Of a DNA stretch of 64,000 nucleotides, positions 1 through 64,000 are shown piece after piece. The first letter of the stretch is position 1. Every line of letters begins with the position of its first letter. The notes beneath the pieces were generated by a model. It had not been told where the DNA came from. It saw only the letters and a program-made list of their open reading frames with translations, and made no database searches. Location: the NCBI GenBank assembly GCA_019459485.1, contig JAIBEZ010000026.1, forward strand, positions 1 to 64,000, read 5' to 3'. The position numbers and the translations under genes were made by a program. The stretch is from Prolixibacteraceae bacterium. GTDB taxonomy: Bacteria; Bacteroidota; Bacteroidia; Bacteroidales; Prolixibacteraceae.

Positions 1-1
1 A

Positions 2-1123
2 GCCAACGTTTTGCGCGAATACCTTACGCGACCACAAAAGGACAATGTATTCGATTCTGAAGAAGTACTTCAGGTGCTTGATCTATGTCTTTCATGCAAA
101 GCATGTAAGTCGGAATGCCCGTCGAACATTGACATGGCCAAATTCAAGGCTGAATTTTTACAGCAATATTACGACCAGCACGGCTTCCCGATGCGTTCGT
201 TACTGATTGCTTATCTGCCGCGAATCAACAAACCGGGGATGGTTTTCCGCTCGATTTCCAACCTGATTACCTCAACGAAACTCTTCAAAAAGGCCATTGG
301 TTTTGCTCCGGAAAGGAAAATTCCTGAACTATCGAAACTTAGTTTGCGAAAGTGGTATCGAAAACCAATCTTGTTGGAAAAGGAGAAAATTGGGAAAGTG
401 CATCTGTTTGCTGATGAGTTTACCAATTTCAACGAAAGCCACATCGGGATAAAAACCATTTTGTTGCTGAATAAACTGGGCTACGAAGTGGTTATTCCGA
501 AACATCTGGAAAGCGGGCGAACCTTCCTTTCGAAAGGATTGCTGCGCAAAGCCAAACAGATTGCAAATTTCAATGTCAGCCAGCTCTCCGGAATGATTTC
601 AGATGAAACTCCGCTCATTGGAATTGAACCTTCCACCATTCTAACTTTCAGGGACGAATATCCTGAACTGGTTGACCAAACGCTTCAGGAAAAAGCAAAA
701 TCACTGGCAAAAAATGCACTGATGCTGGAAGAGTTTATTGTTCGCGAAATGGCCAAAGGCAACATCCGGAGCGAACAATTTTGTGCAGACTCAAAAGTCA
801 TTAAACTTCACGGACACTGTCAGCAAAGAGCAGTGGCCTCTACCCTACCCACCCGCCAAATGCTCGAACTGCCCGCCAATTACACCGTTCAGGAAATTAA
901 AAGCGGATGTTGCGGAATGGCTGGTTCGTTTGGCTATGAAAAAGAGCATTTCGAATTAAGCATGCAAATCGGTGAACTGGATTTGTTCCCGGCAGTACGG
1001 AAATCAACTTCCGAAGAAATTATTGCAGCTCCCGGAACCTCCTGCCGCCACCACATAGAAGACGGAACAGGCAGAAAAGTGCTGCATCCGGTGGAGGTGC
1101 TTTGGGATGCAGTGTTGAAATAA
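2..1123 (+). CDS. FAD-linked oxidase / (Fe-S)-binding protein, C-terminal part (5' cut by window edge)
   Basis: The reading frame is open from base 2, so only about 373 C-terminal residues are present; the first in-frame TTG at base 11 is not a real start. Near the visible N-terminus there is a ferredoxin-like cluster motif, CLSCKACKSECP (CxxCxxCxxxC), which binds a 4Fe-4S cluster. Towards the end lie HGHCQQRA and SGCCGMAGSFGYEK, the cysteine-rich CCG domain of the GlpC/HdrB/LutA type. This order matches the C-terminal half of the large fused D-2-hydroxyacid (D-lactate or glycolate type) dehydrogenases, whose N-terminal half is a GlcD-type FAD domain of about 500-600 residues; that half should lie upstream of the window. 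The likely role is membrane-associated oxidation of a 2-hydroxyacid with electron transfer through Fe-S centres. The exact substrate cannot be told from this part. Confidence 0.85.
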   Translation, partial: ANVLREYLTRPQKDNVFDSEEVLQVLDLCLSCKACKSECPSNIDMAKFKAEFLQQYYDQHGFPMRSLLIAYLPRINKPGMVFRSISNLITSTKLFKKAIGFAPERKIPELSKLSLRKWYRKPILLEKEKIGKVHLFADEFTNFNESHIGIKTILLLNKLGYEVVIPKHLESGRTFLSKGLLRKAKQIANFNVSQLSGMISDETPLIGIEPSTILTFRDEYPELVDQTLQEKAKSLAKNALMLEEFIVREMAKGNIRSEQFCADSKVIKLHGHCQQRAVASTLPTRQMLELPANYTVQEIKSGCCGMAGSFGYEKEHFELSMQIGELDLFPAVRKSTSEEIIAAPGTSCRHHIEDGTGRKVLHPVEVLWDAVLK

Positions 1124-1135
1124 GAATCTGATTTC

Positions 1136-1168
1136 ATTGAGCTGGTGACTTTCCGTCACCTGCTCAAT
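1136..1168. repeat. 33-bp imperfect palindrome, copy 1
   Basis: The arms ATTGAGC-T-GGTGAC (1136-1149) and GTCACC-T-GCTCAAT (1155-1168) pair completely except for one T-T mismatch and enclose a 5-nt loop. It starts 13 bp after the stop codon of the oxidoreductase gene and could serve as a transcription end, but no T-run follows. A palindrome with the same core (TGAGC.GGTGACT) lies at 2011-2043, so the two may belong to one dispersed repeat family. Confidence 0.6.
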
Positions 1169-1180
1169 TGAAGTTGCACA

Positions 1181-1240
1181 GTAAAAATAAAACCCCCTCC
1201 GTCAAAACTGAAATTTCAACTTCAATATAAACAGAGGGGG
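1181..1240 (-). terminator. Probable terminator of the 1320-1940 lipoprotein gene
   Basis: On the minus strand CCCCCTC (1240-1234) and GAGGGGG (1199-1193) form a GC-rich stem, followed by TTTTATTTTT (1192-1183). The loop is long (34 nt) but contains its own palindrome TGAAATTTCA. It lies about 80 bp past the stop of the minus-strand lipoprotein gene. Confidence 0.5.
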
Positions 1241-1319
1241 AGAAAAACTGTGCCAATGCTTTTGAACCAATGGATTAAATCAGCAGTTGAAAAGGTTCCG
1301 AGGCAACAGTTTTTTTGAA

Positions 1320-1940
1320 TTACTTTTTGCCTTTTACCATTGTTATTGTTCCGGTCCAGTGATGAAATGAATTGGCAGGATACGAATCCCGGTTATAATC
1401 ATCTGTCCATCCACTTCCGGTTGCACCTTCAAATTTTCCTGTTCCACCAATTATTTCAAATGGATCTTTAAAGTATGAATTCACATCTTCGGGATGATAA
1501 TCCAATCTTCCGTTTAAAACCTGACCTGAACAGGCAACAAATAATTTATCACCATTGGCAGCGACAAACCATGCTTTCATATAATTGCCAGGGTAGATAC
1601 CTGAAATAAATTCACAGCAAAACTCCATATGACTTGTTATTTTCCCCAAATGAGTGGCGGTTCCTTCACCATCATTGTAAACCATTCCCCAACACTCCGG
1701 GCCGATAGGATTGCCATCCTCATCGGTAGGACATTCTCCGCATTCACTGTTTGGCCCTGTCCCAGCCATATAAGTTCCAACAAAATCTGCTTTAAAAGGC
1801 ACAGTAACCGTTACCGGTTTAAGCTTAGCTTTTTTTAGCTCCATTTCAGAAGATTCATCGCCCATTATATTTTCCTTATTACAACCCGCAATCAGGCTTA
1901 CAAAAGCCATCAAAAAGAAAATTTTTACCAGTGTTTTCAT
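1320..1940 (-). CDS. Hypothetical lipoprotein, allene-oxide-cyclase/dirigent-like barrel suspected
   Basis: A 206-residue protein with an N-terminal lipoprotein signal (MKTLVKIFFLMAFVSLIAGC, lipobox cysteine at residue 20), so it should be lipid-anchored in the envelope. The mature part contains several cysteines (CGEC, CWGM, FCCEF) that could form disulfides. Near the C-terminus, IIGGTGKFEGATGSG is a glycine-rich turn that resembles the GGTGxFxxATG signature of dirigent or allene-oxide-cyclase-like beta barrels. That resemblance is the only clue to fold; no function can be assigned. The gene is monocistronic by appearance: palindromes flank it on both sides and a terminator-like stem follows. 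Confidence 0.7.
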   Translation of the reverse strand: MKTLVKIFFLMAFVSLIAGCNKENIMGDESSEMELKKAKLKPVTVTVPFKADFVGTYMAGTGPNSECGECPTDEDGNPIGPECWGMVYNDGEGTATHLGKITSHMEFCCEFISGIYPGNYMKAWFVAANGDKLFVACSGQVLNGRLDYHPEDVNSYFKDPFEIIGGTGKFEGATGSGWTDDYNRDSYPANSFHHWTGTITMVKGKK

Positions 1941-2010
1941 GATTTTGATTTTTAAAGTTTACAAAAGGAAATTAACTTGATTTAATCCATTTCAAATTTC
2001 TGTCAGTGAT

Positions 2011-2043
2011 ACTGAGCGGGTGACTCCAAGTCACCCGTTCAGT
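2011..2043. repeat. 33-bp palindrome, copy 2
   Basis: ACTGAGCGGGTGACT (2011-2025) pairs with AGTCACCCGTTCAGT (2029-2043) around a CCA loop with one wobble position. It shares the TGAGC.GGTGACT core with the palindrome at 1136-1168. It sits in the 137-bp gap between the lipoprotein gene and the gene at 2078-2563 and may act as a transcription end. Confidence 0.6.
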
Positions 2044-2077
2044 AGGTGAATTTAAGACACTTGACCAATAGCATCAC

Positions 2078-2563
2078 CTATCCTACCTGCCCAATCAGCA
2101 CCACGTAGTTTTTGCCGTACTTTTTGGCACATTTCGGACAGGTGGTGTACCACATGTACCACTTCTTAATGGTAAATCCTTTGGTTTTGGCAATGCTTTC
2201 AAAATCGCTGCACCATTTCCCGGTATCTTTGAAAGACCCTTCATAAACTTTACTAAAGAATTTACCGCTAAGTGTAACGTTTTCTGCATCCGGAACTTCT
2301 TTATCTACGGCCAGATAAATATCCATGTTCCATTTCGAAGTGTGATCGGAAAGGCCGAGATTGTCGGGCATGGTTGCTCCGGCATCGCTCACTTTCCGGT
2401 CGAGGCGTTTCATCACCTGCCCAAAATTCATAGGCATGTAAAAAATTGTGAACACTTTGTCCTTAATGAACCGCTTGTTTTCCCAGGCGAATATTTTATC
2501 ATCCCATGGAAGTGGATCAAATTCAGGACAACAAATTTCGTTTGAATCAGAATTAGCTTTCAT
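2078..2563 (-). CDS. Conserved hypothetical protein, GyrI-like/SHS2-type fold suspected
   Basis: A 161-residue cytoplasmic protein with no signal peptide. It starts CCPEFDPLPWDD and carries the conserved stretches YMPMNFGQVMKRLD and SDHTSKWNMDIYLAV, and a zinc-ribbon-like CPKCAKKYGKNYVV at the end. This belongs to a small conserved family that is often labelled hydrolase without evidence; the central region resembles GyrI-like small-molecule-binding domains. It follows the alpha/beta hydrolase gene (2594-3484) on the same strand after 30 bp, so the two are probably co-transcribed. The paired cysteines at both ends could bind a metal. Function unknown. Confidence 0.7.
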   Translation of the reverse strand: MKANSDSNEICCPEFDPLPWDDKIFAWENKRFIKDKVFTIFYMPMNFGQVMKRLDRKVSDAGATMPDNLGLSDHTSKWNMDIYLAVDKEVPDAENVTLSGKFFSKVYEGSFKDTGKWCSDFESIAKTKGFTIKKWYMWYTTCPKCAKKYGKNYVVLIGQVG

Positions 2564-2593
2564 AACAATTCTATTTTAAATTTTAAATAACAG

Positions 2594-3484
2594 CTACTTT
2601 GGAATCTTAAAAAAGTAATAAGGGTCAATATCCCGATACGGTGTCTTCAAAAATTTAATTACCTCAGAATTAATCAACTCAGGATTTTCTGCAGGAACAA
2701 TATGGGAAGCTCCAGGCACAACAAAAAGCTGCGCTTTGGGAAGATTTGCGAATAACTCAATTGTTTGATTGATGTTAATCAGATCATGATCCCCGGCAAC
2801 AACCAGGAAAGGAACGTTGATTGTATGTAATTGGTCAGGAGTAAAATTTGGATATTTCTCCATTAACTCCGCAAGTTTCTTTTGTATGATAGCTTTTCTT
2901 GCTGTATCTGGAGATAGCCTTTCAAAGGCAGAACCAAATCTTTTAATCATAGCTGAAGCCCTTATAATCAAAGGATCATCCGGCATCATCATCACACTGT
3001 CAGGAGGAGCCAGATAATTTTCATGCGTGTAGTTTGCGCCGATTGCAACAACCTTAATCACTTTTTCAGGATGAGAAAAAGCCAATTCCAAACCAATATT
3101 GCCACCATCGCTCCACCCTACAACATTAACTTTTCCAAGATTTAATCTATCAATGAGTTCTGCCATATCCGATGCCATTAAAGCATAGGTAATCTCCTTT
3201 TCGGAGTCAGTAGTCCGTCCCTGTGCCCTGCTGTCGACTGCAATTACTCTGAAATGTTTCGAAAGCTCCGGAATTTGATAAATGAAGCTCTCGATTGAAC
3301 CACTATTGCCATGTAATAAAAGCAATGGTTCTCCTTCGCCATATATTTCGTAATAAACTTTTATATCGCTGATATTAATGCATTTACCAGCGTTGGGATT
3401 TGAACCATATTCAATTGAATTCTGGGCTACAAGATTGCATGTTACAAAAGCAAAAAAAATTAGTACTACTGCATTTTTTTTCAT
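2594..3484 (-). CDS. Secreted alpha/beta-fold hydrolase
   Basis: A 296-residue protein with an N-terminal signal peptide (hydrophobic residues 4-19, ending VAQN). It shows the alpha/beta-hydrolase landmarks: the oxyanion loop LLLHGNSGS, the nucleophile elbow GWSDGGN with its Ser, an acid in VAGDHDLI and a catalytic His in PGASHIV. The HG and GxSxG spacing fits carboxylesterases or haloalkane-dehalogenase-like enzymes of about 270-300 residues. Substrate unknown. An ORF fragment ends 12 bp upstream and a GyrI-like gene follows 30 bp downstream. Confidence 0.85.
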   Translation of the reverse strand: MKKNAVVLIFFAFVTCNLVAQNSIEYGSNPNAGKCINISDIKVYYEIYGEGEPLLLLHGNSGSIESFIYQIPELSKHFRVIAVDSRAQGRTTDSEKEITYALMASDMAELIDRLNLGKVNVVGWSDGGNIGLELAFSHPEKVIKVVAIGANYTHENYLAPPDSVMMMPDDPLIIRASAMIKRFGSAFERLSPDTARKAIIQKKLAELMEKYPNFTPDQLHTINVPFLVVAGDHDLININQTIELFANLPKAQLFVVPGASHIVPAENPELINSEVIKFLKTPYRDIDPYYFFKIPK

Positions 3485-3496
3485 GATTTATTAGAA

Positions 3497-3703
3497 TTAT
3501 TCCAGCGCCTTGTTTAACTTTTCAACATATTCATTTTCAGGGATAAAGCTCCAGCTTATAAAATCAAGTTTCCAGCCATCAGCAGTGTTCACCGCACGGC
3601 AAATAAATCGCCATGGGATTTGGGGGGTATATGGATTTACCGCATGTTGTTCTATAAAATAATTTGCCGTTCGCTCAGCGGCAATTAAGCAATTGTGAAT
3701 CAC
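3497..3703 (-). pseudogene. Possible C-terminal remnant of a gene, 68 residues
   Basis: A short ORF starting at a GTG, with the frame also open for eight codons further upstream before a stop. The protein end, RFICRAVNTADGWKLDF, reads like an amphipathic beta-sheet segment of an NTF2/SnoaL-like domain rather than random translation, but there is no convincing start or ribosome binding site. It ends 12 bp before the alpha/beta hydrolase start. I read it as the decayed tail of a small protein gene; it could equally be a non-coding stretch. Confidence 0.3.
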
Positions 3704-3889
3704 TTTTAAAAAGGCCTGAATACCAATTTACGACACCCAATTGAGTTGTAGAGATATTAATATTGGTTCAGCTTTATATGTATAAATATAAAAATTATAA
3801 CAGTAACAACCTATATTACAGGTAACTAAAATTGAAATATTTTTCCTATCGAAAACTATATTTTCGTTCCCGATTTGGATAAATATGAC

Positions 3890-3928
3890 AAATACGATTC
3901 TTCCGCAGAAAAGTGAGGAATCGTATTT
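3890..3928. terminator. Perfect 11-bp stem-loop, possible terminator
   Basis: AAATACGATTC (3890-3900) and GAATCGTATTT (3918-3928) are exact inverse complements around a 17-nt loop. It lies just past the end of the minus-strand small ORF at 3958-4149. The stem is AT-rich at its base and no clear T-run follows, so termination is only possible. Confidence 0.4.
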
Positions 3929-3957
3929 ATACTGATTAATTTAATTTTATCGAGAGA

Positions 3958-4149
3958 TTATTCGCCCCGTGGATAAATGCTTCTCTCAACACAGAAACTA
4001 CCTTGTTTTTGTGTTCTCAAATCAAGGGCAAGAATCAGAGGTTTTTGTGTGCCGAGATACGGATTGATCATTCGGAGCTGGTAATTCCCGGATTCAACTC
4101 CTGCAACTTCCAACTCCAGATCATAAAGGCAATTGCATTTGCAGCCCAT
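3958..4149 (-). CDS. Small ORF resembling the C-terminus of a CxC-YDL lipoprotein; probable remnant
   Basis: 63 residues beginning MGCKCNCLYDLELEV. The CKCNCLYDL string followed by a strand, a glycine-containing turn and another strand matches the end of small Bacteroidota lipoproteins I have seen, in which a cysteine-rich CxCxYDL motif precedes a final beta hairpin. An in-frame stop sits two codons before the ATG, so no longer N-terminal part is possible as the sequence stands. It may be a decayed 3' fragment or an independent small cysteine-rich protein. It starts 43 bp after the end of the DPP III gene on the same strand. Confidence 0.4.
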   Translation of the reverse strand: MGCKCNCLYDLELEVAGVESGNYQLRMINPYLGTQKPLILALDLRTQKQGSFCVERSIYPRGE

Positions 4150-4192
4150 GTGTTTTTAAATTGCATTGGTTGCATTTTCTAAATCCAAATTA

Positions 4193-6142
4193 TTAATTGA
4201 TCAAAAATCCATATTCGCTGCCGTACCGAAGCATTTGATCTGAATATTCCTCGTCGTACGAAATCAGCACATCGACAGGCGTTCCGCAAGAGTATGTTTT
4301 AAGTTCATAAACAGGATTCAAAAATCCGGAATATGGAGCCAAATCCAGTTTTTTAAAACGTGTCAGAATTTCCTCATGAAGCTGCCGGTCAACTTTAACA
4401 GCAAAGTTTTCAACCAGTTGTTTGGCTGCATCAAAATCTCCTTCCGACTTAATCCGCTGTATTTCTTTCAGCAACTGACCAAACAATTCCCTTAATACCT
4501 GATAATCATTAATCCTGACATACGTTTTTTCTTCTGAACAGACGAATTCGACCACATTTTGCGCTTTTCCGGCTTCGTAAACCCAACGGGCAATCAACTG
4601 ACGGTTACGCATGTGCGATTCTTCAATGTCTTTTCCCGGCTCGATGCGCGTTAATTGAGTCATCAGTCCATTTCTCAAATAGGTATCATATTCGGCTTTG
4701 GCAGCTTCGACCGAAGGAAGCAATCCAAGCTTCATCATCTGGTCGTCAAGCATATAATACAAAGCAAAAAGATCGGCACGTGTTTCTTCGATGGTCGAAT
4801 AATAGTTTTTCAGATTTTCGGTACTTACCCCTTCAAGCACTTTTCCGGAGCCGTGGCCCAGGCATTCGTGCAAATCGGTGTGCAGGTTTCCGGCCAGATA
4901 GCCAAATTGCTTCGCCCTTTGAATTTCTTCCACCGAACCTGCAAATTCTTCCAACATTCCATTGTTCATCGAATCAAGAAAATAAGCCTGGGTAATGTTC
5001 TCGATGGTAACTGATTTCGAACCGTGTTTCTCGCGAATCCATTCGGCATTTGGCAAATTAATTCCAATGGGAGTTGCCGGATAACAATCGCCCGCCAGAA
5101 TTGCCACGTTGATTACCTTTGCACTAACTCCTTTTACTGTTGCCTTTTTAAATTCGGGGGCCACCGGCGAATGATCCTCAAACCATTGTGCATTCTCGCT
5201 CAAAATAGTTGCCCGTTTCGTGGCTTCCTTGTCTTTGTAATTTACTATCGACTCCCAGCTTCCTTTGATTCCCAATGGATCGCCGTACACTTCAATAAAA
5301 CCGTTTACAAAATCGACATCACCTTCCAGTTCCTTCACCCAATCGATGCTGTATTGATCGAACAAGGCCAGATCGCCCGTGGTATAATATTCAATTAAGT
5401 GTCCAATGTATTTCTTCTGAAGGTCGTTTTCTGCATAATTCGCAGCTTTCTCCAACCAAGAGACAATCTGTTCAATCGCTTTTCCATATTTGCCGTCAAG
5501 CTTCCAAACCTGCTCAATCAAGCGGCCATCTTCTTTTACAAGAGTCGAGTTCAATCCAAACGAAACCGGCTCTGCTCCTGCCGGGGCTTTAAGTTCAGCA
5601 TAAAAAACTTCCGCTTCGCGTTGGGTTACATTTTGGTAATAATTGTTGGCTGACGACGCGACCAGATCATCTTTCGGATCAAGATTTACCCGTTTTGATT
5701 CTTTTTCAGGATTAAAAATAACCTCTTCAATTTCAATAATGAATGCTTCAAAGCTTTGGCCTGATTTTACTTTAAATCCGTACCAATCAGACTGTGCAAC
5801 CAACTCATTGAAATAGGTTTCTGGAAAACCTGCAGGTATCTTTTCGGTTGAATAATGATGATGAATCCCATTTGAAAACCAAACCCGTTTCAGATATACT
5901 TCGAAAGATTTAAACTGATCAGACTCACGGTTTCCTTTAAATGTTTTCCAGATAGTTTCGAGTACCGCCCGAATCCTCAAATTGAACCGATTGTTCTGAT
6001 CCCATAAAATATCTCGCCCGCAAAGAGCTGCCTGCGAAAGATGATAGATGTACATTTTCTTTTTCAGATCAAGTGCCTCGAATCCGGGAACAGCAAATCT
6101 CAATATCTTCAGGTCGGCAAATTTTTCAGCAAAAACTTCCAT
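4193..6142 (-). CDS. Dipeptidyl peptidase III (peptidase family M49)
   Basis: A 649-residue zinc metallopeptidase without a signal peptide, expected to release dipeptides from the N-terminus of short peptides in the cytoplasm. The hexapeptide zinc motif is HECLGH at about residue 427 and the third ligand is the Glu of EETRAD at about residue 451. Most M49 enzymes have HELLGH; a Cys in the second variable position is known from the Bacteroides thetaiotaomicron enzyme, so this is a clade feature rather than a defect. Proteins of this group are often mislabelled dihydrofolate reductase in databases. Length fits the bacterial family (about 650-680). It follows the methyltransferase gene (6151-6825) by 8 bp and is probably co-transcribed with it. 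Confidence 0.9.
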   Translation of the reverse strand: MEVFAEKFADLKILRFAVPGFEALDLKKKMYIYHLSQAALCGRDILWDQNNRFNLRIRAVLETIWKTFKGNRESDQFKSFEVYLKRVWFSNGIHHHYSTEKIPAGFPETYFNELVAQSDWYGFKVKSGQSFEAFIIEIEEVIFNPEKESKRVNLDPKDDLVASSANNYYQNVTQREAEVFYAELKAPAGAEPVSFGLNSTLVKEDGRLIEQVWKLDGKYGKAIEQIVSWLEKAANYAENDLQKKYIGHLIEYYTTGDLALFDQYSIDWVKELEGDVDFVNGFIEVYGDPLGIKGSWESIVNYKDKEATKRATILSENAQWFEDHSPVAPEFKKATVKGVSAKVINVAILAGDCYPATPIGINLPNAEWIREKHGSKSVTIENITQAYFLDSMNNGMLEEFAGSVEEIQRAKQFGYLAGNLHTDLHECLGHGSGKVLEGVSTENLKNYYSTIEETRADLFALYYMLDDQMMKLGLLPSVEAAKAEYDTYLRNGLMTQLTRIEPGKDIEESHMRNRQLIARWVYEAGKAQNVVEFVCSEEKTYVRINDYQVLRELFGQLLKEIQRIKSEGDFDAAKQLVENFAVKVDRQLHEEILTRFKKLDLAPYSGFLNPVYELKTYSCGTPVDVLISYDEEYSDQMLRYGSEYGFLIN

Positions 6143-6150
6143 GTTTTCAG

Positions 6151-6825
6151 TTATTTATTCAGTTCTTCAAATTTTTCCTCCAATAAATCGACACGTTTTA
6201 GCGATACGCGCAGCCAATCGAGCATAACTTTTTGTTTTTCAACTTCGCTAAGTTGCCAGTCAATGGATGATTTTTTCCGAAGTTGATGCGTTAAATGGTG
6301 CAAAACAACCGAAACAGCGACAGAAACGTTTAGGCTTTCAGTAAAACCCACCATCGGAATTTTCATGAATTCATCGGCTTCTTTTTTTGCCCATTCAGTC
6401 AGGCCGGGTCGTTCGCAACCAAAAACAATGGCTGCCTTTCCCTTTTTCAAATCAAATTCCTCCAAATCAACATCGTGCTCATGCGGAGTAGCAACAACAA
6501 TCCGGTAACCTTCCTGACGTAGTTTCTGTAATGCTTCCGGGGTATTCATTTCAGTGCGGTTGTAACGGTTAACAGTCACCCAATTGGTCGAACCTCTGAC
6601 CACATCCTTGTTGGCTTGAAAAACGTGTGTATTTTCGATGACATGGATATTTTGAATACCGAAACATTCGGAAGTTCGAACAACAGCGCTGGCATTTTGG
6701 GTCTGGTAAAGATCTTCGAGTACTACGGTAAGATAATTGGTCCGGAACGAAAGAATTTTATTAAACATGGTAAGTCTTTCAGAAGTAACAAATTCTGAAA
6801 GATACTGTATCAATTTGGCTTCCAT
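6151..6825 (-). CDS. SpoU/TrmH-family tRNA or rRNA 2'-O-methyltransferase
   Basis: A 224-residue SPOUT-class methyltransferase. Motif 1 is NASAVVRTSECFG near residue 40, and the knotted AdoMet-binding region is AIVFGCERPGLT followed by MVGFTESLNVSVAVSVVLH. The N/R and SLNVSVA pattern is that of TrmH, which methylates the ribose of G18 in tRNA, and the size (about 220-230) fits TrmH better than the longer RlmB. Whether the target is tRNA or rRNA is an inference. It leads a two-gene unit with dipeptidyl peptidase III. Confidence 0.85.
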   Translation of the reverse strand: MEAKLIQYLSEFVTSERLTMFNKILSFRTNYLTVVLEDLYQTQNASAVVRTSECFGIQNIHVIENTHVFQANKDVVRGSTNWVTVNRYNRTEMNTPEALQKLRQEGYRIVVATPHEHDVDLEEFDLKKGKAAIVFGCERPGLTEWAKKEADEFMKIPMVGFTESLNVSVAVSVVLHHLTHQLRKKSSIDWQLSEVEKQKVMLDWLRVSLKRVDLLEEKFEELNK

Positions 6826-6851
6826 CTTATTTATTTTGGCAGGGGTAAAGG

Positions 6852-6885
6852 TAAAAAAAAGAGCCGCATTAAATTTATGCAGCTC
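6852..6885 (-). terminator. Rho-independent terminator of the HU gene
   Basis: On the minus strand GAGCTGCAT (6885-6877) pairs with ATGCGGCTC (6869-6861) with a single wobble, around a 7-nt loop, followed by eight T. It lies 26 bp past the HU stop codon. Confidence 0.85.
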
Positions 6886-6911
6886 CTTTGTAATTTTTTT
6901 TAGGAAAAATA

Positions 6912-7181
6912 CTATACAGTATCAGCCAATTCAGCACCTGGTTTAAATTTTACGACATTCTTTTCCGGAATTGTAATTGTTGCACCTGATTGAGGGTTTC
7001 TTCCGGTTCTTGCGCTACGTGACGCAACAGAAAAAGATCCGAATCCGATAAGAGCAACACGATCACCATTTTTCAGGGCATCAGTAGTAGCTTCTACAAA
7101 AGCATCCAGTGATTTTTTTGCATCGGCTTTGGTCAAACCAGCTTTTTCAGCAATTGCATCGATTAATTGTGCTTTGTTCAT
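6912..7181 (-). CDS. HU family DNA-binding protein
   Basis: An 89-residue nucleoid protein that matches HU-beta in length and sequence: MNKAQLIDAIAEKAGL at the N-terminus, the conserved FGSF turn, and the DNA-wrapping arm with the RTGRNPQSG motif and its proline. It acts as a homodimer that bends and compacts DNA. It is transcribed alone, with its own terminator downstream and a 260-bp AT-rich upstream gap shared with the divergent tRNA-Ser gene. Confidence 0.95.
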   Translation of the reverse strand: MNKAQLIDAIAEKAGLTKADAKKSLDAFVEATTDALKNGDRVALIGFGSFSVASRSARTGRNPQSGATITIPEKNVVKFKPGAELADTV

Positions 7182-7400
7182 AAGAAAACATGTTTAAGGT
7201 TAAAAAAATATGTGAAATACAAATATTAGGTTATTAAAACCATCAAAAAAACCAATACCAAAAATGGAAACCTTAATAAAATCAATGCTTTCAAAAGGTT
7301 CTCTTAATTGAGATACTAAATTCATAAATAAGATTCAAAAAAACAACCGTTCCGAAGATTTTTTTTTAAATTTATTTCTGTCCGATTTTTTGAAATATCT

Positions 7401-7430
7401 ATTGTGGTTTAAAAATATTTTCTACTTTTG
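7401..7430 (+). promoter_or_regulatory. Bacteroidota-type promoter of tRNA-Ser(UGA)
   Basis: ATTG (7401-7404), 18 bp, then TACTTTTG (7423-7430), matching the phylum's -33 TTTG / -7 TAnnTTTG consensus. The tRNA begins 12 bp downstream, as expected for a directly transcribed tRNA. Confidence 0.65.
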
Positions 7431-7441
7431 CCACCGCGTTT

Positions 7442-7528
7442 GGAGAGATGGCAGAGTGGTCGAACGCGGCGGTCTTGAAAACCGTTGACCGTGTGAGCGG
7501 TCCGGGGGTTCGAATCCCTCTCTCTCCG
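7442..7528 (+). tRNA. tRNA-Ser (anticodon UGA)
   Basis: An 87-nt type II tRNA. Acceptor GGAGAGA (7442-7448) pairs with TCTCTCC (7521-7527), discriminator G at 7528. The anticodon loop is CTTGAAA with TGA. A long variable arm follows and the T arm contains GGTTCGAATCC. CCA is not encoded. It is followed by a strong terminator. Confidence 0.95.
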
Positions 7529-7535
7529 CAAATAC

Positions 7536-7573
7536 AAAAGCCTGAATATCATTGATATTCAGGCTTTTTATTT
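7536..7573 (+). terminator. Rho-independent terminator after tRNA-Ser
   Basis: AAAGCCTGAATATC and GATATTCAGGCTTT form a perfect stem around an ATT loop, followed by a T-rich tail. It begins 8 bp after the tRNA. Confidence 0.85.
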
Positions 7574-7841
7574 TTCTATTTATTTTGGAGAATCTGTCTT
7601 TTTTTAAGAAATTCAATCCATTTATCTTCATTCTAAATAAATCAACCCTGTTATTAGAAACTGATAATTATTGAACTAAAGCAGTTTTCAGTACTTTTTA
7701 CCAAAGATTGAATAAATCAAAATCCAAATAATATTAGAGCAAAAACCCCATTTAATCTAATTTTCATGACCTTGGCCGTCGATTTTTTTCGGATGTTAGA
7801 AGCCCAAAGAATGGAAAGTTGAATCGGCTGATCAGAAAACA

Positions 7842-10244
7842 TCACCAATTCAATTCCAGGGTCTGCCCTTTTTTTAACGCAATCTCTTTATGTTCGTTAC
7901 TGTAATAAAGCTTTGTTTTGCCTGATTTTCTGGCGTAAATACTTAGTTTTTTGAGGGTCTTGTTGCTCCATTCCATCGCTACTTCGAAACCACCACGGGC
8001 ACAAATTCCTTTTACCGAACCACTCTCCCATGCATCGGGCAATGCAGGAAGTAAACGAATTTCATGTTCGTTTGACTGTAACAGCATCTCGGCAACAGCA
8101 GCAGCTCCACCAAAATTACCGTCAATCTGGAATGGCGGATGAGCATCGAACAAATTCGGATAGGTCCCTCCTCCCCTTGCGTAATCGGTTTTAACACCAT
8201 CGGGTTCTACATATTTCAGCAATTCGCGGTACATTTTATAGGCGCGATTTCCGTCCCAAAGACGTGCCCAAAGATTGATCCGCCAGCCTTTCGACCACCC
8301 TGTTGTTTCATCGCCTTTTATTTCTAGGGTTTTCCGGCAGGCATTGGCCAATTCAGGAGTGGTTGCAGGTGTAATATGGCTTCCGGGGAAAAGTCCGAAC
8401 AAATGCGACTGATGGCGGTGCTTCGGATCCTGATCATCCCAATCGTAATACCATTCCTGAAGATTTCCTTTTTTGCCGATTTGGTACGGATAAAGTTTTG
8501 CCAATGCCACTTCCAGTTTATTCCTGAAATCTGCATCCAGATTCAATACTTTCGAAGCCTGAATGGTTTGCTGAAAACATTCGCGAATCATTGCCAAATC
8601 AGCAGTTCCGCCGTATAAAGTAGCGCCTGCATATCCTTCAGGAGTAATGTATTTATTTTCAGGCGAAGTGGAAGGCGAAGTAATCAGTTTGCCGTTTTTG
8701 TCTTCCACCATCCATTCCAGACAAAACAAAGCAGCACCTTTCATCAGTTCATAAGCTTCTTCCTTCAGGAATTTTTTATCGCCGGTAAATTGGTAGTGTT
8801 CCCACAAATGTGTGCTTAGCCATGTGCCGCCCATGTTCCAGTTTGCCCAAACCGGATCGCCTTCGCCAAAATCGCCAACTGGGTTGCTCATCGCCCATAT
8901 ATCCGAATTGTGGCAAACAGCCCAGCCATTCACACCATAAAAAGTTTTGGCAGTCACTTTTCCGGTGGCTTCCAGATTTTTTATAAAACCAAGCAAAGGA
9001 CGGTGCATTTCCGACAGGTTGGTATTTTCGGCCAGCCAGTAGTTTTCTTCAGCATTGATGTTGGTGGTATAATTGCTGCTCCATGGCGGACGCAAGTGCG
9101 GATTCCAAATACCCTGCAAATTGGCCGGAACGCCCGGAGTACGGGAACTGCTGATCAGTAAATAACGGCCAAACTGAAAATAAAGGACTTCCAGGTTCCT
9201 GTCTTCTTTGCCTTCAGCATATCGCCTCAACCGTTCGTCGGTGGGTAAATCGGGAGCATCCGTTTTGCCAAGGTTCAGACTGACACGGCTAAAATATTTC
9301 AGAAAATCGGCAAGATGCGACTTTCTGAGTTTTTCGAATGATTTTGGAAATGCTTTTTTTAACTGAGTTCCGGCGATCAACTCATCGTTCATCCCGTTTG
9401 TTGCCGGATTTTTATCGAACCCGTTAAAACTGGTAGCTATCGAAACAAAAACCAGGGCTTCGGTTCCTCCTGAAAGTCCAACGGATTGGTCGTTGCCGGT
9501 AAGATTTCCATCCGTATTTTTTATCCTGACCTGTGTCGAAAAACGGGTTCCCCCATTTTCATCAAAGACAACGGCATCTGTCTTGTTGCCGCGATAATTT
9601 GGTTCGGCGTGAACGGGCGCCTGACCTTTTGCTTTCAGGATATTGTCGGAGATGGAAACAGTATTTTTTAACTGACTTTCAAATTTTACCCCGAAGTTTA
9701 AAGCGCCCTTTTGACTGCTGGTAAGTTTGATCACCATCACCTGATCAGGATACGAAATAAAATATTCGCGGGTAAATTTAACTCCGTTTACCTCGTAGCT
9801 GACTTTCGAAATGGCTTCTGAAATATTTAGTTCACGGTGATAATTCTGCGGCTCACCTTCATGGTTGAATTCAAGAAAAAGGGTACCAAGTGGCGCATAC
9901 GATTGTGAAAAGCGACCCTGAAGTTTTCTCTGAAGCTCATCGGCCAGTTTGTAATCTTCGTTTTTCAAGGCTTCGCGAATGACCGGAACATTTCTGTAAG
10001 CTTCTGGATTCATATTGGCATCCACCGGCCCACCCGACCACAGTGTGGCATCGTTCAGGTAAATCTGATCGGATTGTACACCTCCGAAAACGGAAGCGCC
10101 CATTTTACCGTTTCCCAAAACGAGACTTTCTTCGAAATACTGGGCGGGTTTACTGTACCAAAGTGTGTTGGTTGATTGAGCCCGACAAAAATCGACACCG
10201 GCCAGTATCAAAATAAAAGTCAGCAGAAAAAAAGAATTCTTCAT
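7842..10244 (-). CDS. Glycoside hydrolase family 95 alpha-L-fucosidase
   Basis: An 800-residue protein with a signal peptide ending at about residue 23 (RAQS). The N-terminus WYSKPAQYFEESLVLGNGKMG is the hallmark of GH95 inverting alpha-1,2-L-fucosidases, and the length fits (about 780-800). Catalytic features can be placed by comparison with the Bifidobacterium AfcA enzyme: the paired Asn in TNINAEENYW (about residue 396), the Glu in SPSTSPENKY (about 526) and the Asp in QIDGNFGG (about 706). It should remove terminal fucose from glycans in the periplasm or at the surface; some GH95 members instead act on L-galactose. No SusC/SusD genes or other glycosidases adjoin it, so it is not part of a typical polysaccharide utilisation locus here. 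Confidence 0.93.
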   Translation of the reverse strand: MKNSFFLLTFILILAGVDFCRAQSTNTLWYSKPAQYFEESLVLGNGKMGASVFGGVQSDQIYLNDATLWSGGPVDANMNPEAYRNVPVIREALKNEDYKLADELQRKLQGRFSQSYAPLGTLFLEFNHEGEPQNYHRELNISEAISKVSYEVNGVKFTREYFISYPDQVMVIKLTSSQKGALNFGVKFESQLKNTVSISDNILKAKGQAPVHAEPNYRGNKTDAVVFDENGGTRFSTQVRIKNTDGNLTGNDQSVGLSGGTEALVFVSIATSFNGFDKNPATNGMNDELIAGTQLKKAFPKSFEKLRKSHLADFLKYFSRVSLNLGKTDAPDLPTDERLRRYAEGKEDRNLEVLYFQFGRYLLISSSRTPGVPANLQGIWNPHLRPPWSSNYTTNINAEENYWLAENTNLSEMHRPLLGFIKNLEATGKVTAKTFYGVNGWAVCHNSDIWAMSNPVGDFGEGDPVWANWNMGGTWLSTHLWEHYQFTGDKKFLKEEAYELMKGAALFCLEWMVEDKNGKLITSPSTSPENKYITPEGYAGATLYGGTADLAMIRECFQQTIQASKVLNLDADFRNKLEVALAKLYPYQIGKKGNLQEWYYDWDDQDPKHRHQSHLFGLFPGSHITPATTPELANACRKTLEIKGDETTGWSKGWRINLWARLWDGNRAYKMYRELLKYVEPDGVKTDYARGGGTYPNLFDAHPPFQIDGNFGGAAAVAEMLLQSNEHEIRLLPALPDAWESGSVKGICARGGFEVAMEWSNKTLKKLSIYARKSGKTKLYYSNEHKEIALKKGQTLELNW

Positions 10245-10342
10245 GATCGTTGGTTTTGAATTTAGTTATCCAAAGAAAACGCTTTTTCAGGGAAAACTAC
10301 TGCCGGATTTTATTTTTTGAGGAAATGGTAATTTATCATTGA

Positions 10343-10807
10343 TTATTCTTTTTTACTGAAAACGTACCTGAATCCAACTGATAGTGTGTTGGTTATTTCG
10401 AAATCATCAGTCAAAATATCGATCATAGGATTGTACTCGGCGGTTAAATAAAGTTTGGGCAACTGGGTGAAAGGATTTACCTGAAGTCCAACCGGAATGT
10501 TAATATTTACGGTGTTGATATCGTCTGTAAAAATGGGAATACCGACACCAATACCTGAATAAAGAGACGCTTTGCCGTCGCTGATAAGTTTATAACAAAA
10601 ATAGGCCTGCGGAATGCCTCGCTGCGAATGGTTCCAGTCGGAAAAAATATACGGTACTGTATTTATCCGGAATTCAAACCAATTGCCCTTTTCAGGATTT
10701 GTTGAAATACCGATTGTATTTCCGTCGTAATAATAATTGACAGCAAACTGCGCTTTTCCTGCAAATGACAATGCAATCAGGAAGATAAAAAGAATAAGTT
10801 TTTTCAT
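10343..10807 (-). CDS. Putative outer-membrane beta-barrel protein
   Basis: A 154-residue protein with a signal peptide (MKKLILFIFLIALSFAGKAQ). The mature part alternates aromatic and hydrophilic residues in short strands and ends in LSVGFRYVFSKKE, the pattern of a small outer-membrane barrel of six to eight strands. No family is recognised. The start codon lies 9 bp downstream of the stop of the propeller lipoprotein gene (10817-11821), so the two are likely one transcript. Confidence 0.65.
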   Translation of the reverse strand: MKKLILFIFLIALSFAGKAQFAVNYYYDGNTIGISTNPEKGNWFEFRINTVPYIFSDWNHSQRGIPQAYFCYKLISDGKASLYSGIGVGIPIFTDDINTVNINIPVGLQVNPFTQLPKLYLTAEYNPMIDILTDDFEITNTLSVGFRYVFSKKE

Positions 10808-10816
10808 GGATTGATT

Positions 10817-11821
10817 TTATGATTGGTTTAGAATGTAGATTCCATCGTCGGTGCAAAACCATATACTGTTGTGCTGATCAACTTTTACAGAATAAATAAA
10901 CGCATCGGGCAACTGATCCTTTTTCGACCGGTGCCATTTGCGTCCATCATAAACAAAATAACTTTGGTAGTCACCCTTTATACTTCCCTGCACCCAGATA
11001 AAATCACGTTTATCGACAAACATCCGGTTAAAAAAATCCATTTCAAACTCAGTTTCAATTTTGTTCCACTTGCCATTCCTGAAAATTATCACATCGTTGG
11101 TGTAACATCCCATACAAGAAGATAAAGAATGGTCGGTTGCAATTACTGCTTCCGATTTTGAATTGACATCAAGTGAGCTTATCCAATAAAATGAAGCATC
11201 TCCGCCAAGAGGTATTATGTTTTTGCGTTTGTCGATCATAAATACTTTTGTCTCTGTGACCGTCCCTTCCGTTGAAAAAAAGACATCGCCGTTTTTATCA
11301 ACTTTCAAATCAATAATCAAATTCTGGTTAATGTCTGAATTTTCGGGAGTAAACAACTCAAACTTTTTTCCGTCGAAATACATTAATCCGCCAAGCATGT
11401 GAGCCGAACTGCTGAACCAGACACTGCCATCGGGTGAAGCTTCAACAGCAATAATATAATCGCGGGGAAGCCCGGAGTTTTGCATTGTAAAATAGGTAAA
11501 CTTCCCATCCGAAAATAAAGCAAGTCCGCGGTCTTCGGTTGCAATCCATACTTTTCCATTAAGTCCAACCGAAAGATCACGGATTTCAGAATCGACTTCA
11601 TAATTTCTAGTTCTGTTTCCGTCGTAAAAAACCAGGGTCGAACCTGCGCCAATCCATGCATTCCCATCCCGATCAAAATCAACACACGCAATCTTTTCTC
11701 CTTCCAGAAGACGTTCAGAAACATCAAAATTAATGGGGGCAAATTCTTTATAGGTTAATCCATCCTTTTTGCACGAAAAGAGGAATAATGCAATGAAAAT
11801 GAACAGGACGGTTCGTTTCAT
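10817..11821 (-). CDS. Lipoprotein with two-component-regulator-type (Reg_prop) beta propeller
   Basis: A 334-residue protein with a lipoprotein signal and lipobox ending FSC at residue 17. The body is made of repeated blades with the motif D.DGNAWIGAG, LNGKVWIATEDRG, PDGSVWFSSSA, HNSIWFCTDDGI: these are the G.(I/V)W(I/F)(G/A)T repeats that form the sensor propeller of hybrid two-component systems in Bacteroidota. Here there is no kinase domain, so it is a free-standing lipid-anchored propeller, perhaps a ligand-binding or adhesion protein. It precedes a small outer-membrane protein gene in an apparent two-gene operon. Confidence 0.75.
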   Translation of the reverse strand: MKRTVLFIFIALFLFSCKKDGLTYKEFAPINFDVSERLLEGEKIACVDFDRDGNAWIGAGSTLVFYDGNRTRNYEVDSEIRDLSVGLNGKVWIATEDRGLALFSDGKFTYFTMQNSGLPRDYIIAVEASPDGSVWFSSSAHMLGGLMYFDGKKFELFTPENSDINQNLIIDLKVDKNGDVFFSTEGTVTETKVFMIDKRKNIIPLGGDASFYWISSLDVNSKSEAVIATDHSLSSCMGCYTNDVIIFRNGKWNKIETEFEMDFFNRMFVDKRDFIWVQGSIKGDYQSYFVYDGRKWHRSKKDQLPDAFIYSVKVDQHNSIWFCTDDGIYILNQS

Positions 11822-11882
11822 GTGTTTTTTTTGGCTTGGGTTTATGTGTAAAGATGCAGAAAAGAGCTGTTAGGTTGCGTTG

Positions 11883-14297
11883 TCATTTCTTCAAATACTT
11901 TTCAAAAAACTGATCCTGTTCCCAAAGCAGGTGAAGAATGTTCTCCTTTGCAACATAACTATGCGATTCTTTGGGCAGTAGAACCATTCGAACCGGAGCT
12001 CCCAGCCCTTTCAAAGCCTGAAAATAGCGTTCGGTTTGCAGGGTGAAAGTACCGGGGTTATTGTCGGCTTCGCCATGAACCAACAACAGCGGTGTTTTCA
12101 TTTTATCGGCATTCATAAATGGCGACATGCTATTGTAAACTTCAGGAGTTTCCCAGTAGTTGCGCTGTTCGCTCTGAAATCCGAAGGGTGTCAGGGTGCG
12201 GTTATAAGCGCCGCTTCTGGCAATTCCGCAGGCAAACAGATTGCTGTGAGTCAACAAATTGGCAGTCATAAATGCGCCATACGAATGTCCGCCGACAGCC
12301 ACTTTCTTGCGGTCGATGTAACCCAGCGAATCCACCGCATTGATTGCAGCTTCCGCATTGTCAACCAACTGACTGATAAAGTTATCGTTAGGCTCTGTTT
12401 CTCCTTCACCGATAATCGGAAAAGCAGCATTGTCCAACACCGCATAACCTTTGGTGACCCAGTAAACAAACGATCCGTAATACGGAAATGTAAACTGGTT
12501 CGGATTCGACGAACTTTGTCCGGCACTGTTTTTATCCTTGTATTCGGTTGGATATGCCCAAATCAACAGTGGCAGTTTTTCCTTTTTCGCCTTGTCGTAA
12601 CCAACAGGCAAATAGAAAGTTCCCGAAAGTTCCACCCCATCTTTGCGTTTGTATTTGATCAACGACTTTTCAACATTGGCAATGCTTTCAAACGGATTTT
12701 TGAATTGGGTGACCGGAATCAAACCGATCTTTTTTTTCAGGTTGCGCAAATAATAGTTCGGATATTCCGATTTCGACTGGATCTGAACCAATACTTCGCC
12801 CTTTTTTACATCTTTTATGGAGAGAATCCTTTCCATTTTATCAGTAAAAGCTGACTGATAGATTCTGTTTGTCTTGAGTGTTTTCAGGTTAAACTGATCG
12901 ATAAACGGAAACTGACCATCTTTTGTAAACCCTGCCCCAATCAGGAAAAGATTGTCATTGTCCATCAGCAAAACATCGCGCCCGAAAGCATTGTTGTGCA
13001 TTTCGAACTTTCCGGGATCGGAATAAATATCCTGCGAATTTCGGTTTGAAATTACCTGAGGCGATTGATCAGGATTGGAAGGGTTGAATAAATAGGTTCG
13101 CGTATTGCGCGTATCGTACCAATTATCGTATAACACTGCCAAAGTTTCGTTTCCCCAGTTGATTCCTCCAAAACGATCAATTGTTTTTGCCAAAAGTACA
13201 GGTTCAGAATTAAACGGAGCATTCCACTGATAAACAGCATCGCGGAATTCAACTATATTTTCCGGATCTCCTTCATCCAGCGCTTCAGCATAACAAAGCG
13301 CCGACGGCTGGTCGTTTCGCCAGTTCATGTTTCGTTTGCCTTTCCTGACCGCCATAAATCCTTTTGGCAAAACCTCCGCCATTGGAACCTCATTCACCAC
13401 CATCACTTCTTTTCCTGGTAAATCGTACACCACACTTTTTTGAGGAAACCGGTTGAGCGGAACCATGTATGAAAATGGTTTTTGCAGGGTAGTTACCAAC
13501 AGGTAATTGCCATCAGGTGAGAAACTTTCGTCGCCATACATGGCTTTGCCCATAAACTGGGCTGCATCTCCGTTCAGATTCATTTTATACAATTCGGAAG
13601 TAACCAGCGTTTCAAAATTGTCTTCATCGGTTTTATTTTTGAGCAAATCCTGATAAGTGCGGTTCGGAGCTTTAACGCCATCGCTGTTCGAAATAATCGG
13701 ACCAACCGGAAGGCTGTTTTTGAAATCCGTTAAAACCGGCCGGCCTTCAGGAATAACACGAACCAATAAATGCTGATTGTCGTTGTACCAGCTAAAAGGC
13801 TTGCCCATATTGGCATTGAGCGGTTTTTCAGAAACGCGGGTTGCGGTTGCCGAACCAATATCCAAAACCCAAAGCTGGACGGCATTTGCTGTAGTATTGG
13901 TAAAAGCCATTTTCGTTTCGTCGGGCGACCAGGTAAGGTTGGCAATGCGCGGATCGGCTGGCAATCCCTTTACCTGCAACGGATTTTCAGCCTGAAATTT
14001 ACGAACCTTCAGATTGTTGATATAAGTAACCGAACTTGAGATATTGGTCACCGGATTGATGCGCAGACCACCCAATTGCAATTCCTCCTGATTCAGGTCA
14101 TCCAATGTTTTATAGGTATTCTGATAGGTGAAAACCAGGTTCTCTTTCAATTCGTCCATCATCACCGACGGAGCTCTCTCGTAATCAACAAGTTCCAGAA
14201 TCTCGCGCGAAGGCTTCTGGTAAACCATATTTTCCTGCGCTTCAACAAACGCCTGACCAACTATCAATGCAGCCATACTTAAAACTATTTTTTTCAT
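11883..14297 (-). CDS. S9 family serine peptidase (prolyl oligopeptidase fold; glutamyl endopeptidase-like)
   Basis: An 804-residue secreted protein with a signal peptide of about 20 residues, then a WD-like propeller (TWSPDETKMAFT, SFSPDGNYLLVTT) and a C-terminal alpha/beta-hydrolase domain. The catalytic triad is visible: Ser in GGHSYGAFM (about residue 671), Asp in HGEADNNPG (about 743) and His in KESHSY (about 777). The GGHSYGAFMTANLL string resembles the plant chloroplast glutamyl endopeptidase group (S9D) more than acylaminoacyl peptidases, which have GGSYGG. It probably cleaves oligopeptides in the periplasm. Substrate preference is inferred. Confidence 0.88.
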   Translation of the reverse strand: MKKIVLSMAALIVGQAFVEAQENMVYQKPSREILELVDYERAPSVMMDELKENLVFTYQNTYKTLDDLNQEELQLGGLRINPVTNISSSVTYINNLKVRKFQAENPLQVKGLPADPRIANLTWSPDETKMAFTNTTANAVQLWVLDIGSATATRVSEKPLNANMGKPFSWYNDNQHLLVRVIPEGRPVLTDFKNSLPVGPIISNSDGVKAPNRTYQDLLKNKTDEDNFETLVTSELYKMNLNGDAAQFMGKAMYGDESFSPDGNYLLVTTLQKPFSYMVPLNRFPQKSVVYDLPGKEVMVVNEVPMAEVLPKGFMAVRKGKRNMNWRNDQPSALCYAEALDEGDPENIVEFRDAVYQWNAPFNSEPVLLAKTIDRFGGINWGNETLAVLYDNWYDTRNTRTYLFNPSNPDQSPQVISNRNSQDIYSDPGKFEMHNNAFGRDVLLMDNDNLFLIGAGFTKDGQFPFIDQFNLKTLKTNRIYQSAFTDKMERILSIKDVKKGEVLVQIQSKSEYPNYYLRNLKKKIGLIPVTQFKNPFESIANVEKSLIKYKRKDGVELSGTFYLPVGYDKAKKEKLPLLIWAYPTEYKDKNSAGQSSSNPNQFTFPYYGSFVYWVTKGYAVLDNAAFPIIGEGETEPNDNFISQLVDNAEAAINAVDSLGYIDRKKVAVGGHSYGAFMTANLLTHSNLFACGIARSGAYNRTLTPFGFQSEQRNYWETPEVYNSMSPFMNADKMKTPLLLVHGEADNNPGTFTLQTERYFQALKGLGAPVRMVLLPKESHSYVAKENILHLLWEQDQFFEKYLKK

Positions 14298-14351
14298 CGT
14301 AACTAATTTATTTTTAACGGATATCGATATTATTGTCCAATTCCATAAAAG

Positions 14352-14417
14352 TCATTAAATTGTCATTTGATAGTCATTAAATTGCCAGAAAATGACAACG
14401 GAATGACTATCAAACGA
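14352..14417. repeat. Inverted pair of degenerate 11-bp TCATT repeats
   Basis: Three forward 11-bp units start at 14352, 14363 and 14374 (TCATTAAATTG, TCATTTGATAG, TCATTAAATTG). They are followed by three units in inverse orientation starting at 14385, 14396 and 14407 (CCAGAAAATGA, CAACGGAATGA, CTATCAAACGA). The two halves can fold on each other; TTTGATAGTCATT (14366-14378) and AATGACTATCAAA (14402-14414) are exact inverse complements. A related array lies at 43753-43866. It sits between the S9 peptidase start and the end of the broken esterase gene. Confidence 0.6.
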
Positions 14418-14470
14418 CCACAACTGACTGATGCCAAATGGGTATGTAAACTGACAATCATATAATGAAC

Positions 14471-15738
14471 TCATTTCTTTATCAGTCGTAATGTTGATGT
14501 ATTTCCTGTCAAATCCTTCAGCGATACGAGGTATATTCCACTGCCCAATTTACCAATATTTATTCCTCTTTCAACAATAGGATTGTCAATCTGCATCACC
14601 TTTTGACCCGAAAGATTGAAAACACTGATTTGCCCGATACTTATATTGTCACCAGAAATGAAGAACATTTCGTTCGCCGGATTTGGATAAACGGAGTATG
14701 AATTTACCGATGCGATTCCATCAGCAAAAGTATAATTCCTGATTTGAGCAGTGTCCATTACCTGATATAAAAAGTTGATTCCCTGCGGCAAACTGGTAAA
14801 CAAGCTATTGATGTGATCTCCATTGGGATCCTGCCGGTATGTGTGCGGAAGATTGTATTTGTCCAAAGTATCTGAAAACATTTTGTTTGGTTTTGCCAGT
14901 TCGAATTCATCGAGATCGCCACAATACGTGTGTATGGCCATATCCGGATTTCCCTGCCAATTCCTGATTAAGTTGATCGGATTGTGTTGCTCCCACAAAC
15001 CCAATACAGACCGATCGGTATTTCCTTCAGAATTTAATGGAAACAGAATGGGCGGTATAGCGCCAGGATTGGGTGAAAAGGCTCCTGCCATCGAATAGAT
15101 TAACTTTGTAACATTGCCCGAATAAATGAAATCGTAGGGTGCGGAAGATCCATGTTCAGCGCGTATTTCAGGCAACAAATCGTCAATCCAGGTAATGTTG
15201 AGAGGTCCGCTCAATGCAGAGACTCCGATAAATTTTTCAGGATATTTCAGGGCAATCTTCATAGCACCGAAGCCACCCATCGAATGACCCATTATGCTCC
15301 ATTTCTCCCTTCGGCTGTAAGTGTTGTATTTACTTTCAACCTCTTCCATTACATCAGCAGCAATATAATCTTCGTAATTTCCGTAAAGCGTGGAATTGGT
15401 ATAAAACTCCCTTTGTATGGTTCGCACGATCCGTCAGGAATGATAAAAATTACCTTGAAAAGCTTATCGAAAAAAAGTTTTGTAATGAAGTTATCAAGAA
15501 ATGGTTCGAGCGTATTGACCATTTCGGTTGCTGTAACCGAAGCGCCATGCAGAAATACAATTACCGGATATTTTTGGTTGGTGTCTGCCGCATTGTAGCC
15601 CTCCGGCAATCCAACATAGTAAGTCTTTTCCTGCTTCAACGCTTTGCTGTACATGGTTTTTTGCTGAAACCATTTACCTGAAACCTGAATACTAATCAAT
15701 CCAAGTAACAGAATCAGCAGCAAGGAGGTCTTTTTCAT
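14471..15738 (-). pseudogene. Secreted esterase-like alpha/beta hydrolase with T9SS sorting domain, broken by a frameshift
   Basis: Two overlapping frames make one protein. The first (from 15738) gives a signal peptide and the start of an esterase-D-like hydrolase with VFLHGAS and PDGSCEPYKGSF. The second continues FYTNSTLYGNYEDY, the nucleophile elbow GHSMGGFGAM, a GDLDEFE acid, a DPNGDHI His region and a C-terminal type IX secretion sorting domain (VYPNPANEMFF ... GIYLVSLKDL). The switch falls at the run of four A at 15403-15406 (T on the coding strand). One extra T restores one frame of 422 residues, and the total span of 1268 bp is one base short of a multiple of three. It is therefore either a recent one-base deletion or a homopolymer sequencing error. 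Confidence 0.85.
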
Positions 15739-15769
15739 ACACTATTTTTATTCGGCTAAATATAGAAAG

Positions 15770-15964
15770 ATTTACTGTCCTGGTAAGCGCCGAGAACCGT
15801 TTTTCTGGTAGCTTGTCGTTGAAGAGTGAATTTGCCAATAACCAAGTAGTAGAGCGAAAAATCAAAAATAGCTCATCGAGTGCATTCTTGCCTTTGAGAT
15901 TGAAGAAAACTACTTCGATTGGATGCTGTTCAAGGCATAATTGCTGTTCGCATCCTTTTCTCAT
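15770..15964 (-). pseudogene. Possible decayed N-terminal fragment of an ISNCY/IS1182-like transposase
   Basis: On the minus strand from 15964 the frame reads MRKGCEQQLCLEQHPIEVVF followed by NLKGKNALDELFL. This resembles the opening of ISNCY-type transposases of Bacteroidota (M-R-K-x-x-E-Q-Q-L-x-x-x-x-x-P-I ... L-x-S-R-x-x-L-x-x-x-L). The match fades after about 50 residues and the remaining 400 residues of such a transposase, including its DDE residues, are absent. No terminal repeats were found. The rest of the gap 15739-16061 shows no other gene. The fragment would mark an old insertion next to the frameshifted esterase. Confidence 0.3.
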
Positions 15965-16061
15965 CGTCGAATCCTTTTGTGTAAAAAGACAAAAATAAGC
16001 TAATCACAGGTCACTAACAACTTGAAACGGATCGTAAGAAAGAGAAAAACAGCTAAAAACA

Positions 16062-16107
16062 AGAGAGGTAACTGCCTTATTTAAAGACGATTACCTCTCT
16101 GTTTTTT
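16062..16107. terminator. Bidirectional terminator serving tRNA-His
   Basis: AGAGAGGTAA (16062-16071) and TTACCTCTCT (16091-16100) form a perfect 10-bp stem. On the plus strand it is followed by GTTTTTT, and on the minus strand by TGTTTTT. The tRNA-His gene ends 7 bp away on the minus strand, so termination in that direction is the main expected role. Confidence 0.75.
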
Positions 16108-16113
16108 ACTTAA

Positions 16114-16191
16114 TGGGGTGGATGATGGGATTTGAACCCACGACCCCTGGAACCACAATCCAGTGCTCTAACCAGCTGAGCTACAACCACC
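16114..16191 (-). tRNA. tRNA-His (anticodon GUG)
   Basis: On the minus strand the cloverleaf shows D arm GCTC/GAGC, anticodon loop TTGTGGT with GTG, and T arm GTGGG/CCCAT with TTCAAAT. The extra G-1 characteristic of tRNA-His is at 16191 and faces C73 at 16117. A CCA triplet is encoded at 16116-16114, unlike the other four tRNAs of this window. The acceptor stem (GTGGTTG with CATCCAC) has one U-U mismatch at pair 5-68, which is unusual but tolerable. Confidence 0.92.
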
Positions 16192-16213
16192 ATTTTTCGT
16201 TTTTTTGAGGTTG

Positions 16214-16245
16214 CAAATATAGTATTTAAATTTTTACTTGTGCAA
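16214..16245 (-). promoter_or_regulatory. Promoter of tRNA-His
   Basis: On the minus strand TTG (16245-16243), 21 bp, then TATATTTG (16221-16214), an exact -7 TAnnTTTG element. The tRNA begins 22 bp downstream. Confidence 0.6.
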
Positions 16246-16266
16246 CACCAAACAGACGATTTTTTC

Positions 16267-16665
16267 TTAAAGTTTGCTTTTATGAAGTAGTCCGCCCTTT
16301 TGATTTAGAAGTAATGAGAATCGGATAAGTCCGTCATCGCGTACTATCAACTCATAGCCAACAACTTCCCCTTCACTGATTTCAATTACATTCATCAATT
16401 CCCCGTGGGCTGCGGCTTTATCTTTTATGTGCTGAGGGGTAGATTGTATTGGCAGGTTCTTTTTCAGGTTAATAAGTTCTCCTGAAGAATCAAAACGGGA
16501 GATGTGTTCTATGTCTTCAAGATAAAAAATAGCTTCGTAAAAATCGTCGGTTTTCAGCCATTCAATATTCAACGATTCGCCAAATTTTTGCAAAAAGGAA
16601 CTTTGTACTTTCTGAGGTATCGTAACACTTGGGAAGTGAAATATTTTACTTAGAATGTTTTTCAT
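16267..16665 (-). CDS. PepSY-like domain protein
   Basis: A 132-residue protein without a signal peptide. It has the alternating layout of PepSY-like (beta-lactamase-inhibitor-like) repeats: a helix with VQSSFLQKFGES, then W-containing and acidic strands (IEWLKTDDFYEAIFYLED), and a second half starting TPQHIKDKAAAHGE. Most such proteins in this phylum are periplasmic; this one appears cytoplasmic. It lies 132 bp downstream of an ECF sigma factor gene on the same strand, which suggests it may be co-expressed with, or act on, that sigma factor. Function unproven. Confidence 0.6.
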   Translation of the reverse strand: MKNILSKIFHFPSVTIPQKVQSSFLQKFGESLNIEWLKTDDFYEAIFYLEDIEHISRFDSSGELINLKKNLPIQSTPQHIKDKAAAHGELMNVIEISEGEVVGYELIVRDDGLIRFSLLLNQKGGLLHKSKL

Positions 16666-16797
16666 TGGTCTTTAATTATTGGTGGTTATAGTCTGTTTGG
16701 TCTTCGGAAAATTGTGGTTTGATCGTTGATGCAAGACATCAAACGTTTTTTATTATAGACGTACAGTTATATAAATAGTAACGCCTTAATCAGTTAA

Positions 16798-17373
16798 TTA
16801 ATTATTCGAATTGAATTTTTGCTGATACATATATATAACCCGCGTTCGAGCCCTTTTTAGTCTCATCTTTACGGCATCATCGCTGATGCGCAGGGTTTTG
16901 GCAATATGCTTGATTGGTAGATTGTCCTGATACTTCATCAATAACAGCACTTTTTCTTCAGGATGGATCAATTCAAGAATCGTTAGCAGGTTTTCATAAT
17001 TTGCTTCTTCGAAGTCGGTTTCCGATTCATCAATGATTTCCGGGATCTCATTACTACTGTTCCAGTCCGGATAGTGAAGTTTTTTCTTAACCCTTAAATA
17101 ATCGATGCAGTAATTATAGGTAATCGAATATAACCAGGAGGAAAAGGAAGAGTTTCCTTTAAAGCCGGGTATTTTTTCATAGGCTTTTGTCAATATATCA
17201 TTTGCAAATTCTTCAGCCTGTTTGGCATCTTTCAGAAAACTGTAGCATTTGTCTTTTACTTTATTAAAATAGCGGGAATAAAGCACTTCAAACAACTCAT
17301 GATTACCGGTGTTCATTATTAGATGAACAATTTCTTCATCTGTCTTATGTTGATATTTTGTTTTTAATGCCAT
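16798..17373 (-). CDS. ECF-type RNA polymerase sigma factor
   Basis: A 191-residue sigma-70 family factor. Region 2 contains the -10 recognition segment (FANDILTKAYEKIPGFKG, SSFSSWLYSITYNYCIDYLR), and region 4 is a helix-turn-helix (LLLMKYQDNLPIKHIAKTLR, ISDDAVKMRLKRARTRV). No anti-sigma factor gene of the FecR or zinc-finger type adjoins it; the next gene on the strand is a PepSY-like protein. Its upstream gap is shared with the divergent lipoprotein gene at 17579, so it could control the cell-envelope cluster that begins there. That link is inference. Confidence 0.88.
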   Translation of the reverse strand: MALKTKYQHKTDEEIVHLIMNTGNHELFEVLYSRYFNKVKDKCYSFLKDAKQAEEFANDILTKAYEKIPGFKGNSSFSSWLYSITYNYCIDYLRVKKKLHYPDWNSSNEIPEIIDESETDFEEANYENLLTILELIHPEEKVLLLMKYQDNLPIKHIAKTLRISDDAVKMRLKRARTRVIYMYQQKFNSNN

Positions 17374-17578
17374 TAAATAGTGTTGAAATTGAGAAAAGTC
17401 GAAAAAAAATAAAAAAAATAATTATTTGTTGTGTTACTTCTACAAAAACCATCGTCACAATGGTAAATTTGACTGAAATTCCTTTTGAAGTTTCGATGTA
17501 AAAATAGAAATTAATAGAAGTTTTAAGTTATTTTATTGAGTTAATAATTTTTGAGAAAACCAAAATTTAAAATTGAGT

Positions 17579-18172
17579 ATGAAAAGTAAATTAATTATTG
17601 CTATTGCAGCAATGGGTGTCGCAGTGTTATTTAGCAGTTGTGCTAAAGTTCCTCAGACTGAAATTGATTCAGCACAAGCTGCTGTTCAAGAAGTTAAAGA
17701 TTCTGGTGCAGATTTGTATGTACCTGAAGCTTATTCAGCTTTAGTTGATTCAATGAAATCAGCTAACGAAAGTGTTGAAGTTGCTAAAGCCAAATGGTTC
17801 CCTAACTATTCAAAAGCTAAAGAACAATTAGCTGTAGTTAGCCAAATGTCTACTGACATCAAAGCTAAAGCAGAAACTCGCAAAGTTGAGTTGAAAGCTG
17901 AAGTTGAAGCTATGATTGTTGAAGTTAAAGCTTTAGTTGAAGAAAACAAAGCTTTGATCGCAAAAGCTCCAAGAGGTAAAGAAGGTAAAGCTGCTTTGGA
18001 AGCTATTTCTAGCGACCTTGCTGTAGCTGAAACAACTGTTACTGAAGTTGAAGCTCTTTTGGCTAATGGTGATTTGATTGGTTCTAACGACAAAATCAAA
18101 GCCGCTAAAGAAAAAGCTACTTCAATCAAAGCTGAATTGGAAGCTGCTATTGCAGCAAAAGGTGGAAAATAA
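17579..18172 (+). CDS. Abundant coiled-coil lipoprotein (DUF4398-like) ending in lysine; candidate peptidoglycan tether
   Basis: A 197-residue protein; ATG at 17579 is preferred over the TTG two codons earlier because it opens a clean lipoprotein signal with lipobox LFSSC (Cys at about residue 22). The mature part is almost wholly helical and rich in Ala, Lys, Glu and Val with no aromatic core after residue 80, which points to a long coiled coil or helical bundle. The first segment, AQAAVQEVKDSGADLYVPEA, resembles DUF4398 lipoproteins. It ends AAIAAKGGK with a C-terminal Lys, the residue by which Braun's lipoprotein is joined to peptidoglycan. Codons are strongly biased (GCT, GTT, GAA, AAA), as in highly expressed genes. 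It has its own terminator and stands directly before two L,D-transpeptidase genes. Confidence 0.85.
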   Translation: MKSKLIIAIAAMGVAVLFSSCAKVPQTEIDSAQAAVQEVKDSGADLYVPEAYSALVDSMKSANESVEVAKAKWFPNYSKAKEQLAVVSQMSTDIKAKAETRKVELKAEVEAMIVEVKALVEENKALIAKAPRGKEGKAALEAISSDLAVAETTVTEVEALLANGDLIGSNDKIKAAKEKATSIKAELEAAIAAKGGK

Positions 18173-18200
18173 CAATAACTCCTAGGAGTTGATCGTTTAC

Positions 18201-18233
18201 AATACCCGGGGGGCAACTTCCGGGTATTTTTTT
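18201..18233 (+). terminator. Strong terminator after the lipoprotein gene
   Basis: AATACCCGG (18201-18209) and CCGGGTATT (18220-18228) form a 9-bp stem around a 10-nt loop, followed by a run of seven T. It lies 28 bp past the lipoprotein stop and 13 bp before the next ATG. It would make the lipoprotein message far more abundant than read-through into the transpeptidase genes. Confidence 0.85.
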
Positions 18234-18245
18234 AATACAGAAGAA

Positions 18246-19382
18246 ATGGTTTTAAGGAAGAAGAATAAGAAGAAAATTAAGTGGTTGATAATTATTTTAT
18301 TCTCAGTTGTAACAATTGCAATCAGCATTTCTGTCATTATTGTATCACAAAAAGAACTGCCTACGGAGGATTTGAAGCTTGCCCGTGAAGCTTTGACAAT
18401 TGCAAAAGAAGCCGAGGCAAATATCTATTCTGAAAAAATTTACAAGGAATCTGTTCAGATGTATGATTCTGCAATGGTTAACTGGTCAAGGCAAAACTCC
18501 AGGTTCATTTTGTTTCGCAACTATGACCGGATTATTAACTTTGCTAAAAGTTCGAAAAAGAAAGCCGAAGAAGCAAGGGAAGAATCAATAAAAAAGTCGG
18601 CCAATTTAAGCAAGGATGTTCAGGCAGCATTTGTTAGCCTGGCAAAAAAAATAGAACTATACAACAAGCTTTTTAAAGACCTGCCATTACCGAAATCAGT
18701 TTTTGATGCGCATAACAAATCGAAAATGTTTTTAAGCGAATCAAAAATTGCTCATGAAAGTGGCAAGTTGAAAGACGCAGAAGTTTTATTCAAAAAAGCT
18801 GAGATATATGTCAACCATGCCAATGTTGCTGCCGGAAAAATGCTGCGCGACTATTTTGAAGACCATTCGAAGTGGAAGAATCTGGCAAATGATGCCATTG
18901 CTGCTTCACGCGGAGGGAATAAAGTGATCCTGGTTGATAAAGTTGCCCATTTACTGTATGTTTACCAATCAGGAAAAGTAATCCGTACTTACGATGCTGA
19001 ATTTGGTCCAAATTGGATGGCACACAAAGAACGAACCGGAGACAATGCCACTCCTGAAGGTAACTATCGCATCACCAAAAAGAAAGAGCGGGGAAATACA
19101 ATTTATCACAAAGCATTGCTTATTGATTATCCCAATGCAGAAGATAAAGTTAGATTTGCAGAGAAAAAAAAGAAAGGATTAATTTCCAGAAGTGCTGGTA
19201 TTGGTAGTTTAATCGAAATACACGGGCACGGTGGCAAAGGGTTTAATTGGACCAGCGGTTGCGTTGGATTGAAAAATCGGGATATGGACGATTTATTCAG
19301 GTTGGTAGGCAACGGAACCAGGGTAACAATAGTTGGTTCAATTGAGCCACTCTCAGTAATTTCAGAAGGATTGGATTTTTAA
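18246..19382 (+). CDS. L,D-transpeptidase (YkuD domain) with N-terminal membrane anchor and helical domain
   Basis: 378 residues from the ATG at 18246, chosen because the upstream frame runs through the terminator. A basic N-terminus (KKNKKKIKW) precedes one membrane segment (about residues 14-34), then an all-helical periplasmic domain whose start (LAREALTIAKEAEANIYSEK) resembles that of the adjacent lipoprotein. The C-terminal YkuD domain spans about residues 230-365: KVILVDKVAHLLYVY, TPEGNYRI, IEIHGHGG and the catalytic Cys in TSGCVGLKN (about residue 339). Such enzymes form 3-3 cross-links or attach proteins to the meso-diaminopimelate of peptidoglycan. Gene order suggests the neighbouring lipoprotein as a substrate. 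Confidence 0.9.
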   Translation: MVLRKKNKKKIKWLIIILFSVVTIAISISVIIVSQKELPTEDLKLAREALTIAKEAEANIYSEKIYKESVQMYDSAMVNWSRQNSRFILFRNYDRIINFAKSSKKKAEEAREESIKKSANLSKDVQAAFVSLAKKIELYNKLFKDLPLPKSVFDAHNKSKMFLSESKIAHESGKLKDAEVLFKKAEIYVNHANVAAGKMLRDYFEDHSKWKNLANDAIAASRGGNKVILVDKVAHLLYVYQSGKVIRTYDAEFGPNWMAHKERTGDNATPEGNYRITKKKERGNTIYHKALLIDYPNAEDKVRFAEKKKKGLISRSAGIGSLIEIHGHGGKGFNWTSGCVGLKNRDMDDLFRLVGNGTRVTIVGSIEPLSVISEGLDF

Positions 19383-19469
19383 TTCTTTTGAAACTTTTAT
19401 TAAAAAAAATAGTTGATGTTATAAATGTATTTAAAACGAGAATAACATCTGTAACAAAATAATATATCT

Positions 19470-20132
19470 ATGATTCGCTCCTTATTAATTTATATCGCGG
19501 TATTGTTTGTCGGAATCCTGTTCTTTATTTCGATGATACTTTTTGTAATTCCGGCATTGCAGGAATCAACGTTAGTCCTACCCTCTCTGAACAAAGCACA
19601 ATCGGCCCCGGAAGGCGTCGATAGCCAAAAGGAGAAACTGGAAAAAGAAATTGGACAGCTACAAACTAAGCTGGATAAATACACGCCATCAAATGCTTAT
19701 GTTATTATCAATACAACCGATAACCATTTCTATTTGTACAAAGGGAAAAATTTGATTCGTGAAGGCATTTGTTCCACCGGCAAAAATGAAAGACTTGTTC
19801 AGAGCGATGGCGAAAAGGAGTTTGTATTTCACACTCCGTTAGGTGTTCACCGTGTACAGCGCAAACAACCAAACCCGGTTTGGGCAAAACCCGACTGGGC
19901 ATTTATTGAAGACGGATTACCAATTCCGCCAAGAGGACACCCATCCCGGTTTGAATCAGGTACTCTCGGAGCTTATAAATTAGAGCTTGGTGATGGATAT
20001 ATGATTCATGGAACAATTTACAAACGTTTTATGGGATTGAATGTAACCCATGGTTGTGTCCGCATGGGCGACGAAGATTTGGAAATAGTTTACAAGACAA
20101 TGGAAGTTGGTTCAAAAGTTTATATATATTAA
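19470..20132 (+). CDS. Second L,D-transpeptidase (YkuD domain)
   Basis: A 220-residue protein with an N-terminal membrane segment (about residues 5-29), a short coiled coil (SQKEKLEKEIGQLQTKL) and a compact YkuD domain. Substrate-pocket and catalytic motifs are complete: IHGTIYKRFMG and the THGCVRMG signature with Cys at about residue 196. It is a smaller and more canonical enzyme than its upstream neighbour, with which it shares only the catalytic domain. It lies 87 bp downstream of that gene and 2 bp upstream of the next, so it probably heads or continues an operon acting in the periplasm. Confidence 0.92.
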   Translation: MIRSLLIYIAVLFVGILFFISMILFVIPALQESTLVLPSLNKAQSAPEGVDSQKEKLEKEIGQLQTKLDKYTPSNAYVIINTTDNHFYLYKGKNLIREGICSTGKNERLVQSDGEKEFVFHTPLGVHRVQRKQPNPVWAKPDWAFIEDGLPIPPRGHPSRFESGTLGAYKLELGDGYMIHGTIYKRFMGLNVTHGCVRMGDEDLEIVYKTMEVGSKVYIY

Positions 20133-20134
20133 TA

Positions 20135-20938
20135 ATGAAAGAAAATTCGGCTGAAGACTTTGATAGTCTGTTCATAAAAAAATACAAGGGGCTAAAGATT
20201 TTTGTGATCATCTTTAGTGCAATACTACTCACTTTTATAAGTGTCTATACATTTTTTTCGGTTGGTGCAGTTCGCGATCGAATGAAATTGGCACAAACAC
20301 AGGTTGAAGCAACAGATCCGGTCAGTCCATCCCTGATTGATTTGATGAAAGAAAAAGCCTGGGTTGAATCACGTATTAAAATGGCTTCAGGAGATTCAAT
20401 CGGTTTATCAATTGATCTGGGAAAACAACTACTCCAACTCGAATTGAAAGGTGTTGTTGTCATGTCAACAAAAATCCGTGACTACTCAACTTCCGGTTTC
20501 TTCAAACGAATGGATGGAAATGTTTATTTTTCAATGTTCGGAACACCATTGACAATTCAAAAATTCGAATCTTCCATCGAAAAAAATCCATTTAAAGTTG
20601 TACAGGCTCCAAAATCTGCAGAAGAGGCTGAAGCTTCAGTTGCTGTAAATGATTCGTTACCGAAAGAAAATGTATTCTGGACAGTTAAATTCGATCGTGA
20701 ATTTGAGTTGAATATACAGGGAATTGATTCCATTTCAGAATCTGAATCGAAATACCGATTGGGTAAAGGTTTTGAATTTAAAAGAGATCTGAAAAATATT
20801 TTCAATTCATTCAAGCACATTGTACAATTCAAGAAACCTATCTATACTCCTGAAATCCTCATTGCTATTCCGGAAAATGAAGCCAAGGCTATTCTGAGGG
20901 CTTTGCCCCGAAACGCATCGGTTACCATTCGCATTTAG
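20135..20938 (+). CDS. Membrane-anchored periplasmic protein of unknown function, in L,D-transpeptidase operon
   Basis: 267 residues from the ATG at 20135, two bases after the transpeptidase stop; the longer frame upstream only overlaps that gene. It has one N-terminal membrane segment (KIFVIIFSAILLTFISVYTF) and a periplasmic remainder of mixed alpha/beta character containing LDLGKQLLQLELKGV-like and GTPLTIQKFE segments. No family is recognised. Very tight coupling to the second L,D-transpeptidase suggests it works with it, for instance as a regulator or scaffold; this is inference. Confidence 0.75.
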   Translation: MKENSAEDFDSLFIKKYKGLKIFVIIFSAILLTFISVYTFFSVGAVRDRMKLAQTQVEATDPVSPSLIDLMKEKAWVESRIKMASGDSIGLSIDLGKQLLQLELKGVVVMSTKIRDYSTSGFFKRMDGNVYFSMFGTPLTIQKFESSIEKNPFKVVQAPKSAEEAEASVAVNDSLPKENVFWTVKFDREFELNIQGIDSISESESKYRLGKGFEFKRDLKNIFNSFKHIVQFKKPIYTPEILIAIPENEAKAILRALPRNASVTIRI

Positions 20939-20959
20939 GTTTGGGATTATCAAACGTGC

Positions 20960-21532
20960 ATGAAAATCAAAGCAGATATCTCCGGTTTTATACTGGCTGG
21001 CGGTAAAAGCAACCGCATGGGAACCGATAAAGCACTTTTATTGGTTCAGGAGGAGACTTTGCTGATACGGATAAAAAATCTCATTGGTCCATTTTGCAAA
21101 ACGGTTGAAATCAGTGGTTACAAATCAGATTATTCTGATTTTAATATTAAAATGATTCCTGATTTATACCCAGGTATCGGTCCGGTTTCAGGATTAATTT
21201 CCACATTAAAACATTCTTCAACCGAATGGAACCTTTTGGTCAGTGTCGATACTCCATTTATTAACAAGGAATTGATACAATCTTTGATCACACAAATCGG
21301 TGAATTTGATTGTATTATTCCGGAACATGATGGCGGAATGGAACCGCTGATTGGCTTATACAACCGGAAGATTTTACCTCAACTTGAAGAAGTAATCAAT
21401 CAGGGCGATTACAAACTCCAGAGATTGGTAGCGAAACTGAATACACGTTACCTTGATTGTCGCCCTCTGATCCAAAAATATCCACGTTTGTTTTTCAATA
21501 TCAATCGTCCCGAGGATTACAACTCCATCTGA
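20960..21532 (+). CDS. mobA: Molybdenum cofactor guanylyltransferase (MobA)
   Basis: A 190-residue nucleotidyltransferase. The GTP-binding signature LAGGKSNRMGTDKALL is at residues 11-26, followed by the substrate motifs PDLYPGIGPVSGL and the metal-binding VSVDTPF; the end (FNINRPEDY) is also typical of MobA. It attaches GMP to molybdopterin to form the bis-MGD cofactor of molybdoenzymes. It lies 21 bp downstream of the transpeptidase-associated gene, so it is probably part of that transcript although functionally unrelated. No other molybdenum cofactor genes are in the window. Confidence 0.9.
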   Translation: MKIKADISGFILAGGKSNRMGTDKALLLVQEETLLIRIKNLIGPFCKTVEISGYKSDYSDFNIKMIPDLYPGIGPVSGLISTLKHSSTEWNLLVSVDTPFINKELIQSLITQIGEFDCIIPEHDGGMEPLIGLYNRKILPQLEEVINQGDYKLQRLVAKLNTRYLDCRPLIQKYPRLFFNINRPEDYNSI

Positions 21533-21597
21533 TTTGCTAAAATGCTCATTTTCCTTTTCCTGAAGAACTGTTTCGGTTAAAGCGGAAAGCTTTTTGT

Positions 21598-21605
21598 TAA
21601 CTTTG
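21598..21605 (+). promoter_or_regulatory. Possible -7 promoter element of the M48 protease gene
   Basis: TAACTTTG matches TAnnTTTG and lies 16 bp upstream of the ATG at 21622. No clear -33 TTTG is present at the expected spacing. Confidence 0.35.
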
Positions 21606-21621
21606 GACAAAATTTCAATGC

Positions 21622-22866
21622 ATGTCGCAAATCTTGTTTTATATTATTATTGGCCTTGTTGTGGCCGATTTTATTTTTGAGCGCATTTTGGAATACCTTA
21701 ATTCTACCCGATGGAGCGATCGACTTCCGGAGGAAGTGAAAGGTATTTACGACGAAGAAAAATACCGCAAGCAACAAGCTTATGAGAAAGTGAATTTTCG
21801 CTTTTCGATGATCAGCTCCTCGTTCAGTTTTATTGTGCTGTTACTCATGTTTCTAGTCTCCGGATTTGCATGGGTGAACAGTGTAGCCCTTTCAGTTTCG
21901 GCTAATTCAATCCTGACAGCGTTGGTTTTCTTCGGAATATTGATGTTTGTATCTGATATCCTAACAACCCCCTTTTCAGTTTACGACACTTTTGTAATTG
22001 AAGAAAAATTTGGCTTTAACAAAACCACTCCCAAAACGTTTGTTCTCGATAAATTAAAAGGCTGGTTACTTGGAGCGGTTATCGGTGGCGGATTGCTTGC
22101 GCTGATTATCTATATCTATCAGCTGACAACCAGCAATTTCTGGATTTATGCATGGATGGTTATCAGTGCATTTTCAATTTTCATGGTACTGTTTTATTCC
22201 AATCTGATAGTTCCATTGTTCAATAAGCAAACGCCACTTCCTGAAGGCGAATTAAAGTCAGCCATCGAAAGTTTCTCAGCCAAAGTTGGATTTAAACTCG
22301 ACAATATTTATGTGATCGATGGCTCGAAACGATCGACCAGGGCAAACGCTTATTTTACCGGATTGGGAGCAAAAAAGCGGATTGTATTGTACGATACGCT
22401 CATCAACGATCTCACAACCAATGAACTGATTGCGGTTTTGGCGCACGAAATCGGTCATTACAAAAAACACCATGTGATTTGGAGTTTGCTGCTCGGAATT
22501 TTACAAACTGGTATCGTTTTATTTATTTTTTCATTATTTGTCGGCAACCCTATATTATCAGCAGCACTGGGAGTTGCAGAGCCCAGTTTTCATATCGGAC
22601 TGATCGCTTTTGGTGTTTTGTATTCGCCAATTTCGATGGTTACCGGACTGGCGATGAATATCTTTTCCAGAAAGAATGAATATGAGGCTGATGCCTTTGC
22701 TGCGAAACACTTTGATACCAACGAAATGGCTTCAGCATTGAAAAAATTATCTGTAACCAACCTGAGCAATCTCCGCCCACATCCTGTTTATGTGTTTTTT
22801 CATTATTCGCACCCTACCCTTTTACAAAGGCTGGAAGCATTAAAATCAAAACAGAATATCCAATAA
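21622..22866 (+). CDS. M48 family metallopeptidase (Ste24/CAAX prenyl protease type)
   Basis: A 414-residue integral membrane protease with about seven hydrophobic segments. The zinc site is HEIGH (about residue 275), and the third ligand is the Glu in NEYEADAFA (about residue 352). The N-terminal region with FVIEEKFGFNKTTPKTFVLD is the conserved Ste24 signature. In bacteria without prenylated CAAX proteins these enzymes are thought to work in membrane protein quality control; that role here is inferred. The upstream gap is short and a 7-bp-period repeat follows the gene. Confidence 0.9.
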   Translation: MSQILFYIIIGLVVADFIFERILEYLNSTRWSDRLPEEVKGIYDEEKYRKQQAYEKVNFRFSMISSSFSFIVLLLMFLVSGFAWVNSVALSVSANSILTALVFFGILMFVSDILTTPFSVYDTFVIEEKFGFNKTTPKTFVLDKLKGWLLGAVIGGGLLALIIYIYQLTTSNFWIYAWMVISAFSIFMVLFYSNLIVPLFNKQTPLPEGELKSAIESFSAKVGFKLDNIYVIDGSKRSTRANAYFTGLGAKKRIVLYDTLINDLTTNELIAVLAHEIGHYKKHHVIWSLLLGILQTGIVLFIFSLFVGNPILSAALGVAEPSFHIGLIAFGVLYSPISMVTGLAMNIFSRKNEYEADAFAAKHFDTNEMASALKKLSVTNLSNLRPHPVYVFFHYSHPTLLQRLEALKSKQNIQ

Positions 22867-22882
22867 CCAATATCTTCGGAAC

Positions 22883-22915
22883 GAACTTGGAACTTTGAAC
22901 CTGGAACTTGAAACT
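22883..22915. repeat. Degenerate 7-bp-period repeat, copy 1
   Basis: Read on the minus strand the units are AGTTTCA, AGTTCCA, GGTTCAA, AGTTCCA, AGTTC. The array fills the gap between the M48 protease and cinA and ends 7 bp before the cinA ATG, thus lying in the region that would hold a ribosome binding site. Related arrays lie at 35484-35521 and 63112-63148. Confidence 0.6.
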
Positions 22916-22922
22916 CATATAA

Positions 22923-24173
22923 ATGAAAGCAGAACTAATTACAATAGGCGACGAAATTTTAATCGGACAGATTATTGATACCAATTCGGCATGGATGGGG
23001 CAACAGCTCAATCTGCACGGCATTGAAGTATATCAGGTTACTTCGGTTCACGACAACCGCGAACACATTTTGAAAGCGCTTGCCGATGCCGAAAAAGATG
23101 CTGATCTGGTGCTGATTACCGGTGGCCTTGGCCCAACCAAAGACGATATTACCAAAGAATGCCTGTGCGAATATTTTGCGACGGAATTGATTTATTTTCC
23201 TGAAGTTTTTGAGCATGTCGAGTCACTTTTATCCGCGCGAAACGTTACAATCAACCAATTGAACCGCGATCAGGCAATGTTACCGGCCAGTTGTACGGTG
23301 CTGCACAATTCGGTTGGAACGGCTTCAGGAATGTGGTTCGAGCGCAATGGAACCATTTTTGTCTCGATGCCGGGCGTGCCTTTCGAAATGGAAGCCATCA
23401 TGACTGAAGAGGTTTTTCCGAGGCTGATAAAACTTGGAATTCTGGAATCGATCGTACACAAAACCATTCTGACACTTGGATTGCCTGAATCGATGCTTGC
23501 CGAAAAGATTGAGCATTGGGAAAATGCGTTGCCCAATTTCATCAAGCTGGCCTATCTTCCAAGTGCGTTGGCAGTTCGTCTTCGCCTGAGCGCTTATGGT
23601 ACCGATAGGGCATTGCTTGAAACTGAAATCGACAAACAGGTGAAAGAGTTGTTAACCATCATTCCTGAAAATATTTTTGGTTTCGATGATGAGAACATGG
23701 CGCTGGTAATTGGAAGAATACTGATTAGTACATCAAAAACACTGGCAGTGGCCGAAAGCTGTACCGGTGGAAATATTGCACATTCTATTACTTCCAACTC
23801 CGGAAGTTCAGCCTATTTTAAAGGGGGCGTGATCGCCTATTCCAACGAAATAAAAATAAAACTGCTGGATGTTCCGGACGAAATGATTGAAATTCATGGC
23901 GCTGTCAGTCAGCAGGTAGCAGAAGCGATGGCCATTGGAGCACAAAAAGCTTTGAATGCCGATTATTCCATTTCGACAACCGGAATAGCCGGACCGGATG
24001 GTGGAACAGCCGAAAAACCGGTCGGAACTGTTTGGATAGCGGTGGCTGGTCCTTCAGGAGTAAAAAGTGAAAAATTTATTTTCAGACATAACCGCGAACG
24101 AAATATAATACGCTCAACACAAACTGCGTTAAATCTTTTACGTATGCTTATTTTAAACGACATCAAAGAATAA
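22923..24173 (+). CDS. cinA: CinA family protein (nicotinamide-nucleotide amidohydrolase)
   Basis: A 416-residue two-domain protein. The N-terminal MoCF/COG1058 domain starts ELITIGDEILIGQIIDTNS and has the GGLGPTKDDIT loop; the C-terminal CinA domain has AVAESCTGGNIAHSIT and the TGIAGPDGGTAEKPVGTVWI signature. The C-terminal domain deamidates nicotinamide mononucleotide in pyridine nucleotide recycling, and the N-terminal one has ADP-ribose pyrophosphatase activity in characterised homologues. The gene ends 3 bp before the AsmA-like gene and is likely co-transcribed with it. Confidence 0.95.
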   Translation: MKAELITIGDEILIGQIIDTNSAWMGQQLNLHGIEVYQVTSVHDNREHILKALADAEKDADLVLITGGLGPTKDDITKECLCEYFATELIYFPEVFEHVESLLSARNVTINQLNRDQAMLPASCTVLHNSVGTASGMWFERNGTIFVSMPGVPFEMEAIMTEEVFPRLIKLGILESIVHKTILTLGLPESMLAEKIEHWENALPNFIKLAYLPSALAVRLRLSAYGTDRALLETEIDKQVKELLTIIPENIFGFDDENMALVIGRILISTSKTLAVAESCTGGNIAHSITSNSGSSAYFKGGVIAYSNEIKIKLLDVPDEMIEIHGAVSQQVAEAMAIGAQKALNADYSISTTGIAGPDGGTAEKPVGTVWIAVAGPSGVKSEKFIFRHNRERNIIRSTQTALNLLRMLILNDIKE

Positions 24174-24176
24174 AAA

Positions 24177-26705
24177 ATGAAAAAAATATTCATAATTACC
24201 GGAACGATTGTACTGATTGTTGGAATACTGGCAGCTTTGCCATTTCTCTACAAAGACAAACTACTTGCAAAAGTGAAAACCACCATCAACAAGCAGGTCA
24301 ATGCAAAAGTAGATTTTGCAAAATTTAATTTGTCTGTATTTTCAGAGTTTCCAAAGGTAAAAATGGAAATTAAGGAGCTGACCGTCGTTGGCATCAATGA
24401 GTTTTCGAACGATACAATTTTATCGGCAAGCTCCATATCTACAAATATTTCGCTGATGGAAATGATCCGCGGAGAAGACCTTGAACTGAAAGTCCTCAAC
24501 ATCGACAATCCAAAAATCAGTTTGGTGGTCAACCCTTCAGGAGCAGTAAACTGGGATATTGCAAAAGTTTCTGAAACACCAGCCGCAGCAACTTCAGGCG
24601 AAATTACCAGCACTGAGGAGGCTTTTAAAATGAAACTGAATGATATTCAGGTTAAAAACCTGAACCTGTTATACAACGACAAGGCAATGCCCATGAAATT
24701 GTGGGTAAAAAACTCGAACCTGAGCTCAACGGGCGAAGTGGACGGAACACTTACCACTTTTGATATGAAGGGTGAAGTTGATGAGTTTATTTTTGAATAC
24801 GATTCGGTTCAGTACATTTCGAAAACCAAATTGAAAGCTGAAACTTTACTGAAAGTTGATTACGAAAAGATGGACTTTGTTTTTGATCGCGGTAAACTGA
24901 TGGTGAACAATCTGCCTTTGGATGTAAATGGTTCGTTTTCAATGCCAAACGACAGTATGTTTTTTGATCTGGCATTTAACAGCGAAAAAAGCGATTTCGC
25001 TACAATACTGGCTTTGGTGCCTGCCGATTATCAGAAATACCTTGAAAAAGCAACTATGACTGGTGCTGCCGAGTTTAAAGGTTCGGTGAAAGGATTGTAT
25101 TACAACGAAATATATCCGGCTATAGATGTGCTGCTGGCTGTAACCAATGCCAGTTTTAAATACCAGGAGCTGCCGGAAAGTGTTCAGGATATCCAGGTTT
25201 TGGCGCAGATTACCAAACCCGAAGGCGACCTGAATTTACTAAAAGTAACTATTGAAAAAGCACACGCTTCGATCAAAAATAATCCGGTTGACCTGAGCAT
25301 GAACCTGAGTGAATTGATGACTGATCCGAACATTGATGCCTCTTTCGCGGGAACAATTGATTTCGCTTCGCTGAAACAGGCCATTCCGATTGACAGTCTT
25401 GATATCACCGGAATCATGAAAGCAAAAATGCAGATTGCCGGACGAATGTCGTCGATCGAAAAAAAGGAATACGAAAAATTCAAATCGAACGGAGAAGCGA
25501 GCATTCAAAATTTCAGGATAGAAAGTACCCAATTGACCAAACCAATAGAAATCAGCCAGGGACAAATAAAAGCTACCACGCAACAGATTACAGTTGACCA
25601 GTTTAACGGAAAAATTGGACAAACCGAATTTTCACTTCGGGGCGAGGTGAGCAATTATCTGGCATATATTTTCAAGAAAGATGTGCTGAAAGGTAATTTT
25701 AATCTGAAATCAGCCTTCATGAATTTTACCGAGTTGTCAAACATCATGAAACCGGCACCAGAACCGACAACAAAAGCGGCAGAACCGACAGCTGAAGTAA
25801 AAACTGCTCCGGCAGCTCCGTCTGATTCTGTGGTGGCCTTTCAGGTTCCCGATAAACTTGATTTAAGTTTCCAGTCTGTGATTCAAAAGGCTGTTTACGA
25901 TAAAATGTCACTCAACAATATCAACGGACTGATAAGGGTAAAGGACCGAAGGCTTGAACTAACCAATCTGACCATGGATATGCTGCAAGGAAAAGTCGCT
26001 CTAAATGGTTCTTACACAAGTAATCCGCAAAATAAACCGTTGTTCGATTTCAAGCTGAACATGGAAAACCTTGATTTACCAACAGCCTATCAATCGCTCA
26101 GTACTTTTCAGCGGTATGTTCCAATTGCTTCGCGCAGTCAGGGAAAATTCTCCACGCAGTTTGCACTTTCAGGAATCATGAACGAAAAAATGAACATCGT
26201 GCCCACCAGTTTGAATGGAGATGGAATTTTCAATACGCTGAACCTGATGATCATTGATTCGCCGATTTTTGACCAGATACGCGGAATCATTAAAAAAGAG
26301 AAACTAAAGAATGTAAAAATCGCTGATTTTACGGCCAAATTTCAGTTCAATAATGGCGAGCTAAAGCTAAATCCGTTTAAAACCAACATAGCCGATCAGC
26401 AAACCACCATCTACGGAAGTTTGTCGGCTGCGCGCGAAATAAACCTGACGATGGACTTTTTGGTGAACCGCGAAGATTTGGGATCAGATCTGAACAAAGG
26501 CTTGGGAATATTGCCAGGCTCTGAAAATATAAAAATGATCGATGCTTCGGTAATTCTGAAAGGTTCGCTGACAAAACCGGAAGTTTCGCTCGATCTGAGT
26601 AAAGCCCGCGCACAAATTGAACAGGAAGTGAAAAAGGCATCGGTCGAACAAATCAAAGGTTCGGTTAAAAAGATTGGCGATGAACTGAAGAAGCTGTTTA
26701 AGTAG
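24177..26705 (+). CDS. AsmA family envelope protein
   Basis: An 842-residue protein with one N-terminal membrane helix (about residues 4-24) and a long periplasmic region. It opens with the AsmA signature around DFAKFNLSVFSEFPKVKMEI and NPKISLVVNPSGAVNWDI, followed by repeated beta-rich units (INGLIRVKDRRLELTNLTMD) and the AsmA_2-like C-terminal region with FNTLNLMIIDSPIFDQI. A Pro/Ala/Glu-rich linker lies at about residues 525-548. AsmA-like proteins form long hydrophobic grooves and are linked to phospholipid transport between the two membranes. It overlaps the convergent MFS gene by 8 bp at its 3' end. Confidence 0.85.
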   Translation: MKKIFIITGTIVLIVGILAALPFLYKDKLLAKVKTTINKQVNAKVDFAKFNLSVFSEFPKVKMEIKELTVVGINEFSNDTILSASSISTNISLMEMIRGEDLELKVLNIDNPKISLVVNPSGAVNWDIAKVSETPAAATSGEITSTEEAFKMKLNDIQVKNLNLLYNDKAMPMKLWVKNSNLSSTGEVDGTLTTFDMKGEVDEFIFEYDSVQYISKTKLKAETLLKVDYEKMDFVFDRGKLMVNNLPLDVNGSFSMPNDSMFFDLAFNSEKSDFATILALVPADYQKYLEKATMTGAAEFKGSVKGLYYNEIYPAIDVLLAVTNASFKYQELPESVQDIQVLAQITKPEGDLNLLKVTIEKAHASIKNNPVDLSMNLSELMTDPNIDASFAGTIDFASLKQAIPIDSLDITGIMKAKMQIAGRMSSIEKKEYEKFKSNGEASIQNFRIESTQLTKPIEISQGQIKATTQQITVDQFNGKIGQTEFSLRGEVSNYLAYIFKKDVLKGNFNLKSAFMNFTELSNIMKPAPEPTTKAAEPTAEVKTAPAAPSDSVVAFQVPDKLDLSFQSVIQKAVYDKMSLNNINGLIRVKDRRLELTNLTMDMLQGKVALNGSYTSNPQNKPLFDFKLNMENLDLPTAYQSLSTFQRYVPIASRSQGKFSTQFALSGIMNEKMNIVPTSLNGDGIFNTLNLMIIDSPIFDQIRGIIKKEKLKNVKIADFTAKFQFNNGELKLNPFKTNIADQQTTIYGSLSAAREINLTMDFLVNREDLGSDLNKGLGILPGSENIKMIDASVILKGSLTKPEVSLDLSKARAQIEQEVKKASVEQIKGSVKKIGDELKKLFK

Positions 26706-27930
26706 ATTTCAAAAGTGGCAAAATACTCGCCATTGCTGCAACGAAATAGCTGGTTCCGGCAACCAACAATGCTGTTTGTAAACTAAAAGTATCTGTCAGG
26801 TATCCAAGCGCAGGCCCGATCGCAGCAAAAATGATCCGTATTTCGAAGTTACGGATCGACAGAATGGTTGCCCTCACTTTTGAGTCGGTATATTGGTTGA
26901 TGTAATCTTTCAAAACTGGAGTGGCCAAACCACGAACCATGTAAAAACCAAAAAGGATGGCAATGCCGGCAATACTTATTTCTATGGAAGTCAGGATAAA
27001 ACCTGTCGACAGAAGAATTACGATGAACAGCAAGGTGTTTCTTCGCCCAAGCCGCCGCTCTATCCGGTAAGCAAATATGGAGAAAACGCCCGTCGAAAGG
27101 TTAAGCATCGTCCACAGTATGCCATAAACAGCAACAGGTACGCCAGCCTCTTTGAAATAGGGTTGTACAAACCATGCATAAGTAAGTGTTGCTGCTCCGG
27201 TAAACGAGGAAACCAAAATGGCGCTCCTCATTTCAGGTTGCCGGTAGGTTAGTTTTACGATCGCCAGGATCTCCTTCATTTTCAGATGAATTCGTTCCTG
27301 AACATGCTTGGGCTCCTTCAGGAAAAATGCAGCCGGAATGGCAATCGCAGCAATAAAAATCTGGAAATAATAAGGTGTTCGAAAACTGATGGTGGCCAGC
27401 AATCCACCTGTCACCCCAGCCAGCGCTTCGGCAAAATTTCCTGCGGAAGTAATTTGGCCTTCAAATTTGATGTATTCACTCTCGCGATTTTCAGCTTTGA
27501 GTGAATCGTACATCAGGGCAGAGTCGGCTCCTGAAACGAAACTAAAGCCAACTCCCAGAATAACTTCGGCAACTGCAAAACTGGCAAAATCAGAAGAAAT
27601 ACTGTAAATAACGATGCCGATGGTTCCCATCACTGCTCCAAATAACAGCGTCCTGCGACATCCCCAAACATCGGCCAGATATCCTGATGGCAATTCGGCA
27701 ACCACCATCGCGATGGAATAAATTGACTTCAGCAGAAATATTTGCGACATGCTCAGGCCATTGTCCTGATAAAACAGCACAACAATCGGCATCACCAGGT
27801 TAAACCATTTGGCAACCTTGATGAGATATAGCTGAAGTATATTTCCCGGTAGGTTTTTCAAGCTGAATTTTGGGTAAAAGTAGGAATTCTTTGCTGACAA
27901 CGCTCCTCTTTCACGGGGTACGCTCTGCAA
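26698..27930 (-). CDS. Major facilitator superfamily transporter
   Basis: A 410-residue membrane protein with about 11-12 hydrophobic segments. Between segments two and three it has the MFS motif A-like ELPSGYLADVWGCRRTLLFG, and a YRIERRLGRRNTLL repeat occurs in the second half. It resembles drug/sugar efflux-type MFS proteins of Bacteroidota; substrate unknown. The first 25 residues are polar and the true start could be the internal position near the first hydrophobic segment. It is convergent with the AsmA-like gene and their ends overlap by 8 bp. Confidence 0.85.
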   Translation of the reverse strand: MQSVPRERGALSAKNSYFYPKFSLKNLPGNILQLYLIKVAKWFNLVMPIVVLFYQDNGLSMSQIFLLKSIYSIAMVVAELPSGYLADVWGCRRTLLFGAVMGTIGIVIYSISSDFASFAVAEVILGVGFSFVSGADSALMYDSLKAENRESEYIKFEGQITSAGNFAEALAGVTGGLLATISFRTPYYFQIFIAAIAIPAAFFLKEPKHVQERIHLKMKEILAIVKLTYRQPEMRSAILVSSFTGAATLTYAWFVQPYFKEAGVPVAVYGILWTMLNLSTGVFSIFAYRIERRLGRRNTLLFIVILLSTGFILTSIEISIAGIAILFGFYMVRGLATPVLKDYINQYTDSKVRATILSIRNFEIRIIFAAIGPALGYLTDTFSLQTALLVAGTSYFVAAMASILPLLKST

Positions 27931-28025
27931 ATTGGCATTTTATGATTTTTACACAAAAAGTCGAATAAAATGACGAAATATTTATAAAATTGATCAAAAA
28001 AGTAACGAAATGATCAATCTGTTGC

Positions 28026-28033
28026 TATTTTTG
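28026..28033 (+). promoter_or_regulatory. Possible -7 element of asnA
   Basis: TATTTTTG matches TAnnTTTG and lies 61 bp before the asnA start. The -33 element is not recognisable, so this may be a weak or activated promoter. Confidence 0.4.
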
Positions 28034-28094
28034 TGCCGAAATTTAAATCATTTGATAATTTACAGCTAAACAACAATAATTAATACAAATATCA

Positions 28095-29129
28095 ATGAAA
28101 CTATTTATCCCCGAAAATTATCAGCCTTTGCTTGATGTAAATCAGACCGAAAAGGCAATTAAACTTGTGAAAGACAGTTTTCAGCAGGATCTTGCATCAG
28201 AGTTGCGTTTGCGCCGCGTTACAGCGCCTTTGTTCGTAATGAAAGGTACCGGAATCAACGACGATTTGAACGGAATTGAACGTCCGGTAACTTTCCCTGT
28301 AAAAGAATTGGGCGACCTGAAAGCCGAAGTGGTTCAATCGCTTGCAAAATGGAAACGGATGACACTGGCCGACCTGAAAATCGATCTCGGATATGGGTTA
28401 TATACCGATATGAACGCAATTCGTCCTGATGAAGAACTCACAAATATTCATTCCCTGTACGTTGACCAATGGGACTGGGAACGGGTTATTTCCAATGACG
28501 AGCGTACTCTTGATTTTCTGAAAAAGATAGTCCGGAAAATTTATTCGACATTTTTACGCACCGAATTTATTGTATCAGAAAATTTCCCGCAGATTAAACC
28601 AATTCTTCCGGAAGAAATAACCTTCATTCATGCCGAAGAATTAGAGGAGCAGTATCCAACACTTACGCCTAAAGAACGTGAACATGAAGCAGCCAAAAAA
28701 TACATTGCAGTATTTATTATCGGAATTGGAAGCGTAATGCCGGGCGGTGAAAAACATGACGGACGTGCGCCTGATTACGACGACTGGACCACACCTACCA
28801 TCGGCAACTTCAAAGGATTGAACGGTGACATACTGGTTTGGAATCCTGTTATGGAGACATCACTTGAATTGTCTTCAATGGGAATCCGTGTTGACAAAGC
28901 TGCACTTTTAAAACAGCTGACCATTTCAGGAACAGAAGAACGTAAAAATCTATATTGGCACCAGCGTTTGCTGAACGATGAACTTCCACTTTCGATTGGC
29001 GGTGGCATCGGGCAATCGCGTTTGTGTATGTATTTTCTGCGAAAAGCTCACATTGGCGAGATACAATCAAGCATTTGGCCGGAAGAAATGAAAACTATCT
29101 GCAAAGAGAATAGAATTGAACTGATTTAA
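28095..29129 (+). CDS. asnA: Aspartate--ammonia ligase (asparagine synthetase A)
   Basis: A 344-residue enzyme that makes asparagine from aspartate and ammonia with ATP to AMP conversion. It resembles class II aminoacyl-tRNA synthetases in fold: motif 2-like FRTEF (in TFLRTEFIV), and the C-terminal ATP site LSIGGGIGQSRLCMYFLRK. Landmarks of AsnA include LRLRRVTAPLFV, YTDMNAIRPDE, and HSLYVDQWDWE. Length fits AsnA (about 330-345). The gene is followed after 29 bp by tRNA-Arg, which has its own promoter-like element. Confidence 0.95.
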   Translation: MKLFIPENYQPLLDVNQTEKAIKLVKDSFQQDLASELRLRRVTAPLFVMKGTGINDDLNGIERPVTFPVKELGDLKAEVVQSLAKWKRMTLADLKIDLGYGLYTDMNAIRPDEELTNIHSLYVDQWDWERVISNDERTLDFLKKIVRKIYSTFLRTEFIVSENFPQIKPILPEEITFIHAEELEEQYPTLTPKEREHEAAKKYIAVFIIGIGSVMPGGEKHDGRAPDYDDWTTPTIGNFKGLNGDILVWNPVMETSLELSSMGIRVDKAALLKQLTISGTEERKNLYWHQRLLNDELPLSIGGGIGQSRLCMYFLRKAHIGEIQSSIWPEEMKTICKENRIELI

Positions 29130-29133
29130 TTTA

Positions 29134-29141
29134 TATCTTTG
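29134..29141 (+). promoter_or_regulatory. -7 promoter element of tRNA-Arg
   Basis: TATCTTTG matches TAnnTTTG and begins 5 bp after the asnA stop codon, 17 bp before the tRNA. The tRNA may thus be expressed independently of asnA. A -33 element is not clear. Confidence 0.5.
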
Positions 29142-29158
29142 CACCCGCTTTAAAGGAT

Positions 29159-29232
29159 GTCTCGGTAGCTCAGCTGGATAGAGCAACGGCCTTCTAAGCC
29201 GTAGGTCTTGGGTTCGAATCCCAACCGGGATA
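29159..29232 (+). tRNA. tRNA-Arg (anticodon UCU)
   Basis: A 74-nt tRNA. Acceptor GTCTCGG (29159-29165) pairs with CCGGGAT (29225-29231) using wobble pairs at the first and fourth positions; discriminator A at 29232. The anticodon loop contains TCT (CTTCTAA). T arm TTGGGTTCGAATCCCAA. CCA is not encoded. Confidence 0.93.
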
Positions 29233-29239
29233 CAAAAAC

Positions 29240-29276
29240 AAAAAACCTCTCATTCGTTCTGAATGAGAGGTTTTTT
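29240..29276 (+). terminator. Terminator after tRNA-Arg
   Basis: AAAAAACCTCTCATTC and GAATGAGAGGTTTTTT form a perfect 16-bp stem around GTTCT, ending in a T-run. It follows the tRNA by 7 bp. Confidence 0.9.
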
Positions 29277-29313
29277 GTTTTTGTGTATGTTTGATTGGGT
29301 ACAGGCAAAAAAA

Positions 29314-29493
29314 ATCCGCATTAATTCTATTGTAAAAATCCCAGATTACAGGATTTGAGTGCCTAACTGATCAAACTTCCTACGGTAGATAAACTACTCC
29401 CGCCGAAGCGGTACTGGGCCTGTTTTAGCAGTCAAAAGCGTCCTCGGGTCAATTAAAAATGTTGAATTTTCCAAATGATGAATTAATGCGGAT
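29314..29493. mobile_element. 180-bp candidate MITE with perfect 14-bp terminal inverted repeats
   Basis: ATCCGCATTAATTC (29314-29327) is the exact inverse complement of GAATTAATGCGGAT (29480-29493). The enclosed DNA has no ORF but several internal inverted segments (AATCC...GGATT near 29337-29355; CTACGGTAG; CCGC-CGAA-GCGG), which suggest a folded structure. It lies right behind the tRNA-Arg terminator, a common landing area. No convincing target-site duplication was found, so it might also be a structured RNA gene or an old relic. Confidence 0.4.
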
Positions 29494-29762
29494 AATATCT
29501 TTTGACGTATGTGTTAGAACGATTTGTTGATATCAAAGATATGTGCTCATTTCCAAATTTCCAATTAAATCAGGTGATTTAATAACATGTTGCCAATATC
29601 TGGCTGATTACCAGAATGCTTACGTATCATATTTTAAACCGGTATAACTTTTTATGCTTCTAATCGTAAAAAAATCGTTATTTTATGCGGATTCCGCAAT
29701 ATTCAGCCTTTTCCACCTTCAAAAAAAAACTTCAAAATAGTCGGTATTTTTATGCTATTTAT
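29494..29762. other. Gene-free AT-rich spacer
   Basis: No ORF of note, tRNA or terminator is seen. Two small palindromes occur: TTGATATCAA near 29530 and TGCGGATTCCGCA at 29686-29698; the latter repeats the ATGCGGAT end of the adjacent inverted-repeat element. Confidence 0.5.
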
Positions 29763-29793
29763 TTTGCCAGTGAAAAAAGTAGTTCTATATTTG
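29763..29793 (+). promoter_or_regulatory. Consensus Bacteroidota promoter of the tRNA-Ser/tRNA-Pro unit
   Basis: TTTG (29763-29766), exactly 19 bp, then TATATTTG (29786-29793). This is the best match to the phylum's housekeeping promoter consensus in the window. About 97 nt of leader precede tRNA-Ser, so the transcript must be processed at its 5' end. Confidence 0.75.
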
Positions 29794-29890
29794 CACGCAC
29801 ATTCACAAAGGCTGAATGACTAGTGAAATCAAGAAAAATCGCTGGTAGAAATCAAAGATTGGAGTAGATTTAATTCTGTTACAATACCAA

Positions 29891-29980
<90 letters not shown>

Positions 29981-30002
29981 ATTAAAATACTGAAATTAGC
30001 AT

Positions 30003-30075
30003 CGGGGTGTAGTACAGTTGGTAGTATGCCTGGTTTGGGACCAGGAGGTCGTCGGTTCGAGTCCGGCCACCCCGA
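30003..30075 (+). tRNA. tRNA-Pro (anticodon UGG)
   Basis: A 73-nt tRNA. Acceptor CGGGGTG (30003-30009) pairs with CACCCCG (30068-30074), discriminator A; the C1-G72 pair is typical of bacterial tRNA-Pro. Anticodon loop TTTGGGA with TGG. It lies 23 bp after tRNA-Ser and is co-transcribed with it. CCA is not encoded. Confidence 0.94.
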
Positions 30076-30100
30076 CAAAATTGGGAGCCAAACCCAAATA

Positions 30101-30134
30101 AAAGACCGCAAATCAATGATTTAGCGGTCTTTTT
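30101..30134. terminator. Terminator of the tRNA-Ser/Pro unit, overlapping the end of lnt
   Basis: AAAGACCGC (30101-30109) and GCGGTCTTT (30124-30132) form the stem, extended inwards by AATC/GATT, with a T-run on the plus strand. On the minus strand the same stem follows the lnt stop codon, which lies inside the hairpin (30123-30121). One structure therefore appears to serve both directions. Confidence 0.8.
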
Positions 30135-31716
30135 GCATTTGTACCATCAGATAAATCATTATCAGGCCTGACAAGAACATACTTACCCGACCCAAATAAT
30201 CGCCATACATTACATAGAATGTGATTGTGTTATTTGTCCGTATCTCCGAAATGATTGCAGTATTGGTATTTACATCTGATTTATTGACCACATCGCCTTT
30301 CTGATTTATAAAACCAGAAATACCGGTATTGGCGCTTCGTACAACACTTCTGCGGGTTTCAATTGCCCTTAACCTTGAATAGGAGAAATGTTGTCCTACG
30401 CCGGGCGAATCTTTCCACCAGCCATCGTTGGTAATTACAAAAATCAAATTGGCCCCTTTCGCCACAGCACTTCCGACGTGCGCTCCAAAAGCGGATTCAA
30501 AACAAATAACTGATCCTATTTTATCCTGACCGGATCCATCAAAAACGGTTAGTTGGCTTGCAGCGGCTAAACTTCCGCTTACTCCGCCCAGATCGACAGT
30601 ATATTTCCGGAGAAATGAAAAATATTTTTCAAATGGCATTTTCTCCACCCCGCTTACAAGCAAACTTTTATGCCCAGTTTGTACCTTTTCTGAATGATCA
30701 AGCAGCAAAGCCGAATTAAAAATTTCATAAAACCGGCCATCATCAGTTTCGCGCGACATATCAGAAACAGGTTCTCCCGCATCAATTTCCTTTTTGGTCA
30801 TTGCCCCGACAATAACCCTGACATTCGGATATTTATCTATCAATGAATTAATTGGCTGCAATACCAGATTTTGACTTATTTCCTGATCTTCCCACATTTG
30901 CGCAAGTGCAGTTTCAGGAGCCAAAACATAATCGGTTGAATCAGAAATAATGGTTTCTGCAAGAGAAATTAAACGATGGCTTTGTTCTTCATCGCTCATT
31001 CCCGAAAATTTTTCGATGAACGGATCAATATTGGGCTGCAGAACTACCACCTCCCTGATTCCACCCTTTTCTTCGTATCTGAAATATTGAAATAGTGACA
31101 GGCAAACAGGCAATAAAATAATTGCAAGAGAAAAGCTTCCAAACTTAACAGCGTCAGGCATTTCCTTTCTGAAAATATTTTTGACTAACCTGAATATCAA
31201 TAAATTGCTCAACAAAACCCAAAGCGATCCCCCCAATACTCCGGTAAATTCGTACCACTGAATCAATTTTACCGAATTGGCAAATCCGTTTCCAAGTGTA
31301 AGCCAGGGCCAGTTTATCGACCAGTTAAAATGAAGGAATTCGAATGTCAGCCAGAAAACAACCAACGAAAGATACCCGGCCCGGGCAGCAAATTTCCTAC
31401 GAACCAAATGCATCATCCACCACACTAAAGCCATCAAAAATGCATTAATGACGGCAATAATTATCATTCCTGAAAAGGAAACAAAGGCGATCCACCAGGT
31501 TGACAACACATTCCATACAAGAAAACTTAACAGCGCATATAAAAAAAGCACAACGCTCTTTTGATTTTGCTTTTTGAGGGTAATTTGATTTTCAACAAAA
31601 AGTAAAGGAACAAAAGCAATAAAAATTACCAGGGAAAAAGATGGGAAAATCCAGGGCAAACTCAGCAAGAATCCTGAAACAACCGAAAGCAATAAAAGCG
31701 ATTTCCTGCCCATCAA
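30121..31716 (-). CDS. lnt: Apolipoprotein N-acyltransferase
   Basis: A 531-residue inner-membrane enzyme that adds the third acyl chain to lipoproteins. About six hydrophobic segments fill the first 200 residues, with the typical FNWSINWPWLTLGNG region. The nitrilase-like periplasmic domain carries the catalytic triad: Glu in LAPETALAQ (about residue 266), Lys in VSGVEKMPFEKY (about 350) and Cys in VICFESAFG (about 404). The many lipoproteins encoded here are its expected substrates. It follows the metallophosphatase gene by 9 bp and ends in a terminator shared with the convergent tRNA unit. Confidence 0.95.
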   Translation of the reverse strand: MMGRKSLLLLSVVSGFLLSLPWIFPSFSLVIFIAFVPLLFVENQITLKKQNQKSVVLFLYALLSFLVWNVLSTWWIAFVSFSGMIIIAVINAFLMALVWWMMHLVRRKFAARAGYLSLVVFWLTFEFLHFNWSINWPWLTLGNGFANSVKLIQWYEFTGVLGGSLWVLLSNLLIFRLVKNIFRKEMPDAVKFGSFSLAIILLPVCLSLFQYFRYEEKGGIREVVVLQPNIDPFIEKFSGMSDEEQSHRLISLAETIISDSTDYVLAPETALAQMWEDQEISQNLVLQPINSLIDKYPNVRVIVGAMTKKEIDAGEPVSDMSRETDDGRFYEIFNSALLLDHSEKVQTGHKSLLVSGVEKMPFEKYFSFLRKYTVDLGGVSGSLAAASQLTVFDGSGQDKIGSVICFESAFGAHVGSAVAKGANLIFVITNDGWWKDSPGVGQHFSYSRLRAIETRRSVVRSANTGISGFINQKGDVVNKSDVNTNTAIISEIRTNNTITFYVMYGDYLGRVSMFLSGLIMIYLMVQMQKDR

Positions 31717-31725
31717 AAAAATGAT

Positions 31726-32640
31726 CTAAAGATTATTTACGGTTGCTAAAAATGCTTTTCTCCTTCGGGCACGATCGAAAATAAACTCAATCTTTCCGGC
31801 AGCCAAAGCAGCCCAACCTGCCTGATTGACCAAAATCTGATTTCCTTTGGCATTTTCCAACACCGTAGGCTTATCAAGAAAAGAGTGCGTATGACCACCA
31901 ATAATAACGTCGGTGTATTTCGTTTGGGGAGCGAGGCTCACATCGCTGATTTTGCGGCTTGCGTATGAATACCCAAGATGCGACAGACAAATGACCAAAT
32001 CACACTTGTGATCTTTTTTCAGCAATCGTTCCATTTTTAGTGCGATTGCCAGTGGATCAAGATATTGCGTATTTCCGTAATTCAATCTACCAACTAAACC
32101 GTCCAATTCAATTCCAAGTCCGTAAATGCCGATTTTTATCCCGCCTTTTTCCAGAATATGCCATGGCTTTACCAAACCTGCCAGAATGGTATCCGAAAAA
32201 TCATAATTACTCGAAATTATCGGAAAATTGGAATATTTCAGCGCAGAAAGAATATCGGGCAGTCCGTTATCAAACTCATGATTTCCAATTGTTCCGGCAT
32301 CATATCCGATTTGGCTCATCAGTTTCAATATCAAATCGCCTTTGAAATAATTAAAATAGGGTGTCCCCTGAAACATATCACCGGCATCGAGCAATAAAAG
32401 GTTCGGATTTTCTGACCGGCTTTTGGAAACCAGTGAAGCAAGCCGCACCATACCACCGCGACCGGCATATTCGGCATGTGAATCATCAAACGGATCAATG
32501 TGGCAATGCATATCATTGGTGTGCATTACCGTTAATTTTAAAAGTTCACCCGAAGCAAACAATTCATTCGGAAATATCCCCAATGACAAGGCGCTTCCAC
32601 CCAATAGCGATTGTTTTAAAAATGTTCTTCTATTGCTCAT
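31726..32640 (-). CDS. 5'-nucleotidase-like metallophosphatase, catalytic domain only
   Basis: 304 residues from the ATG at 32640. The N-terminus MSNRRTFLKQSLLGGSALSL is a twin-arginine (Tat) type signal, so it is probably exported folded. Metal-binding motifs of the calcineurin-like fold are complete: MHTNDMHCHIDPF, LDAGDMFQGTPYF, GNHEFDNG, CLSHLGY and GGHTHSF. This is the N-terminal half of UshA-like 5'-nucleotidases; the C-terminal substrate-binding half is encoded separately by the upstream gene (32630-33388), which it overlaps by 11 bp. The two products likely act together in periplasmic nucleotide hydrolysis. Confidence 0.9.
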   Translation of the reverse strand: MSNRRTFLKQSLLGGSALSLGIFPNELFASGELLKLTVMHTNDMHCHIDPFDDSHAEYAGRGGMVRLASLVSKSRSENPNLLLLDAGDMFQGTPYFNYFKGDLILKLMSQIGYDAGTIGNHEFDNGLPDILSALKYSNFPIISSNYDFSDTILAGLVKPWHILEKGGIKIGIYGLGIELDGLVGRLNYGNTQYLDPLAIALKMERLLKKDHKCDLVICLSHLGYSYASRKISDVSLAPQTKYTDVIIGGHTHSFLDKPTVLENAKGNQILVNQAGWAALAAGKIEFIFDRARRRKAFLATVNNL

Positions 32641-33388
32641 TAAAAATCCTCCCATCTTCTTTTACCTCAATAATTCCATTCCTTTTATAATCGTCGCTCA
32701 AAACCTGTATCAAAACATCCCGGATTTTCAACCCGGTATTTATTCTTTCTTCCGGATTGTCAAACATGCTCATCTGATCGCCTCCATTGGCAATATAATC
32801 GTTGGTAACCAGCCAGTAAAAAGCTTTTGGATCAATCGTTTTATCAGCAACAATCAAACTTGAAACTTTTCCGTTTCTGATTCCAAGCTTCATGCCTGCA
32901 ACCCCCTCTCCTCCCCTACCAGCAATTTTTTCAGCCATCAGTATAAACGACGCTCCTGAAATTTTAATCAGAACAATTTCATTTTCGAACGGCATCAATT
33001 CAAAAATACGTTCTACCGTAATTTCTCCCTGAGGCAAAGATGCCCGAAGTCCACCATAATTGACATAGGCAGCATCAGGTTGAACCTTTAAATTTTGTTT
33101 CAAACAATAGGAAGCTGCTGATTTCAACAGAATATCAGAAACCAGATTGGTTAATTTACTTTCAGGTTTGCCCTTTACAAGCGGCGCCGAACTGACAGCA
33201 ACCAACGTGGACATATCATGTTCAATACTGTCGCGGTATGGCTTGACCATCGATTCAACCAACGAATCGGGCGGGCCGACATTTGAATCAATTGAAATAT
33301 TTCTTGTATTTACTTCGTGTACAACGAGATGCTTGTTACAGGAAAATAATATTAAAATGACACAAAAAGTGAGGAATAAACGACGCAT
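32630..33388 (-). CDS. 5'-nucleotidase C-terminal domain lipoprotein
   Basis: A 252-residue lipoprotein (lipobox LFSC at about residue 17) consisting of the substrate-binding domain of 5'-nucleotidases. Typical motifs are ESKLTNLVSDIL, AYVNYGGLRASLPQGEIT, FELMPFENEIVLIKISG and the late YIANGGDQMSMF, where the family has its nucleotide-stacking aromatic residues. No metallophosphatase domain is present; it is supplied by the next gene on the strand, translated from an overlapping start. The order is reversed compared with the single-chain enzyme, where the catalytic domain comes first. Confidence 0.88.
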   Translation of the reverse strand: MRRLFLTFCVILILFSCNKHLVVHEVNTRNISIDSNVGPPDSLVESMVKPYRDSIEHDMSTLVAVSSAPLVKGKPESKLTNLVSDILLKSAASYCLKQNLKVQPDAAYVNYGGLRASLPQGEITVERIFELMPFENEIVLIKISGASFILMAEKIAGRGGEGVAGMKLGIRNGKVSSLIVADKTIDPKAFYWLVTNDYIANGGDQMSMFDNPEERINTGLKIRDVLIQVLSDDYKRNGIIEVKEDGRIFNEQ

Positions 33389-33497
33389 TGAAGTATATTT
33401 AAAAATGTAATTCTGAATAAAAAATAGAACTGTACTTTGGATAAAGATAAAAACAAATCAGAATTAAAATCGTTTATTGAATAAAATATAATTGCTC

Positions 33498-34556
33498 ATG
33501 GTTTCATATACCCGCATCCATTTTGAACTTCATACATGTAGAATATTCATTGCTTCACTTTTGTTACTTCTGGCCAGTACTGCGTTCGCTCAGGATTACA
33601 AAACAATAAAGGCACAAAAAGGAGACGGAATCTATTCAGTACTGAAGCAAAACGGGCTTTCTCCGGGTGAATATCTTAATCAGTTTATTGAACTGAACAA
33701 AACAAAACTGGGAAAGGACAACTCACTTATTATTGGCAGAACATACCGGCTGCCCGTCGTTGCAGAAAAAGACACAATCATTCGGAATTCAGCGCCTGTT
33801 TTGGAGGCCCCTCAGGAAAAGAAAATTTATGAAATTTTTGGCGATAATCACAAAGAAGTTACCATCAAAAGCAGGGAACTCAGCATGGCAGTTTTTTATT
33901 TAATGAGTGGGCATGGCGGTCCTGATCCAGGTGCAATCGGCAGCTTAAACGGACACCTGCTTTGCGAAGATGAATATGCCTATGATGTGACCTTGCGTTT
34001 GGCCCGTAACCTTACAGAACGCGGGGCAACCGTTTACATGATTATCCGCGACCCAAACGATGGCATCCGCGATGAACAGTTTCTGACTCCCGACCGGGAC
34101 GAAGTTTGTTTTCCGAACCAAACAATTCCGCTCAATCAGCTTGCTCGTCTGCGTCAAGGAACCGAAGCGGTGAACAAATTGTATGCTAAGAACAGAAGCA
34201 AGTTTCAGCGGTTGGTTGTAATTCATATCGATTCAAGAAGCCAGAAACAAAATATCGACGTTTTCTTCTACCACGACAAAAGAAGCGATGCGGGTAAAAA
34301 ACTTGCCAATACCTTAAAGGATACTTTTGGGGAAAGATATGCCCGTCACCAACCAACAAGAGGTTACAACGGTTCAGTTTCGGAGCGGAATCTTTATGTC
34401 ATCAAAAATTCATTTCCTCCTGCGGTTTTCATCGAACTGGGAAATATCAACCACACCCGCGACCAGAAGCGGTTTATTTTCTCCGACAACCGCCAGGCAG
34501 TTTCAAACTGGCTCAGAGACGGATTAATTCACGACTTCAATAAAAGTTTCAAATGA
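33498..34556 (+). CDS. N-acetylmuramoyl-L-alanine amidase (Amidase_3) with LysM-like N-terminal domain
   Basis: 352 residues from the ATG at 33498. A signal peptide runs to about residue 31 (STAFAQ), followed by a LysM-like segment (KTIKAQKGDGIYSVLKQNGL ... IGRTYRLPV) for glycan binding. The catalytic domain has zinc-ligand regions SGHGGPDPGA, CEDEYAYD and VVIHIDS and the catalytic Glu in FIELGNINH. It cleaves the bond between muramic acid and L-Ala during cell separation or wall recycling. An insertion between the second and third motifs (about residues 190-245) is longer than in AmiC. Its stop overlaps the next start (ATGA). Confidence 0.9.
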   Translation: MVSYTRIHFELHTCRIFIASLLLLLASTAFAQDYKTIKAQKGDGIYSVLKQNGLSPGEYLNQFIELNKTKLGKDNSLIIGRTYRLPVVAEKDTIIRNSAPVLEAPQEKKIYEIFGDNHKEVTIKSRELSMAVFYLMSGHGGPDPGAIGSLNGHLLCEDEYAYDVTLRLARNLTERGATVYMIIRDPNDGIRDEQFLTPDRDEVCFPNQTIPLNQLARLRQGTEAVNKLYAKNRSKFQRLVVIHIDSRSQKQNIDVFFYHDKRSDAGKKLANTLKDTFGERYARHQPTRGYNGSVSERNLYVIKNSFPPAVFIELGNINHTRDQKRFIFSDNRQAVSNWLRDGLIHDFNKSFK

Positions 34557-34936
34557 GCCCGATTGTCCCTAAAGGAAAAATACTCGTTCAGTTCGATGGA
34601 GTTTGCATATTATGCAGCCGGACTGTTAATTTTATACTGAAAGCCGACAAGCAGAAGAAATTTTTCTTTCAGACATTGCAGAGTTCAGCATTGAAAGAAC
34701 CGGGTGACAGTGTGATTGTTTCTGATGGCCAAACAACTTACAGCCACTTCGATGCAGTTCTAAAAATTGCAGAAGAATTGGGTGGCATTTACAAATTGGC
34801 AGCTATTTTTAAATTAATTCCCCGGAAATGGCGGCACTGGTTGTATTTATGGATTGCCCGAAACCGTTATCGCTGGTTTGGAGTGCGGGAATCATGCTAT
34901 TTGCCTTCCGCGGAAGTGCTGGAGCGATTTATTTAA
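34553..34936 (+). CDS. DCC1-like thiol-disulfide oxidoreductase family protein (DUF393)
   Basis: A 127-residue cytoplasmic protein with the family signature QFDGVCILCSRTVNFIL near the N-terminus (DxxCxxC), FFQTLQSSA and the C-terminal NRYRWFGVRESCYLP. The fold is thioredoxin-like and redox activity is predicted, but the cellular role is unknown. It is translationally coupled to the amidase gene by an ATGA overlap and its end overlaps the convergent DUF4924 gene by 4 bp. Confidence 0.88.
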   Translation: MSPIVPKGKILVQFDGVCILCSRTVNFILKADKQKKFFFQTLQSSALKEPGDSVIVSDGQTTYSHFDAVLKIAEELGGIYKLAAIFKLIPRKWRHWLYLWIARNRYRWFGVRESCYLPSAEVLERFI

Positions 34937-35475
34937 AACTCAAAATCATCGTTTTCGAATTGAATGTATCTTGCCGACAAATGCCCGATCATCCGGCCAA
35001 ATCCTTCCACTGTTCGCTTAGTCTCCGGTGAAATTTCGCTGTTTTTAAGTTTCAGCAGCAACACTCCGTACAAAGCATTCAGACACGATTCAACTTCATT
35101 ATCAACAGATTTGCCCGATTTCCTTAAAAATTCGCTGATGGCTTCCCGGTTTGTTTGGTACAAACGTTGGTATTCCTCATCCGACTCGTTTTCAATCAAC
35201 TTCAGGTGAAACTCATTTAAATCATTTACCAGATTGACAATCACCTGTAAATGACCATTTGCCCTGATGTGTTCCTTTTCCATCATGAGTGCCAGATTAT
35301 TGTACCAGGCAGCAATCTCTCTACCTGTATTTTCATCAGCATTGAATCGGCTGACAAGCTTTTTTTCAATCATTTCAGGATTAAAAGCACAAGCCCGCAG
35401 CAAATCTTCCACTTGCCACATGTACAAAATATACTCGGCAATATTTGTTTTTCGTAATTCCTGTGCGATTAGCAT
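34933..35475 (-). CDS. DUF4924 family protein
   Basis: 180 residues from the ATG at 35475, preferred over the GTG five codons earlier because the family begins M-x-I-A-Q-x-x-R. The conserved opening is MLIAQELRKTNIAEYILYMW followed by QVEDLLRA. The protein is all-helical and cytoplasmic. The family is widespread in Bacteroidota and its function is unknown. It is the last gene of the prs-rplY-pth-S4 strand series; a 7-bp-period repeat lies just before its start. Confidence 0.8.
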   Translation of the reverse strand: MLIAQELRKTNIAEYILYMWQVEDLLRACAFNPEMIEKKLVSRFNADENTGREIAAWYNNLALMMEKEHIRANGHLQVIVNLVNDLNEFHLKLIENESDEEYQRLYQTNREAISEFLRKSGKSVDNEVESCLNALYGVLLLKLKNSEISPETKRTVEGFGRMIGHLSARYIQFENDDFEF

Positions 35476-35483
35476 AAAAAAAG

Positions 35484-35521
35484 GTTTCACGTTTCAAGTT
35501 TCAAGTTCAAAGTTCCAAGTT
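35484..35521. repeat. Degenerate 7-bp-period repeat, copy 2
   Basis: On the plus strand the units are GTTTCAC, GTTTCAA, GTTTCAA, GTTCAAA, GTTCCAA, GTT. The array ends 8 bp before the DUF4924 ATG, in the same orientation relative to the gene as copy 1 at cinA. Confidence 0.65.
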
Positions 35522-35555
35522 GTCTTCAAAAAAATAGCTATGTCTCTTTGAAATC

Positions 35556-35933
35556 CTATACATCAAAAAAATCGTCCATGTCGCGCCGGTCTTTTTTGGT
35601 AGGTCTTCCGGTTCCACGTTCGCGGTTAAAAAAGCTGTCCATTTTCTGAACTTCAAGAATTTCAAGCTCTGAGGCCGGTGTCGTTTCAACCATAAATTCA
35701 GGAACAAGTTTGGCTGCCATACGATTTTCTGTGAGGGCTAAAATCTTGTAGCTGCGGGTAATTGGTGGGCGGCGAATTTGAATGGTTTCGCCAACTTTTA
35801 ATTCGCGCGAAGGTTTTACGTTCATGCCATTGATGGTGACTTTTCCTTTTCTGCATTCTTCGGATGCCAGACTTCGTGTTTTATACAAACGCACAGCAAA
35901 AAGCCATTTGTCGATGCGAATTCCCTCTGCCAT
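35556..35933 (-). CDS. RNA-binding S4 domain protein (Hsp15/HslR-like)
   Basis: A 125-residue basic protein. The S4 domain spans about residues 5-60: RIDKWLFAVRLYKTRSLASE, then CRKGKVTINGMNVKPSREL, VGETIQI. The C-terminus is rich in Arg/Lys (RERGTGRPTKKDRRD), as in Hsp15, which binds 50S subunits carrying stalled peptidyl-tRNA. That function fits the neighbouring peptidyl-tRNA hydrolase gene, which ends 1 bp upstream of this start. Confidence 0.9.
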   Translation of the reverse strand: MAEGIRIDKWLFAVRLYKTRSLASEECRKGKVTINGMNVKPSRELKVGETIQIRRPPITRSYKILALTENRMAAKLVPEFMVETTPASELEILEVQKMDSFFNRERGTGRPTKKDRRDMDDFFDV

Positions 35934-35934
35934 T

Positions 35935-36501
35935 TTATTTGCGTTTATTAAAAAATGTCATCGTTTGGTGCACGCCAATGGTACCGAAACTTTTAATAAT
36001 TTCAACGGAAGTATCAATCATGGCCGGCAACTCAAGTTTTTCCTGTTTGTCCCATTCACCCAGCACATAATCAATTTGCTGCCCCTGCCTGAAATTATCG
36101 CCAATACCGATGCGAAGGCGTGCATAATCCTGACTTCCAAGCACCTCAGTAATATTCTTCAGTCCATTGTGGCCTGCATCGCTCCCCTTGGCCCGAAGTC
36201 GCAGCGAACCCAGTGGCAGAGCCAAATCATCAACAACTACAAGCAAATGATCGATGGCGATGTTTTCCTTCTGCAACCAGTAATTGACTGCCTTTCCGCT
36301 CAAATTCATGTAGGTGGTCGGTTTCAGCAAAATAAACGTGCGACCTTTGAACTTATATTCAGCCAGCCAGCCGAAACGTCCATCGCTAAAAACAGTATTG
36401 GACGCATCTGTTAGAGCGTCCAATACTTTAAATCCTATATTATGCCGGGTATTTTCGTATTCTTTCCCGGGATTTCCCAAACCTGCAATCAGGTACTTCA
36501 A
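35935..36501 (-). CDS. pth: Peptidyl-tRNA hydrolase
   Basis: A 188-residue enzyme that frees tRNA from prematurely released peptidyl-tRNA. All family motifs are present: GLGNPGKEYENTRHNIGF with the catalytic His, KPTTYMNLSGKAV with its Asn, VVVDDLALPLGSLR with the catalytic Asp, and GSDAGHNGLKNI. It lies 18 bp after rplY and 1 bp before the S4 gene, giving the widely conserved prs-rplY-pth order. Confidence 0.97.
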   Translation of the reverse strand: MKYLIAGLGNPGKEYENTRHNIGFKVLDALTDASNTVFSDGRFGWLAEYKFKGRTFILLKPTTYMNLSGKAVNYWLQKENIAIDHLLVVVDDLALPLGSLRLRAKGSDAGHNGLKNITEVLGSQDYARLRIGIGDNFRQGQQIDYVLGEWDKQEKLELPAMIDTSVEIIKSFGTIGVHQTMTFFNKRK

Positions 36502-36519
36502 GATAAGATATTTTACAGA

Positions 36520-37095
36520 TTAACCTTTACCACCAGCTTTTGCAGCTTTTGCAGCTCTTGTAATCATGATTGTAATAACCGGAACAGCTTGTGCGTTCAA
36601 AAATTCAAGATTTTCTCTCTTCAATGAACTAACTTTGTAACTCTGACCAATATCCAAATCATCAACATTGATATTGATTGTATCAGGAAGATATTTTACC
36701 ATTCCTTTTACTTTCAGGGTGCGAAGATTTACTTTTAATTTACCCCCGTTGCGGATACCTTTTGCAAAACCTTCCACTTTTACCGGAATTTCAACTTTAA
36801 TCGTTTTGTCATCGGTGGTGCGAAGGAAGTCAACATGCAATAACTGCTCTCTTACCGGATGGAATTGTTTATCCTGAATAATTGACTGAGTAACAGTTCC
36901 GTCAATGTCAAGATCAACAAGATATACGTTTGGCGTATAAATCAGTGATTTGAATTCCTTTTCAGGAGCATAAAAATGTACTGGTTCTTCACCTCCATAA
37001 AGTACTCCGGGTACTAATCCTTCGGCACGAAGTCTTTTGGTTTCTTTTTTACCAACTACTTCTCTCTTTGTGGCCTTAATTGAAATCGATTTCAT
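36520..37095 (-). CDS. rplY: 50S ribosomal protein L25/general stress protein Ctc
   Basis: A 191-residue protein of the long (Ctc) type: an N-terminal 5S rRNA-binding L25 domain (KATKREVVGKKETKRLRAEG, VPGVLYGG) followed by the TL5-like C-terminal domain (VKVEGFAKGIRNGGKL, PDTININVDDLDIGQ). It ends in an Ala/Lys/Gly-rich tail. It sits between prs and pth in the conserved arrangement. The 113-bp gap to prs contains a small hairpin (CCCTTTT/AAAAGGG near 37138-37156) that could affect its expression. Confidence 0.95.
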   Translation of the reverse strand: MKSISIKATKREVVGKKETKRLRAEGLVPGVLYGGEEPVHFYAPEKEFKSLIYTPNVYLVDLDIDGTVTQSIIQDKQFHPVREQLLHVDFLRTTDDKTIKVEIPVKVEGFAKGIRNGGKLKVNLRTLKVKGMVKYLPDTININVDDLDIGQSYKVSSLKRENLEFLNAQAVPVITIMITRAAKAAKAGGKG

Positions 37096-37208
37096 TTTAC
37101 TTATTTTTTTTAAATTTAAATTATGGTACTCAGTCCTCCCTTTTCGATAAAAAGGGAAACAGCATGCATAACATGTGCTTCAGGAAAAAGCGGTGCAAAT
37201 ATATACAA

Positions 37209-38147
37209 TTAGCCGTAATACATCGAACTAATTGACTGATTTTTATAAACTCTTTCAATAGCTTCGCCCAAGGCGCTGGCAATCGGAATATATTTAATTT
37301 TTGATGATTCCTGTTTGCCAGGAATTGAATCGGTAAAATAGACTTCGGACAATGCAGAATTTTCTATTTTTTCGTATGCCGGACCAGACAAGACTCCATG
37401 AGCAGCGAAGGCACGCACACTGTTTGCACCTTTGTCCATCATTAAATTAGCCGCTTTTGCAATTGTTCCTGCAGTATCAATCAAATCGTCGACCAAAATA
37501 ACGTCCTTGCCTTTTACATCGCCGATCAATGTCATGCTGTTTACCTCATTGGCTTTTACCCTTGACTTATGACAAATCACCATATCGGTTCCCAGCATTT
37601 TCGAATAAGTATTTGCGCGCTTGGTTCCACCAACGTCTGGCGATGCAATGATGAGGTTTTTGAGTCCCATCTGACTAATAAACGGGATGAACATCGAAGA
37701 TGCATACAAATGATCAACCGGAACATTGAAAAAACCCTGAATCTGGTCGGCATGTAAATCCATTGTAATGATGCGGTTAGCGCCTGCTGTCGAAAGAATA
37801 TCAGCAATAAGTTTGGCCCCGATTGATACACGTGGTTTGTCTTTTCTGTCCTGACGACCATAACCGAAATAAGGTATCACGGCAATGATTTTGTAGGCCG
37901 AGGCTCGTTTGGCAGCATCAATCATCAGTAAAAGTTCCATCAGATTTTCAGCTGGCGGAGGGGTTGACTGAATAATAAAAACATGAGAACCTCGAATGGT
38001 TTCCTCATAACATGGTTCAAATTCGCCATCGGAGAAAACCGGGCACGAAGTTTTTCCTAATTCAACACCTAAACTGTCACAAATTCGTCTGGTCAAATCC
38101 ACACTCTTTGTACACGGAAAAATCTTTAAAGGGGCATTTTTTGACAT
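37209..38147 (-). CDS. prs: Ribose-phosphate pyrophosphokinase
   Basis: A 312-residue enzyme making PRPP from ribose 5-phosphate and ATP for nucleotide, His and Trp synthesis. Signatures: the DGEFEP substrate loop, PYFGYGRQDRK flexible loop, the MDLHADQIQGFF metal-binding region and the PRPP loop DVILVDDLIDTAGT. Length and motifs are those of class I bacterial Prs. Confidence 0.97.
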   Translation of the reverse strand: MSKNAPLKIFPCTKSVDLTRRICDSLGVELGKTSCPVFSDGEFEPCYEETIRGSHVFIIQSTPPPAENLMELLLMIDAAKRASAYKIIAVIPYFGYGRQDRKDKPRVSIGAKLIADILSTAGANRIITMDLHADQIQGFFNVPVDHLYASSMFIPFISQMGLKNLIIASPDVGGTKRANTYSKMLGTDMVICHKSRVKANEVNSMTLIGDVKGKDVILVDDLIDTAGTIAKAANLMMDKGANSVRAFAAHGVLSGPAYEKIENSALSEVYFTDSIPGKQESSKIKYIPIASALGEAIERVYKNQSISSMYYG

Positions 38148-38297
38148 TTGATCCTTTTTTAAATATGTGTTTTGGAATTGCGGTCAAAGGTAAAAAAATC
38201 TTATTCTTATCCTTTTAAATTCTCCGTCAAGTTCTCAGTATTGACTCAAATAACAACTTTAAAAGCTATAAATACCATTGGTATTGACACAATTTCA

Positions 38298-38888
38298 TCA
38301 GGTTTTATTGGCATTTTCGATGAAAGAAATAATTTCTTCCTGACCTGTTCCGTCAACAGAAGAACTGACCAGAATCGGAGGAAGTTCCTCCCATATCTCT
38401 TTCAATTCCAATGTATAAGCTGCCACATTTTTTGCGGCAGTAACTTTTCCAACCTTATCAGCTTTGGTAAAAACAATGGCGAAGGGAATATGGTTTTCGC
38501 CCAGCCAGGTTATAAATTCAATATCAATTTTCTGAGCCGCGTGCCTGATATCAATCAACACAAACAAGCAATACAGATTTTCGCGGTTCAGAATGTATCT
38601 GCTAATTAATTTCTGAAATTTTTCTTTTACTGAAATCGAAATTTTTGCATAGCCATAACCCGGCAAATCGACCAAATACCAACTTTCGTCGATGATAAAA
38701 TGATTGATCAACTGTGTTTTGCCCGGCCTGACCGAAACTTTCGCCAGACTCTTCTGACCCACAAGCATATTGATGAGCGAAGATTTGCCAACGTTCGACC
38801 GTCCGATAAATGCATATTCGGGCCGGTCGGGAGGCGGACATTTTTTCACATCGGTATTACTGATTATAAATCGTGCTTGTTTGATCAT
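38298..38888 (-). CDS. engB: Ribosome biogenesis GTP-binding protein YsxC/EngB
   Basis: A 196-residue TRAFAC GTPase. G1 is GRSNVGKSS (residues about 28-36), G2 lies around GKTQLIN, G3 is DLPGYGYA, G4 is FTKADK and G5 is SSVDGTG. It is needed for 50S subunit assembly. It follows manA on the same strand after 30 bp. Confidence 0.96.
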   Translation of the reverse strand: MIKQARFIISNTDVKKCPPPDRPEYAFIGRSNVGKSSLINMLVGQKSLAKVSVRPGKTQLINHFIIDESWYLVDLPGYGYAKISISVKEKFQKLISRYILNRENLYCLFVLIDIRHAAQKIDIEFITWLGENHIPFAIVFTKADKVGKVTAAKNVAAYTLELKEIWEELPPILVSSSVDGTGQEEIISFIENANKT

Positions 38889-38918
38889 CTGTATATATAA
38901 TTGTATTTAATTCATTCC

Positions 38919-39902
38919 TTAACCGACGTACACTTCCAGCAATTTTGCTGAAGTGGAGGCTGGTTTCAACAGAACATTTTCGATGGAAGCCGGAATCAAA
39001 ATGGTTTCGCCTTTTTGAATTGTTTCGGAACCCGATTCAGTTTCAATATTTACTTCGCCTTCAAGACAAATATAAATCACAAACGAATCAAGCTTGTTGT
39101 AATCTTTCTCAACATCTCTGTTCAAATCCAACAAATTGGTGGTAAAATAGTTGCATTTTACCAGTTCAACCGATTCGTTCAGTTTTGTTTCGTAATGGGT
39201 TTTATATTCAGGCAGAAGTGCATAATCAATCGCATCCAACGCCAGTTCAGTATGCAGTTCACGAAGGTTGCCCTGATCATCGCGACGGTCGTAATCGTAA
39301 ATACGGTAGGTTACGTCTGATGTTTGCTGAATTTCGGCCAGCAAAATTCCTTTTCCAATGGCATGAACACGACCGGCCGGAATAAAATACACATCGCCTG
39401 TAGTCACTTCCTCGAAATTCAAAATGTCGGTTAACTCGTTGTGTTCAAGCTTGAAAAGATATTTATCCTGATCAACTTCCTGGTTAAATCCGGATTGCAG
39501 TTTTGAACCGGCATCGGCCTGTAACACATACCACATTTCGGTTTTACCGAATGCATTGTGTCGATCTTTCGACATTTTATCATCAGGATGAACCTGAATG
39601 GACAAATCGTCGTTGGCATCAATGAACTTAATCAAAAGCGGAAATTCTATTCCAAAGTTTTCAAATACCTGATCGCCAACCAGGTCGCCCATGTAAATTT
39701 CAATCAGTTCTTCCAGCGAATTACCAGCCAGCAAGCCGTTTGAAACTACAGATACATTGTCTTCGACTCCTGAAAGTTCCCAGCTTTCGCCGCAATTGGG
39801 CAAATCGCCGAAATCTTTGTTCAGAACTGTCTTTAATTTTTTTCCGCCCCAGATTTTATCTTTGTAAATGGGCGTAAACTTCAGGGGATACAATCCTTCC
39901 AT
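38919..39902 (-). CDS. manA: Mannose-6-phosphate isomerase, class I
   Basis: A 327-residue cupin-fold zinc enzyme that interconverts mannose 6-phosphate and fructose 6-phosphate. Metal and active-site motifs: LIKFIDANDDLSIQVHPDD, GKTEMWYVL and PAGRVHAIGKG. The C-terminal cupin half ends in KLLEVYVG. The size fits the short bacterial class I form. It is likely co-transcribed with engB. Confidence 0.93.
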   Translation of the reverse strand: MEGLYPLKFTPIYKDKIWGGKKLKTVLNKDFGDLPNCGESWELSGVEDNVSVVSNGLLAGNSLEELIEIYMGDLVGDQVFENFGIEFPLLIKFIDANDDLSIQVHPDDKMSKDRHNAFGKTEMWYVLQADAGSKLQSGFNQEVDQDKYLFKLEHNELTDILNFEEVTTGDVYFIPAGRVHAIGKGILLAEIQQTSDVTYRIYDYDRRDDQGNLRELHTELALDAIDYALLPEYKTHYETKLNESVELVKCNYFTTNLLDLNRDVEKDYNKLDSFVIYICLEGEVNIETESGSETIQKGETILIPASIENVLLKPASTSAKLLEVYVG

Positions 39903-39955
39903 GCGTTAAGGAATAATTAAGTTTAAAATTTCAGGCTTTAAAAGACCCTTCCAGG

Positions 39956-40258
39956 TTAAAATTCGTAATCAACGGCAGCTCTTTCAACGGCATGTTGCCC
40001 TATTAGTTCTGCAACTTTCAGATGTTCAGGATGAATGCGGTAAACTTCAAGCCCATCAAGCGATTCGAAATGCGTGATCAGACAAATATCATACGATTTG
40101 GCGGCAAGATCGTAATTAACGCCTACTTCAATGTATTTTAACTCATCAATTTTGTTGGCAAGGCCAAGCAAAGCTTCTTCAATTTTACTTATTTCTGTTT
40201 GTTTACGGCTATCCGATTCGTAATCTTTAAGCTTAAACAGCACAACATGATTAATCAT
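39956..40258 (-). CDS. Dabb family protein (stress-responsive A/B barrel)
   Basis: 100 residues from the ATG at 40258; the longer frame upstream lacks conservation. The sequence MINHVVLFKLKDY, with a later YIEVGVNYDL and HPEHLKVAE, is the typical ferredoxin-like Dabb domain, which forms dimeric alpha+beta barrels. Characterised members include polyketide cyclases and salt-stress proteins, but most, including this, have no known function. It is divergent from udk. Confidence 0.85.
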   Translation of the reverse strand: MINHVVLFKLKDYESDSRKQTEISKIEEALLGLANKIDELKYIEVGVNYDLAAKSYDICLITHFESLDGLEVYRIHPEHLKVAELIGQHAVERAAVDYEF

Positions 40259-40358
40259 AACAACAATATTTATATATTTTTTCTCCTGCGAAGTTAACAT
40301 TTTCTGTCCCTCGTTCCACAAGGTTTCATTTTGGTGGTGGCAAAACCACTCACTTCAC

Positions 40359-40366
40359 TATCTTTG
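40359..40366 (+). promoter_or_regulatory. -7 promoter element of udk
   Basis: TATCTTTG matches TAnnTTTG and lies 17 bp before the udk ATG, implying a very short leader. The -33 region is GT-rich without an exact TTTG at 19 bp. Confidence 0.45.
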
Positions 40367-40383
40367 ATCAAAAAAAAATCAAT

Positions 40384-40992
40384 ATGCTTGTAATCGGTAT
40401 TGCCGGCGGAACCGGCTCTGGAAAAACAACGGTGGTACAGAAAATTATTGAAAACCTCCCGGCTGGCGAAGTGGCTGTGATTTCGCAGGATTCGTACTAT
40501 AAAGACAACAGTCATTTACCGTTGGAGGAACGTCAGAAAATCAATTTTGATCACCCGGCATCCATTGAATTTGATCTTTTGGTTGATCACATCATTCAAC
40601 TGAAGGCTGGTCACCCGGTTCAGGAACCCATCTATTCGTACCTCACCTGCGTCAGATCGGAAGAAACCCGCGAAATAAGACCAAAATCGGTTATTATTAT
40701 TGAGGGCATTCTGGTTCTGTTTCCGGCAACTTTGCGCGAACAAATGGGAATCAAAGTTTTTGTTGATTGCGACTCGGATGTCCGGTTGTCGCGGGTAATT
40801 CAGCGCGATATTATTGAACGCGGACGGGATGTTCAGAAGGTATTGGACAGGTATTCCAAAACAGTTCGCCCAAGCCATATCCAGTTCATCGAACCAACCA
40901 AACAATTTGCAGATATCATTATTCCTGAAGGAGGAAGCAATTTGGTGGCAATCAAAATTTTAACCAATTTCATCCAGCAAAACCTGAAATAA
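40384..40992 (+). CDS. udk: Uridine kinase
   Basis: A 202-residue kinase phosphorylating uridine and cytidine in pyrimidine salvage. The P-loop is GIAGGTGSGKTT (residues 5-16), followed by SQDSYYKD, the substrate motif NFDHPASIEFD, and the lid region IQRDIIERGRDVQ. Length matches bacterial Udk. The stop codon abuts the ATG of the next gene, so the two are co-transcribed. Confidence 0.96.
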   Translation: MLVIGIAGGTGSGKTTVVQKIIENLPAGEVAVISQDSYYKDNSHLPLEERQKINFDHPASIEFDLLVDHIIQLKAGHPVQEPIYSYLTCVRSEETREIRPKSVIIIEGILVLFPATLREQMGIKVFVDCDSDVRLSRVIQRDIIERGRDVQKVLDRYSKTVRPSHIQFIEPTKQFADIIIPEGGSNLVAIKILTNFIQQNLK

Positions 40993-41715
40993 ATGTTTGA
41001 TACAATTTCCTCGGAGGATATTCTGTTTATCGACATCGAAACAGTGCCTCAACATCCTGGTTTATCGGAACTTCCAGAGCACATGCAGCATTTGTGGGAC
41101 AAAAAATCAAGTTATTTCAGAAATGAAAACCAACTTGCCGCAGATGTGTATGAAAGGGCCGGAATTTATGCCGAATTCGGAAAAATAATCTGCATTTCTG
41201 CTGGTGGTATCGTCCAGAAAAACGGAGAACGATTTTACAGAGTCAAGTCGTTTCACAATGAAGATGAAAAAATGTTACTGTCGGAGTTCAACAACATGCT
41301 CGAAAAATTCACTTCAAATCCGGGTAAAAGGTTGTGCGCTCACAACGGCCAGGAATTCGACTATCCATACATAGCGCGCCGTACATTAATTAACGGACTC
41401 CGGATACCGCGGATTCTGGATATTTCAGGAGCAAAACCCTGGGAAATAAAAGAACGCCTGCTCGACACCCTGCAAATGTGGAAGTTCGGCGACTATAAAA
41501 ATTACACTTCACTCGATCTGCTGTGTGCTGTATTTAATATTCCGACCCCGAAAGACGATATCGACGGAAGTCAGGTAGCCAAAGTTTATTATCAGGAAGG
41601 CGATCTTGACAGGATCATCCGGTATTGCGAAAAAGACACACTTGCCCTTGCAAACCTGATGTTACGCTACAAAGGAGAACCCATCATACCGATTGAAAAC
41701 ATGCTGATCGTTTAA
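40993..41715 (+). CDS. Predicted 3'-5' exonuclease (PolB exonuclease-like)
   Basis: A 240-residue DEDD-type nuclease. Exo I is DILFIDIETVPQ, Exo II CAHNGQEFDYPYIARR and Exo III YCEKDTLALANL, with the metal-binding acidic residues in place. It belongs to the free-standing exonucleases related to the proofreading domain of family B polymerases (PF10108-like). A DNA repair or RNA-processing role is possible. It starts immediately after udk. Confidence 0.88.
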   Translation: MFDTISSEDILFIDIETVPQHPGLSELPEHMQHLWDKKSSYFRNENQLAADVYERAGIYAEFGKIICISAGGIVQKNGERFYRVKSFHNEDEKMLLSEFNNMLEKFTSNPGKRLCAHNGQEFDYPYIARRTLINGLRIPRILDISGAKPWEIKERLLDTLQMWKFGDYKNYTSLDLLCAVFNIPTPKDDIDGSQVAKVYYQEGDLDRIIRYCEKDTLALANLMLRYKGEPIIPIENMLIV

Positions 41716-41728
41716 TTCCGCTCCGAAA

Positions 41729-43744
41729 ATGAAAAAAATTCTGTTGCTCTTAGTGGTATTATTTGGCGTTTTGGTTGCATCATCACAATCGCCGGTTGAC
41801 AGTTTGTTGCGACTTTGCGTAAATGCCTCAGAAAAGCAAAAATCAGAATTGTACCTGCAACTTTCGCTTAATCTGAAAAATGATTCAGCAAAAAGTAATG
41901 CATACTCCAAAATGGCTTATCAATTTGCTGTCAAATACAATCAGATCCCTTTTCAAGCCAAGGCCTTGTATTATTTAGGCGAAACCTTATTCAATTCTGC
42001 TGATTACCAAAGTGCAATACCAGCCTATCAAAAAGCACTAACAGTATATTCAGGAATAAAAGACACCGCTAATATTGTCGATTGCTTCAAAGCGATTGGG
42101 TTATGCTATTATCATATGGATCAGGGAGATAAAGCAATCACACAATTTATTGACGGGATGAAACTGTGTGAAAATGACAAAAAAAATACAGCAAAATTGC
42201 TCTCGAATATTGCAATGACTCACAACCGAATGCGCAATATGAATGATGCTATTCAGAATTATCGCAAAGCATTGGCATTGAACGCCTCAATTAAAAATTT
42301 CACAAGCATGGCCATAAATTACAATGGTCTGGGTGAAATTTATAAAACCATGAACCGACCGGATTCGGCACTTATTAATTACCTAAAAGCCAAAGACCTA
42401 CACGAAAACATTGAATTCACAGCAGTTACACTCTCAAATATTGCTGGTATTTACATGAATTATCCGGATAGCATGAATAAAGCGGTTAATTATTTAAAAC
42501 AAGCATGGTCGATTTTTGGTCAGTTGGGATTGTACCAATATGAAGCTGAATTCAAACAAGGAATTGGCATTATTTTATACAAACAAGGTAAATACAAATC
42601 AGCAATCGAAGCCTTTGAACAGAGTATCGAACTGAATGATAAATACAACCGAGGTTACAAAATAAAAACAACCAGCCACAATTTATTATCAAAAGTTTAT
42701 GAGAAGACCGGAAACTATCAGACTTCTCTGAAACACATGAAACTGTTTATCCAATATTCCGATAGTTTGGCTCAAAATGAAAAATACGAGCAGATAGCAA
42801 CGCTTGAAAAACAATACGAAACTGTAAAAAAGGAGAATGAGATCAATCGTTTGCAGGCCGAGCGGGAAATAACACTTATCCAACTCCGGAAAAACAAACA
42901 ACTTAAACAACTCGGGATGGCAACTGTCTCACTCTTGCTGCTACTTGTATTTTTTGTCTATATGAAGTATCTCGACAAGATCAAATCAAATAAACTGTTG
43001 AGGGAAAAAAACGAGTTAATAGAACAAAGCGAACAGGAATTACGACTATTGAATGCTTCCAAGAATAAATTTTTTTCGATCATAGCCCACGATTTAAAGA
43101 ATCCGTTGCACACCATTTTGGGCTATTCTTATCTCCTGAACAAAGATTATGACAGGTTTAACGAAGAAGCACGACGTAAATTTGCACTCAATATTCACCA
43201 ATCCACCAATAATATTTTCCGATTGCTGCAAAATCTGCTTGAATGGTCGCGGTCGCAAACCGGAAGGTTAAACTTTTCCCCTGCTGTTGTCGAATATCAA
43301 CGAATACTCGACAATTCGCTAAGTGTATTGCGGTCGATGGCCGATCAGAAAAACATAGTAATCAAAGCCGAAAATGATCCTGAATTAGAAATATTTGCCG
43401 ACCCTTCAATGATTGAAACTGTTTTGAGAAATCTTATTGGTAATGCAATAAAGTTTACTCCTGAAGGTGGACAAATTGAAGTTTCAGCCAAAAGAGAGAA
43501 CGGCCAGATATTGGTTTCGGTAAGTGATACCGGAATAGGAATTACAGAAGAAGATTCCAAAAACCTATTTCTGATCGACTCAAAAGTAAAACGAAAAGGA
43601 ACCAACAATGAAGATGGTTCGGGACTGGGATTGATTCTGTGCCAGGAATTTGTGGACAAGCACGATGGGAAAATCTGGGTTGAAAGTACATTGGGAAAAG
43701 GAAGTGCATTCACTTTTAGCATTCCTGCCAAAGCCATTGCCTGA
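41729..43744 (+). CDS. TPR-containing sensor histidine kinase
   Basis: A 671-residue membrane sensor. A signal peptide (to about residue 20) is followed by six or more tetratricopeptide repeats in the periplasm (for example AKALYYLGETLFNSADYQSA), a coiled coil, one membrane segment at about residues 394-412, then the kinase: H box FFSIIAHDLKNPLH with His at about 453, N box LIGNAIKFTPEGG, G1 SDTGIGIT and G2 GSGLGLIL. No response regulator gene adjoins it, so it is an orphan kinase. The stimulus is unknown. Confidence 0.92.
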   Translation: MKKILLLLVVLFGVLVASSQSPVDSLLRLCVNASEKQKSELYLQLSLNLKNDSAKSNAYSKMAYQFAVKYNQIPFQAKALYYLGETLFNSADYQSAIPAYQKALTVYSGIKDTANIVDCFKAIGLCYYHMDQGDKAITQFIDGMKLCENDKKNTAKLLSNIAMTHNRMRNMNDAIQNYRKALALNASIKNFTSMAINYNGLGEIYKTMNRPDSALINYLKAKDLHENIEFTAVTLSNIAGIYMNYPDSMNKAVNYLKQAWSIFGQLGLYQYEAEFKQGIGIILYKQGKYKSAIEAFEQSIELNDKYNRGYKIKTTSHNLLSKVYEKTGNYQTSLKHMKLFIQYSDSLAQNEKYEQIATLEKQYETVKKENEINRLQAEREITLIQLRKNKQLKQLGMATVSLLLLLVFFVYMKYLDKIKSNKLLREKNELIEQSEQELRLLNASKNKFFSIIAHDLKNPLHTILGYSYLLNKDYDRFNEEARRKFALNIHQSTNNIFRLLQNLLEWSRSQTGRLNFSPAVVEYQRILDNSLSVLRSMADQKNIVIKAENDPELEIFADPSMIETVLRNLIGNAIKFTPEGGQIEVSAKRENGQILVSVSDTGIGITEEDSKNLFLIDSKVKRKGTNNEDGSGLGLILCQEFVDKHDGKIWVESTLGKGSAFTFSIPAKAIA

Positions 43745-43752
43745 AAATGAAG

Positions 43753-43866
43753 TCATTGGTTGTCATTGATAGTCATTGGTTTTCATGGTTCTCATGGTTC
43801 TCATTGTTGTAATTGTTGTAATTGTTGTAATTTGTTTTACAGCTGAATGACAACTGAATAACTACC
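43753..43866. repeat. Tandem 9-10-bp TCATT/TTGTAA repeat array with inverted 11-bp tail
   Basis: Units from 43753 read TCATTGGTTG, TCATTGATAG, TCATTGGTTT, then TCATGGTTC twice, TCATTGTTG, TAATTGTTG twice and TAATTTGTT, so the unit drifts progressively along the array. From 43840 the inverted 11-bp units CAGCTGAATGA and CAACTGAATAA follow. The last resembles CAACGGAATGA in the array at 14352-14417. It lies between the convergent ends of the histidine kinase and DJ-1 genes. Downstream, 43877-43912 holds CTCCCGTCTCCCGACTTC-type pyrimidine-rich repeats. Confidence 0.65.
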
Positions 43867-43915
43867 TAAAATATACTCCCGTCTCCCGACTTCGGTCTTC
43901 CGACTCCCATCCCCC

Positions 43916-44464
43916 TCACTTGACTAACATCTGACTGGCAACTAATTCCGCCTTTTCAGCTGAAACGAGCTTCTCAACAAGTTTAAGCGAAAATTGAATG
44001 GCAGCACCCGGACCACGACCAGTAATCACATTGCCCGACTCGGCAACCGGATGATTCATAATTTCAGCGCCTTTCAGGAATTTTTCAAATCCCGGATAAC
44101 AAACAACCTGTTTGCCTTTCAATATCCCAAGATTTCCGTAAACAAGCGGCGCTGCACAAATCGCTGCAAGTGGTCTGTTTTCATCATCGAACTTTAGAAT
44201 CTGCGCCTTCAAACCTTCGTGGGCATCAAGGTTTGCGGCTCCCGGCATCCCTCCTGGCAGAACAATCATCGATACATCGTTGTAATTTACGTCATCGAAT
44301 AATTTATCGGCCAAAACTTTTAGCTGATGAGCTCCCGTCACTTCAAGTTTTCCGGTAACTGATATTACAATAACATCGAGGTCAGCCCTGCGCAAAACAT
44401 CGATAATACTGATGGCTTCAATCTCTTCAAAGCCCTCGGCCAAATGAACTGCTATTTTTTTCAT
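43916..44464 (-). CDS. DJ-1/PfpI family protein
   Basis: A 182-residue protein of the DJ-1 (PARK7-like) branch. It begins KKIAVHLAEGFEEIEAI with the conserved Glu, contains MIVLPGGMPGAANL and the nucleophile elbow AAICAAPLVYG with the reactive Cys, and ITGRGPGAAIQFSL near the end. Homologues act on methylglyoxal or glycated products, or as chaperones; the exact activity is debated. It precedes nothing on its strand within 100 bp and is apparently monocistronic. Confidence 0.93.
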   Translation of the reverse strand: MKKIAVHLAEGFEEIEAISIIDVLRRADLDVIVISVTGKLEVTGAHQLKVLADKLFDDVNYNDVSMIVLPGGMPGAANLDAHEGLKAQILKFDDENRPLAAICAAPLVYGNLGILKGKQVVCYPGFEKFLKGAEIMNHPVAESGNVITGRGPGAAIQFSLKLVEKLVSAEKAELVASQMLVK

Positions 44465-44504
44465 GGTAGTTTTTTTTTATTCAAAGGTAAATCAATGTTA
44501 CTAT

Positions 44505-45737
44505 TCAATCAAAAAATTTATTCGGGAAAAAGTGAACTGCTATAAACCCAAAAATACCGCTGACCGCCACTATTCCCATATCGGCCAAATGATTTTTCAA
44601 TTTGACTTTTCGCCTGTAAAGCCAGATGAAATGAAATGCCATCAATAGTAAATTGAGGAAAATCCACTTAAAACCCTCCGAAAGAGAGAAGTAAAACCGG
44701 ATAAATTTGCTGTTATCGCTGGTCATCGAAACCTGTGCCGGAAACAACGATGTAAATATTTTGCCTTCCGGCTGTTCTTCCTTCAGCTTCCAGGTTTCAG
44801 TATAAGTTTTTACAACCTGATAATCAGAATTCAATGCAATTGCTTTCGTGTGATCTTCGGCTTCAATAATGACAGTATAATTAAACAAATCGCCAAAAAT
44901 TTTCAGGTCACGGTTTGACGCATCAAATCCCTCAACCGGCCATTTTATCAGTTGATAGTCATCCTGTGTCAGAATATAAATTTCATTTTTATCTGAAAAA
45001 AGGTAGGCATAAAAGTCCTTGTTTTTAAAGTCAACACAACTGATATGACTGAATTTCAAACCCTCCGGAATGTCAATTTGCTTTACATACGGATTCCCTT
45101 TGATCATTTTCAGATGGAAAAGCCGGTCTTTTGAGTCAACGATAAAATAACCTTCATCGACTGATTTTCGGGGTGTTGATATGCCGGAAATTTTTTTCGC
45201 CGGAAATGAAAAACCTTTCTGGAACAAGGCTGCTGAAAATAGTTGGCTTTTTTCTTCCAGAACCTTGTTGGTGGCAGCATCAATAAAATCAATCCTCCAG
45301 GTAATCCTGAAAAAGTCTTCAGGCAATTCAATCTTTGCACGTCCGGACTGCGATTCAAACAATGGATAAAGACCAGGAGCGGGAGCATCAATCTCGTTGG
45401 CTTTCAGGCGAAAAAAAGATTTTTCCTTAGAAATGGTGCGCATATCGAGCGCAATTCCTTTGATCGAATCAGGCATTGAACCGGAAGTAATTAGCTGTTT
45501 TTCAAACATCAACGGGAGCTTTTTTTCGTACTTCTCACGGGTAAATTGGTTTCCTTTGGTGTCTTCCCAGGTTTTTTCGCTGATGCGATGAATCATAAAA
45601 TCATCGTTAATGCAACTGTACAGAATAAATGGCTTCCGGACAGGTTTTTCAAAGGCCATCCAATACAATTTAGGAAGAATAATTGCCAATGTGAGGATGG
45701 CAATAAACACCAGTAAATATCTGCTGATTTTTTCCAT
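44505..45737 (-). CDS. DUF4857-like membrane protein of the ABC system
   Basis: 410 residues from the ATG at 45737, one base after the permease stop. It has an N-terminal membrane helix (about 5-25), a large extracytoplasmic domain of beta character with propeller-like strands (YFIVDSKDRLFHLKMIKGN, DKNEIYILTQDDYQLIKW), and three hydrophobic segments at the C-terminus (about 340-405). The architecture and gene context match what I recall as DUF4857. It is the last gene of a six-gene operon and is probably a partner of the ABC permease, perhaps a substrate-handling subunit. Function unknown. Confidence 0.7.
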   Translation of the reverse strand: MEKISRYLLVFIAILTLAIILPKLYWMAFEKPVRKPFILYSCINDDFMIHRISEKTWEDTKGNQFTREKYEKKLPLMFEKQLITSGSMPDSIKGIALDMRTISKEKSFFRLKANEIDAPAPGLYPLFESQSGRAKIELPEDFFRITWRIDFIDAATNKVLEEKSQLFSAALFQKGFSFPAKKISGISTPRKSVDEGYFIVDSKDRLFHLKMIKGNPYVKQIDIPEGLKFSHISCVDFKNKDFYAYLFSDKNEIYILTQDDYQLIKWPVEGFDASNRDLKIFGDLFNYTVIIEAEDHTKAIALNSDYQVVKTYTETWKLKEEQPEGKIFTSLFPAQVSMTSDNSKFIRFYFSLSEGFKWIFLNLLLMAFHFIWLYRRKVKLKNHLADMGIVAVSGIFGFIAVHFFPNKFFD

Positions 45738-45738
45738 C

Positions 45739-46407
45739 TTACATTTCCCCCTTTCTGAACCTGTACGCCGAAAACAAAAGCGCAATACTTAAAAAAGCTG
45801 TCAACACAAACAATCCGGAATTTGCCGGACTATAAGCGCCTGTAACCGGAGAATTTAAATAAATGGTCAGGAAAAACCCGCCAACCACGAAATAGTAAAA
45901 GCGGAATTTCCATTCAGGTTCCAAAACAATCAGTGCAACAAGAAAATAGGCTGCAAAACCGGCAAGAAACCAGGGAAAAATTGAAATTATGCTGTCGGTC
46001 ACCATCTGAACCGGGAAATAAAGCAGGCTAAAACCAGCAAACATTCCGAAGAAAACCAAGAATGAAAGCAGCAAACTGATTGCCCCAAAAGCATGCATCA
46101 TCAGCAAGGCTTTATTCTCGCCCAACGGAAGATGAAAAGTTAGCTTGATCCGTTTATTGACAGTTTCAGGAAAATACTGGGCAATGGCAATGGTCAAACC
46201 GCCCACCAACGGAACATATTTTAACGGACTAAAAAACTGATATCCCATAAACAAAATACTGTTCCAGACATTTTTGCCTCCCGAAAAGGCAAAACCATGC
46301 TTCACGGTGAGAAACAGATAGCCGATGCCCAGAATTCCGAGCAAGGTATATCCGATCAGGAACCACCTGATTTTCAACCACTCTTTATAAACAACCGATT
46401 TCCACAT
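45739..46407 (-). CDS. ABC transporter permease (ABC-2-like)
   Basis: A 222-residue protein with about six membrane segments, starting MWKSVVYKEWLKIRWFLIGY. The cytoplasmic-start KEWLK motif and size resemble ABC-2-type permeases of small exporters. It lies 3 bp after the ATPase gene and 1 bp before the DUF4857-like gene, so it almost certainly forms a complex with both. Confidence 0.8.
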   Translation of the reverse strand: MWKSVVYKEWLKIRWFLIGYTLLGILGIGYLFLTVKHGFAFSGGKNVWNSILFMGYQFFSPLKYVPLVGGLTIAIAQYFPETVNKRIKLTFHLPLGENKALLMMHAFGAISLLLSFLVFFGMFAGFSLLYFPVQMVTDSIISIFPWFLAGFAAYFLVALIVLEPEWKFRFYYFVVGGFFLTIYLNSPVTGAYSPANSGLFVLTAFLSIALLFSAYRFRKGEM

Positions 46408-46410
46408 CTT

Positions 46411-47298
46411 TTAATATTTTCCGGTTAAACCAATAAATGCATCTTCGAGCCCCATTTTTACCTGGGCGAAATTGCTGACTGTGATGTTGTTATCATCCAA
46501 ATATTTCTTCACGATACTTTCGGATGAGTAAGTATATAACTCAACCTTATTTTTCACTTTGTCGAGATTTACTACAAACGATGCTTTTTTCAGGTCGGTT
46601 TTGTCATTTTCGAGCACAAAATCGAAACGTTTGAAGCTGCCCATAAATTCGTTCACCGAAGTCTGGGCAAGCACTCCGTCAAAGTCAATGATCAACAAAT
46701 CGTCAATCAGGCGCTCCATGTCCTGAATAATATGCGAAGTGGTGAAGATGGTTTTGTTTTCGGCTTTGGCATATTCGCGCAGGTAGTCGATAAACAAACG
46801 GCGGTATCCCGGGTCGAGCCCCATCGAAAAATCGTCGAGAATCAAAAGGTCGGGATCCTGTGCCAGAATAAGTCCCAAAGCTACCTGCGACCGCTGTCCG
46901 CACGACATGGTTGAGATTTTTTGCGTCGGAGTGACATTCAGCTTCGACATCAGTTCCCAAAAAGGAGCAGGTTTCCAGTTCGGGTAAAATCCTGAATAAA
47001 ACTTCTCAATCTGGCGGATATTCATAAACGAATACTGAATGTGCCCTTCAATTAAAAATCCGATTCTCGCTTTGGTGCGGGGACTCAAATGCTGCGTATT
47101 TTCACCAAAAATGAGACATTCGCCGCTTCGGGGCTGTAAAAAACCGTTTAAAATATTGATGGTAGTTGTTTTTCCGGTACCGTTTTTACCCAGCAGTCCC
47201 AGAATGCTTCCTTCGCTGACATGAAAATTCAGGTTTTCGTACACCCGTTTCTTGCCGTAGTAATGTGTAAGGTTATTGCATTCAATTACATTGTTCAT
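46411..47298 (-). CDS. ABC transporter ATP-binding protein
   Basis: 295 residues from the ATG at 47298 (a TTG two codons earlier is less likely). Walker A is GLLGKNGTGKTTTIN, the signature is a degenerate SCGQRSQVALG instead of LSGGQ, Walker B is LLILDDFSMGLDPG with Asp in the place of the usual catalytic Glu, and the H loop is TTSHIIQDME. Such variants are seen in exporter-type ATPases of Bacteroidota and need not be inactive. A C-terminal extension of about 90 residues follows the core. It starts 10 bp after the DUF6850-like gene. Confidence 0.9.
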   Translation of the reverse strand: MNNVIECNNLTHYYGKKRVYENLNFHVSEGSILGLLGKNGTGKTTTINILNGFLQPRSGECLIFGENTQHLSPRTKARIGFLIEGHIQYSFMNIRQIEKFYSGFYPNWKPAPFWELMSKLNVTPTQKISTMSCGQRSQVALGLILAQDPDLLILDDFSMGLDPGYRRLFIDYLREYAKAENKTIFTTSHIIQDMERLIDDLLIIDFDGVLAQTSVNEFMGSFKRFDFVLENDKTDLKKASFVVNLDKVKNKVELYTYSSESIVKKYLDDNNITVSNFAQVKMGLEDAFIGLTGKY

Positions 47299-47308
47299 GC
47301 CCAATTAA

Positions 47309-48862
47309 TTAAAAGATTAAACCCGTGCTAAAACTGAACACCGTTCTTGTCAGCCCACTTTCAGAATGATACCAGTCAAAATCAGTTTTTATGAAATACT
47401 TATCGAATGTTTTTTGTAACGGAACCTGGTAAGCCAATGAAACTCCCGGCGAAAGGAATCCTTCAGTAAGGTAATTGAATTCAGGTCCGTACATTTTTTC
47501 CACCAAAAAATTGGTTCCCGCAAGGTTTTGTTGGCCATCAAGATTGAATTGATAACTGAACTTCATTTCCGCGGAAACGCTTGCCCGCGGAAAGGTAAAT
47601 AATTTCAGGTAGCTTGCCGCAAGCTTTAAATTTGAATAGCGCTGATCGTTATTGGGCAAATAGTATTTTTCATCGAATGCCGAATATTTCAAACCTGCAT
47701 TGAACATTGATTTCATCAGATCATCCTCATCCTTCACCAGCAATTGGTAGTTAAATTCAGCGTTGCTTCGCAGTGAATAGTACTTTTGTTCTTCGCCATA
47801 AGTGATCCAATGCTCCAGATCAGTTGCACCTACTTTCTCCAAACGCTGTATAAATTCCGTTCCCAACTTGTTGACAATATGCAACATTGCTTTTAGTTGA
47901 TGAACTTTTGCGCCTTTATCAATCGAGAAAACATCGGTCAGGTTCCAGTCAATTCCATCCAGCCGCGAGTCATTTTTGGTAGCTGCCCAGAGTGCGGCGC
48001 CTCCCCTCCGCCCATCATCAATGGTTTGCACTGAATACCAATAGTCAGAGTGCAGCAAATTTGAAATATTGCCCGACATCCATTCTGCCTGCAATCCTCC
48101 GCCAAACTGGTGCTGCTGGTACAAACGATAAAAGGAACTTGAAACATGGTAAGTAAAAACACCGGGGCCGTGTAACTGAAACATTGCATGTTGAGCATTT
48201 TCTTCGACAACAGAAACGTCGATATCTTCGTTGTAATATCCGTAAGTTAAGTTAGCCCCAAGCTTGAAACGACTTGCTTTAAAGAGCAATCCGGGTGAAA
48301 CAGTTGTTTGCAAAACTTTGTTTTCGGGTCGCGGGTCGCGGTTTTGCGAGGCAGTCCCAACTTTGTAGTCGAAGCGTAAACCCCAATCAAGCTGGCTGTT
48401 TACCGGTGATGAAATAATCGCTGCCAGCTTAAAAAATTCCCGGTCGTACGTGTCATTCCCGATGGTGTCAGTCAATAAATACGGATAATTCATTGCCGGA
48501 TCATTGGTATTGCTGAAATTCAGTTCTTTCTCGAGGCTTTTGCTGTAATTGAACGAACCGTACAAATGGGTTTTATTGATCTTTTGAAAACTCTGCGAAC
48601 TGAAGTCAAAAGATTGATCAGATTTACCTTTAAAAACCGAATGAAAATCGCCGTCGTTCAGGTTAAAGCCAAGTTTTAGTTCTGCCGGAAATAGTTGCAG
48701 CATTTGCGCCAAACCTGCTGCATTGCCCGACCGAAGCCACGGGCTGCCTGCTTCAATTTGTCTAAATGTTAGCAAATTAGATGGCTTTGCAACATCCGGA
48801 TCCGCTGCACCGGCAATCAGGCAAATCTGAAAAAGCAATATGGAAATGAAAATTTTACTCAT
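47309..48862 (-). CDS. DUF6850-like outer-membrane beta-barrel protein
   Basis: 517 residues from the ATG at 48862, which overlaps the stop of the DUF4876 gene (ATGAGTAA). A signal peptide runs to about residue 20 (IAGAAD). The rest alternates hydrophobic and polar residues in many strands with aromatic belts and ends ...TRTVFSFSTGLIF with a terminal Phe, the C-terminal signature of outer-membrane barrels. It lacks a TonB box and plug. Assigned by context and gross pattern to DUF6850. It may be a second channel or a scaffold for the adjoining TonB receptor. Confidence 0.7.
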   Translation of the reverse strand: MSKIFISILLFQICLIAGAADPDVAKPSNLLTFRQIEAGSPWLRSGNAAGLAQMLQLFPAELKLGFNLNDGDFHSVFKGKSDQSFDFSSQSFQKINKTHLYGSFNYSKSLEKELNFSNTNDPAMNYPYLLTDTIGNDTYDREFFKLAAIISSPVNSQLDWGLRFDYKVGTASQNRDPRPENKVLQTTVSPGLLFKASRFKLGANLTYGYYNEDIDVSVVEENAQHAMFQLHGPGVFTYHVSSSFYRLYQQHQFGGGLQAEWMSGNISNLLHSDYWYSVQTIDDGRRGGAALWAATKNDSRLDGIDWNLTDVFSIDKGAKVHQLKAMLHIVNKLGTEFIQRLEKVGATDLEHWITYGEEQKYYSLRSNAEFNYQLLVKDEDDLMKSMFNAGLKYSAFDEKYYLPNNDQRYSNLKLAASYLKLFTFPRASVSAEMKFSYQFNLDGQQNLAGTNFLVEKMYGPEFNYLTEGFLSPGVSLAYQVPLQKTFDKYFIKTDFDWYHSESGLTRTVFSFSTGLIF

Positions 48863-50039
48863 ATATTTTGGGCCTGGGATCGACATCTTTCAGAAAGTCT
48901 TCAGTTGAGTTATTGGTATCCTGGTAAATTGTCCTTCCTTGAACCATAGCATAAACTTTCCGGCGAATACATTTTCCAGAACGTGAACCAGAAGCTACCA
49001 AAGTATATCCGGCATCCAGTTCTTGCGGAAAACGTTTGTAAACCGAGCGCGCTTCATCCTGCACCACCTCCACGGCGTCGAGCACATATTTGTTGGCAAT
49101 TTTCGCATAATATGTAACATTCGAACCTGAAGCAGAGGTTTTTGAAACCAGTTTGCTGTTTATGTATTGCATACGCTCAAATTTGTTGTTGCCGGGAATT
49201 TTTGCAATCGCAAGCGCGCTTCCACCGCTGACATGAAAAGCAACATCGGCTGCTCTGAAAACGAATAAATCCTCCTCTAAATTAGGGACAGCCGGAAAAT
49301 CGATATCTCTTTTTTTCTCCTCATCCACATAAAACTCAAAATCAGCATTGCCCAGGTTAACCGGACTTAAAGGGTTTCCATTCGGATCGTCCCTGTGATT
49401 GATTCCATCCTGAGCTAGAACAATACTTTTTCCGGGCAACACCGGAACTTCTTTCCCGTTGCCAGGAATGGTCCAAATCAACTTTACAACAATTGTGTCC
49501 TTTATGTTTGCCCAAAAATTTTCCCCGTTCCCATAAGATTCGTGTTCCAACACCGAAATCCCGTCGGCATACTGAACCATGTCAGTATTGTTCACAATTT
49601 CGATGTATTGGTCAGCAGAATATGGTTTTCCTGCCACAGTGTTGGTGCCGCTGTAATAATATTCCTTAATTACAAACGGCGACAGCCTGCCTTTAAAAAC
49701 CTTAACAGTGTCATTCACTGCACCAAAAACATGAATTGTCTTTATTCCATTTAAATAAGAAACACTTTCTTCCTGAACCAATGAATAGGAGACGGTTACG
49801 CTGTAAAAACCAGGTTCAACCGTTGAGAACTGAACTTTTCCCTGTTGATCGGTGACGGCTTCAACTTTATAGGCTTTTGCCTGATTGAACAATACCACTT
49901 TGGCGCCTGCTTTTTGTCCCTGCGGAAAATCATCGCCAAAATCAACCATCATATCTACCTTGTAACCATGATAGTCAGGCTCTTTCAGGCAGGAGCCCAA
50001 AATAAGGAACGATGCAACGATAAAAAGTACTCTCTTCAT
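48855..50039 (-). CDS. DUF4876-like surface lipoprotein
   Basis: A 394-residue lipoprotein (lipobox LGSCLKE, Cys at about residue 17). The N-terminal 100 residues form a carboxypeptidase-regulatory/CNA-B-like beta sandwich (AVTDQQGKVQFSTVEPGFYSV), and a lamin-tail-like domain follows (DQYIEIVNNTDMVQYADG). It lies 3 bp after the TonB receptor gene. In SusCD-like systems the lipoprotein lids the receptor; this protein is unrelated to SusD in sequence but has the same position. A ligand-capturing role is inferred. Confidence 0.75.
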   Translation of the reverse strand: MKRVLFIVASFLILGSCLKEPDYHGYKVDMMVDFGDDFPQGQKAGAKVVLFNQAKAYKVEAVTDQQGKVQFSTVEPGFYSVTVSYSLVQEESVSYLNGIKTIHVFGAVNDTVKVFKGRLSPFVIKEYYYSGTNTVAGKPYSADQYIEIVNNTDMVQYADGISVLEHESYGNGENFWANIKDTIVVKLIWTIPGNGKEVPVLPGKSIVLAQDGINHRDDPNGNPLSPVNLGNADFEFYVDEEKKRDIDFPAVPNLEEDLFVFRAADVAFHVSGGSALAIAKIPGNNKFERMQYINSKLVSKTSASGSNVTYYAKIANKYVLDAVEVVQDEARSVYKRFPQELDAGYTLVASGSRSGKCIRRKVYAMVQGRTIYQDTNNSTEDFLKDVDPRPKIYE

Positions 50040-50042
50040 GGT

Positions 50043-52772
50043 TTAAAGCATTACTTTTAATTCAGCCCCGAAATATACCGATGGATTTCTTCGGATAAAC
50101 GAACCCGCTCGTTTATATTCATATTGAGGGCGATAATTTACAGCGTTGTTCACGTAGAAGCTCAATTTCATTTTATCGTAAATTTCTTTCGACAAGCGGA
50201 AATTCGTTTGAAATAGTGGCGACATGACTTCCTTCAGATAATAGTTCTGGCTTTTCAGGTCAACAAAGCGAATATAGTCCGGATTTGTCCTCATTTCAGG
50301 AGTAAATGTTTTTGTGCTTCCGTCAGCATAAACCAGATAGATCGGCGCCTCATCGTATTCCGGAAAGTAATAACTATCGTACCAAATCGTCTGCAGCGTG
50401 GTTGACAGAATCAAACGCAACTTTGGTATCTGGGTCACCATTCGCAGGTTGGTATTCAGTCGTTCACTGATTTTACTTTCTCCTTCAGGATAAATACCTA
50501 CATACAAATATGGATTTGCGGAGGCGCTTGCTGGCTGAAATTGATACGAAACAGTGCTATTGATACGCTTCGTTCGCAACCAGGCTCCATCGAGGGTAAA
50601 AGAAGTATAAATTGAACTGATTTTCCCGAATTCGAAACTGAACTCGACACCGGATTTTTGAGTTTCCTGATTATTGACCGGCATCCGATACGAAACCGGA
50701 GCAATCGATGGTATTTTGACAAGTGTTTGCGGATCGGGTTTTGTCCCCGCAGGTATGTTGTCGGGTTGATATCTGTCGTAATTGATGAATAAATAATTGC
50801 TCGCAAAGTCGAATCCATTGCTCAGGTTTTCTCTGAAAACAGTAATAATTCCATTTACTTTTTTAAACCTGAAAATCAGGCTGGCTTCTATTTTCAGGTT
50901 TTCCGAAGGTTTTAATTCAGCGTTTGCGGTTTCGTATATCCGGGTGTTGATAATTGAAGTATTTATAAGCGGGTCGCCTGCATAGAAACTCAACACGCCC
51001 AAATCGAAATATGCTTTGTCGGGATATAAATAATGCAGCGATGGCGATTTGAAGGTTTTACCGATTCCAAAACCGACGGCCATTTTATCGAAAACACTGT
51101 TGTTATTTCGGGAAAGAAAAGAATATTGGGCATTGAACCGGGGTTCGGCATAAAATCCAAGCCCGCTTTTAAACACTCCTGAAGATTGAAAATTATTCAA
51201 CCTGAACCCAGCCTGTACATCCAGAAATGTTTTTCCCAATGTCAGTAACAACTTATCTTCCAGATAAACTGAATAATTTTGCAATGCAGGAATGTCTCTG
51301 TATTTCCTGGGTCGTACGGTGTAGGAAGATATGAAAGGAGGATTGACAATGTCGTAAATCTGCCCATCGCCGTAATTTGCGTTCAGGCGGTAATCGAATC
51401 CGTAGAGTATCTTATTGGTGATGCCGTTGTGGAAATTGATAAATTTATTCGCCGTGATCTGACCAAAAACAGTTACCGGCTTGCCATCGATGGTATAGCT
51501 GGTAAATTGTTCGGAAGGCAGAAATATCCCATAATTTTCACCTTCTGTCAGCGAAGTCGAGATCATTTGTATCCCACTGGTTGACCGGTATTTGTCTTCG
51601 CTGCTGATTTGATGGGCGTAGGATACCGAAAACGAATAATCAAGGCTTGTCAGCAACTTCAGTTCCGGCGACCATTTCCCATACATATTAAAGCGAAGTC
51701 CACGGTCTTTCGATCGTATTCTTTCGCCGGAAACCATTGCATCAGGATCCGTTTTCTCATCATCAATGGTTTCGTAATAACTAACTTTTGCATGGTATGT
51801 CAATGGGATTTTCAGTGGGTCGAATATTTTCGAAAAGCCAACTTCGGCCGTCAACCGGTTAAATCCATTGTACTTGCTGCGCAAATCATCAAACGACTGC
51901 AAATAATCGAAGTTGAAATTCAGATTGCTGCGTATTGATTTCAGGCTTAAACCTTTGCCGAATGTAATTTGCTTTATTTTGGGATCGGTTTTAAGTTTTA
52001 CCTCCAAAGGAGTGTATCCGGCTTTTGTTTTAATGAGAACAACTCCTGAAGTGAGGTCGCCAAAAGTCACTGATGGAATCCCCTTGATGACTTCAACCGA
52101 CTCAATATTATCTGTCGGTATTTGTCGCAGATCGAGGCCGGACCCAACCACTGTGCTAAAATTATCGTCCGATCTTGAAGTTGAAAAGGTTTGTATGTTG
52201 GCATCGTTTGAGACAGGCGACCCATCGACCATGATGGCAGTTCCCATTGCGCTGTTGTGATCGTCTCCAATCTCACGGATTGAAATTCGCTGTGCAGACC
52301 TCAGATCAGGATTAGCGGAGAGATTGCCCGGAAGTAGTTGCATCACATCAGCCAGACTTGTCGGCTGCACGTGTTCAATGGCCGCATTTCCAATGATTGA
52401 AGAAGTTGAAATCCCGTTATCGTTTTTTGAAAGCACTGTTATTTCATCCATATCATACGAAATCGGAACCATTTCTATCCTGAAATTTGATTCTGACAAA
52501 AGTGCAGATTCAAATTTCCGGGAATACGTTTCGAACCCTAAACAATGAACATGGATGGTAAAAAATGGGATATTTGACAGCTTGACAACAAACAATCCGA
52601 GTCGGTCGGATGATGTCCATGAACCGGTTTCCTGTATATATATCGAGGCAAAGCTAACTGGCTCCCCGGTTCTTTTGCTTAACAATTCACCCCTGATTAC
52701 CTGCGGAGACTGAGCGAAAATCCCTGATGCTAAAGCAAATAAACATAGGCTGACGGCAATCTTTTTCAACAT
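50043..52772 (-). CDS. TonB-dependent outer-membrane receptor
   Basis: A 909-residue protein. After the signal peptide (to about residue 20, IFAQS) comes a carboxypeptidase-regulatory-like domain (VIRGELLSKRTGEPVSFASI) and then the plug (SLADVMQLLPGN, AMGTAIMVDGSPVSNDAN, VEVIKGIPSVTFGDLTSGVV). The 22-strand barrel ends FGAELKVML. It lacks the length and SusC signature of glycan receptors; the short plug pattern is nearer to siderophore, metal or heme receptors. It opens a six-gene operon with only 3-10 bp gaps or overlaps between genes. Confidence 0.92.
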   Translation of the reverse strand: MLKKIAVSLCLFALASGIFAQSPQVIRGELLSKRTGEPVSFASIYIQETGSWTSSDRLGLFVVKLSNIPFFTIHVHCLGFETYSRKFESALLSESNFRIEMVPISYDMDEITVLSKNDNGISTSSIIGNAAIEHVQPTSLADVMQLLPGNLSANPDLRSAQRISIREIGDDHNSAMGTAIMVDGSPVSNDANIQTFSTSRSDDNFSTVVGSGLDLRQIPTDNIESVEVIKGIPSVTFGDLTSGVVLIKTKAGYTPLEVKLKTDPKIKQITFGKGLSLKSIRSNLNFNFDYLQSFDDLRSKYNGFNRLTAEVGFSKIFDPLKIPLTYHAKVSYYETIDDEKTDPDAMVSGERIRSKDRGLRFNMYGKWSPELKLLTSLDYSFSVSYAHQISSEDKYRSTSGIQMISTSLTEGENYGIFLPSEQFTSYTIDGKPVTVFGQITANKFINFHNGITNKILYGFDYRLNANYGDGQIYDIVNPPFISSYTVRPRKYRDIPALQNYSVYLEDKLLLTLGKTFLDVQAGFRLNNFQSSGVFKSGLGFYAEPRFNAQYSFLSRNNNSVFDKMAVGFGIGKTFKSPSLHYLYPDKAYFDLGVLSFYAGDPLINTSIINTRIYETANAELKPSENLKIEASLIFRFKKVNGIITVFRENLSNGFDFASNYLFINYDRYQPDNIPAGTKPDPQTLVKIPSIAPVSYRMPVNNQETQKSGVEFSFEFGKISSIYTSFTLDGAWLRTKRINSTVSYQFQPASASANPYLYVGIYPEGESKISERLNTNLRMVTQIPKLRLILSTTLQTIWYDSYYFPEYDEAPIYLVYADGSTKTFTPEMRTNPDYIRFVDLKSQNYYLKEVMSPLFQTNFRLSKEIYDKMKLSFYVNNAVNYRPQYEYKRAGSFIRRNPSVYFGAELKVML

Positions 52773-52810
52773 AAAAACAGTATCAGGTTATTCAGGGAGC
52801 GGAATGCCAG

Positions 52811-52832
52811 TCGGTGACATTTTGCTCACCGA
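52811..52832. terminator. Hairpin between the T9SS propeller gene and the TonB receptor gene
   Basis: TCGGTGA (52811-52817) and TCACCGA (52826-52832) pair around an 8-nt loop, 6 bp past the stop of the minus-strand gene at 52838. No T-run follows, so termination may be partial, allowing some read-through into the receptor operon. Confidence 0.4.
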
Positions 52833-52837
52833 AAATA

Positions 52838-55204
52838 CTATTTAAAAATTACTTTTTGAGTATATTTTTTCCCTTCTATCAATGCCGCAACAATATAAAT
52901 TCCGGGAGTGAAGGAGTTGTACTCAATTCTGTAATTCTGGGCGCGGGGTTCAGTATCAGCCAACAGTTGGCCTGAAATGCTGTACACCAGGCAACGATCA
53001 ATATTTCGGTTGCCGGAAACCAGTTCCAGTGCTGATGTGCCGTACAAAACCTTCAAAGCGTTTGGAGCTTTCACGTCCGCAACAAAAGTTTTTATATCCA
53101 GATCTGATACGGCCACCTTGTAAACATTTGATTTCCCCAAAACATACAATGAATCATTCAAGACTTTACCGGCAGCAAAAATTGGGACTCCCAGATTACA
53201 GTCTTTCCAGGTAGTACCATCATCGTTTGTAAATTTGTTCGAAGTTGACGATCCGACCGACATCAATGAGTTATTATCCAGTACAACCAAGTCAAATCCA
53301 CCAGACACCCCATTTATCTTAGAAAAAGTGTTGCCACCATCTCTGGTTACAAAAGCTCCTTTATTATTGGATGTTTGAAAATACACTTCATCGTTGGAGT
53401 ACATTGTTATTGAGCTGACAATCAGACTACTGTCAGTTCCAATTGTAAGTTTTGGGTATAAATCGGCAAATGTTTTTCCTCCATCAATTGTTTTCAGGAG
53501 AATTTTATTGCCTGCGAAGTAACCAGTTTCTCCTGAAAATTTAATAGACGTTACAATGTCGCCTCCAAAATCTTTCGTGACAGCAGTCCATAAATCACCC
53601 CCATCAATTGTTTTAAATACGCGCGAATGTTTTGTTACTGTTTTTGGAACCGAAATTGTGTCGAACCAACCAACGTAAATAAAAGCCTTTTTTGCATCCA
53701 CACATTCAATGGTATAATTGTCCATTCCATAACATCCTTTCAGTGTCGGATTTTTTGATGCATCAGAGGGCGTGTCTTTACCAACGTTTTTGGTATTGAG
53801 CACTTTCCAGGTTTTCCATGCATCTTCGGTTTTATAAATCAATCCACTTAAATAATAATCTTCTCCGGTAGGAAAATCGACGAGCCTGAATCTGCGAGAG
53901 CTGATATACCCTGCATTTCCTGAAGAACTTGCACTCCGGAAATCATATTTTCCATCATAGGTGATTATCGATGGCAATGTAGCGTCTGACCATGTTTTAC
54001 CCTTATCTGTTGTTCTTTTTGCAATTTGGTCGTCGCCGATTATTAATGCATTGCTGCCATCGAATAAATACATTTTCTGAAGAATTGAATTTCCTTCAGC
54101 AAGGGTCTTAGTTATCCACTTGTAATTTCCGGATTTCAGATCGCTAATGGCAATCTTATAAACAACTGATGTTGCCAGTACATATAGTGAATCGTTGAAA
54201 ACACCGGGAATTTCCCAACAGGTCTTTCCGGGATAACTACTAACCCAGGTTGCACCTCCGTCTATTGTAGCTTTAGACGCTGAAGACGACCCTAAAACGA
54301 TCATTACGTTATCGTCCAATTTATAGATATCATTACCACCAGTGGGCCCATTCATTTTAGTAAATGTCTTGCCGCCATCAACTGAGTTGAAGACACCCGT
54401 CATTGTTACAACATTAATCTCATTATTTTTTAACGAGCGAATTTCATTAATAAAAACAGTACTTCCGGCCACCAATGAGAGCGTATTAAAAATGTCAGTA
54501 ACGACATCGTTTTCGCTTGATGCTTTCAGTAATATTTTGTTACCGCCAATGTAAATGTCTGATTCAAACTTTTTTATCGCATTGATATAAGCACCCCCCA
54601 GATCCGGTGTAATGGCAGTCCATTTTGCGCCGCCATCATTGGTTTTAAAAACAGCCGAATGCTGTTTCTTTGTTCCGGTAGAAACATCAAACCAGTGAAC
54701 AAAAACCATTGCGCTGGTGCTGCTGATGCTTAGTACCGCATACGGATTGAATGAAATACACCCATTTGCATGAGGGTTTAAACCAGGATCGGTACCCTCA
54801 CCGATCGTTGAAAGATCAAGTTGTGTCCATGTTGTACCATTATCAATGGTTTTAAGCACAACACCATTAACGAAAACATCGTCTTCTCCCCCGGTTGGAT
54901 ATCTTACAAACAGCGTCTTCCTGCCAACAATATAACCAACGTTATCTGTTATACTAATATCGTTGAAATGATATTTTGGATTAAACAAGCCCACATCAGT
55001 CCACGAAGCGCCTTTGTCTGTTGTAATCTTAAATGTTTTTCCGAAGCCTGCAATAACCGCAGTATTTTCATCGTGAATACTCATCCCCTGAAGATTATTG
55101 TCTTTGCTAATCTCCTGGACTTTCCAATTAAAAACGGGAGCCGAAATTTGAGAAAAAGAGGAAACAGGTATAGAAAATATTAATAGTAAAATCAATAATT
55201 TCAT
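52838..55204 (-). CDS. T9SS-exported duplicated beta-propeller (YCF48/BNR-like) protein
   Basis: 788 residues from the ATG at 55204 (MKLLILLLIFSIPVSSFSQ signal); the extra upstream codons are unlikely. Two homologous halves of about 350 residues each carry photosynthesis-stability-factor/BNR-type blades (TTDKGASWTDV, TNDGGAKWTAITPDLGG and TIDGGDLWTAVTKDFGG, NSVDGGKTFTKM and TRDGGNTFSKI). The C-terminal 75 residues form a type IX sorting domain (GIYIVAALIEGKKYTQKVIF). It should be exported to the cell surface. It lies just upstream of the TonB receptor operon and may be a surface binding protein for it, or an independent adhesin. Confidence 0.85.
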   Translation of the reverse strand: MKLLILLLIFSIPVSSFSQISAPVFNWKVQEISKDNNLQGMSIHDENTAVIAGFGKTFKITTDKGASWTDVGLFNPKYHFNDISITDNVGYIVGRKTLFVRYPTGGEDDVFVNGVVLKTIDNGTTWTQLDLSTIGEGTDPGLNPHANGCISFNPYAVLSISSTSAMVFVHWFDVSTGTKKQHSAVFKTNDGGAKWTAITPDLGGAYINAIKKFESDIYIGGNKILLKASSENDVVTDIFNTLSLVAGSTVFINEIRSLKNNEINVVTMTGVFNSVDGGKTFTKMNGPTGGNDIYKLDDNVMIVLGSSSASKATIDGGATWVSSYPGKTCWEIPGVFNDSLYVLATSVVYKIAISDLKSGNYKWITKTLAEGNSILQKMYLFDGSNALIIGDDQIAKRTTDKGKTWSDATLPSIITYDGKYDFRSASSSGNAGYISSRRFRLVDFPTGEDYYLSGLIYKTEDAWKTWKVLNTKNVGKDTPSDASKNPTLKGCYGMDNYTIECVDAKKAFIYVGWFDTISVPKTVTKHSRVFKTIDGGDLWTAVTKDFGGDIVTSIKFSGETGYFAGNKILLKTIDGGKTFADLYPKLTIGTDSSLIVSSITMYSNDEVYFQTSNNKGAFVTRDGGNTFSKINGVSGGFDLVVLDNNSLMSVGSSTSNKFTNDDGTTWKDCNLGVPIFAAGKVLNDSLYVLGKSNVYKVAVSDLDIKTFVADVKAPNALKVLYGTSALELVSGNRNIDRCLVYSISGQLLADTEPRAQNYRIEYNSFTPGIYIVAALIEGKKYTQKVIFK

Positions 55205-55360
55205 AAAGACAGTTTTAAAGTTAGTTAGAATTTTCAATTGACCAAGATAGTCAATTTTGACAGAGTTCTGCATTTTGCCTTTTGCCGCATAATTGTTCAA
55301 GCTATCAGTTAAATCTAAGCACGTTTATCGGCAAGCGTTTCTGGTAGAAAGTAAAAAAAC

Positions 55361-55387
55361 AGGAGGAAGAGGAGGAGGAGGAGGAGG
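55361..55387. repeat. (AGG)n trinucleotide repeat
   Basis: Nine near-perfect AGG units (one AGA-type imperfection) form an all-purine tract about 157 bp upstream of the propeller gene start and 70 bp after the end of the next lipoprotein gene. On the coding strand of the propeller gene it reads CCT repeats. Repeat-number change could affect its promoter. Confidence 0.7.
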
Positions 55388-55456
55388 TTGTGAGCGATGG
55401 TAAGATTTACTCGCTCCGGCATTTGATTGTGAAACAGTATCAGGTAAATTTTCGGG

Positions 55457-55897
55457 TTATTCTTTCATTCTTAAGCCGGGGTATTTGGTGTCAATGAATT
55501 TAATAGCTTCTTCTTTGGTTTGGAAAAGATCGCCTTCAATTTCATCCCAGTCCTCTCCATTCCTTATACTAAATTTTGTGCAACCCTTAACTGGACCCGC
55601 AACAATATCTTCAAGTGATCTCATTCTAATTTTATCGGATTGAATGCTGATTACCTTTGCATTAACCTCTTTTATTCTTATGGGCAATCCACTTTCATCA
55701 TTCACAATTACAATCCCGTAACAAGTTATTCCTTCTTTTACCCATGAACCAAGCTTATGTGGAATGACCTCATTGGTGATAATTTTACTTTCATCGTATT
55801 TATATTGCGCCAGAATTTTTGACTTATCGCTTTGAACACAGCCAGAAATATTCAATAACAATAAAACACCTGCAATAATCAAGATCAATTGTTTCAT
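55457..55897 (-). CDS. Hypothetical lipoprotein
   Basis: A 146-residue protein with a lipoprotein signal (LLLLNISGC, Cys at residue 20). The mature domain has an OB- or PDZ-like beta pattern (GITCYGIVIVNDESGLPIRI, VNAKVISIQSDKIRM) and ends with a helix (QTKEEAIKFIDTKYPG). No family recognised. Its upstream region (55898-56082) is AT-rich and holds no gene. Confidence 0.65.
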   Translation of the reverse strand: MKQLILIIAGVLLLLNISGCVQSDKSKILAQYKYDESKIITNEVIPHKLGSWVKEGITCYGIVIVNDESGLPIRIKEVNAKVISIQSDKIRMRSLEDIVAGPVKGCTKFSIRNGEDWDEIEGDLFQTKEEAIKFIDTKYPGLRMKE

Positions 55898-56082
55898 AAG
55901 CTTTAGAATATTTTGGTCAAACGCCGATAATTGGTCATACAGTTCAACGCATTAACTACCAAAACCAAAAAAAGTAACCGCAGCAAAAATATTTGTGCGA
56001 AACTACAAAAAAAGTAACACAGATTGAAATACAATTTTTTCATCCGTTCATTAGCAACACTTTAAATATTTCACAGAAACAG

Positions 56083-56112
56083 AAAAAAAATGGCCCGCAA
56101 ATTTGCGGGCCA
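56083..56112 (-). terminator. Terminator of the second ECF sigma factor gene
   Basis: TGGCCCGCAAA and TTTGCGGGCCA are perfect inverse complements (56091-56112), followed on the minus strand by eight T. It lies 38 bp past the sigma factor stop. Confidence 0.85.
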
Positions 56113-56150
56113 GAGAATATCTTAACTGCCTAACGTGTTCAGAAGTAATC

Positions 56151-56657
56151 CTAATAAGCGTAATCCTTCAACGATTTTTCCAGTTTTTTTCTGGTAAAGA
56201 AAATACGGCTTTTTACAGTTCCAAGCGGAAGCTTAAGTTCTTCTGCAATTTCCTTGTATTTAAAACCATCGAGGAACATGTTGAAAGGAACTTTGTATTC
56301 ATCTTCCAAGGCATTGATACATTTGATGATTTCTTTCGAGCTGTAAATTGATTCAGGAGAAGGATAACTTTTATCTTTTGAAAATTTCAAATGAAAATCG
56401 TTGTTCGCACCATCAAAAGTATTTTTTGATTTTACATTACGACGATAATTATTAATGAATGTATTTTTCATGATCGTGTAGATCCACGCCTTGAAATTTG
56501 TGTTTTGTGTAAACTTATCTCTATATACAAGAGCTTTCAAAAATGTTTCCTGAAGAAGATCCTGTGCTTTTTCGTGATCAGATGTCAGGCTTAATGCATA
56601 GTACAACAACTTGTCTTGCAGGCCTAAAAGTGCGGTGTTGAATTGAAGCTGTGTCAT
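56151..56657 (-). CDS. ECF-type RNA polymerase sigma factor
   Basis: 168 residues from the ATG at 56657; the longer frame adds 16 unconserved residues. Region 2 is LLYYALSLTSDHEKAQDLLQ with WIYTIMKNTFINNYRR, and region 4 is FKYKEIAEELKLPLGTVKSR. It has no adjoining anti-sigma factor gene and ends in its own terminator. The stand-alone layout recalls the general-stress-type ECF factors of Bacteroidales that lack a dedicated anti-sigma factor. Confidence 0.92.
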   Translation of the reverse strand: MTQLQFNTALLGLQDKLLYYALSLTSDHEKAQDLLQETFLKALVYRDKFTQNTNFKAWIYTIMKNTFINNYRRNVKSKNTFDGANNDFHLKFSKDKSYPSPESIYSSKEIIKCINALEDEYKVPFNMFLDGFKYKEIAEELKLPLGTVKSRIFFTRKKLEKSLKDYAY

Positions 56658-56931
56658 GGCGTTCTTGTTTTGATTGTTAATAATGATGCAAATATAGGGA
56701 TTCACTTCTTTATAAAAAGGATTTACAACTCTTTTATTCTTCGATATTTTTGATTGCTGATAAAGATTATTTATACAGGGTTACTCGCGCCAACAATTTT
56801 GAAATATACGAACATTACATAAGTTTGTTTTGTAATTACAACATGTTCTTAAACAAACATTTCCGCCGGGAATAAAATTGGAAATACATCATTTGTTTTG
56901 TACTTTGCAAAATTCCGAAATCACTTTCCAA

Positions 56932-56962
56932 CTTGTCTCACTACAATTAATTATTACTTTAG
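56932..56962 (+). promoter_or_regulatory. Possible promoter of the BtuB-like receptor gene
   Basis: CTTG (56932-56935), 19 bp, then TACTTTAG (56955-56962), one mismatch from each consensus element. It lies 24 bp upstream of the ATG. The 280-bp upstream gap shows no cobalamin riboswitch core. Confidence 0.4.
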
Positions 56963-56986
56963 CCGCCTCTTATTTTAAAATTTAGA

Positions 56987-59014
56987 ATGAAAAAAACGTT
57001 TAAAACCCACAACCGGGCTGAAATGTTTACATTCAAACGTTGGGGAAGAAAAGCTTATTCATTGTTCAGTGTTTTAAAACAACCTGTACGCATTGGCGTA
57101 CTGATGGTTGCTTATACTTCATTGTCTGAACCCGAATTGCTTTTTGCCCAAACCGACAGTTTGAAGGTAAGCATGGAATACAATCTCGACGAAGTCGAGG
57201 TGAATGCCCAAAGAGCACCTGTTACTTTCTCGCAGGTGGCGCGGATCGTATCCGTGATGGAGAGAAATGAAATTGAGGCGGCACCCGTCCAAAGTCTTCA
57301 GGAACTGCTTGAATATGCGCTGAGTGTTGATGTCCGGCAACGCGGTGTTCACGGAGTTCAGGCCGATATCTCGGTCAGGGGCGGCTCCTTCGATCAAACC
57401 TTAATCCTTCTCAACGGAATCAACATTTCCGATCCTCAAACCGGACATCATTCCCTCAATCTCCCCGTAAGCTTTAAAAACATTCAACGAATCGAAATTC
57501 TGGAAGGCCCTGCCGCCAGAGTATTCGGGCCAAATGCTTTTTCAGGAGCCATCAATATAATTACCAGTTCCGAAGAAAGCTCAGGTGTAAAACTCGATGT
57601 TTCAGGTGGGCAACACCAGCTTGCCGACGTCAATGTTTCAGGAAATCTTCAAACCGGAAACTGGAGCCAGTTTATGGCTGTCAACAGCATGTCGTCTGAC
57701 GGATACATCGACAATACCGATTTCAAGATCTGGAATGGATTTTATCAGGCAAAATTAAATACAAAACCAGGTACACTTGATTTTCAGATTGGAAGAACAA
57801 ACAAAGCATTTGGCGCAAACAGTTTTTACACTGCCACTTATCCAAATCAGTTTGAAGAAACAAAAACAACTTTTGCTTCCCTGAAATTCGAAACAGGCAC
57901 AAAAATCCATTTAACACCTTCGGTTTACTGGCGCCGTCATCAGGACAGGTTTGAACTTTTCAGGAGCGAGCCTGCCAGCTGGTATGCAGGGCACAATTAT
58001 CATTTAACCGATGTTTTCGGTAGCAACCTGAATGCCTGGTTCGCCTCGGCTTTTGGCAAAACAGCCTTCGGTGCTGAAATCAGATCGGAAAATGTATGGA
58101 GCAATGTTTTGGGCGAAACGCTCTCCTCCCCGATTGAAGTTCCGGGCGAATCCGGTCACTTCTTCACAAAATCGTATTCACGCACAACCGTTTCTTATTT
58201 TGCCGAACATTCGGTTTATCTAAAAAAATTGTCAGTTTCGGCAGGAGCCATGGCCAACTGGATTTCGGATCTTGGATTCGGATGGAATGTTTATCCCGGA
58301 TTGGATGCCTCCTATGCTATTTCAAATCATTTCAAATTATACGGATCAGCCAACTCCAGCCTCCGGATGCCAACATTCACCGATTTGTTTTACAACGGCC
58401 CGACAAATATTGGCAATCCGGACCTGAAACCTGAAAAATCTGTCACTTACGAAGGTGGGCTGAAACTTACCTTCAAAGGATTTTCGGGACATGCAGGAGC
58501 TTATCACCGCCGGGGTAAAGACCTGATTGACTGGGTACGCGAGACCGATACAGAAAAATGGCAAACAAAAAACCTGACCAGCATTAACTCCACCGGAATA
58601 GAAGTGAGCGGGGACTTCTTTCCTGAAAAAGTATGGAACAAGCCTGTATTTATTACCAAATTCGGGGTAAATTACTCTTACAGCGAACAGGATAAAGTCG
58701 AAAGTAATTTTCTCTCGTATTACGTGCTCGACAATCTGAAGCAGAAACTCGACATCGAACTCAACCACAAAATATGGAATAAGCTAAAAGGTTCGTGGAG
58801 AATAAGTTATCAGGACAGAAACGGGATGCGTACACAAACAGAATCCTATCAACCCTTCTGGCTGGTCAATGCACGAATCATGTGGAAAACGCCGTCAACC
58901 GAGATTTATTTACTGGCAGCCAACTTGTTTGATACAAATTATTACGACTTTGGAACTGTCGCGCAGCCTGGCCGCTGGATAAGCCTTGGAATCAGCCACC
59001 GGATAAAATTATAG
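56987..59014 (+). CDS. TonB-dependent receptor (BtuB/FepA-like)
   Basis: A 675-residue receptor with a long N-terminal leader: the hydrophobic segment is around residues 36-55, and mature residues begin about QTDSLKV. The plug has LDEVEVNAQRAP, SLQELLEYALSVDVRQRG, DISVRGGSFDQTLILLNGIN and RIEILEGPAARVFGPNAFSG, and the barrel ends SLGISHRIKL. The size and RGGSFDQT plug are those of vitamin B12, siderophore or heme receptors. There is no adjoining periplasmic or inner-membrane uptake system, so the ligand cannot be named. Confidence 0.9.
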   Translation: MKKTFKTHNRAEMFTFKRWGRKAYSLFSVLKQPVRIGVLMVAYTSLSEPELLFAQTDSLKVSMEYNLDEVEVNAQRAPVTFSQVARIVSVMERNEIEAAPVQSLQELLEYALSVDVRQRGVHGVQADISVRGGSFDQTLILLNGINISDPQTGHHSLNLPVSFKNIQRIEILEGPAARVFGPNAFSGAINIITSSEESSGVKLDVSGGQHQLADVNVSGNLQTGNWSQFMAVNSMSSDGYIDNTDFKIWNGFYQAKLNTKPGTLDFQIGRTNKAFGANSFYTATYPNQFEETKTTFASLKFETGTKIHLTPSVYWRRHQDRFELFRSEPASWYAGHNYHLTDVFGSNLNAWFASAFGKTAFGAEIRSENVWSNVLGETLSSPIEVPGESGHFFTKSYSRTTVSYFAEHSVYLKKLSVSAGAMANWISDLGFGWNVYPGLDASYAISNHFKLYGSANSSLRMPTFTDLFYNGPTNIGNPDLKPEKSVTYEGGLKLTFKGFSGHAGAYHRRGKDLIDWVRETDTEKWQTKNLTSINSTGIEVSGDFFPEKVWNKPVFITKFGVNYSYSEQDKVESNFLSYYVLDNLKQKLDIELNHKIWNKLKGSWRISYQDRNGMRTQTESYQPFWLVNARIMWKTPSTEIYLLAANLFDTNYYDFGTVAQPGRWISLGISHRIKL

Positions 59015-59081
59015 GTCATGCAGTTTTTTTTACTTCGGTGGAATGTATTATATTCGCAACCTGAAAATTAAATTTGAATGT

Positions 59082-59507
59082 ATGTTAAAAGGAATATTAG
59101 CGATTAGTGGTCAGCCCGGATTATTCAAAATGGTGACCGAAGCAAAAAACAGCATTATTGTTGAATCCTTGCTTACGGGCAAACGCATGCCGGCCTATTC
59201 AACTTCCAAAATAAGCGCTTTGGCCGACATTTCGGTGTTTACTGAAACCGGAGAAGTTCAGTTAAAAGAATTGTTTAAAAGAATTCAGGAAAGCGGGAAA
59301 GAAATTTCAACAAAAGCTACCTCCAACGAGTTCAAGGCATTCTTCGAAGAGGTAATTCCGGAATATGACAAAAACCGGGTTTATGTATCCGACATGAAGA
59401 AAATAATTCAGTGGTATCTGCTGCTGAACGAAAAAAACCTGCTGATTGAACCGGAAGTGCCGGAATCAGAAGAAGAAAAAACAGAAGAAAAAGAATCTGA
59501 TCAATAA
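59082..59507 (+). CDS. DUF5606 family protein
   Basis: 141 residues from the ATG at 59082. The conserved start MLKGILAISGQPGLFKMV, the SLLTGKRMPAYSTSKISAL segment and YDKNRVYVSDMKKI mark this small cytoplasmic family, which is common and conserved in Bacteroidota. It ends in an acidic tail (SEEEKTEEKESDQ). Function unknown. It follows the receptor gene by 67 bp and is closed by a terminator. Confidence 0.85.
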   Translation: MLKGILAISGQPGLFKMVTEAKNSIIVESLLTGKRMPAYSTSKISALADISVFTETGEVQLKELFKRIQESGKEISTKATSNEFKAFFEEVIPEYDKNRVYVSDMKKIIQWYLLLNEKNLLIEPEVPESEEEKTEEKESDQ

Positions 59508-59510
59508 AAT

Positions 59511-59542
59511 AAAAGAACCGCACCAATAAATGCGGTTCTTTT
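59511..59542. terminator. Bidirectional terminator between convergent genes
   Basis: AAAAGAACCGCA (59511-59522) and TGCGGTTCTTTT (59531-59542) form a perfect 12-bp stem around an 8-nt loop with T-runs on both strands. It serves the DUF5606 gene on the plus strand and the exonuclease gene on the minus strand. Confidence 0.85.
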
Positions 59543-59565
59543 GTTTAACGGACAATCATTAAACT

Positions 59566-60105
59566 TTAAAACAGACGCAACTGGCTCGGATCCTGTTTTG
59601 CTTCTTTCAATGCTTTTCTGGCCAGAATCATTTCAAAAAGTTTGACAGTTGCAAGTGCATCGCCGGCAGCCCGGTGTCGGCCATTAACTTGAATTCCCAG
59701 TTCATCGCAAATTTTTCCAAGCGAATACGACTTGTATCCCGGTATATACTTGCGGCCCATTCTAACCGTGCACATTGTTTTTCGTTGATAATCATACCCC
59801 AGTCTGTTAAATTCTTCCTGAATAAATTTATAGTCGAAACTAACATTGTGAGCTACAAAAACTTTGTCTTCCGTCATTTCCACTACTTTACGGGCCACTT
59901 CATAGAAGCGAGGCGCCGATCTCACCATTTCATTGTCAATGCCAGTCAGGCGGGTAATAAAATCGGGAATATAACATTCAGGATTGATGAGAGTGCTGAA
60001 TGAATCAACGATTTCAAACCCATTGTAAATAAAAATGGCAATTTCTGTTATCTTGCCCGATCTGGATGAATTTCCGGTAGTTTCTATGTCGATGATTGCG
60101 TACAA
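59566..60105 (-). CDS. DnaQ-like 3'-5' exonuclease
   Basis: 179 residues from the TTG at 60105, which gives the usual opening (M)YAIIDIETTGN; the frame continues upstream to another TTG at 60150 but those residues are not family-like. ExoI is YAIIDIETTG, ExoII VFVAHNVSFDYKFI and ExoIII HRAAGDALATVKLF, with all DEDDh residues present. It resembles the epsilon subunit of DNA polymerase III or free-standing exonucleases fused in other taxa to a GIY-YIG domain, which is absent here. Confidence 0.88.
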   Translation of the reverse strand: MYAIIDIETTGNSSRSGKITEIAIFIYNGFEIVDSFSTLINPECYIPDFITRLTGIDNEMVRSAPRFYEVARKVVEMTEDKVFVAHNVSFDYKFIQEEFNRLGYDYQRKTMCTVRMGRKYIPGYKSYSLGKICDELGIQVNGRHRAAGDALATVKLFEMILARKALKEAKQDPSQLRLF

Positions 60106-60346
60106 GGGCTCATAATTTTCAGGTAAAAATACAAAGTTTACACAAAACAACTATGTAATGGTAAATTAACGATAAATGAACCTATTTTTTTTAGTTTTGT
60201 TTAATGTTAAAATATCAGTAAACACTAAAAGTTGTATATTTAAATCAAAAATCATTAATCATTAAACGAGCATGTTCGTTGTACACAAAAAGCGGATGAT
60301 TATCTCACATGCGGGTTCATTCCGCACACACTTAAAATTTAGAAAT

Positions 60347-61672
60347 ATGAAAAAGACAATTTTACTTCTACTCATTGTGGCTTTCGCAGCCACAGTAAAT
60401 GGCCAGACTTCTGATAAAAAATGGGGCCTTGGAGTGGGTGTTGGAGCTTACGGAACTGTAACAGACAATGGCGGTGTAGGTTTTATGCCCGAATTGTATC
60501 TCAGCCGTTATCTGAGTCCGAAATTAGACCTGATGCTTAAAACAGACATGGGGCTTTTCAGATCTGATCTGTTAAACAAACTCGATTTGGTTAACCCATT
60601 TCTTGATTTGCGTTTAAACCTTTCCAACGAAACAAAAAATTTGCGACCATATCTTTATGCAGGGCCAGGTTTATTATGGGACAATCAGGAAACCGGACTA
60701 AATTTCAATGCCGGTCTGGGAACCAAGTATTATTTCAATCCAGCCACTGCGTTGTATCTTGATGCCGGTTATATTCATGGCATTGAAATTACAAGAGGTA
60801 CTGACCTTGTAAGGGATAATTTCATTAAAGGTACTATCGGACTTGAATTCGACTTTGGTAAAGTTCAGGATTCGGACATGGACGGTGTTTCGGACAAAAA
60901 AGACAAATGCCCGAATACCCCTGCCGGTGTTGCCGTTGATGAAAACGGTTGTCCTTTGGATACCGATGGTGACGGTGTTGCCGATTACCTTGACGATTGC
61001 CCAACTGAAGCCGGATTAACTTCTCTTAAAGGATGTCCGGACAGGGATAAAGACGGTATTGCAGACAAAGACGATGCTTGTCCTGATGTTTTCGGATTGG
61101 CCAGCCTGAAAGGTTGCCCTGATACTGACGGCGATGGTGTTACCGATAAAGACGACAAATGTCCGGATACCCCGAAAGGCTGGAAAGTAGATGCTTCAGG
61201 ATGCCCTATTGATACTGATAAAGATGGTTTATTCGATGGCGAAGATGATTGTCCTACTGTTGCAGGTCCGAAAGAGAACAAAGGTTGCCCGGTGAAAGAG
61301 TTAACTGCAGAAGAAATCGAAGCACAAAAAATGAAAGTAGAACCAGTCTATTTTGATTTTGACAAAGCCAACTATATCGCAATCGAAAAAGCAAAAATCG
61401 ATAAATTGGTAAATTTACTGAAAGAAAACAGTAATTATAATGTTAACATTACCGGTCATGCCGACAGCAAGGGAGAAGACAACTACAATATCAATCTTTC
61501 GAAAAGACGTATTGCTTCAGTTGTAAAAGCAATTACTGCTGGCGGAATCAAGAAGAACCGCATTTTGTCAACAAAACCTCTGGGTGAATCAAGCCCCGCT
61601 GCTACCAACGATACCGAAGAAGGTCGTGCACTGAACCGCAGGGTAGAATTTGAAGTGATTAAAACAAAATAA
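60347..61672 (+). CDS. OmpA family protein with thrombospondin type 3 repeats (paralogue 1)
   Basis: 441 residues from the ATG at 60347; the frame upstream is not a signal. Layout: signal peptide (to about 20), an eight-strand barrel-like N-terminal domain (WGLGVGVGAYGTV ... GTIGLEFDFG), five calcium-binding TSP3 repeats (DSDMDGVSDKKDKCPNTPAG, DTDGDGVADYLDDCP and others) and a C-terminal OmpA domain (YFDFDKANYI, ITGHADSKGEDNYN, NRRVEFEV) that holds peptidoglycan. It anchors the outer membrane to the wall. The leader has a TAGTTTTG element at 60192-60199 and a hairpin (TGCGG/CCGCA) at 60310-60326. Confidence 0.92.
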   Translation: MKKTILLLLIVAFAATVNGQTSDKKWGLGVGVGAYGTVTDNGGVGFMPELYLSRYLSPKLDLMLKTDMGLFRSDLLNKLDLVNPFLDLRLNLSNETKNLRPYLYAGPGLLWDNQETGLNFNAGLGTKYYFNPATALYLDAGYIHGIEITRGTDLVRDNFIKGTIGLEFDFGKVQDSDMDGVSDKKDKCPNTPAGVAVDENGCPLDTDGDGVADYLDDCPTEAGLTSLKGCPDRDKDGIADKDDACPDVFGLASLKGCPDTDGDGVTDKDDKCPDTPKGWKVDASGCPIDTDKDGLFDGEDDCPTVAGPKENKGCPVKELTAEEIEAQKMKVEPVYFDFDKANYIAIEKAKIDKLVNLLKENSNYNVNITGHADSKGEDNYNINLSKRRIASVVKAITAGGIKKNRILSTKPLGESSPAATNDTEEGRALNRRVEFEVIKTK

Positions 61673-61691
61673 AAGTATCATTCATTTTTTC

Positions 61692-61726
61692 AAAAAGCCT
61701 TGTCTGAATTCAGACAAGGCTTTTTT
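61692..61726 (+). terminator. Terminator after OmpA paralogue 1
   Basis: AAAAAGCCTTGTCTGAA and its exact inverse complement form a nearly loop-free palindrome followed by a T-run. It lies 20 bp past the stop codon and separates the two paralogues into distinct transcripts. Confidence 0.88.
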
Positions 61727-61775
61727 ATTATTCAGAATAAAATGTATATATTTCGATAACCAAAAATAAACAAAT

Positions 61776-63113
61776 ATGAAAAAGCTACTTTTACTTGCTA
61801 TCATTTTGACTTTTGCTGCAACTGTGAATGCACAAACAGCTGATAAAAAATGGGGGTTCGGCGCAGGATTGGGGGCTTATGGCACCATCGACAACTCTGG
61901 CATTGGGCTAATGCCGGAATTATACTTAAGCCGCTATCTCAGCCCCCGGTTCGACATTATGCTTAAAAATGAACTTGGTCTTTTCAGATCTGATCTGCTG
62001 AGTGATCTAGATTTAGCCAATCCTTCACTCAGTCTCCGATTAAAACTTTCCAACGAAACAAAAAACTTCCGCCCGTACTTATTTGCCGGACCAGGTTTTT
62101 TAGCCGATAACAATGAATCAGGATTGAATTTTAATGCAGGATTGGGAGCAAAATATTATTTCACACCAAAAACTGCTTTCTATTTTGATGCCGGTTATAT
62201 CAACGGAATAGAAATAACGAGGGGTTTGGAAAAGGTAACAGATAACTTTTGGAAAGCCACCCTGGGAATGGAATTTGACTTTGGAAAAACAAAGGATTCG
62301 GACATGGATGGTGTTTCAGACAAAAAAGACAAATGCCCGGATACCCCTGCCGGAGTTGCTGTTGACGCAAATGGTTGTCCATTGGATACTGATGGTGACG
62401 GAGTTCCGGATCATTTGGACGACTGTCCGACTGTTGCCGGACTGGCTTCCTTGAAAGGCTGCCCTGACAGTGACAAAGATGGCATTGCCGACAAAGACGA
62501 TGCTTGTCCGGATGTTTTCGGCTTGGCCAGTCTGAAAGGCTGCCCCGATACTGACGGTGACGGTGTTACCGATAAAGACGACAAATGCCCTGACACTCCG
62601 AAAGGCTGGAAAGTAGATGCTTCAGGATGCCCGGTTGATACTGATAAGGATGGTTTATTTAATGAAGAAGACGATTGTCCAACGGTTGCCGGACCAAAAG
62701 AAAACAAAGGATGCCCGGTAGAAGAGGTTGTGAAAAAGGAAATCACAATTGACCAGATTGAAATTCAAAACATCCAAGCTACCCCGATTCATTTCTTGTC
62801 GGATAAAAGTTATGTGACCGACTATTCAAAAGGAATTCTCGACAAACTGATCACGATCCTCAATGGAAACAAAGACTACAATGTCAATATTTTCGGATAT
62901 GCCGACAGTCAGGGTTCTGATGGATACAATGTTAAATTATCTCAGGACCGCATTGAATCAACAATTGAATATCTGGAATCAAAGGGTATTTCGGCCAATC
63001 GCATTATTCATCAAAAAGCATTTGGTGAAGCAAAACCGATCGCCAGCAACAAAACTCCGGAAGGCCGTTTGCAGAACCGCCGTGTTGAATTTGAGATTTT
63101 CAAAATGAGATAA
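61776..63113 (+). CDS. OmpA family protein with thrombospondin type 3 repeats (paralogue 2)
   Basis: A 445-residue close paralogue of the gene just upstream, with the same layout: signal peptide, barrel-like domain, five TSP3 repeats and OmpA domain. The TSP3 region is nearly identical between the two, whereas the OmpA domains differ more: here the first strand reads TPIHFLSDKSYVTDYSK instead of PVYFDFDKAN, and the loop has IFGYADSQGSDGYN. The peptidoglycan-contacting Asp and Arg (ADSQG, SQDRIES) remain. The pair arose by tandem duplication. Confidence 0.92.
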   Translation: MKKLLLLAIILTFAATVNAQTADKKWGFGAGLGAYGTIDNSGIGLMPELYLSRYLSPRFDIMLKNELGLFRSDLLSDLDLANPSLSLRLKLSNETKNFRPYLFAGPGFLADNNESGLNFNAGLGAKYYFTPKTAFYFDAGYINGIEITRGLEKVTDNFWKATLGMEFDFGKTKDSDMDGVSDKKDKCPDTPAGVAVDANGCPLDTDGDGVPDHLDDCPTVAGLASLKGCPDSDKDGIADKDDACPDVFGLASLKGCPDTDGDGVTDKDDKCPDTPKGWKVDASGCPVDTDKDGLFNEEDDCPTVAGPKENKGCPVEEVVKKEITIDQIEIQNIQATPIHFLSDKSYVTDYSKGILDKLITILNGNKDYNVNIFGYADSQGSDGYNVKLSQDRIESTIEYLESKGISANRIIHQKAFGEAKPIASNKTPEGRLQNRRVEFEIFKMR

Positions 63114-63148
63114 AGTTTAAAGTTCAAGGTCTAAAGTTCAAAGTCAAG
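63112..63148. repeat. Degenerate 7-bp-period repeat, copy 3
   Basis: Units read AAAGTTT, AAAGTTC, AAGGTCT, AAAGTTC, AAAGTCA, starting inside the stop codon of OmpA paralogue 2. The period and GTTCAAA-type unit match the arrays at 22883-22915 and 35484-35521. Confidence 0.6.
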
Positions 63149-63186
63149 ACCGGCAATAAATAAAATTTATAAGGTTTAATTGCAAC

Positions 63187-63219
63187 AAAGCCCTGTCCGA
63201 ATGAATAGACAGGGCTTTT
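63187..63219 (+). terminator. Terminator after OmpA paralogue 2
   Basis: AAAGCCCTGTC (63187-63197) and GACAGGGCTTT (63208-63218) form an 11-bp stem with a 10-nt loop and a short T-run. Confidence 0.8.
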
Positions 63220-63275
63220 CCGATTTAAAGAACACCAATTTTGTTGCCTTAAATCATATTCTGCCGAAATTCAAA

Positions 63276-63283
63276 TATCTTTG
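63276..63283 (+). promoter_or_regulatory. -7 promoter element of argS
   Basis: TATCTTTG matches TAnnTTTG and lies 26 bp before the argS ATG. No -33 element is clear. Confidence 0.45.
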
Positions 63284-63309
63284 TCGCTCAAATTTCAAAA
63301 CAAAAAATA

Positions 63310-64000
63310 ATGTCGATTGAACTGATTATACGTGAACAGATTGTTGAAGCGATAGATAAATGCTACCAGCAAAAAATAGAACCAAGCCTTGTACAACTGC
63401 AAAATACAAGAAAAGAATTTGATGGCGATATTACGATCGTTGTGTTTCCGTTTGTTCGGATGTCGAAAAAATCTCCGGAACAAACTGCCTCCGAAATTGG
63501 CGATTATCTTCAGCAAAATGTAACCGAAGTTAGCTCATACAATGTTGTTAAAGGCTTTCTGAACCTTGTCATTTCAGCTGACTATTGGATTTCAGTTCTT
63601 AATTCGGTTACCTCAACTGCAAATTACGGAATTACCGAACCCACTGAATCATCGAAACTGGCAATGGTGGAATATTCGTCGCCGAACACCAACAAACCTT
63701 TGCATTTGGGGCATATACGCAACAACCTGCTTGGATTTTCACTCGGCGAAATTCTGAAAGCCAACGGCAACAAGGTGGTAAAAACCAACATTGTGAACGA
63801 CCGCGGTATCCATATCTGCAAGTCGATGTATGCCTGGAAAATGTGGGGCGACGGACAAACGCCCGAAAACACCGGCATCAAAGGCGATCACCTTGTTGGC
63901 AATTTCTATGTGAAATTTGATCAGGAATACAAAAAAGAAATTGCCACTTTGATCGAACAAGGTGAAACCAAGGAAAGCGCTGAACAAAACGCCGCATCAA
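63310..64000 (+). CDS. argS: Arginyl-tRNA synthetase, N-terminal part (3' cut by window edge)
   Basis: The frame opens at the ATG at 63310 and runs off the window, giving 230 residues of an enzyme of about 590. The N-terminal Add-1 domain (SIELIIREQIVEAIDKC, VFPFVRMSKKSPEQTASEIG) precedes the class I catalytic core with EYSSPNTNKPLHLGHIRNNL, which contains the HIGH signature as HLGH. A second conserved stretch is NIVNDRGIHICKSM. It charges tRNA-Arg. A TATCTTTG element lies just upstream. Confidence 0.95.
   Translation, partial: MSIELIIREQIVEAIDKCYQQKIEPSLVQLQNTRKEFDGDITIVVFPFVRMSKKSPEQTASEIGDYLQQNVTEVSSYNVVKGFLNLVISADYWISVLNSVTSTANYGITEPTESSKLAMVEYSSPNTNKPLHLGHIRNNLLGFSLGEILKANGNKVVKTNIVNDRGIHICKSMYAWKMWGDGQTPENTGIKGDHLVGNFYVKFDQEYKKEIATLIEQGETKESAEQNAAS

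Follow-up and report, generated by a model that had tools for sequence, protein, structure and literature searches.

A conserved Bacteroidota gene cassette that looks like an outer-membrane-to-wall coupling module, in which a lipoprotein and a YkuD enzyme share a DUF4398-like domain

In Escherichia coli, the amidase DpaA (YafK) detaches Lpp, a short lipoprotein which consists of one helix, forms a trimer and carries a C-terminal lysine. L,D-transpeptidases join this lysine to meso-diaminopimelate (meso-DAP); those compared below are LdtA, LdtB and LdtC. An arginine two residues after the catalytic cysteine (Cys+2) is a criterion for L,D-transpeptidases, and a passage of PMC8263019 describes the LD-carboxypeptidases Csd6, Pgp2 and Bd1075 as having no such arginine. 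We analysed a 64,000-nucleotide stretch of a Prolixibacteraceae genome (the window), in which an original prediction had proposed a Bacteroidota counterpart of the Lpp tethering system. The coordinates and translations of its four genes proved correct on re-check, and the locus contains the following features:

16267-16665, minus strand: PepSY-like protein, scoring just short of the Pfam cut-off; found behind the sigma factor gene at 55 of the 80 related loci
16798-17373, minus strand: divergent ECF sigma factor; adjoins the cassette upstream at 56 of the 80 related loci
17579-18172, plus strand: lipoprotein gene, 197 aa, SSC lipobox with lipidation at Cys21 (17639-17641), helical bundle of DUF4398-like type, ending AAIAAKGGK
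18201-18228, plus strand: intrinsic terminator in the gap between lipoprotein and YkuD 1, 12 pairs plus T-run
18246-19382, plus strand: YkuD protein 1 (YkuD 1), 378 aa, membrane helix, helical domain and YkuD domain
19470-20132, plus strand: YkuD protein 2 (YkuD 2), 220 aa, N-terminal TM (judged by eye)
20135-20938, plus strand: membrane-anchored partner (fourth protein), 267 aa, N-terminal TM (judged by eye), no family

The lipoprotein, the two YkuD proteins and the membrane-anchored partner do stand side by side as a cassette. We examined the 80 best-matching related loci (near loci), and the four-gene order is kept in 73 of the 74 that have enough DNA for the whole set. Cultured carriers among the loci include Breznakibacter xylanolyticus DSM 6779 and Mangrovibacterium marinum DSM 28823. 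The cassette is not universal: of 101 relatives searched with the single lipoprotein sequence, 38 gave a match, and within the genus of the window 19 of 23 genomes have it, the window's genome included. In a sample of 392 genomes from the phylum, the 9 genomes with a strong match to the lipoprotein are exactly those in which a YkuD protein carries the helical domain. The YkuD 1 profile also matches the lipoprotein in these 9 genomes, and in the 97 other genomes that it matches at E 1e-10, the match covers only its catalytic end, from position 191 onwards. Scanning the locus with Rfam returned a nearby tRNA and nothing else, and we found no published description of the cassette in titles and abstracts on DUF4398, or on L,D-transpeptidases or Lpp-like tethers in Bacteroidetes, Bacteroidota or Bacteroides. 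The gene set looks like a conserved outer-membrane-to-wall coupling module. At one locus (L103), a copy of the lipoprotein is present without the enzymes.

The kinship proposed for the lipoprotein and YkuD 1's helical domain was borne out by HMM-HMM comparison (hhalign E 2.4e-15, probability 98.5, 163 columns). The mature lipoprotein aligns with the isolated YkuD 1 domain at a score of 88.2, against a maximum of 16.2 in 60 column shuffles and 15.2 with the reversed domain, and the predicted helices of the two correspond. By profile comparison, the two domains are homologues. The lipoprotein scores 29.7 against its own reverse, which shows that profiles as helical as these can reach about 30 without order; we use this value as a yardstick below. 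Chance kinship through helical composition was considered and ruled out by the distance between the observed score and the shuffled and reversed controls.

Both domains are also, at the level of profile searches, related to DUF4398 (PF14346). The window lipoprotein reaches 25.0 bits as a protein and 28.1 in the genome scan, for a gathering score of 27.9; at E 0.1 the family is matched by 22 of 46 lipoproteins (best 5e-6) and by 24 of 53 YkuD 1 proteins (best 6e-6). In profile comparisons with gappy columns stripped and 60 shuffles each, the YkuD 1 domain matches stand-alone DUF4398 at E 2.7e-8 (score 50.2, shuffle maximum 14.0), and stand-alone DUF4398 matches its OmpA-fused partners at 38.5 (shuffle maximum 19.1). 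Weak by the yardstick of about 30 are the scores of the lipoprotein with stand-alone DUF4398 (32.0, shuffle maximum 19.6), of YkuD 1 with the DUF4398-OmpA partners (29.7, shuffle maximum 16.8) and of the lipoprotein with the same partners (21.8, shuffle maximum 16.9). With gappy columns kept, one of 40 shuffles of the lipoprotein and stand-alone DUF4398 hit 135.9, which we take as an artefact.

Adjacent DUF4398 genes, one stand-alone and one longer, form 21 pairs in 20 of the 392 phylum genomes, and all 20 of the longer partners that were scanned contain an OmpA domain. These pairs resemble the cassette in being neighbouring genes, one with the domain alone and the other with the domain fused to a peptidoglycan-acting domain. 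They differ from it in that OmpA replaces YkuD, the fused protein resembles a lipoprotein rather than a TM-anchored protein, and the stand-alone protein is shorter than the cassette lipoprotein.

Both proteins predicted to be YkuD transpeptidases have a YkuD domain (Pfam E 2.6e-20 for YkuD 1 and 5.1e-22 for YkuD 2), but the transpeptidase assignment holds for YkuD 2 only. The latter carries the canonical motif THGCVR (Cys196, Arg198), and His...[ST]xGC with arginine at Cys+2 is found in all 73 readable sequences of its 75 orthologues. In the tree, YkuD 2 groups with E. coli LdtA/B/C/E (99/96). By its Cys-x-Arg motif and its place in the tree, YkuD 2 is a canonical L,D-transpeptidase, one that would form L,D bonds. 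LdtA-C are described as soluble in a passage of PMC12729407, whereas YkuD 1 is membrane-anchored, as YkuD 2 appears to be by eye.

On the other hand, YkuD 1 (membrane helix 5-33, helical domain 40-221, YkuD domain 226-362, catalytic Cys339) never has arginine at Cys+2: the 76 readable sequences among 80 ORFs show Ala in 61 and Gly in 15, the window protein having Gly. It falls on the DpaA side of the tree, separated from YkuD 2 by a split of 99/96. Among the DpaA residues whose roles are given in a passage of PMC10653827, Lys83 corresponds to K261, a Lys in all 78 orthologues, and Tyr109 to Y287, which is Tyr in 69 and Phe in 8 of 77. Tyr131 is not kept in the profile alignment, which is of low confidence there and places Leu322 of the window protein at this site. 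Likewise in a low-confidence stretch, Glu324 (Glu in 76 of 77) aligns with a Met of DpaA and with the Trp of Csd6, the D-Ala-pocket residue of the LD-carboxypeptidases, which YkuD 1 does not share in this alignment. Further differences from DpaA are the extra membrane helix, the DUF4398-like domain, a longer loop ahead of the WT-x-GC motif and a score of 23.3 bits with the NCBIfam DpaA model NF040599, far under its cut-off of 365. Csd6, Pgp2 and Bd1075 resemble YkuD 1 in the missing arginine and in profile matches. Searching the sequences of solved structures gave DpaA as the best match (8ikr, E 2.1e-9), and Foldseek gave Bd1075 (7o21, E 9.7e-8), in a fold ranking that places B. subtilis YkuD, a transpeptidase, between Bd1075 and DpaA. 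The most likely role for YkuD 1 is that of a DpaA/LD-carboxypeptidase-type hydrolase, which would cleave at meso-DAP. Another YkuD gene in the genome clusters closer to DpaA than YkuD 1 does.

The fourth protein is possibly a degenerate YkuD fold without the catalytic cysteine; its scores with YkuD 2 (24.1, shuffle maximum 18.6) and YkuD 1 (16.1, shuffle maximum 16.0) are suggestive only.

As predicted, the lipoprotein is all-helical in its AlphaFold model (pLDDT 91), in which six helices are predicted beyond the signal peptide. The Lpp-like build is not retained, as the 197 aa are predicted to form a multi-helix bundle, as opposed to the single helix of Lpp. Foldseek with this model returned nothing at E 0.001 or better, the top match among solved structures was a designed coiled coil (E 0.0079), the resemblance to BB0323 and EzrA is weak, and the Lpp family was absent from the Pfam matches. 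Its most conserved stretch and its tail are the following:

17966-17986, plus strand: near-invariant loop A-P-[RK]-G-K-[ED]-G of the lipoprotein, between helix 78-129 and helix 134-162
18158-18169, plus strand: basic C-terminal tail KGGK of the lipoprotein, terminal Lys not conserved

In the loop, P131, G133 and K134 are constant in 81 of 81 alignment rows, and the motif is also found in the lipoproteins of 8 distant loci, which have both this lipoprotein gene and that of YkuD 1. The lipoprotein is probably located on the periplasmic side of the outer membrane.

The signals of high expression were upheld. Codon adaptation of the lipoprotein gene is 0.868, the most ribosomal-like value among the 48 ORFs of at least 150 aa in the window (mean 0.688, sd 0.046; YkuD 1 0.690, YkuD 2 0.684), measured on 26 ribosomal-protein-region genes of the same genome, chosen by eye from their N-termini, which themselves average just 0.732. 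The terminator expected between lipoprotein and YkuD 1 is present. Hairpins at or below -8 kcal/mol that have a T-run come after the lipoprotein gene in 59 of 80 loci, after YkuD 1 in 0 of 75 and after YkuD 2 in 4 of 73. These signals suggest that the lipoprotein would be more abundant than the enzymes. The same terminator and codon bias separate it from them, and would also suit a lipoprotein that serves in large amounts as a spacer or scaffold without covalent attachment, with enzymes that edit peptidoglycan independently and a homology left by an old duplication; the weak EzrA/BB0323 likeness agrees with a generic helical stalk. The occurrence of both genes in the same 9 of 392 genomes, the near-complete retention of the cassette and the recurrence of DUF4398 pairs argue against such a lack of functional pairing, which we regard as unlikely but a credible contender. 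Duplication descent alone would yield the same domain homology.

We also considered a Braun-type tether, in which YkuD 2 would link a near-C-terminal lysine of the lipoprotein to meso-DAP and the DpaA-like YkuD 1, docked by its copy of the substrate domain, would remove it. The cassette does pair a canonical transpeptidase with a DpaA-side enzyme, and like Lpp with LdtA/B/C it has an abundant-looking lipoprotein adjoining L,D-transpeptidase genes. A lysine lies among the last 6 residues in 79 of the 80 near loci, and the better-conserved lysine is that of alignment column 193 (78 of 81 rows), where the window lipoprotein has Ala, with Lys one residue further on. The terminal lysine itself, the proposed attachment site and a hallmark of Lpp, proved not to be conserved in the survey of homologues: the last residue is K in 40, R in 21 and another in 19 of the 80 near loci, and K in 1, R in 1 and S in 6 of the 8 distant loci. 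Only 1 of the distant lipoproteins has a lysine among the last 6 residues, and 3 have none in the last 15. A passage of PMC12274547 reports that attachment in Dickeya required the C-terminal lysine, whereas acceptors of L,D-transpeptidases besides a C-terminal lysine are on record in part of PMC12729407. Covalent tethering of the lipoprotein to the wall is possible but unproven, and we consider the Braun-type tether rather unlikely. In the tethering-system reading of the original prediction, the cassette stands, as do the kinship of the two domains, the signs of abundance and the co-occurrence; the conserved terminal lysine, the transpeptidase role of YkuD 1 and the Lpp-like fold do not.

The reading that we favour, at about an even chance of being right, is a paired-domain envelope module which joins an outer-membrane lipoprotein to wall-editing enzymes via DUF4398-type bundles. 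The lipoprotein and the membrane-anchored YkuD 1 would each carry one of the homologous bundles, and the two may bind each other or vie for one partner. The abundant lipoprotein would thereby position or restrain the scarcer YkuD 1 at the wall, where YkuD 1 may break bonds at meso-DAP and YkuD 2 may form L,D bonds, so that the cassette would tie the making and breaking of these bonds to an outer-membrane partner. The model is supported by the cassette order, the homology with its controls, the 9-genome co-occurrence, the active-site types, the tree and the DUF4398 pairs. The cassette brings a canonical L,D-transpeptidase and an enzyme of the DpaA side together with a lipoprotein that looks abundant, and the shared domain hints at which of them work together. 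This makes outer membrane-wall coupling in Bacteroidota a testable question in cultured bacteria, and offers a concrete, testable role for DUF4398, whose function is unknown.

A bolder version is a dedicated reversible covalent tether in Bacteroidota, where YkuD 2 attaches the lipoprotein via its near-C-terminal lysine, YkuD 1 detaches it, finding the lipoprotein because it bears a copy of its domain, and DUF4398 is a general pairing domain. We hold this to be improbable. If true, DpaA-like enzymes of bacteria that lack Lpp would gain an identified natural substrate, and anchors in the outer membrane would be joined through DUF4398 to modules that bind the wall (OmpA) or edit it (YkuD). The genome has 16 OmpA-domain matches, and conventional OmpA-type tethers are therefore probably present in it as well.

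To characterize the four-gene cassette we compared its members with related loci, solved structures and genomes across the phylum. The genes stand in the order and at the places that had been described from the sequence:

16267-17373, divergent from the cassette: ECF sigma factor and PepSY-like gene
17579-18172, forward strand: lipoprotein, 197 aa, SSC lipobox, best Pfam match DUF4398
18246-19382, forward strand: first YkuD enzyme (YkuD 1)
19470-20132, forward strand: second YkuD enzyme (YkuD 2)
20135-20938, forward strand: fourth, membrane-anchored protein

The DUF4398 match of the lipoprotein (25.0 bits) lies slightly below the Pfam cut-off of 27.9. Pfam finds a YkuD domain in both enzymes and assigns the fourth protein to no family; judged by sequence, the latter may be a degenerate YkuD fold lacking the catalytic Cys, and its C-terminal piece aligns with that of YkuD 2 at an hhalign probability of 62.6, a figure without a shuffle control.

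Named genomes were scanned with a 16-member alignment, and the best 80 of 251 relatives were used, so that all counts on these near loci describe the nearer part of the lipoprotein family. The genome belongs to Bacteroidota; among the matches listed, many of its closest named relatives are labelled Prolixibacteraceae MAGs, and the closest bears the label Chitinophaga pinensis. The lipoprotein is followed by YkuD 1 in 79/80 near loci, with YkuD 2 present in 75/80 and the fourth gene in 73/80. The fourth gene is missing from seven loci; six of these stop short of its place, and the cassette is thus complete in 73 of the 74 near loci with enough DNA. The seventh, L103, carries a lipoprotein copy alone, without the enzymes; its neighbours are a sigma-54 response regulator and genes whose products carry type IX secretion tails. 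The divergent ECF sigma factor (56/80) and PepSY-like gene (55/80) recur upstream among these best 80 of 251, and the pair is a possible regulator. The cassette is not universal, since a search with a single sequence detected the lipoprotein in 38/101 related genomes.

The suspected kinship between the lipoprotein and the helical domain of YkuD 1 proved to be real. Profiles of 46 lipoproteins and 53 YkuD 1 proteins match over 163 columns (E 2.4e-15), starting at the lipid or membrane anchor. The mature lipoprotein scores 88.2 against the isolated YkuD 1 domain, compared to a maximum of 16.2 in 60 column shuffles, 15.2 for the reversed domain and 29.7 for the lipoprotein against its own reverse. 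AlphaFold predicts a common helix succession, with lipoprotein helices at 26-41, 44-47, 49-70, 78-129, 134-162 and 166-195 (pLDDT 91) and YkuD 1 helices at 40-55, 58-61, 63-84, 94-142, 150-171 and 175-221, followed by the catalytic domain (pLDDT 94). The catalytic domain therefore occupies the place of the basic tail of the lipoprotein. Judging by the order of the modelled helices, the lipoprotein would form a stalk with this tail and a near-invariant A-P-[RK]-G-K-[ED]-G loop at the same end. Foldseek returned only weak PDB matches for this fold (BB0323, E 0.11; EzrA, E 0.28), and 8/46 family members match Pfam EzrA at E 0.1.

In a phylum sample of 392 genomes, DUF4398 matches 28, above cut-off in 23. 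Twenty of these genomes hold 21 adjacent pairs of a stand-alone and a longer DUF4398 protein (loci L175-L193, L039 and L041); the other eight, including the genome studied here, hold no adjacent pair of DUF4398 matches. All 20 scanned longer partners carry OmpA, and the 21st (L175) was covered by reading; the wall-acting fusion is OmpA in the scanned pairs whereas it is YkuD in the cassette. The YkuD 1 helical domain matches stand-alone DUF4398 at E 2.7e-8 (score 50.2, with 60 shuffles reaching at most 14.0), and the direct match of the lipoprotein is weaker (32.0 against 19.6 shuffled). The arrangement of a stand-alone DUF4398-type protein beside a partner with a wall-acting fusion is therefore recurrent. 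Simple duplication would also yield two related neighbours; mainly because the arrangement recurs, we favour domain pairing, in which the lipoprotein and YkuD 1 domains would associate physically.

Across a phylum sample of the same size (392 genomes), the lipoprotein profile matches 20 at E 0.001, including nine strong matches at E 3.5e-34 or better, and the YkuD 1 profile matches 106 at E 1e-10. In the nine genomes with strong lipoprotein matches the YkuD 1 match starts at the helical domain, whereas in the remaining 97 none begins before profile position 191. Of the 11 weak lipoprotein matches, five are short DUF4398 proteins of the DUF4398/OmpA pairs.

Both enzymes had been taken for L,D-transpeptidases, a reading that is supported for YkuD 2 but not for YkuD 1. 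DpaA is described (PMC8263019) as detaching Lpp and as lacking the Arg that transpeptidases carry two residues after the catalytic Cys. In the E. coli genes examined, this position is Ala in DpaA and Arg in LdtA, B, C and E. YkuD 2 has Arg in 73/73 readable ORFs (75 examined), whereas YkuD 1 has Ala or Gly in 76/76 (80 examined, 4 cut or partial; best 80 of 251 relatives for both). Against solved structures the YkuD 1 profile ranks DpaA first, then Bd1075, Pgp2 and Csd6, with an L,D-transpeptidase last; a ranking by fold places Bd1075 first, B. subtilis YkuD second and DpaA third. In a tree built from 37 selected YkuD domains, YkuD 2 and LdtA/B/C/E split (99/96) from YkuD 1, DpaA and ten further proteins of the phylum. 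YkuD 1 falls on the DpaA side, a sister relation to DpaA being unsupported; the composition of DpaA is flagged and its group contains a long branch. Like DpaA, YkuD 1 keeps the equivalents of Lys83 (K261, Lys in 78/78) and Tyr109 (Y287, Tyr 69, Phe 8); unlike DpaA and the LD-carboxypeptidases, it retains no equivalent of Tyr131 or of the carboxypeptidase Trp in a low-confidence stretch of the alignment. Together, the residue two places after the Cys, the profile ranks, the tree and K261/Y287 favour hydrolase over transpeptidase activity for YkuD 1.

The original prediction of a Braun lipoprotein counterpart was to be refuted by a terminal lysine not conserved among orthologues. The last residue in the near loci (best 80 of 251) is K in 40, R in 21, Y in 4, F in 4, A in 3, S in 3, I in 2 and H, W or V in one each. 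Lys occurs among the final six residues in 79/80 of these loci, and alignment column 193 has Lys in 78/81 rows. Eight distant loci with the same two genes end in S (6), K (1) or R (1), and three of them have no Lys in the final 15 residues. The terminal lysine is thus not conserved, which by that criterion weakens the Braun-type reading, and the name is not earned; a lineage-specific covalent link is possible within the nearer group. In two near relatives (L063 and L064) the tail is longer, the added stretch being rich in Lys, Ala and Pro and finishing with KK.

The expression signals agree with the earlier description. A terminator stands between the lipoprotein and YkuD 1 in 59/80 near loci, after YkuD 1 in 0/75 and after YkuD 2 in 4/73 (all among the best 80 of 251), and the lipoprotein has the highest codon index of the 48 ORFs in the window. 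Third in this index is a second ECF sigma factor (56151-56657).

Overall, the observation stands, and more firmly than the sequence alone had allowed. The cassette joins known parts, namely a lipoprotein, an L,D-transpeptidase and a DpaA-side YkuD, and is undescribed as far as literature searches on DUF4398 and Bacteroidota L,D-transpeptidases or Lpp-like tethers show. It is one among several wall-coupling and wall-editing resources of the cell, whose genome has five YkuD matches above cut-off and 16 OmpA-domain matches. The YkuD genes of this genome include a separate one (L134, 947-1693) that the tree joins to E. coli DpaA (100/98), with a long branch. OmpA-domain matches also lie at 60272-63080 of the window, one in a protein that combines thrombospondin type 3 repeats with a beta-barrel domain.
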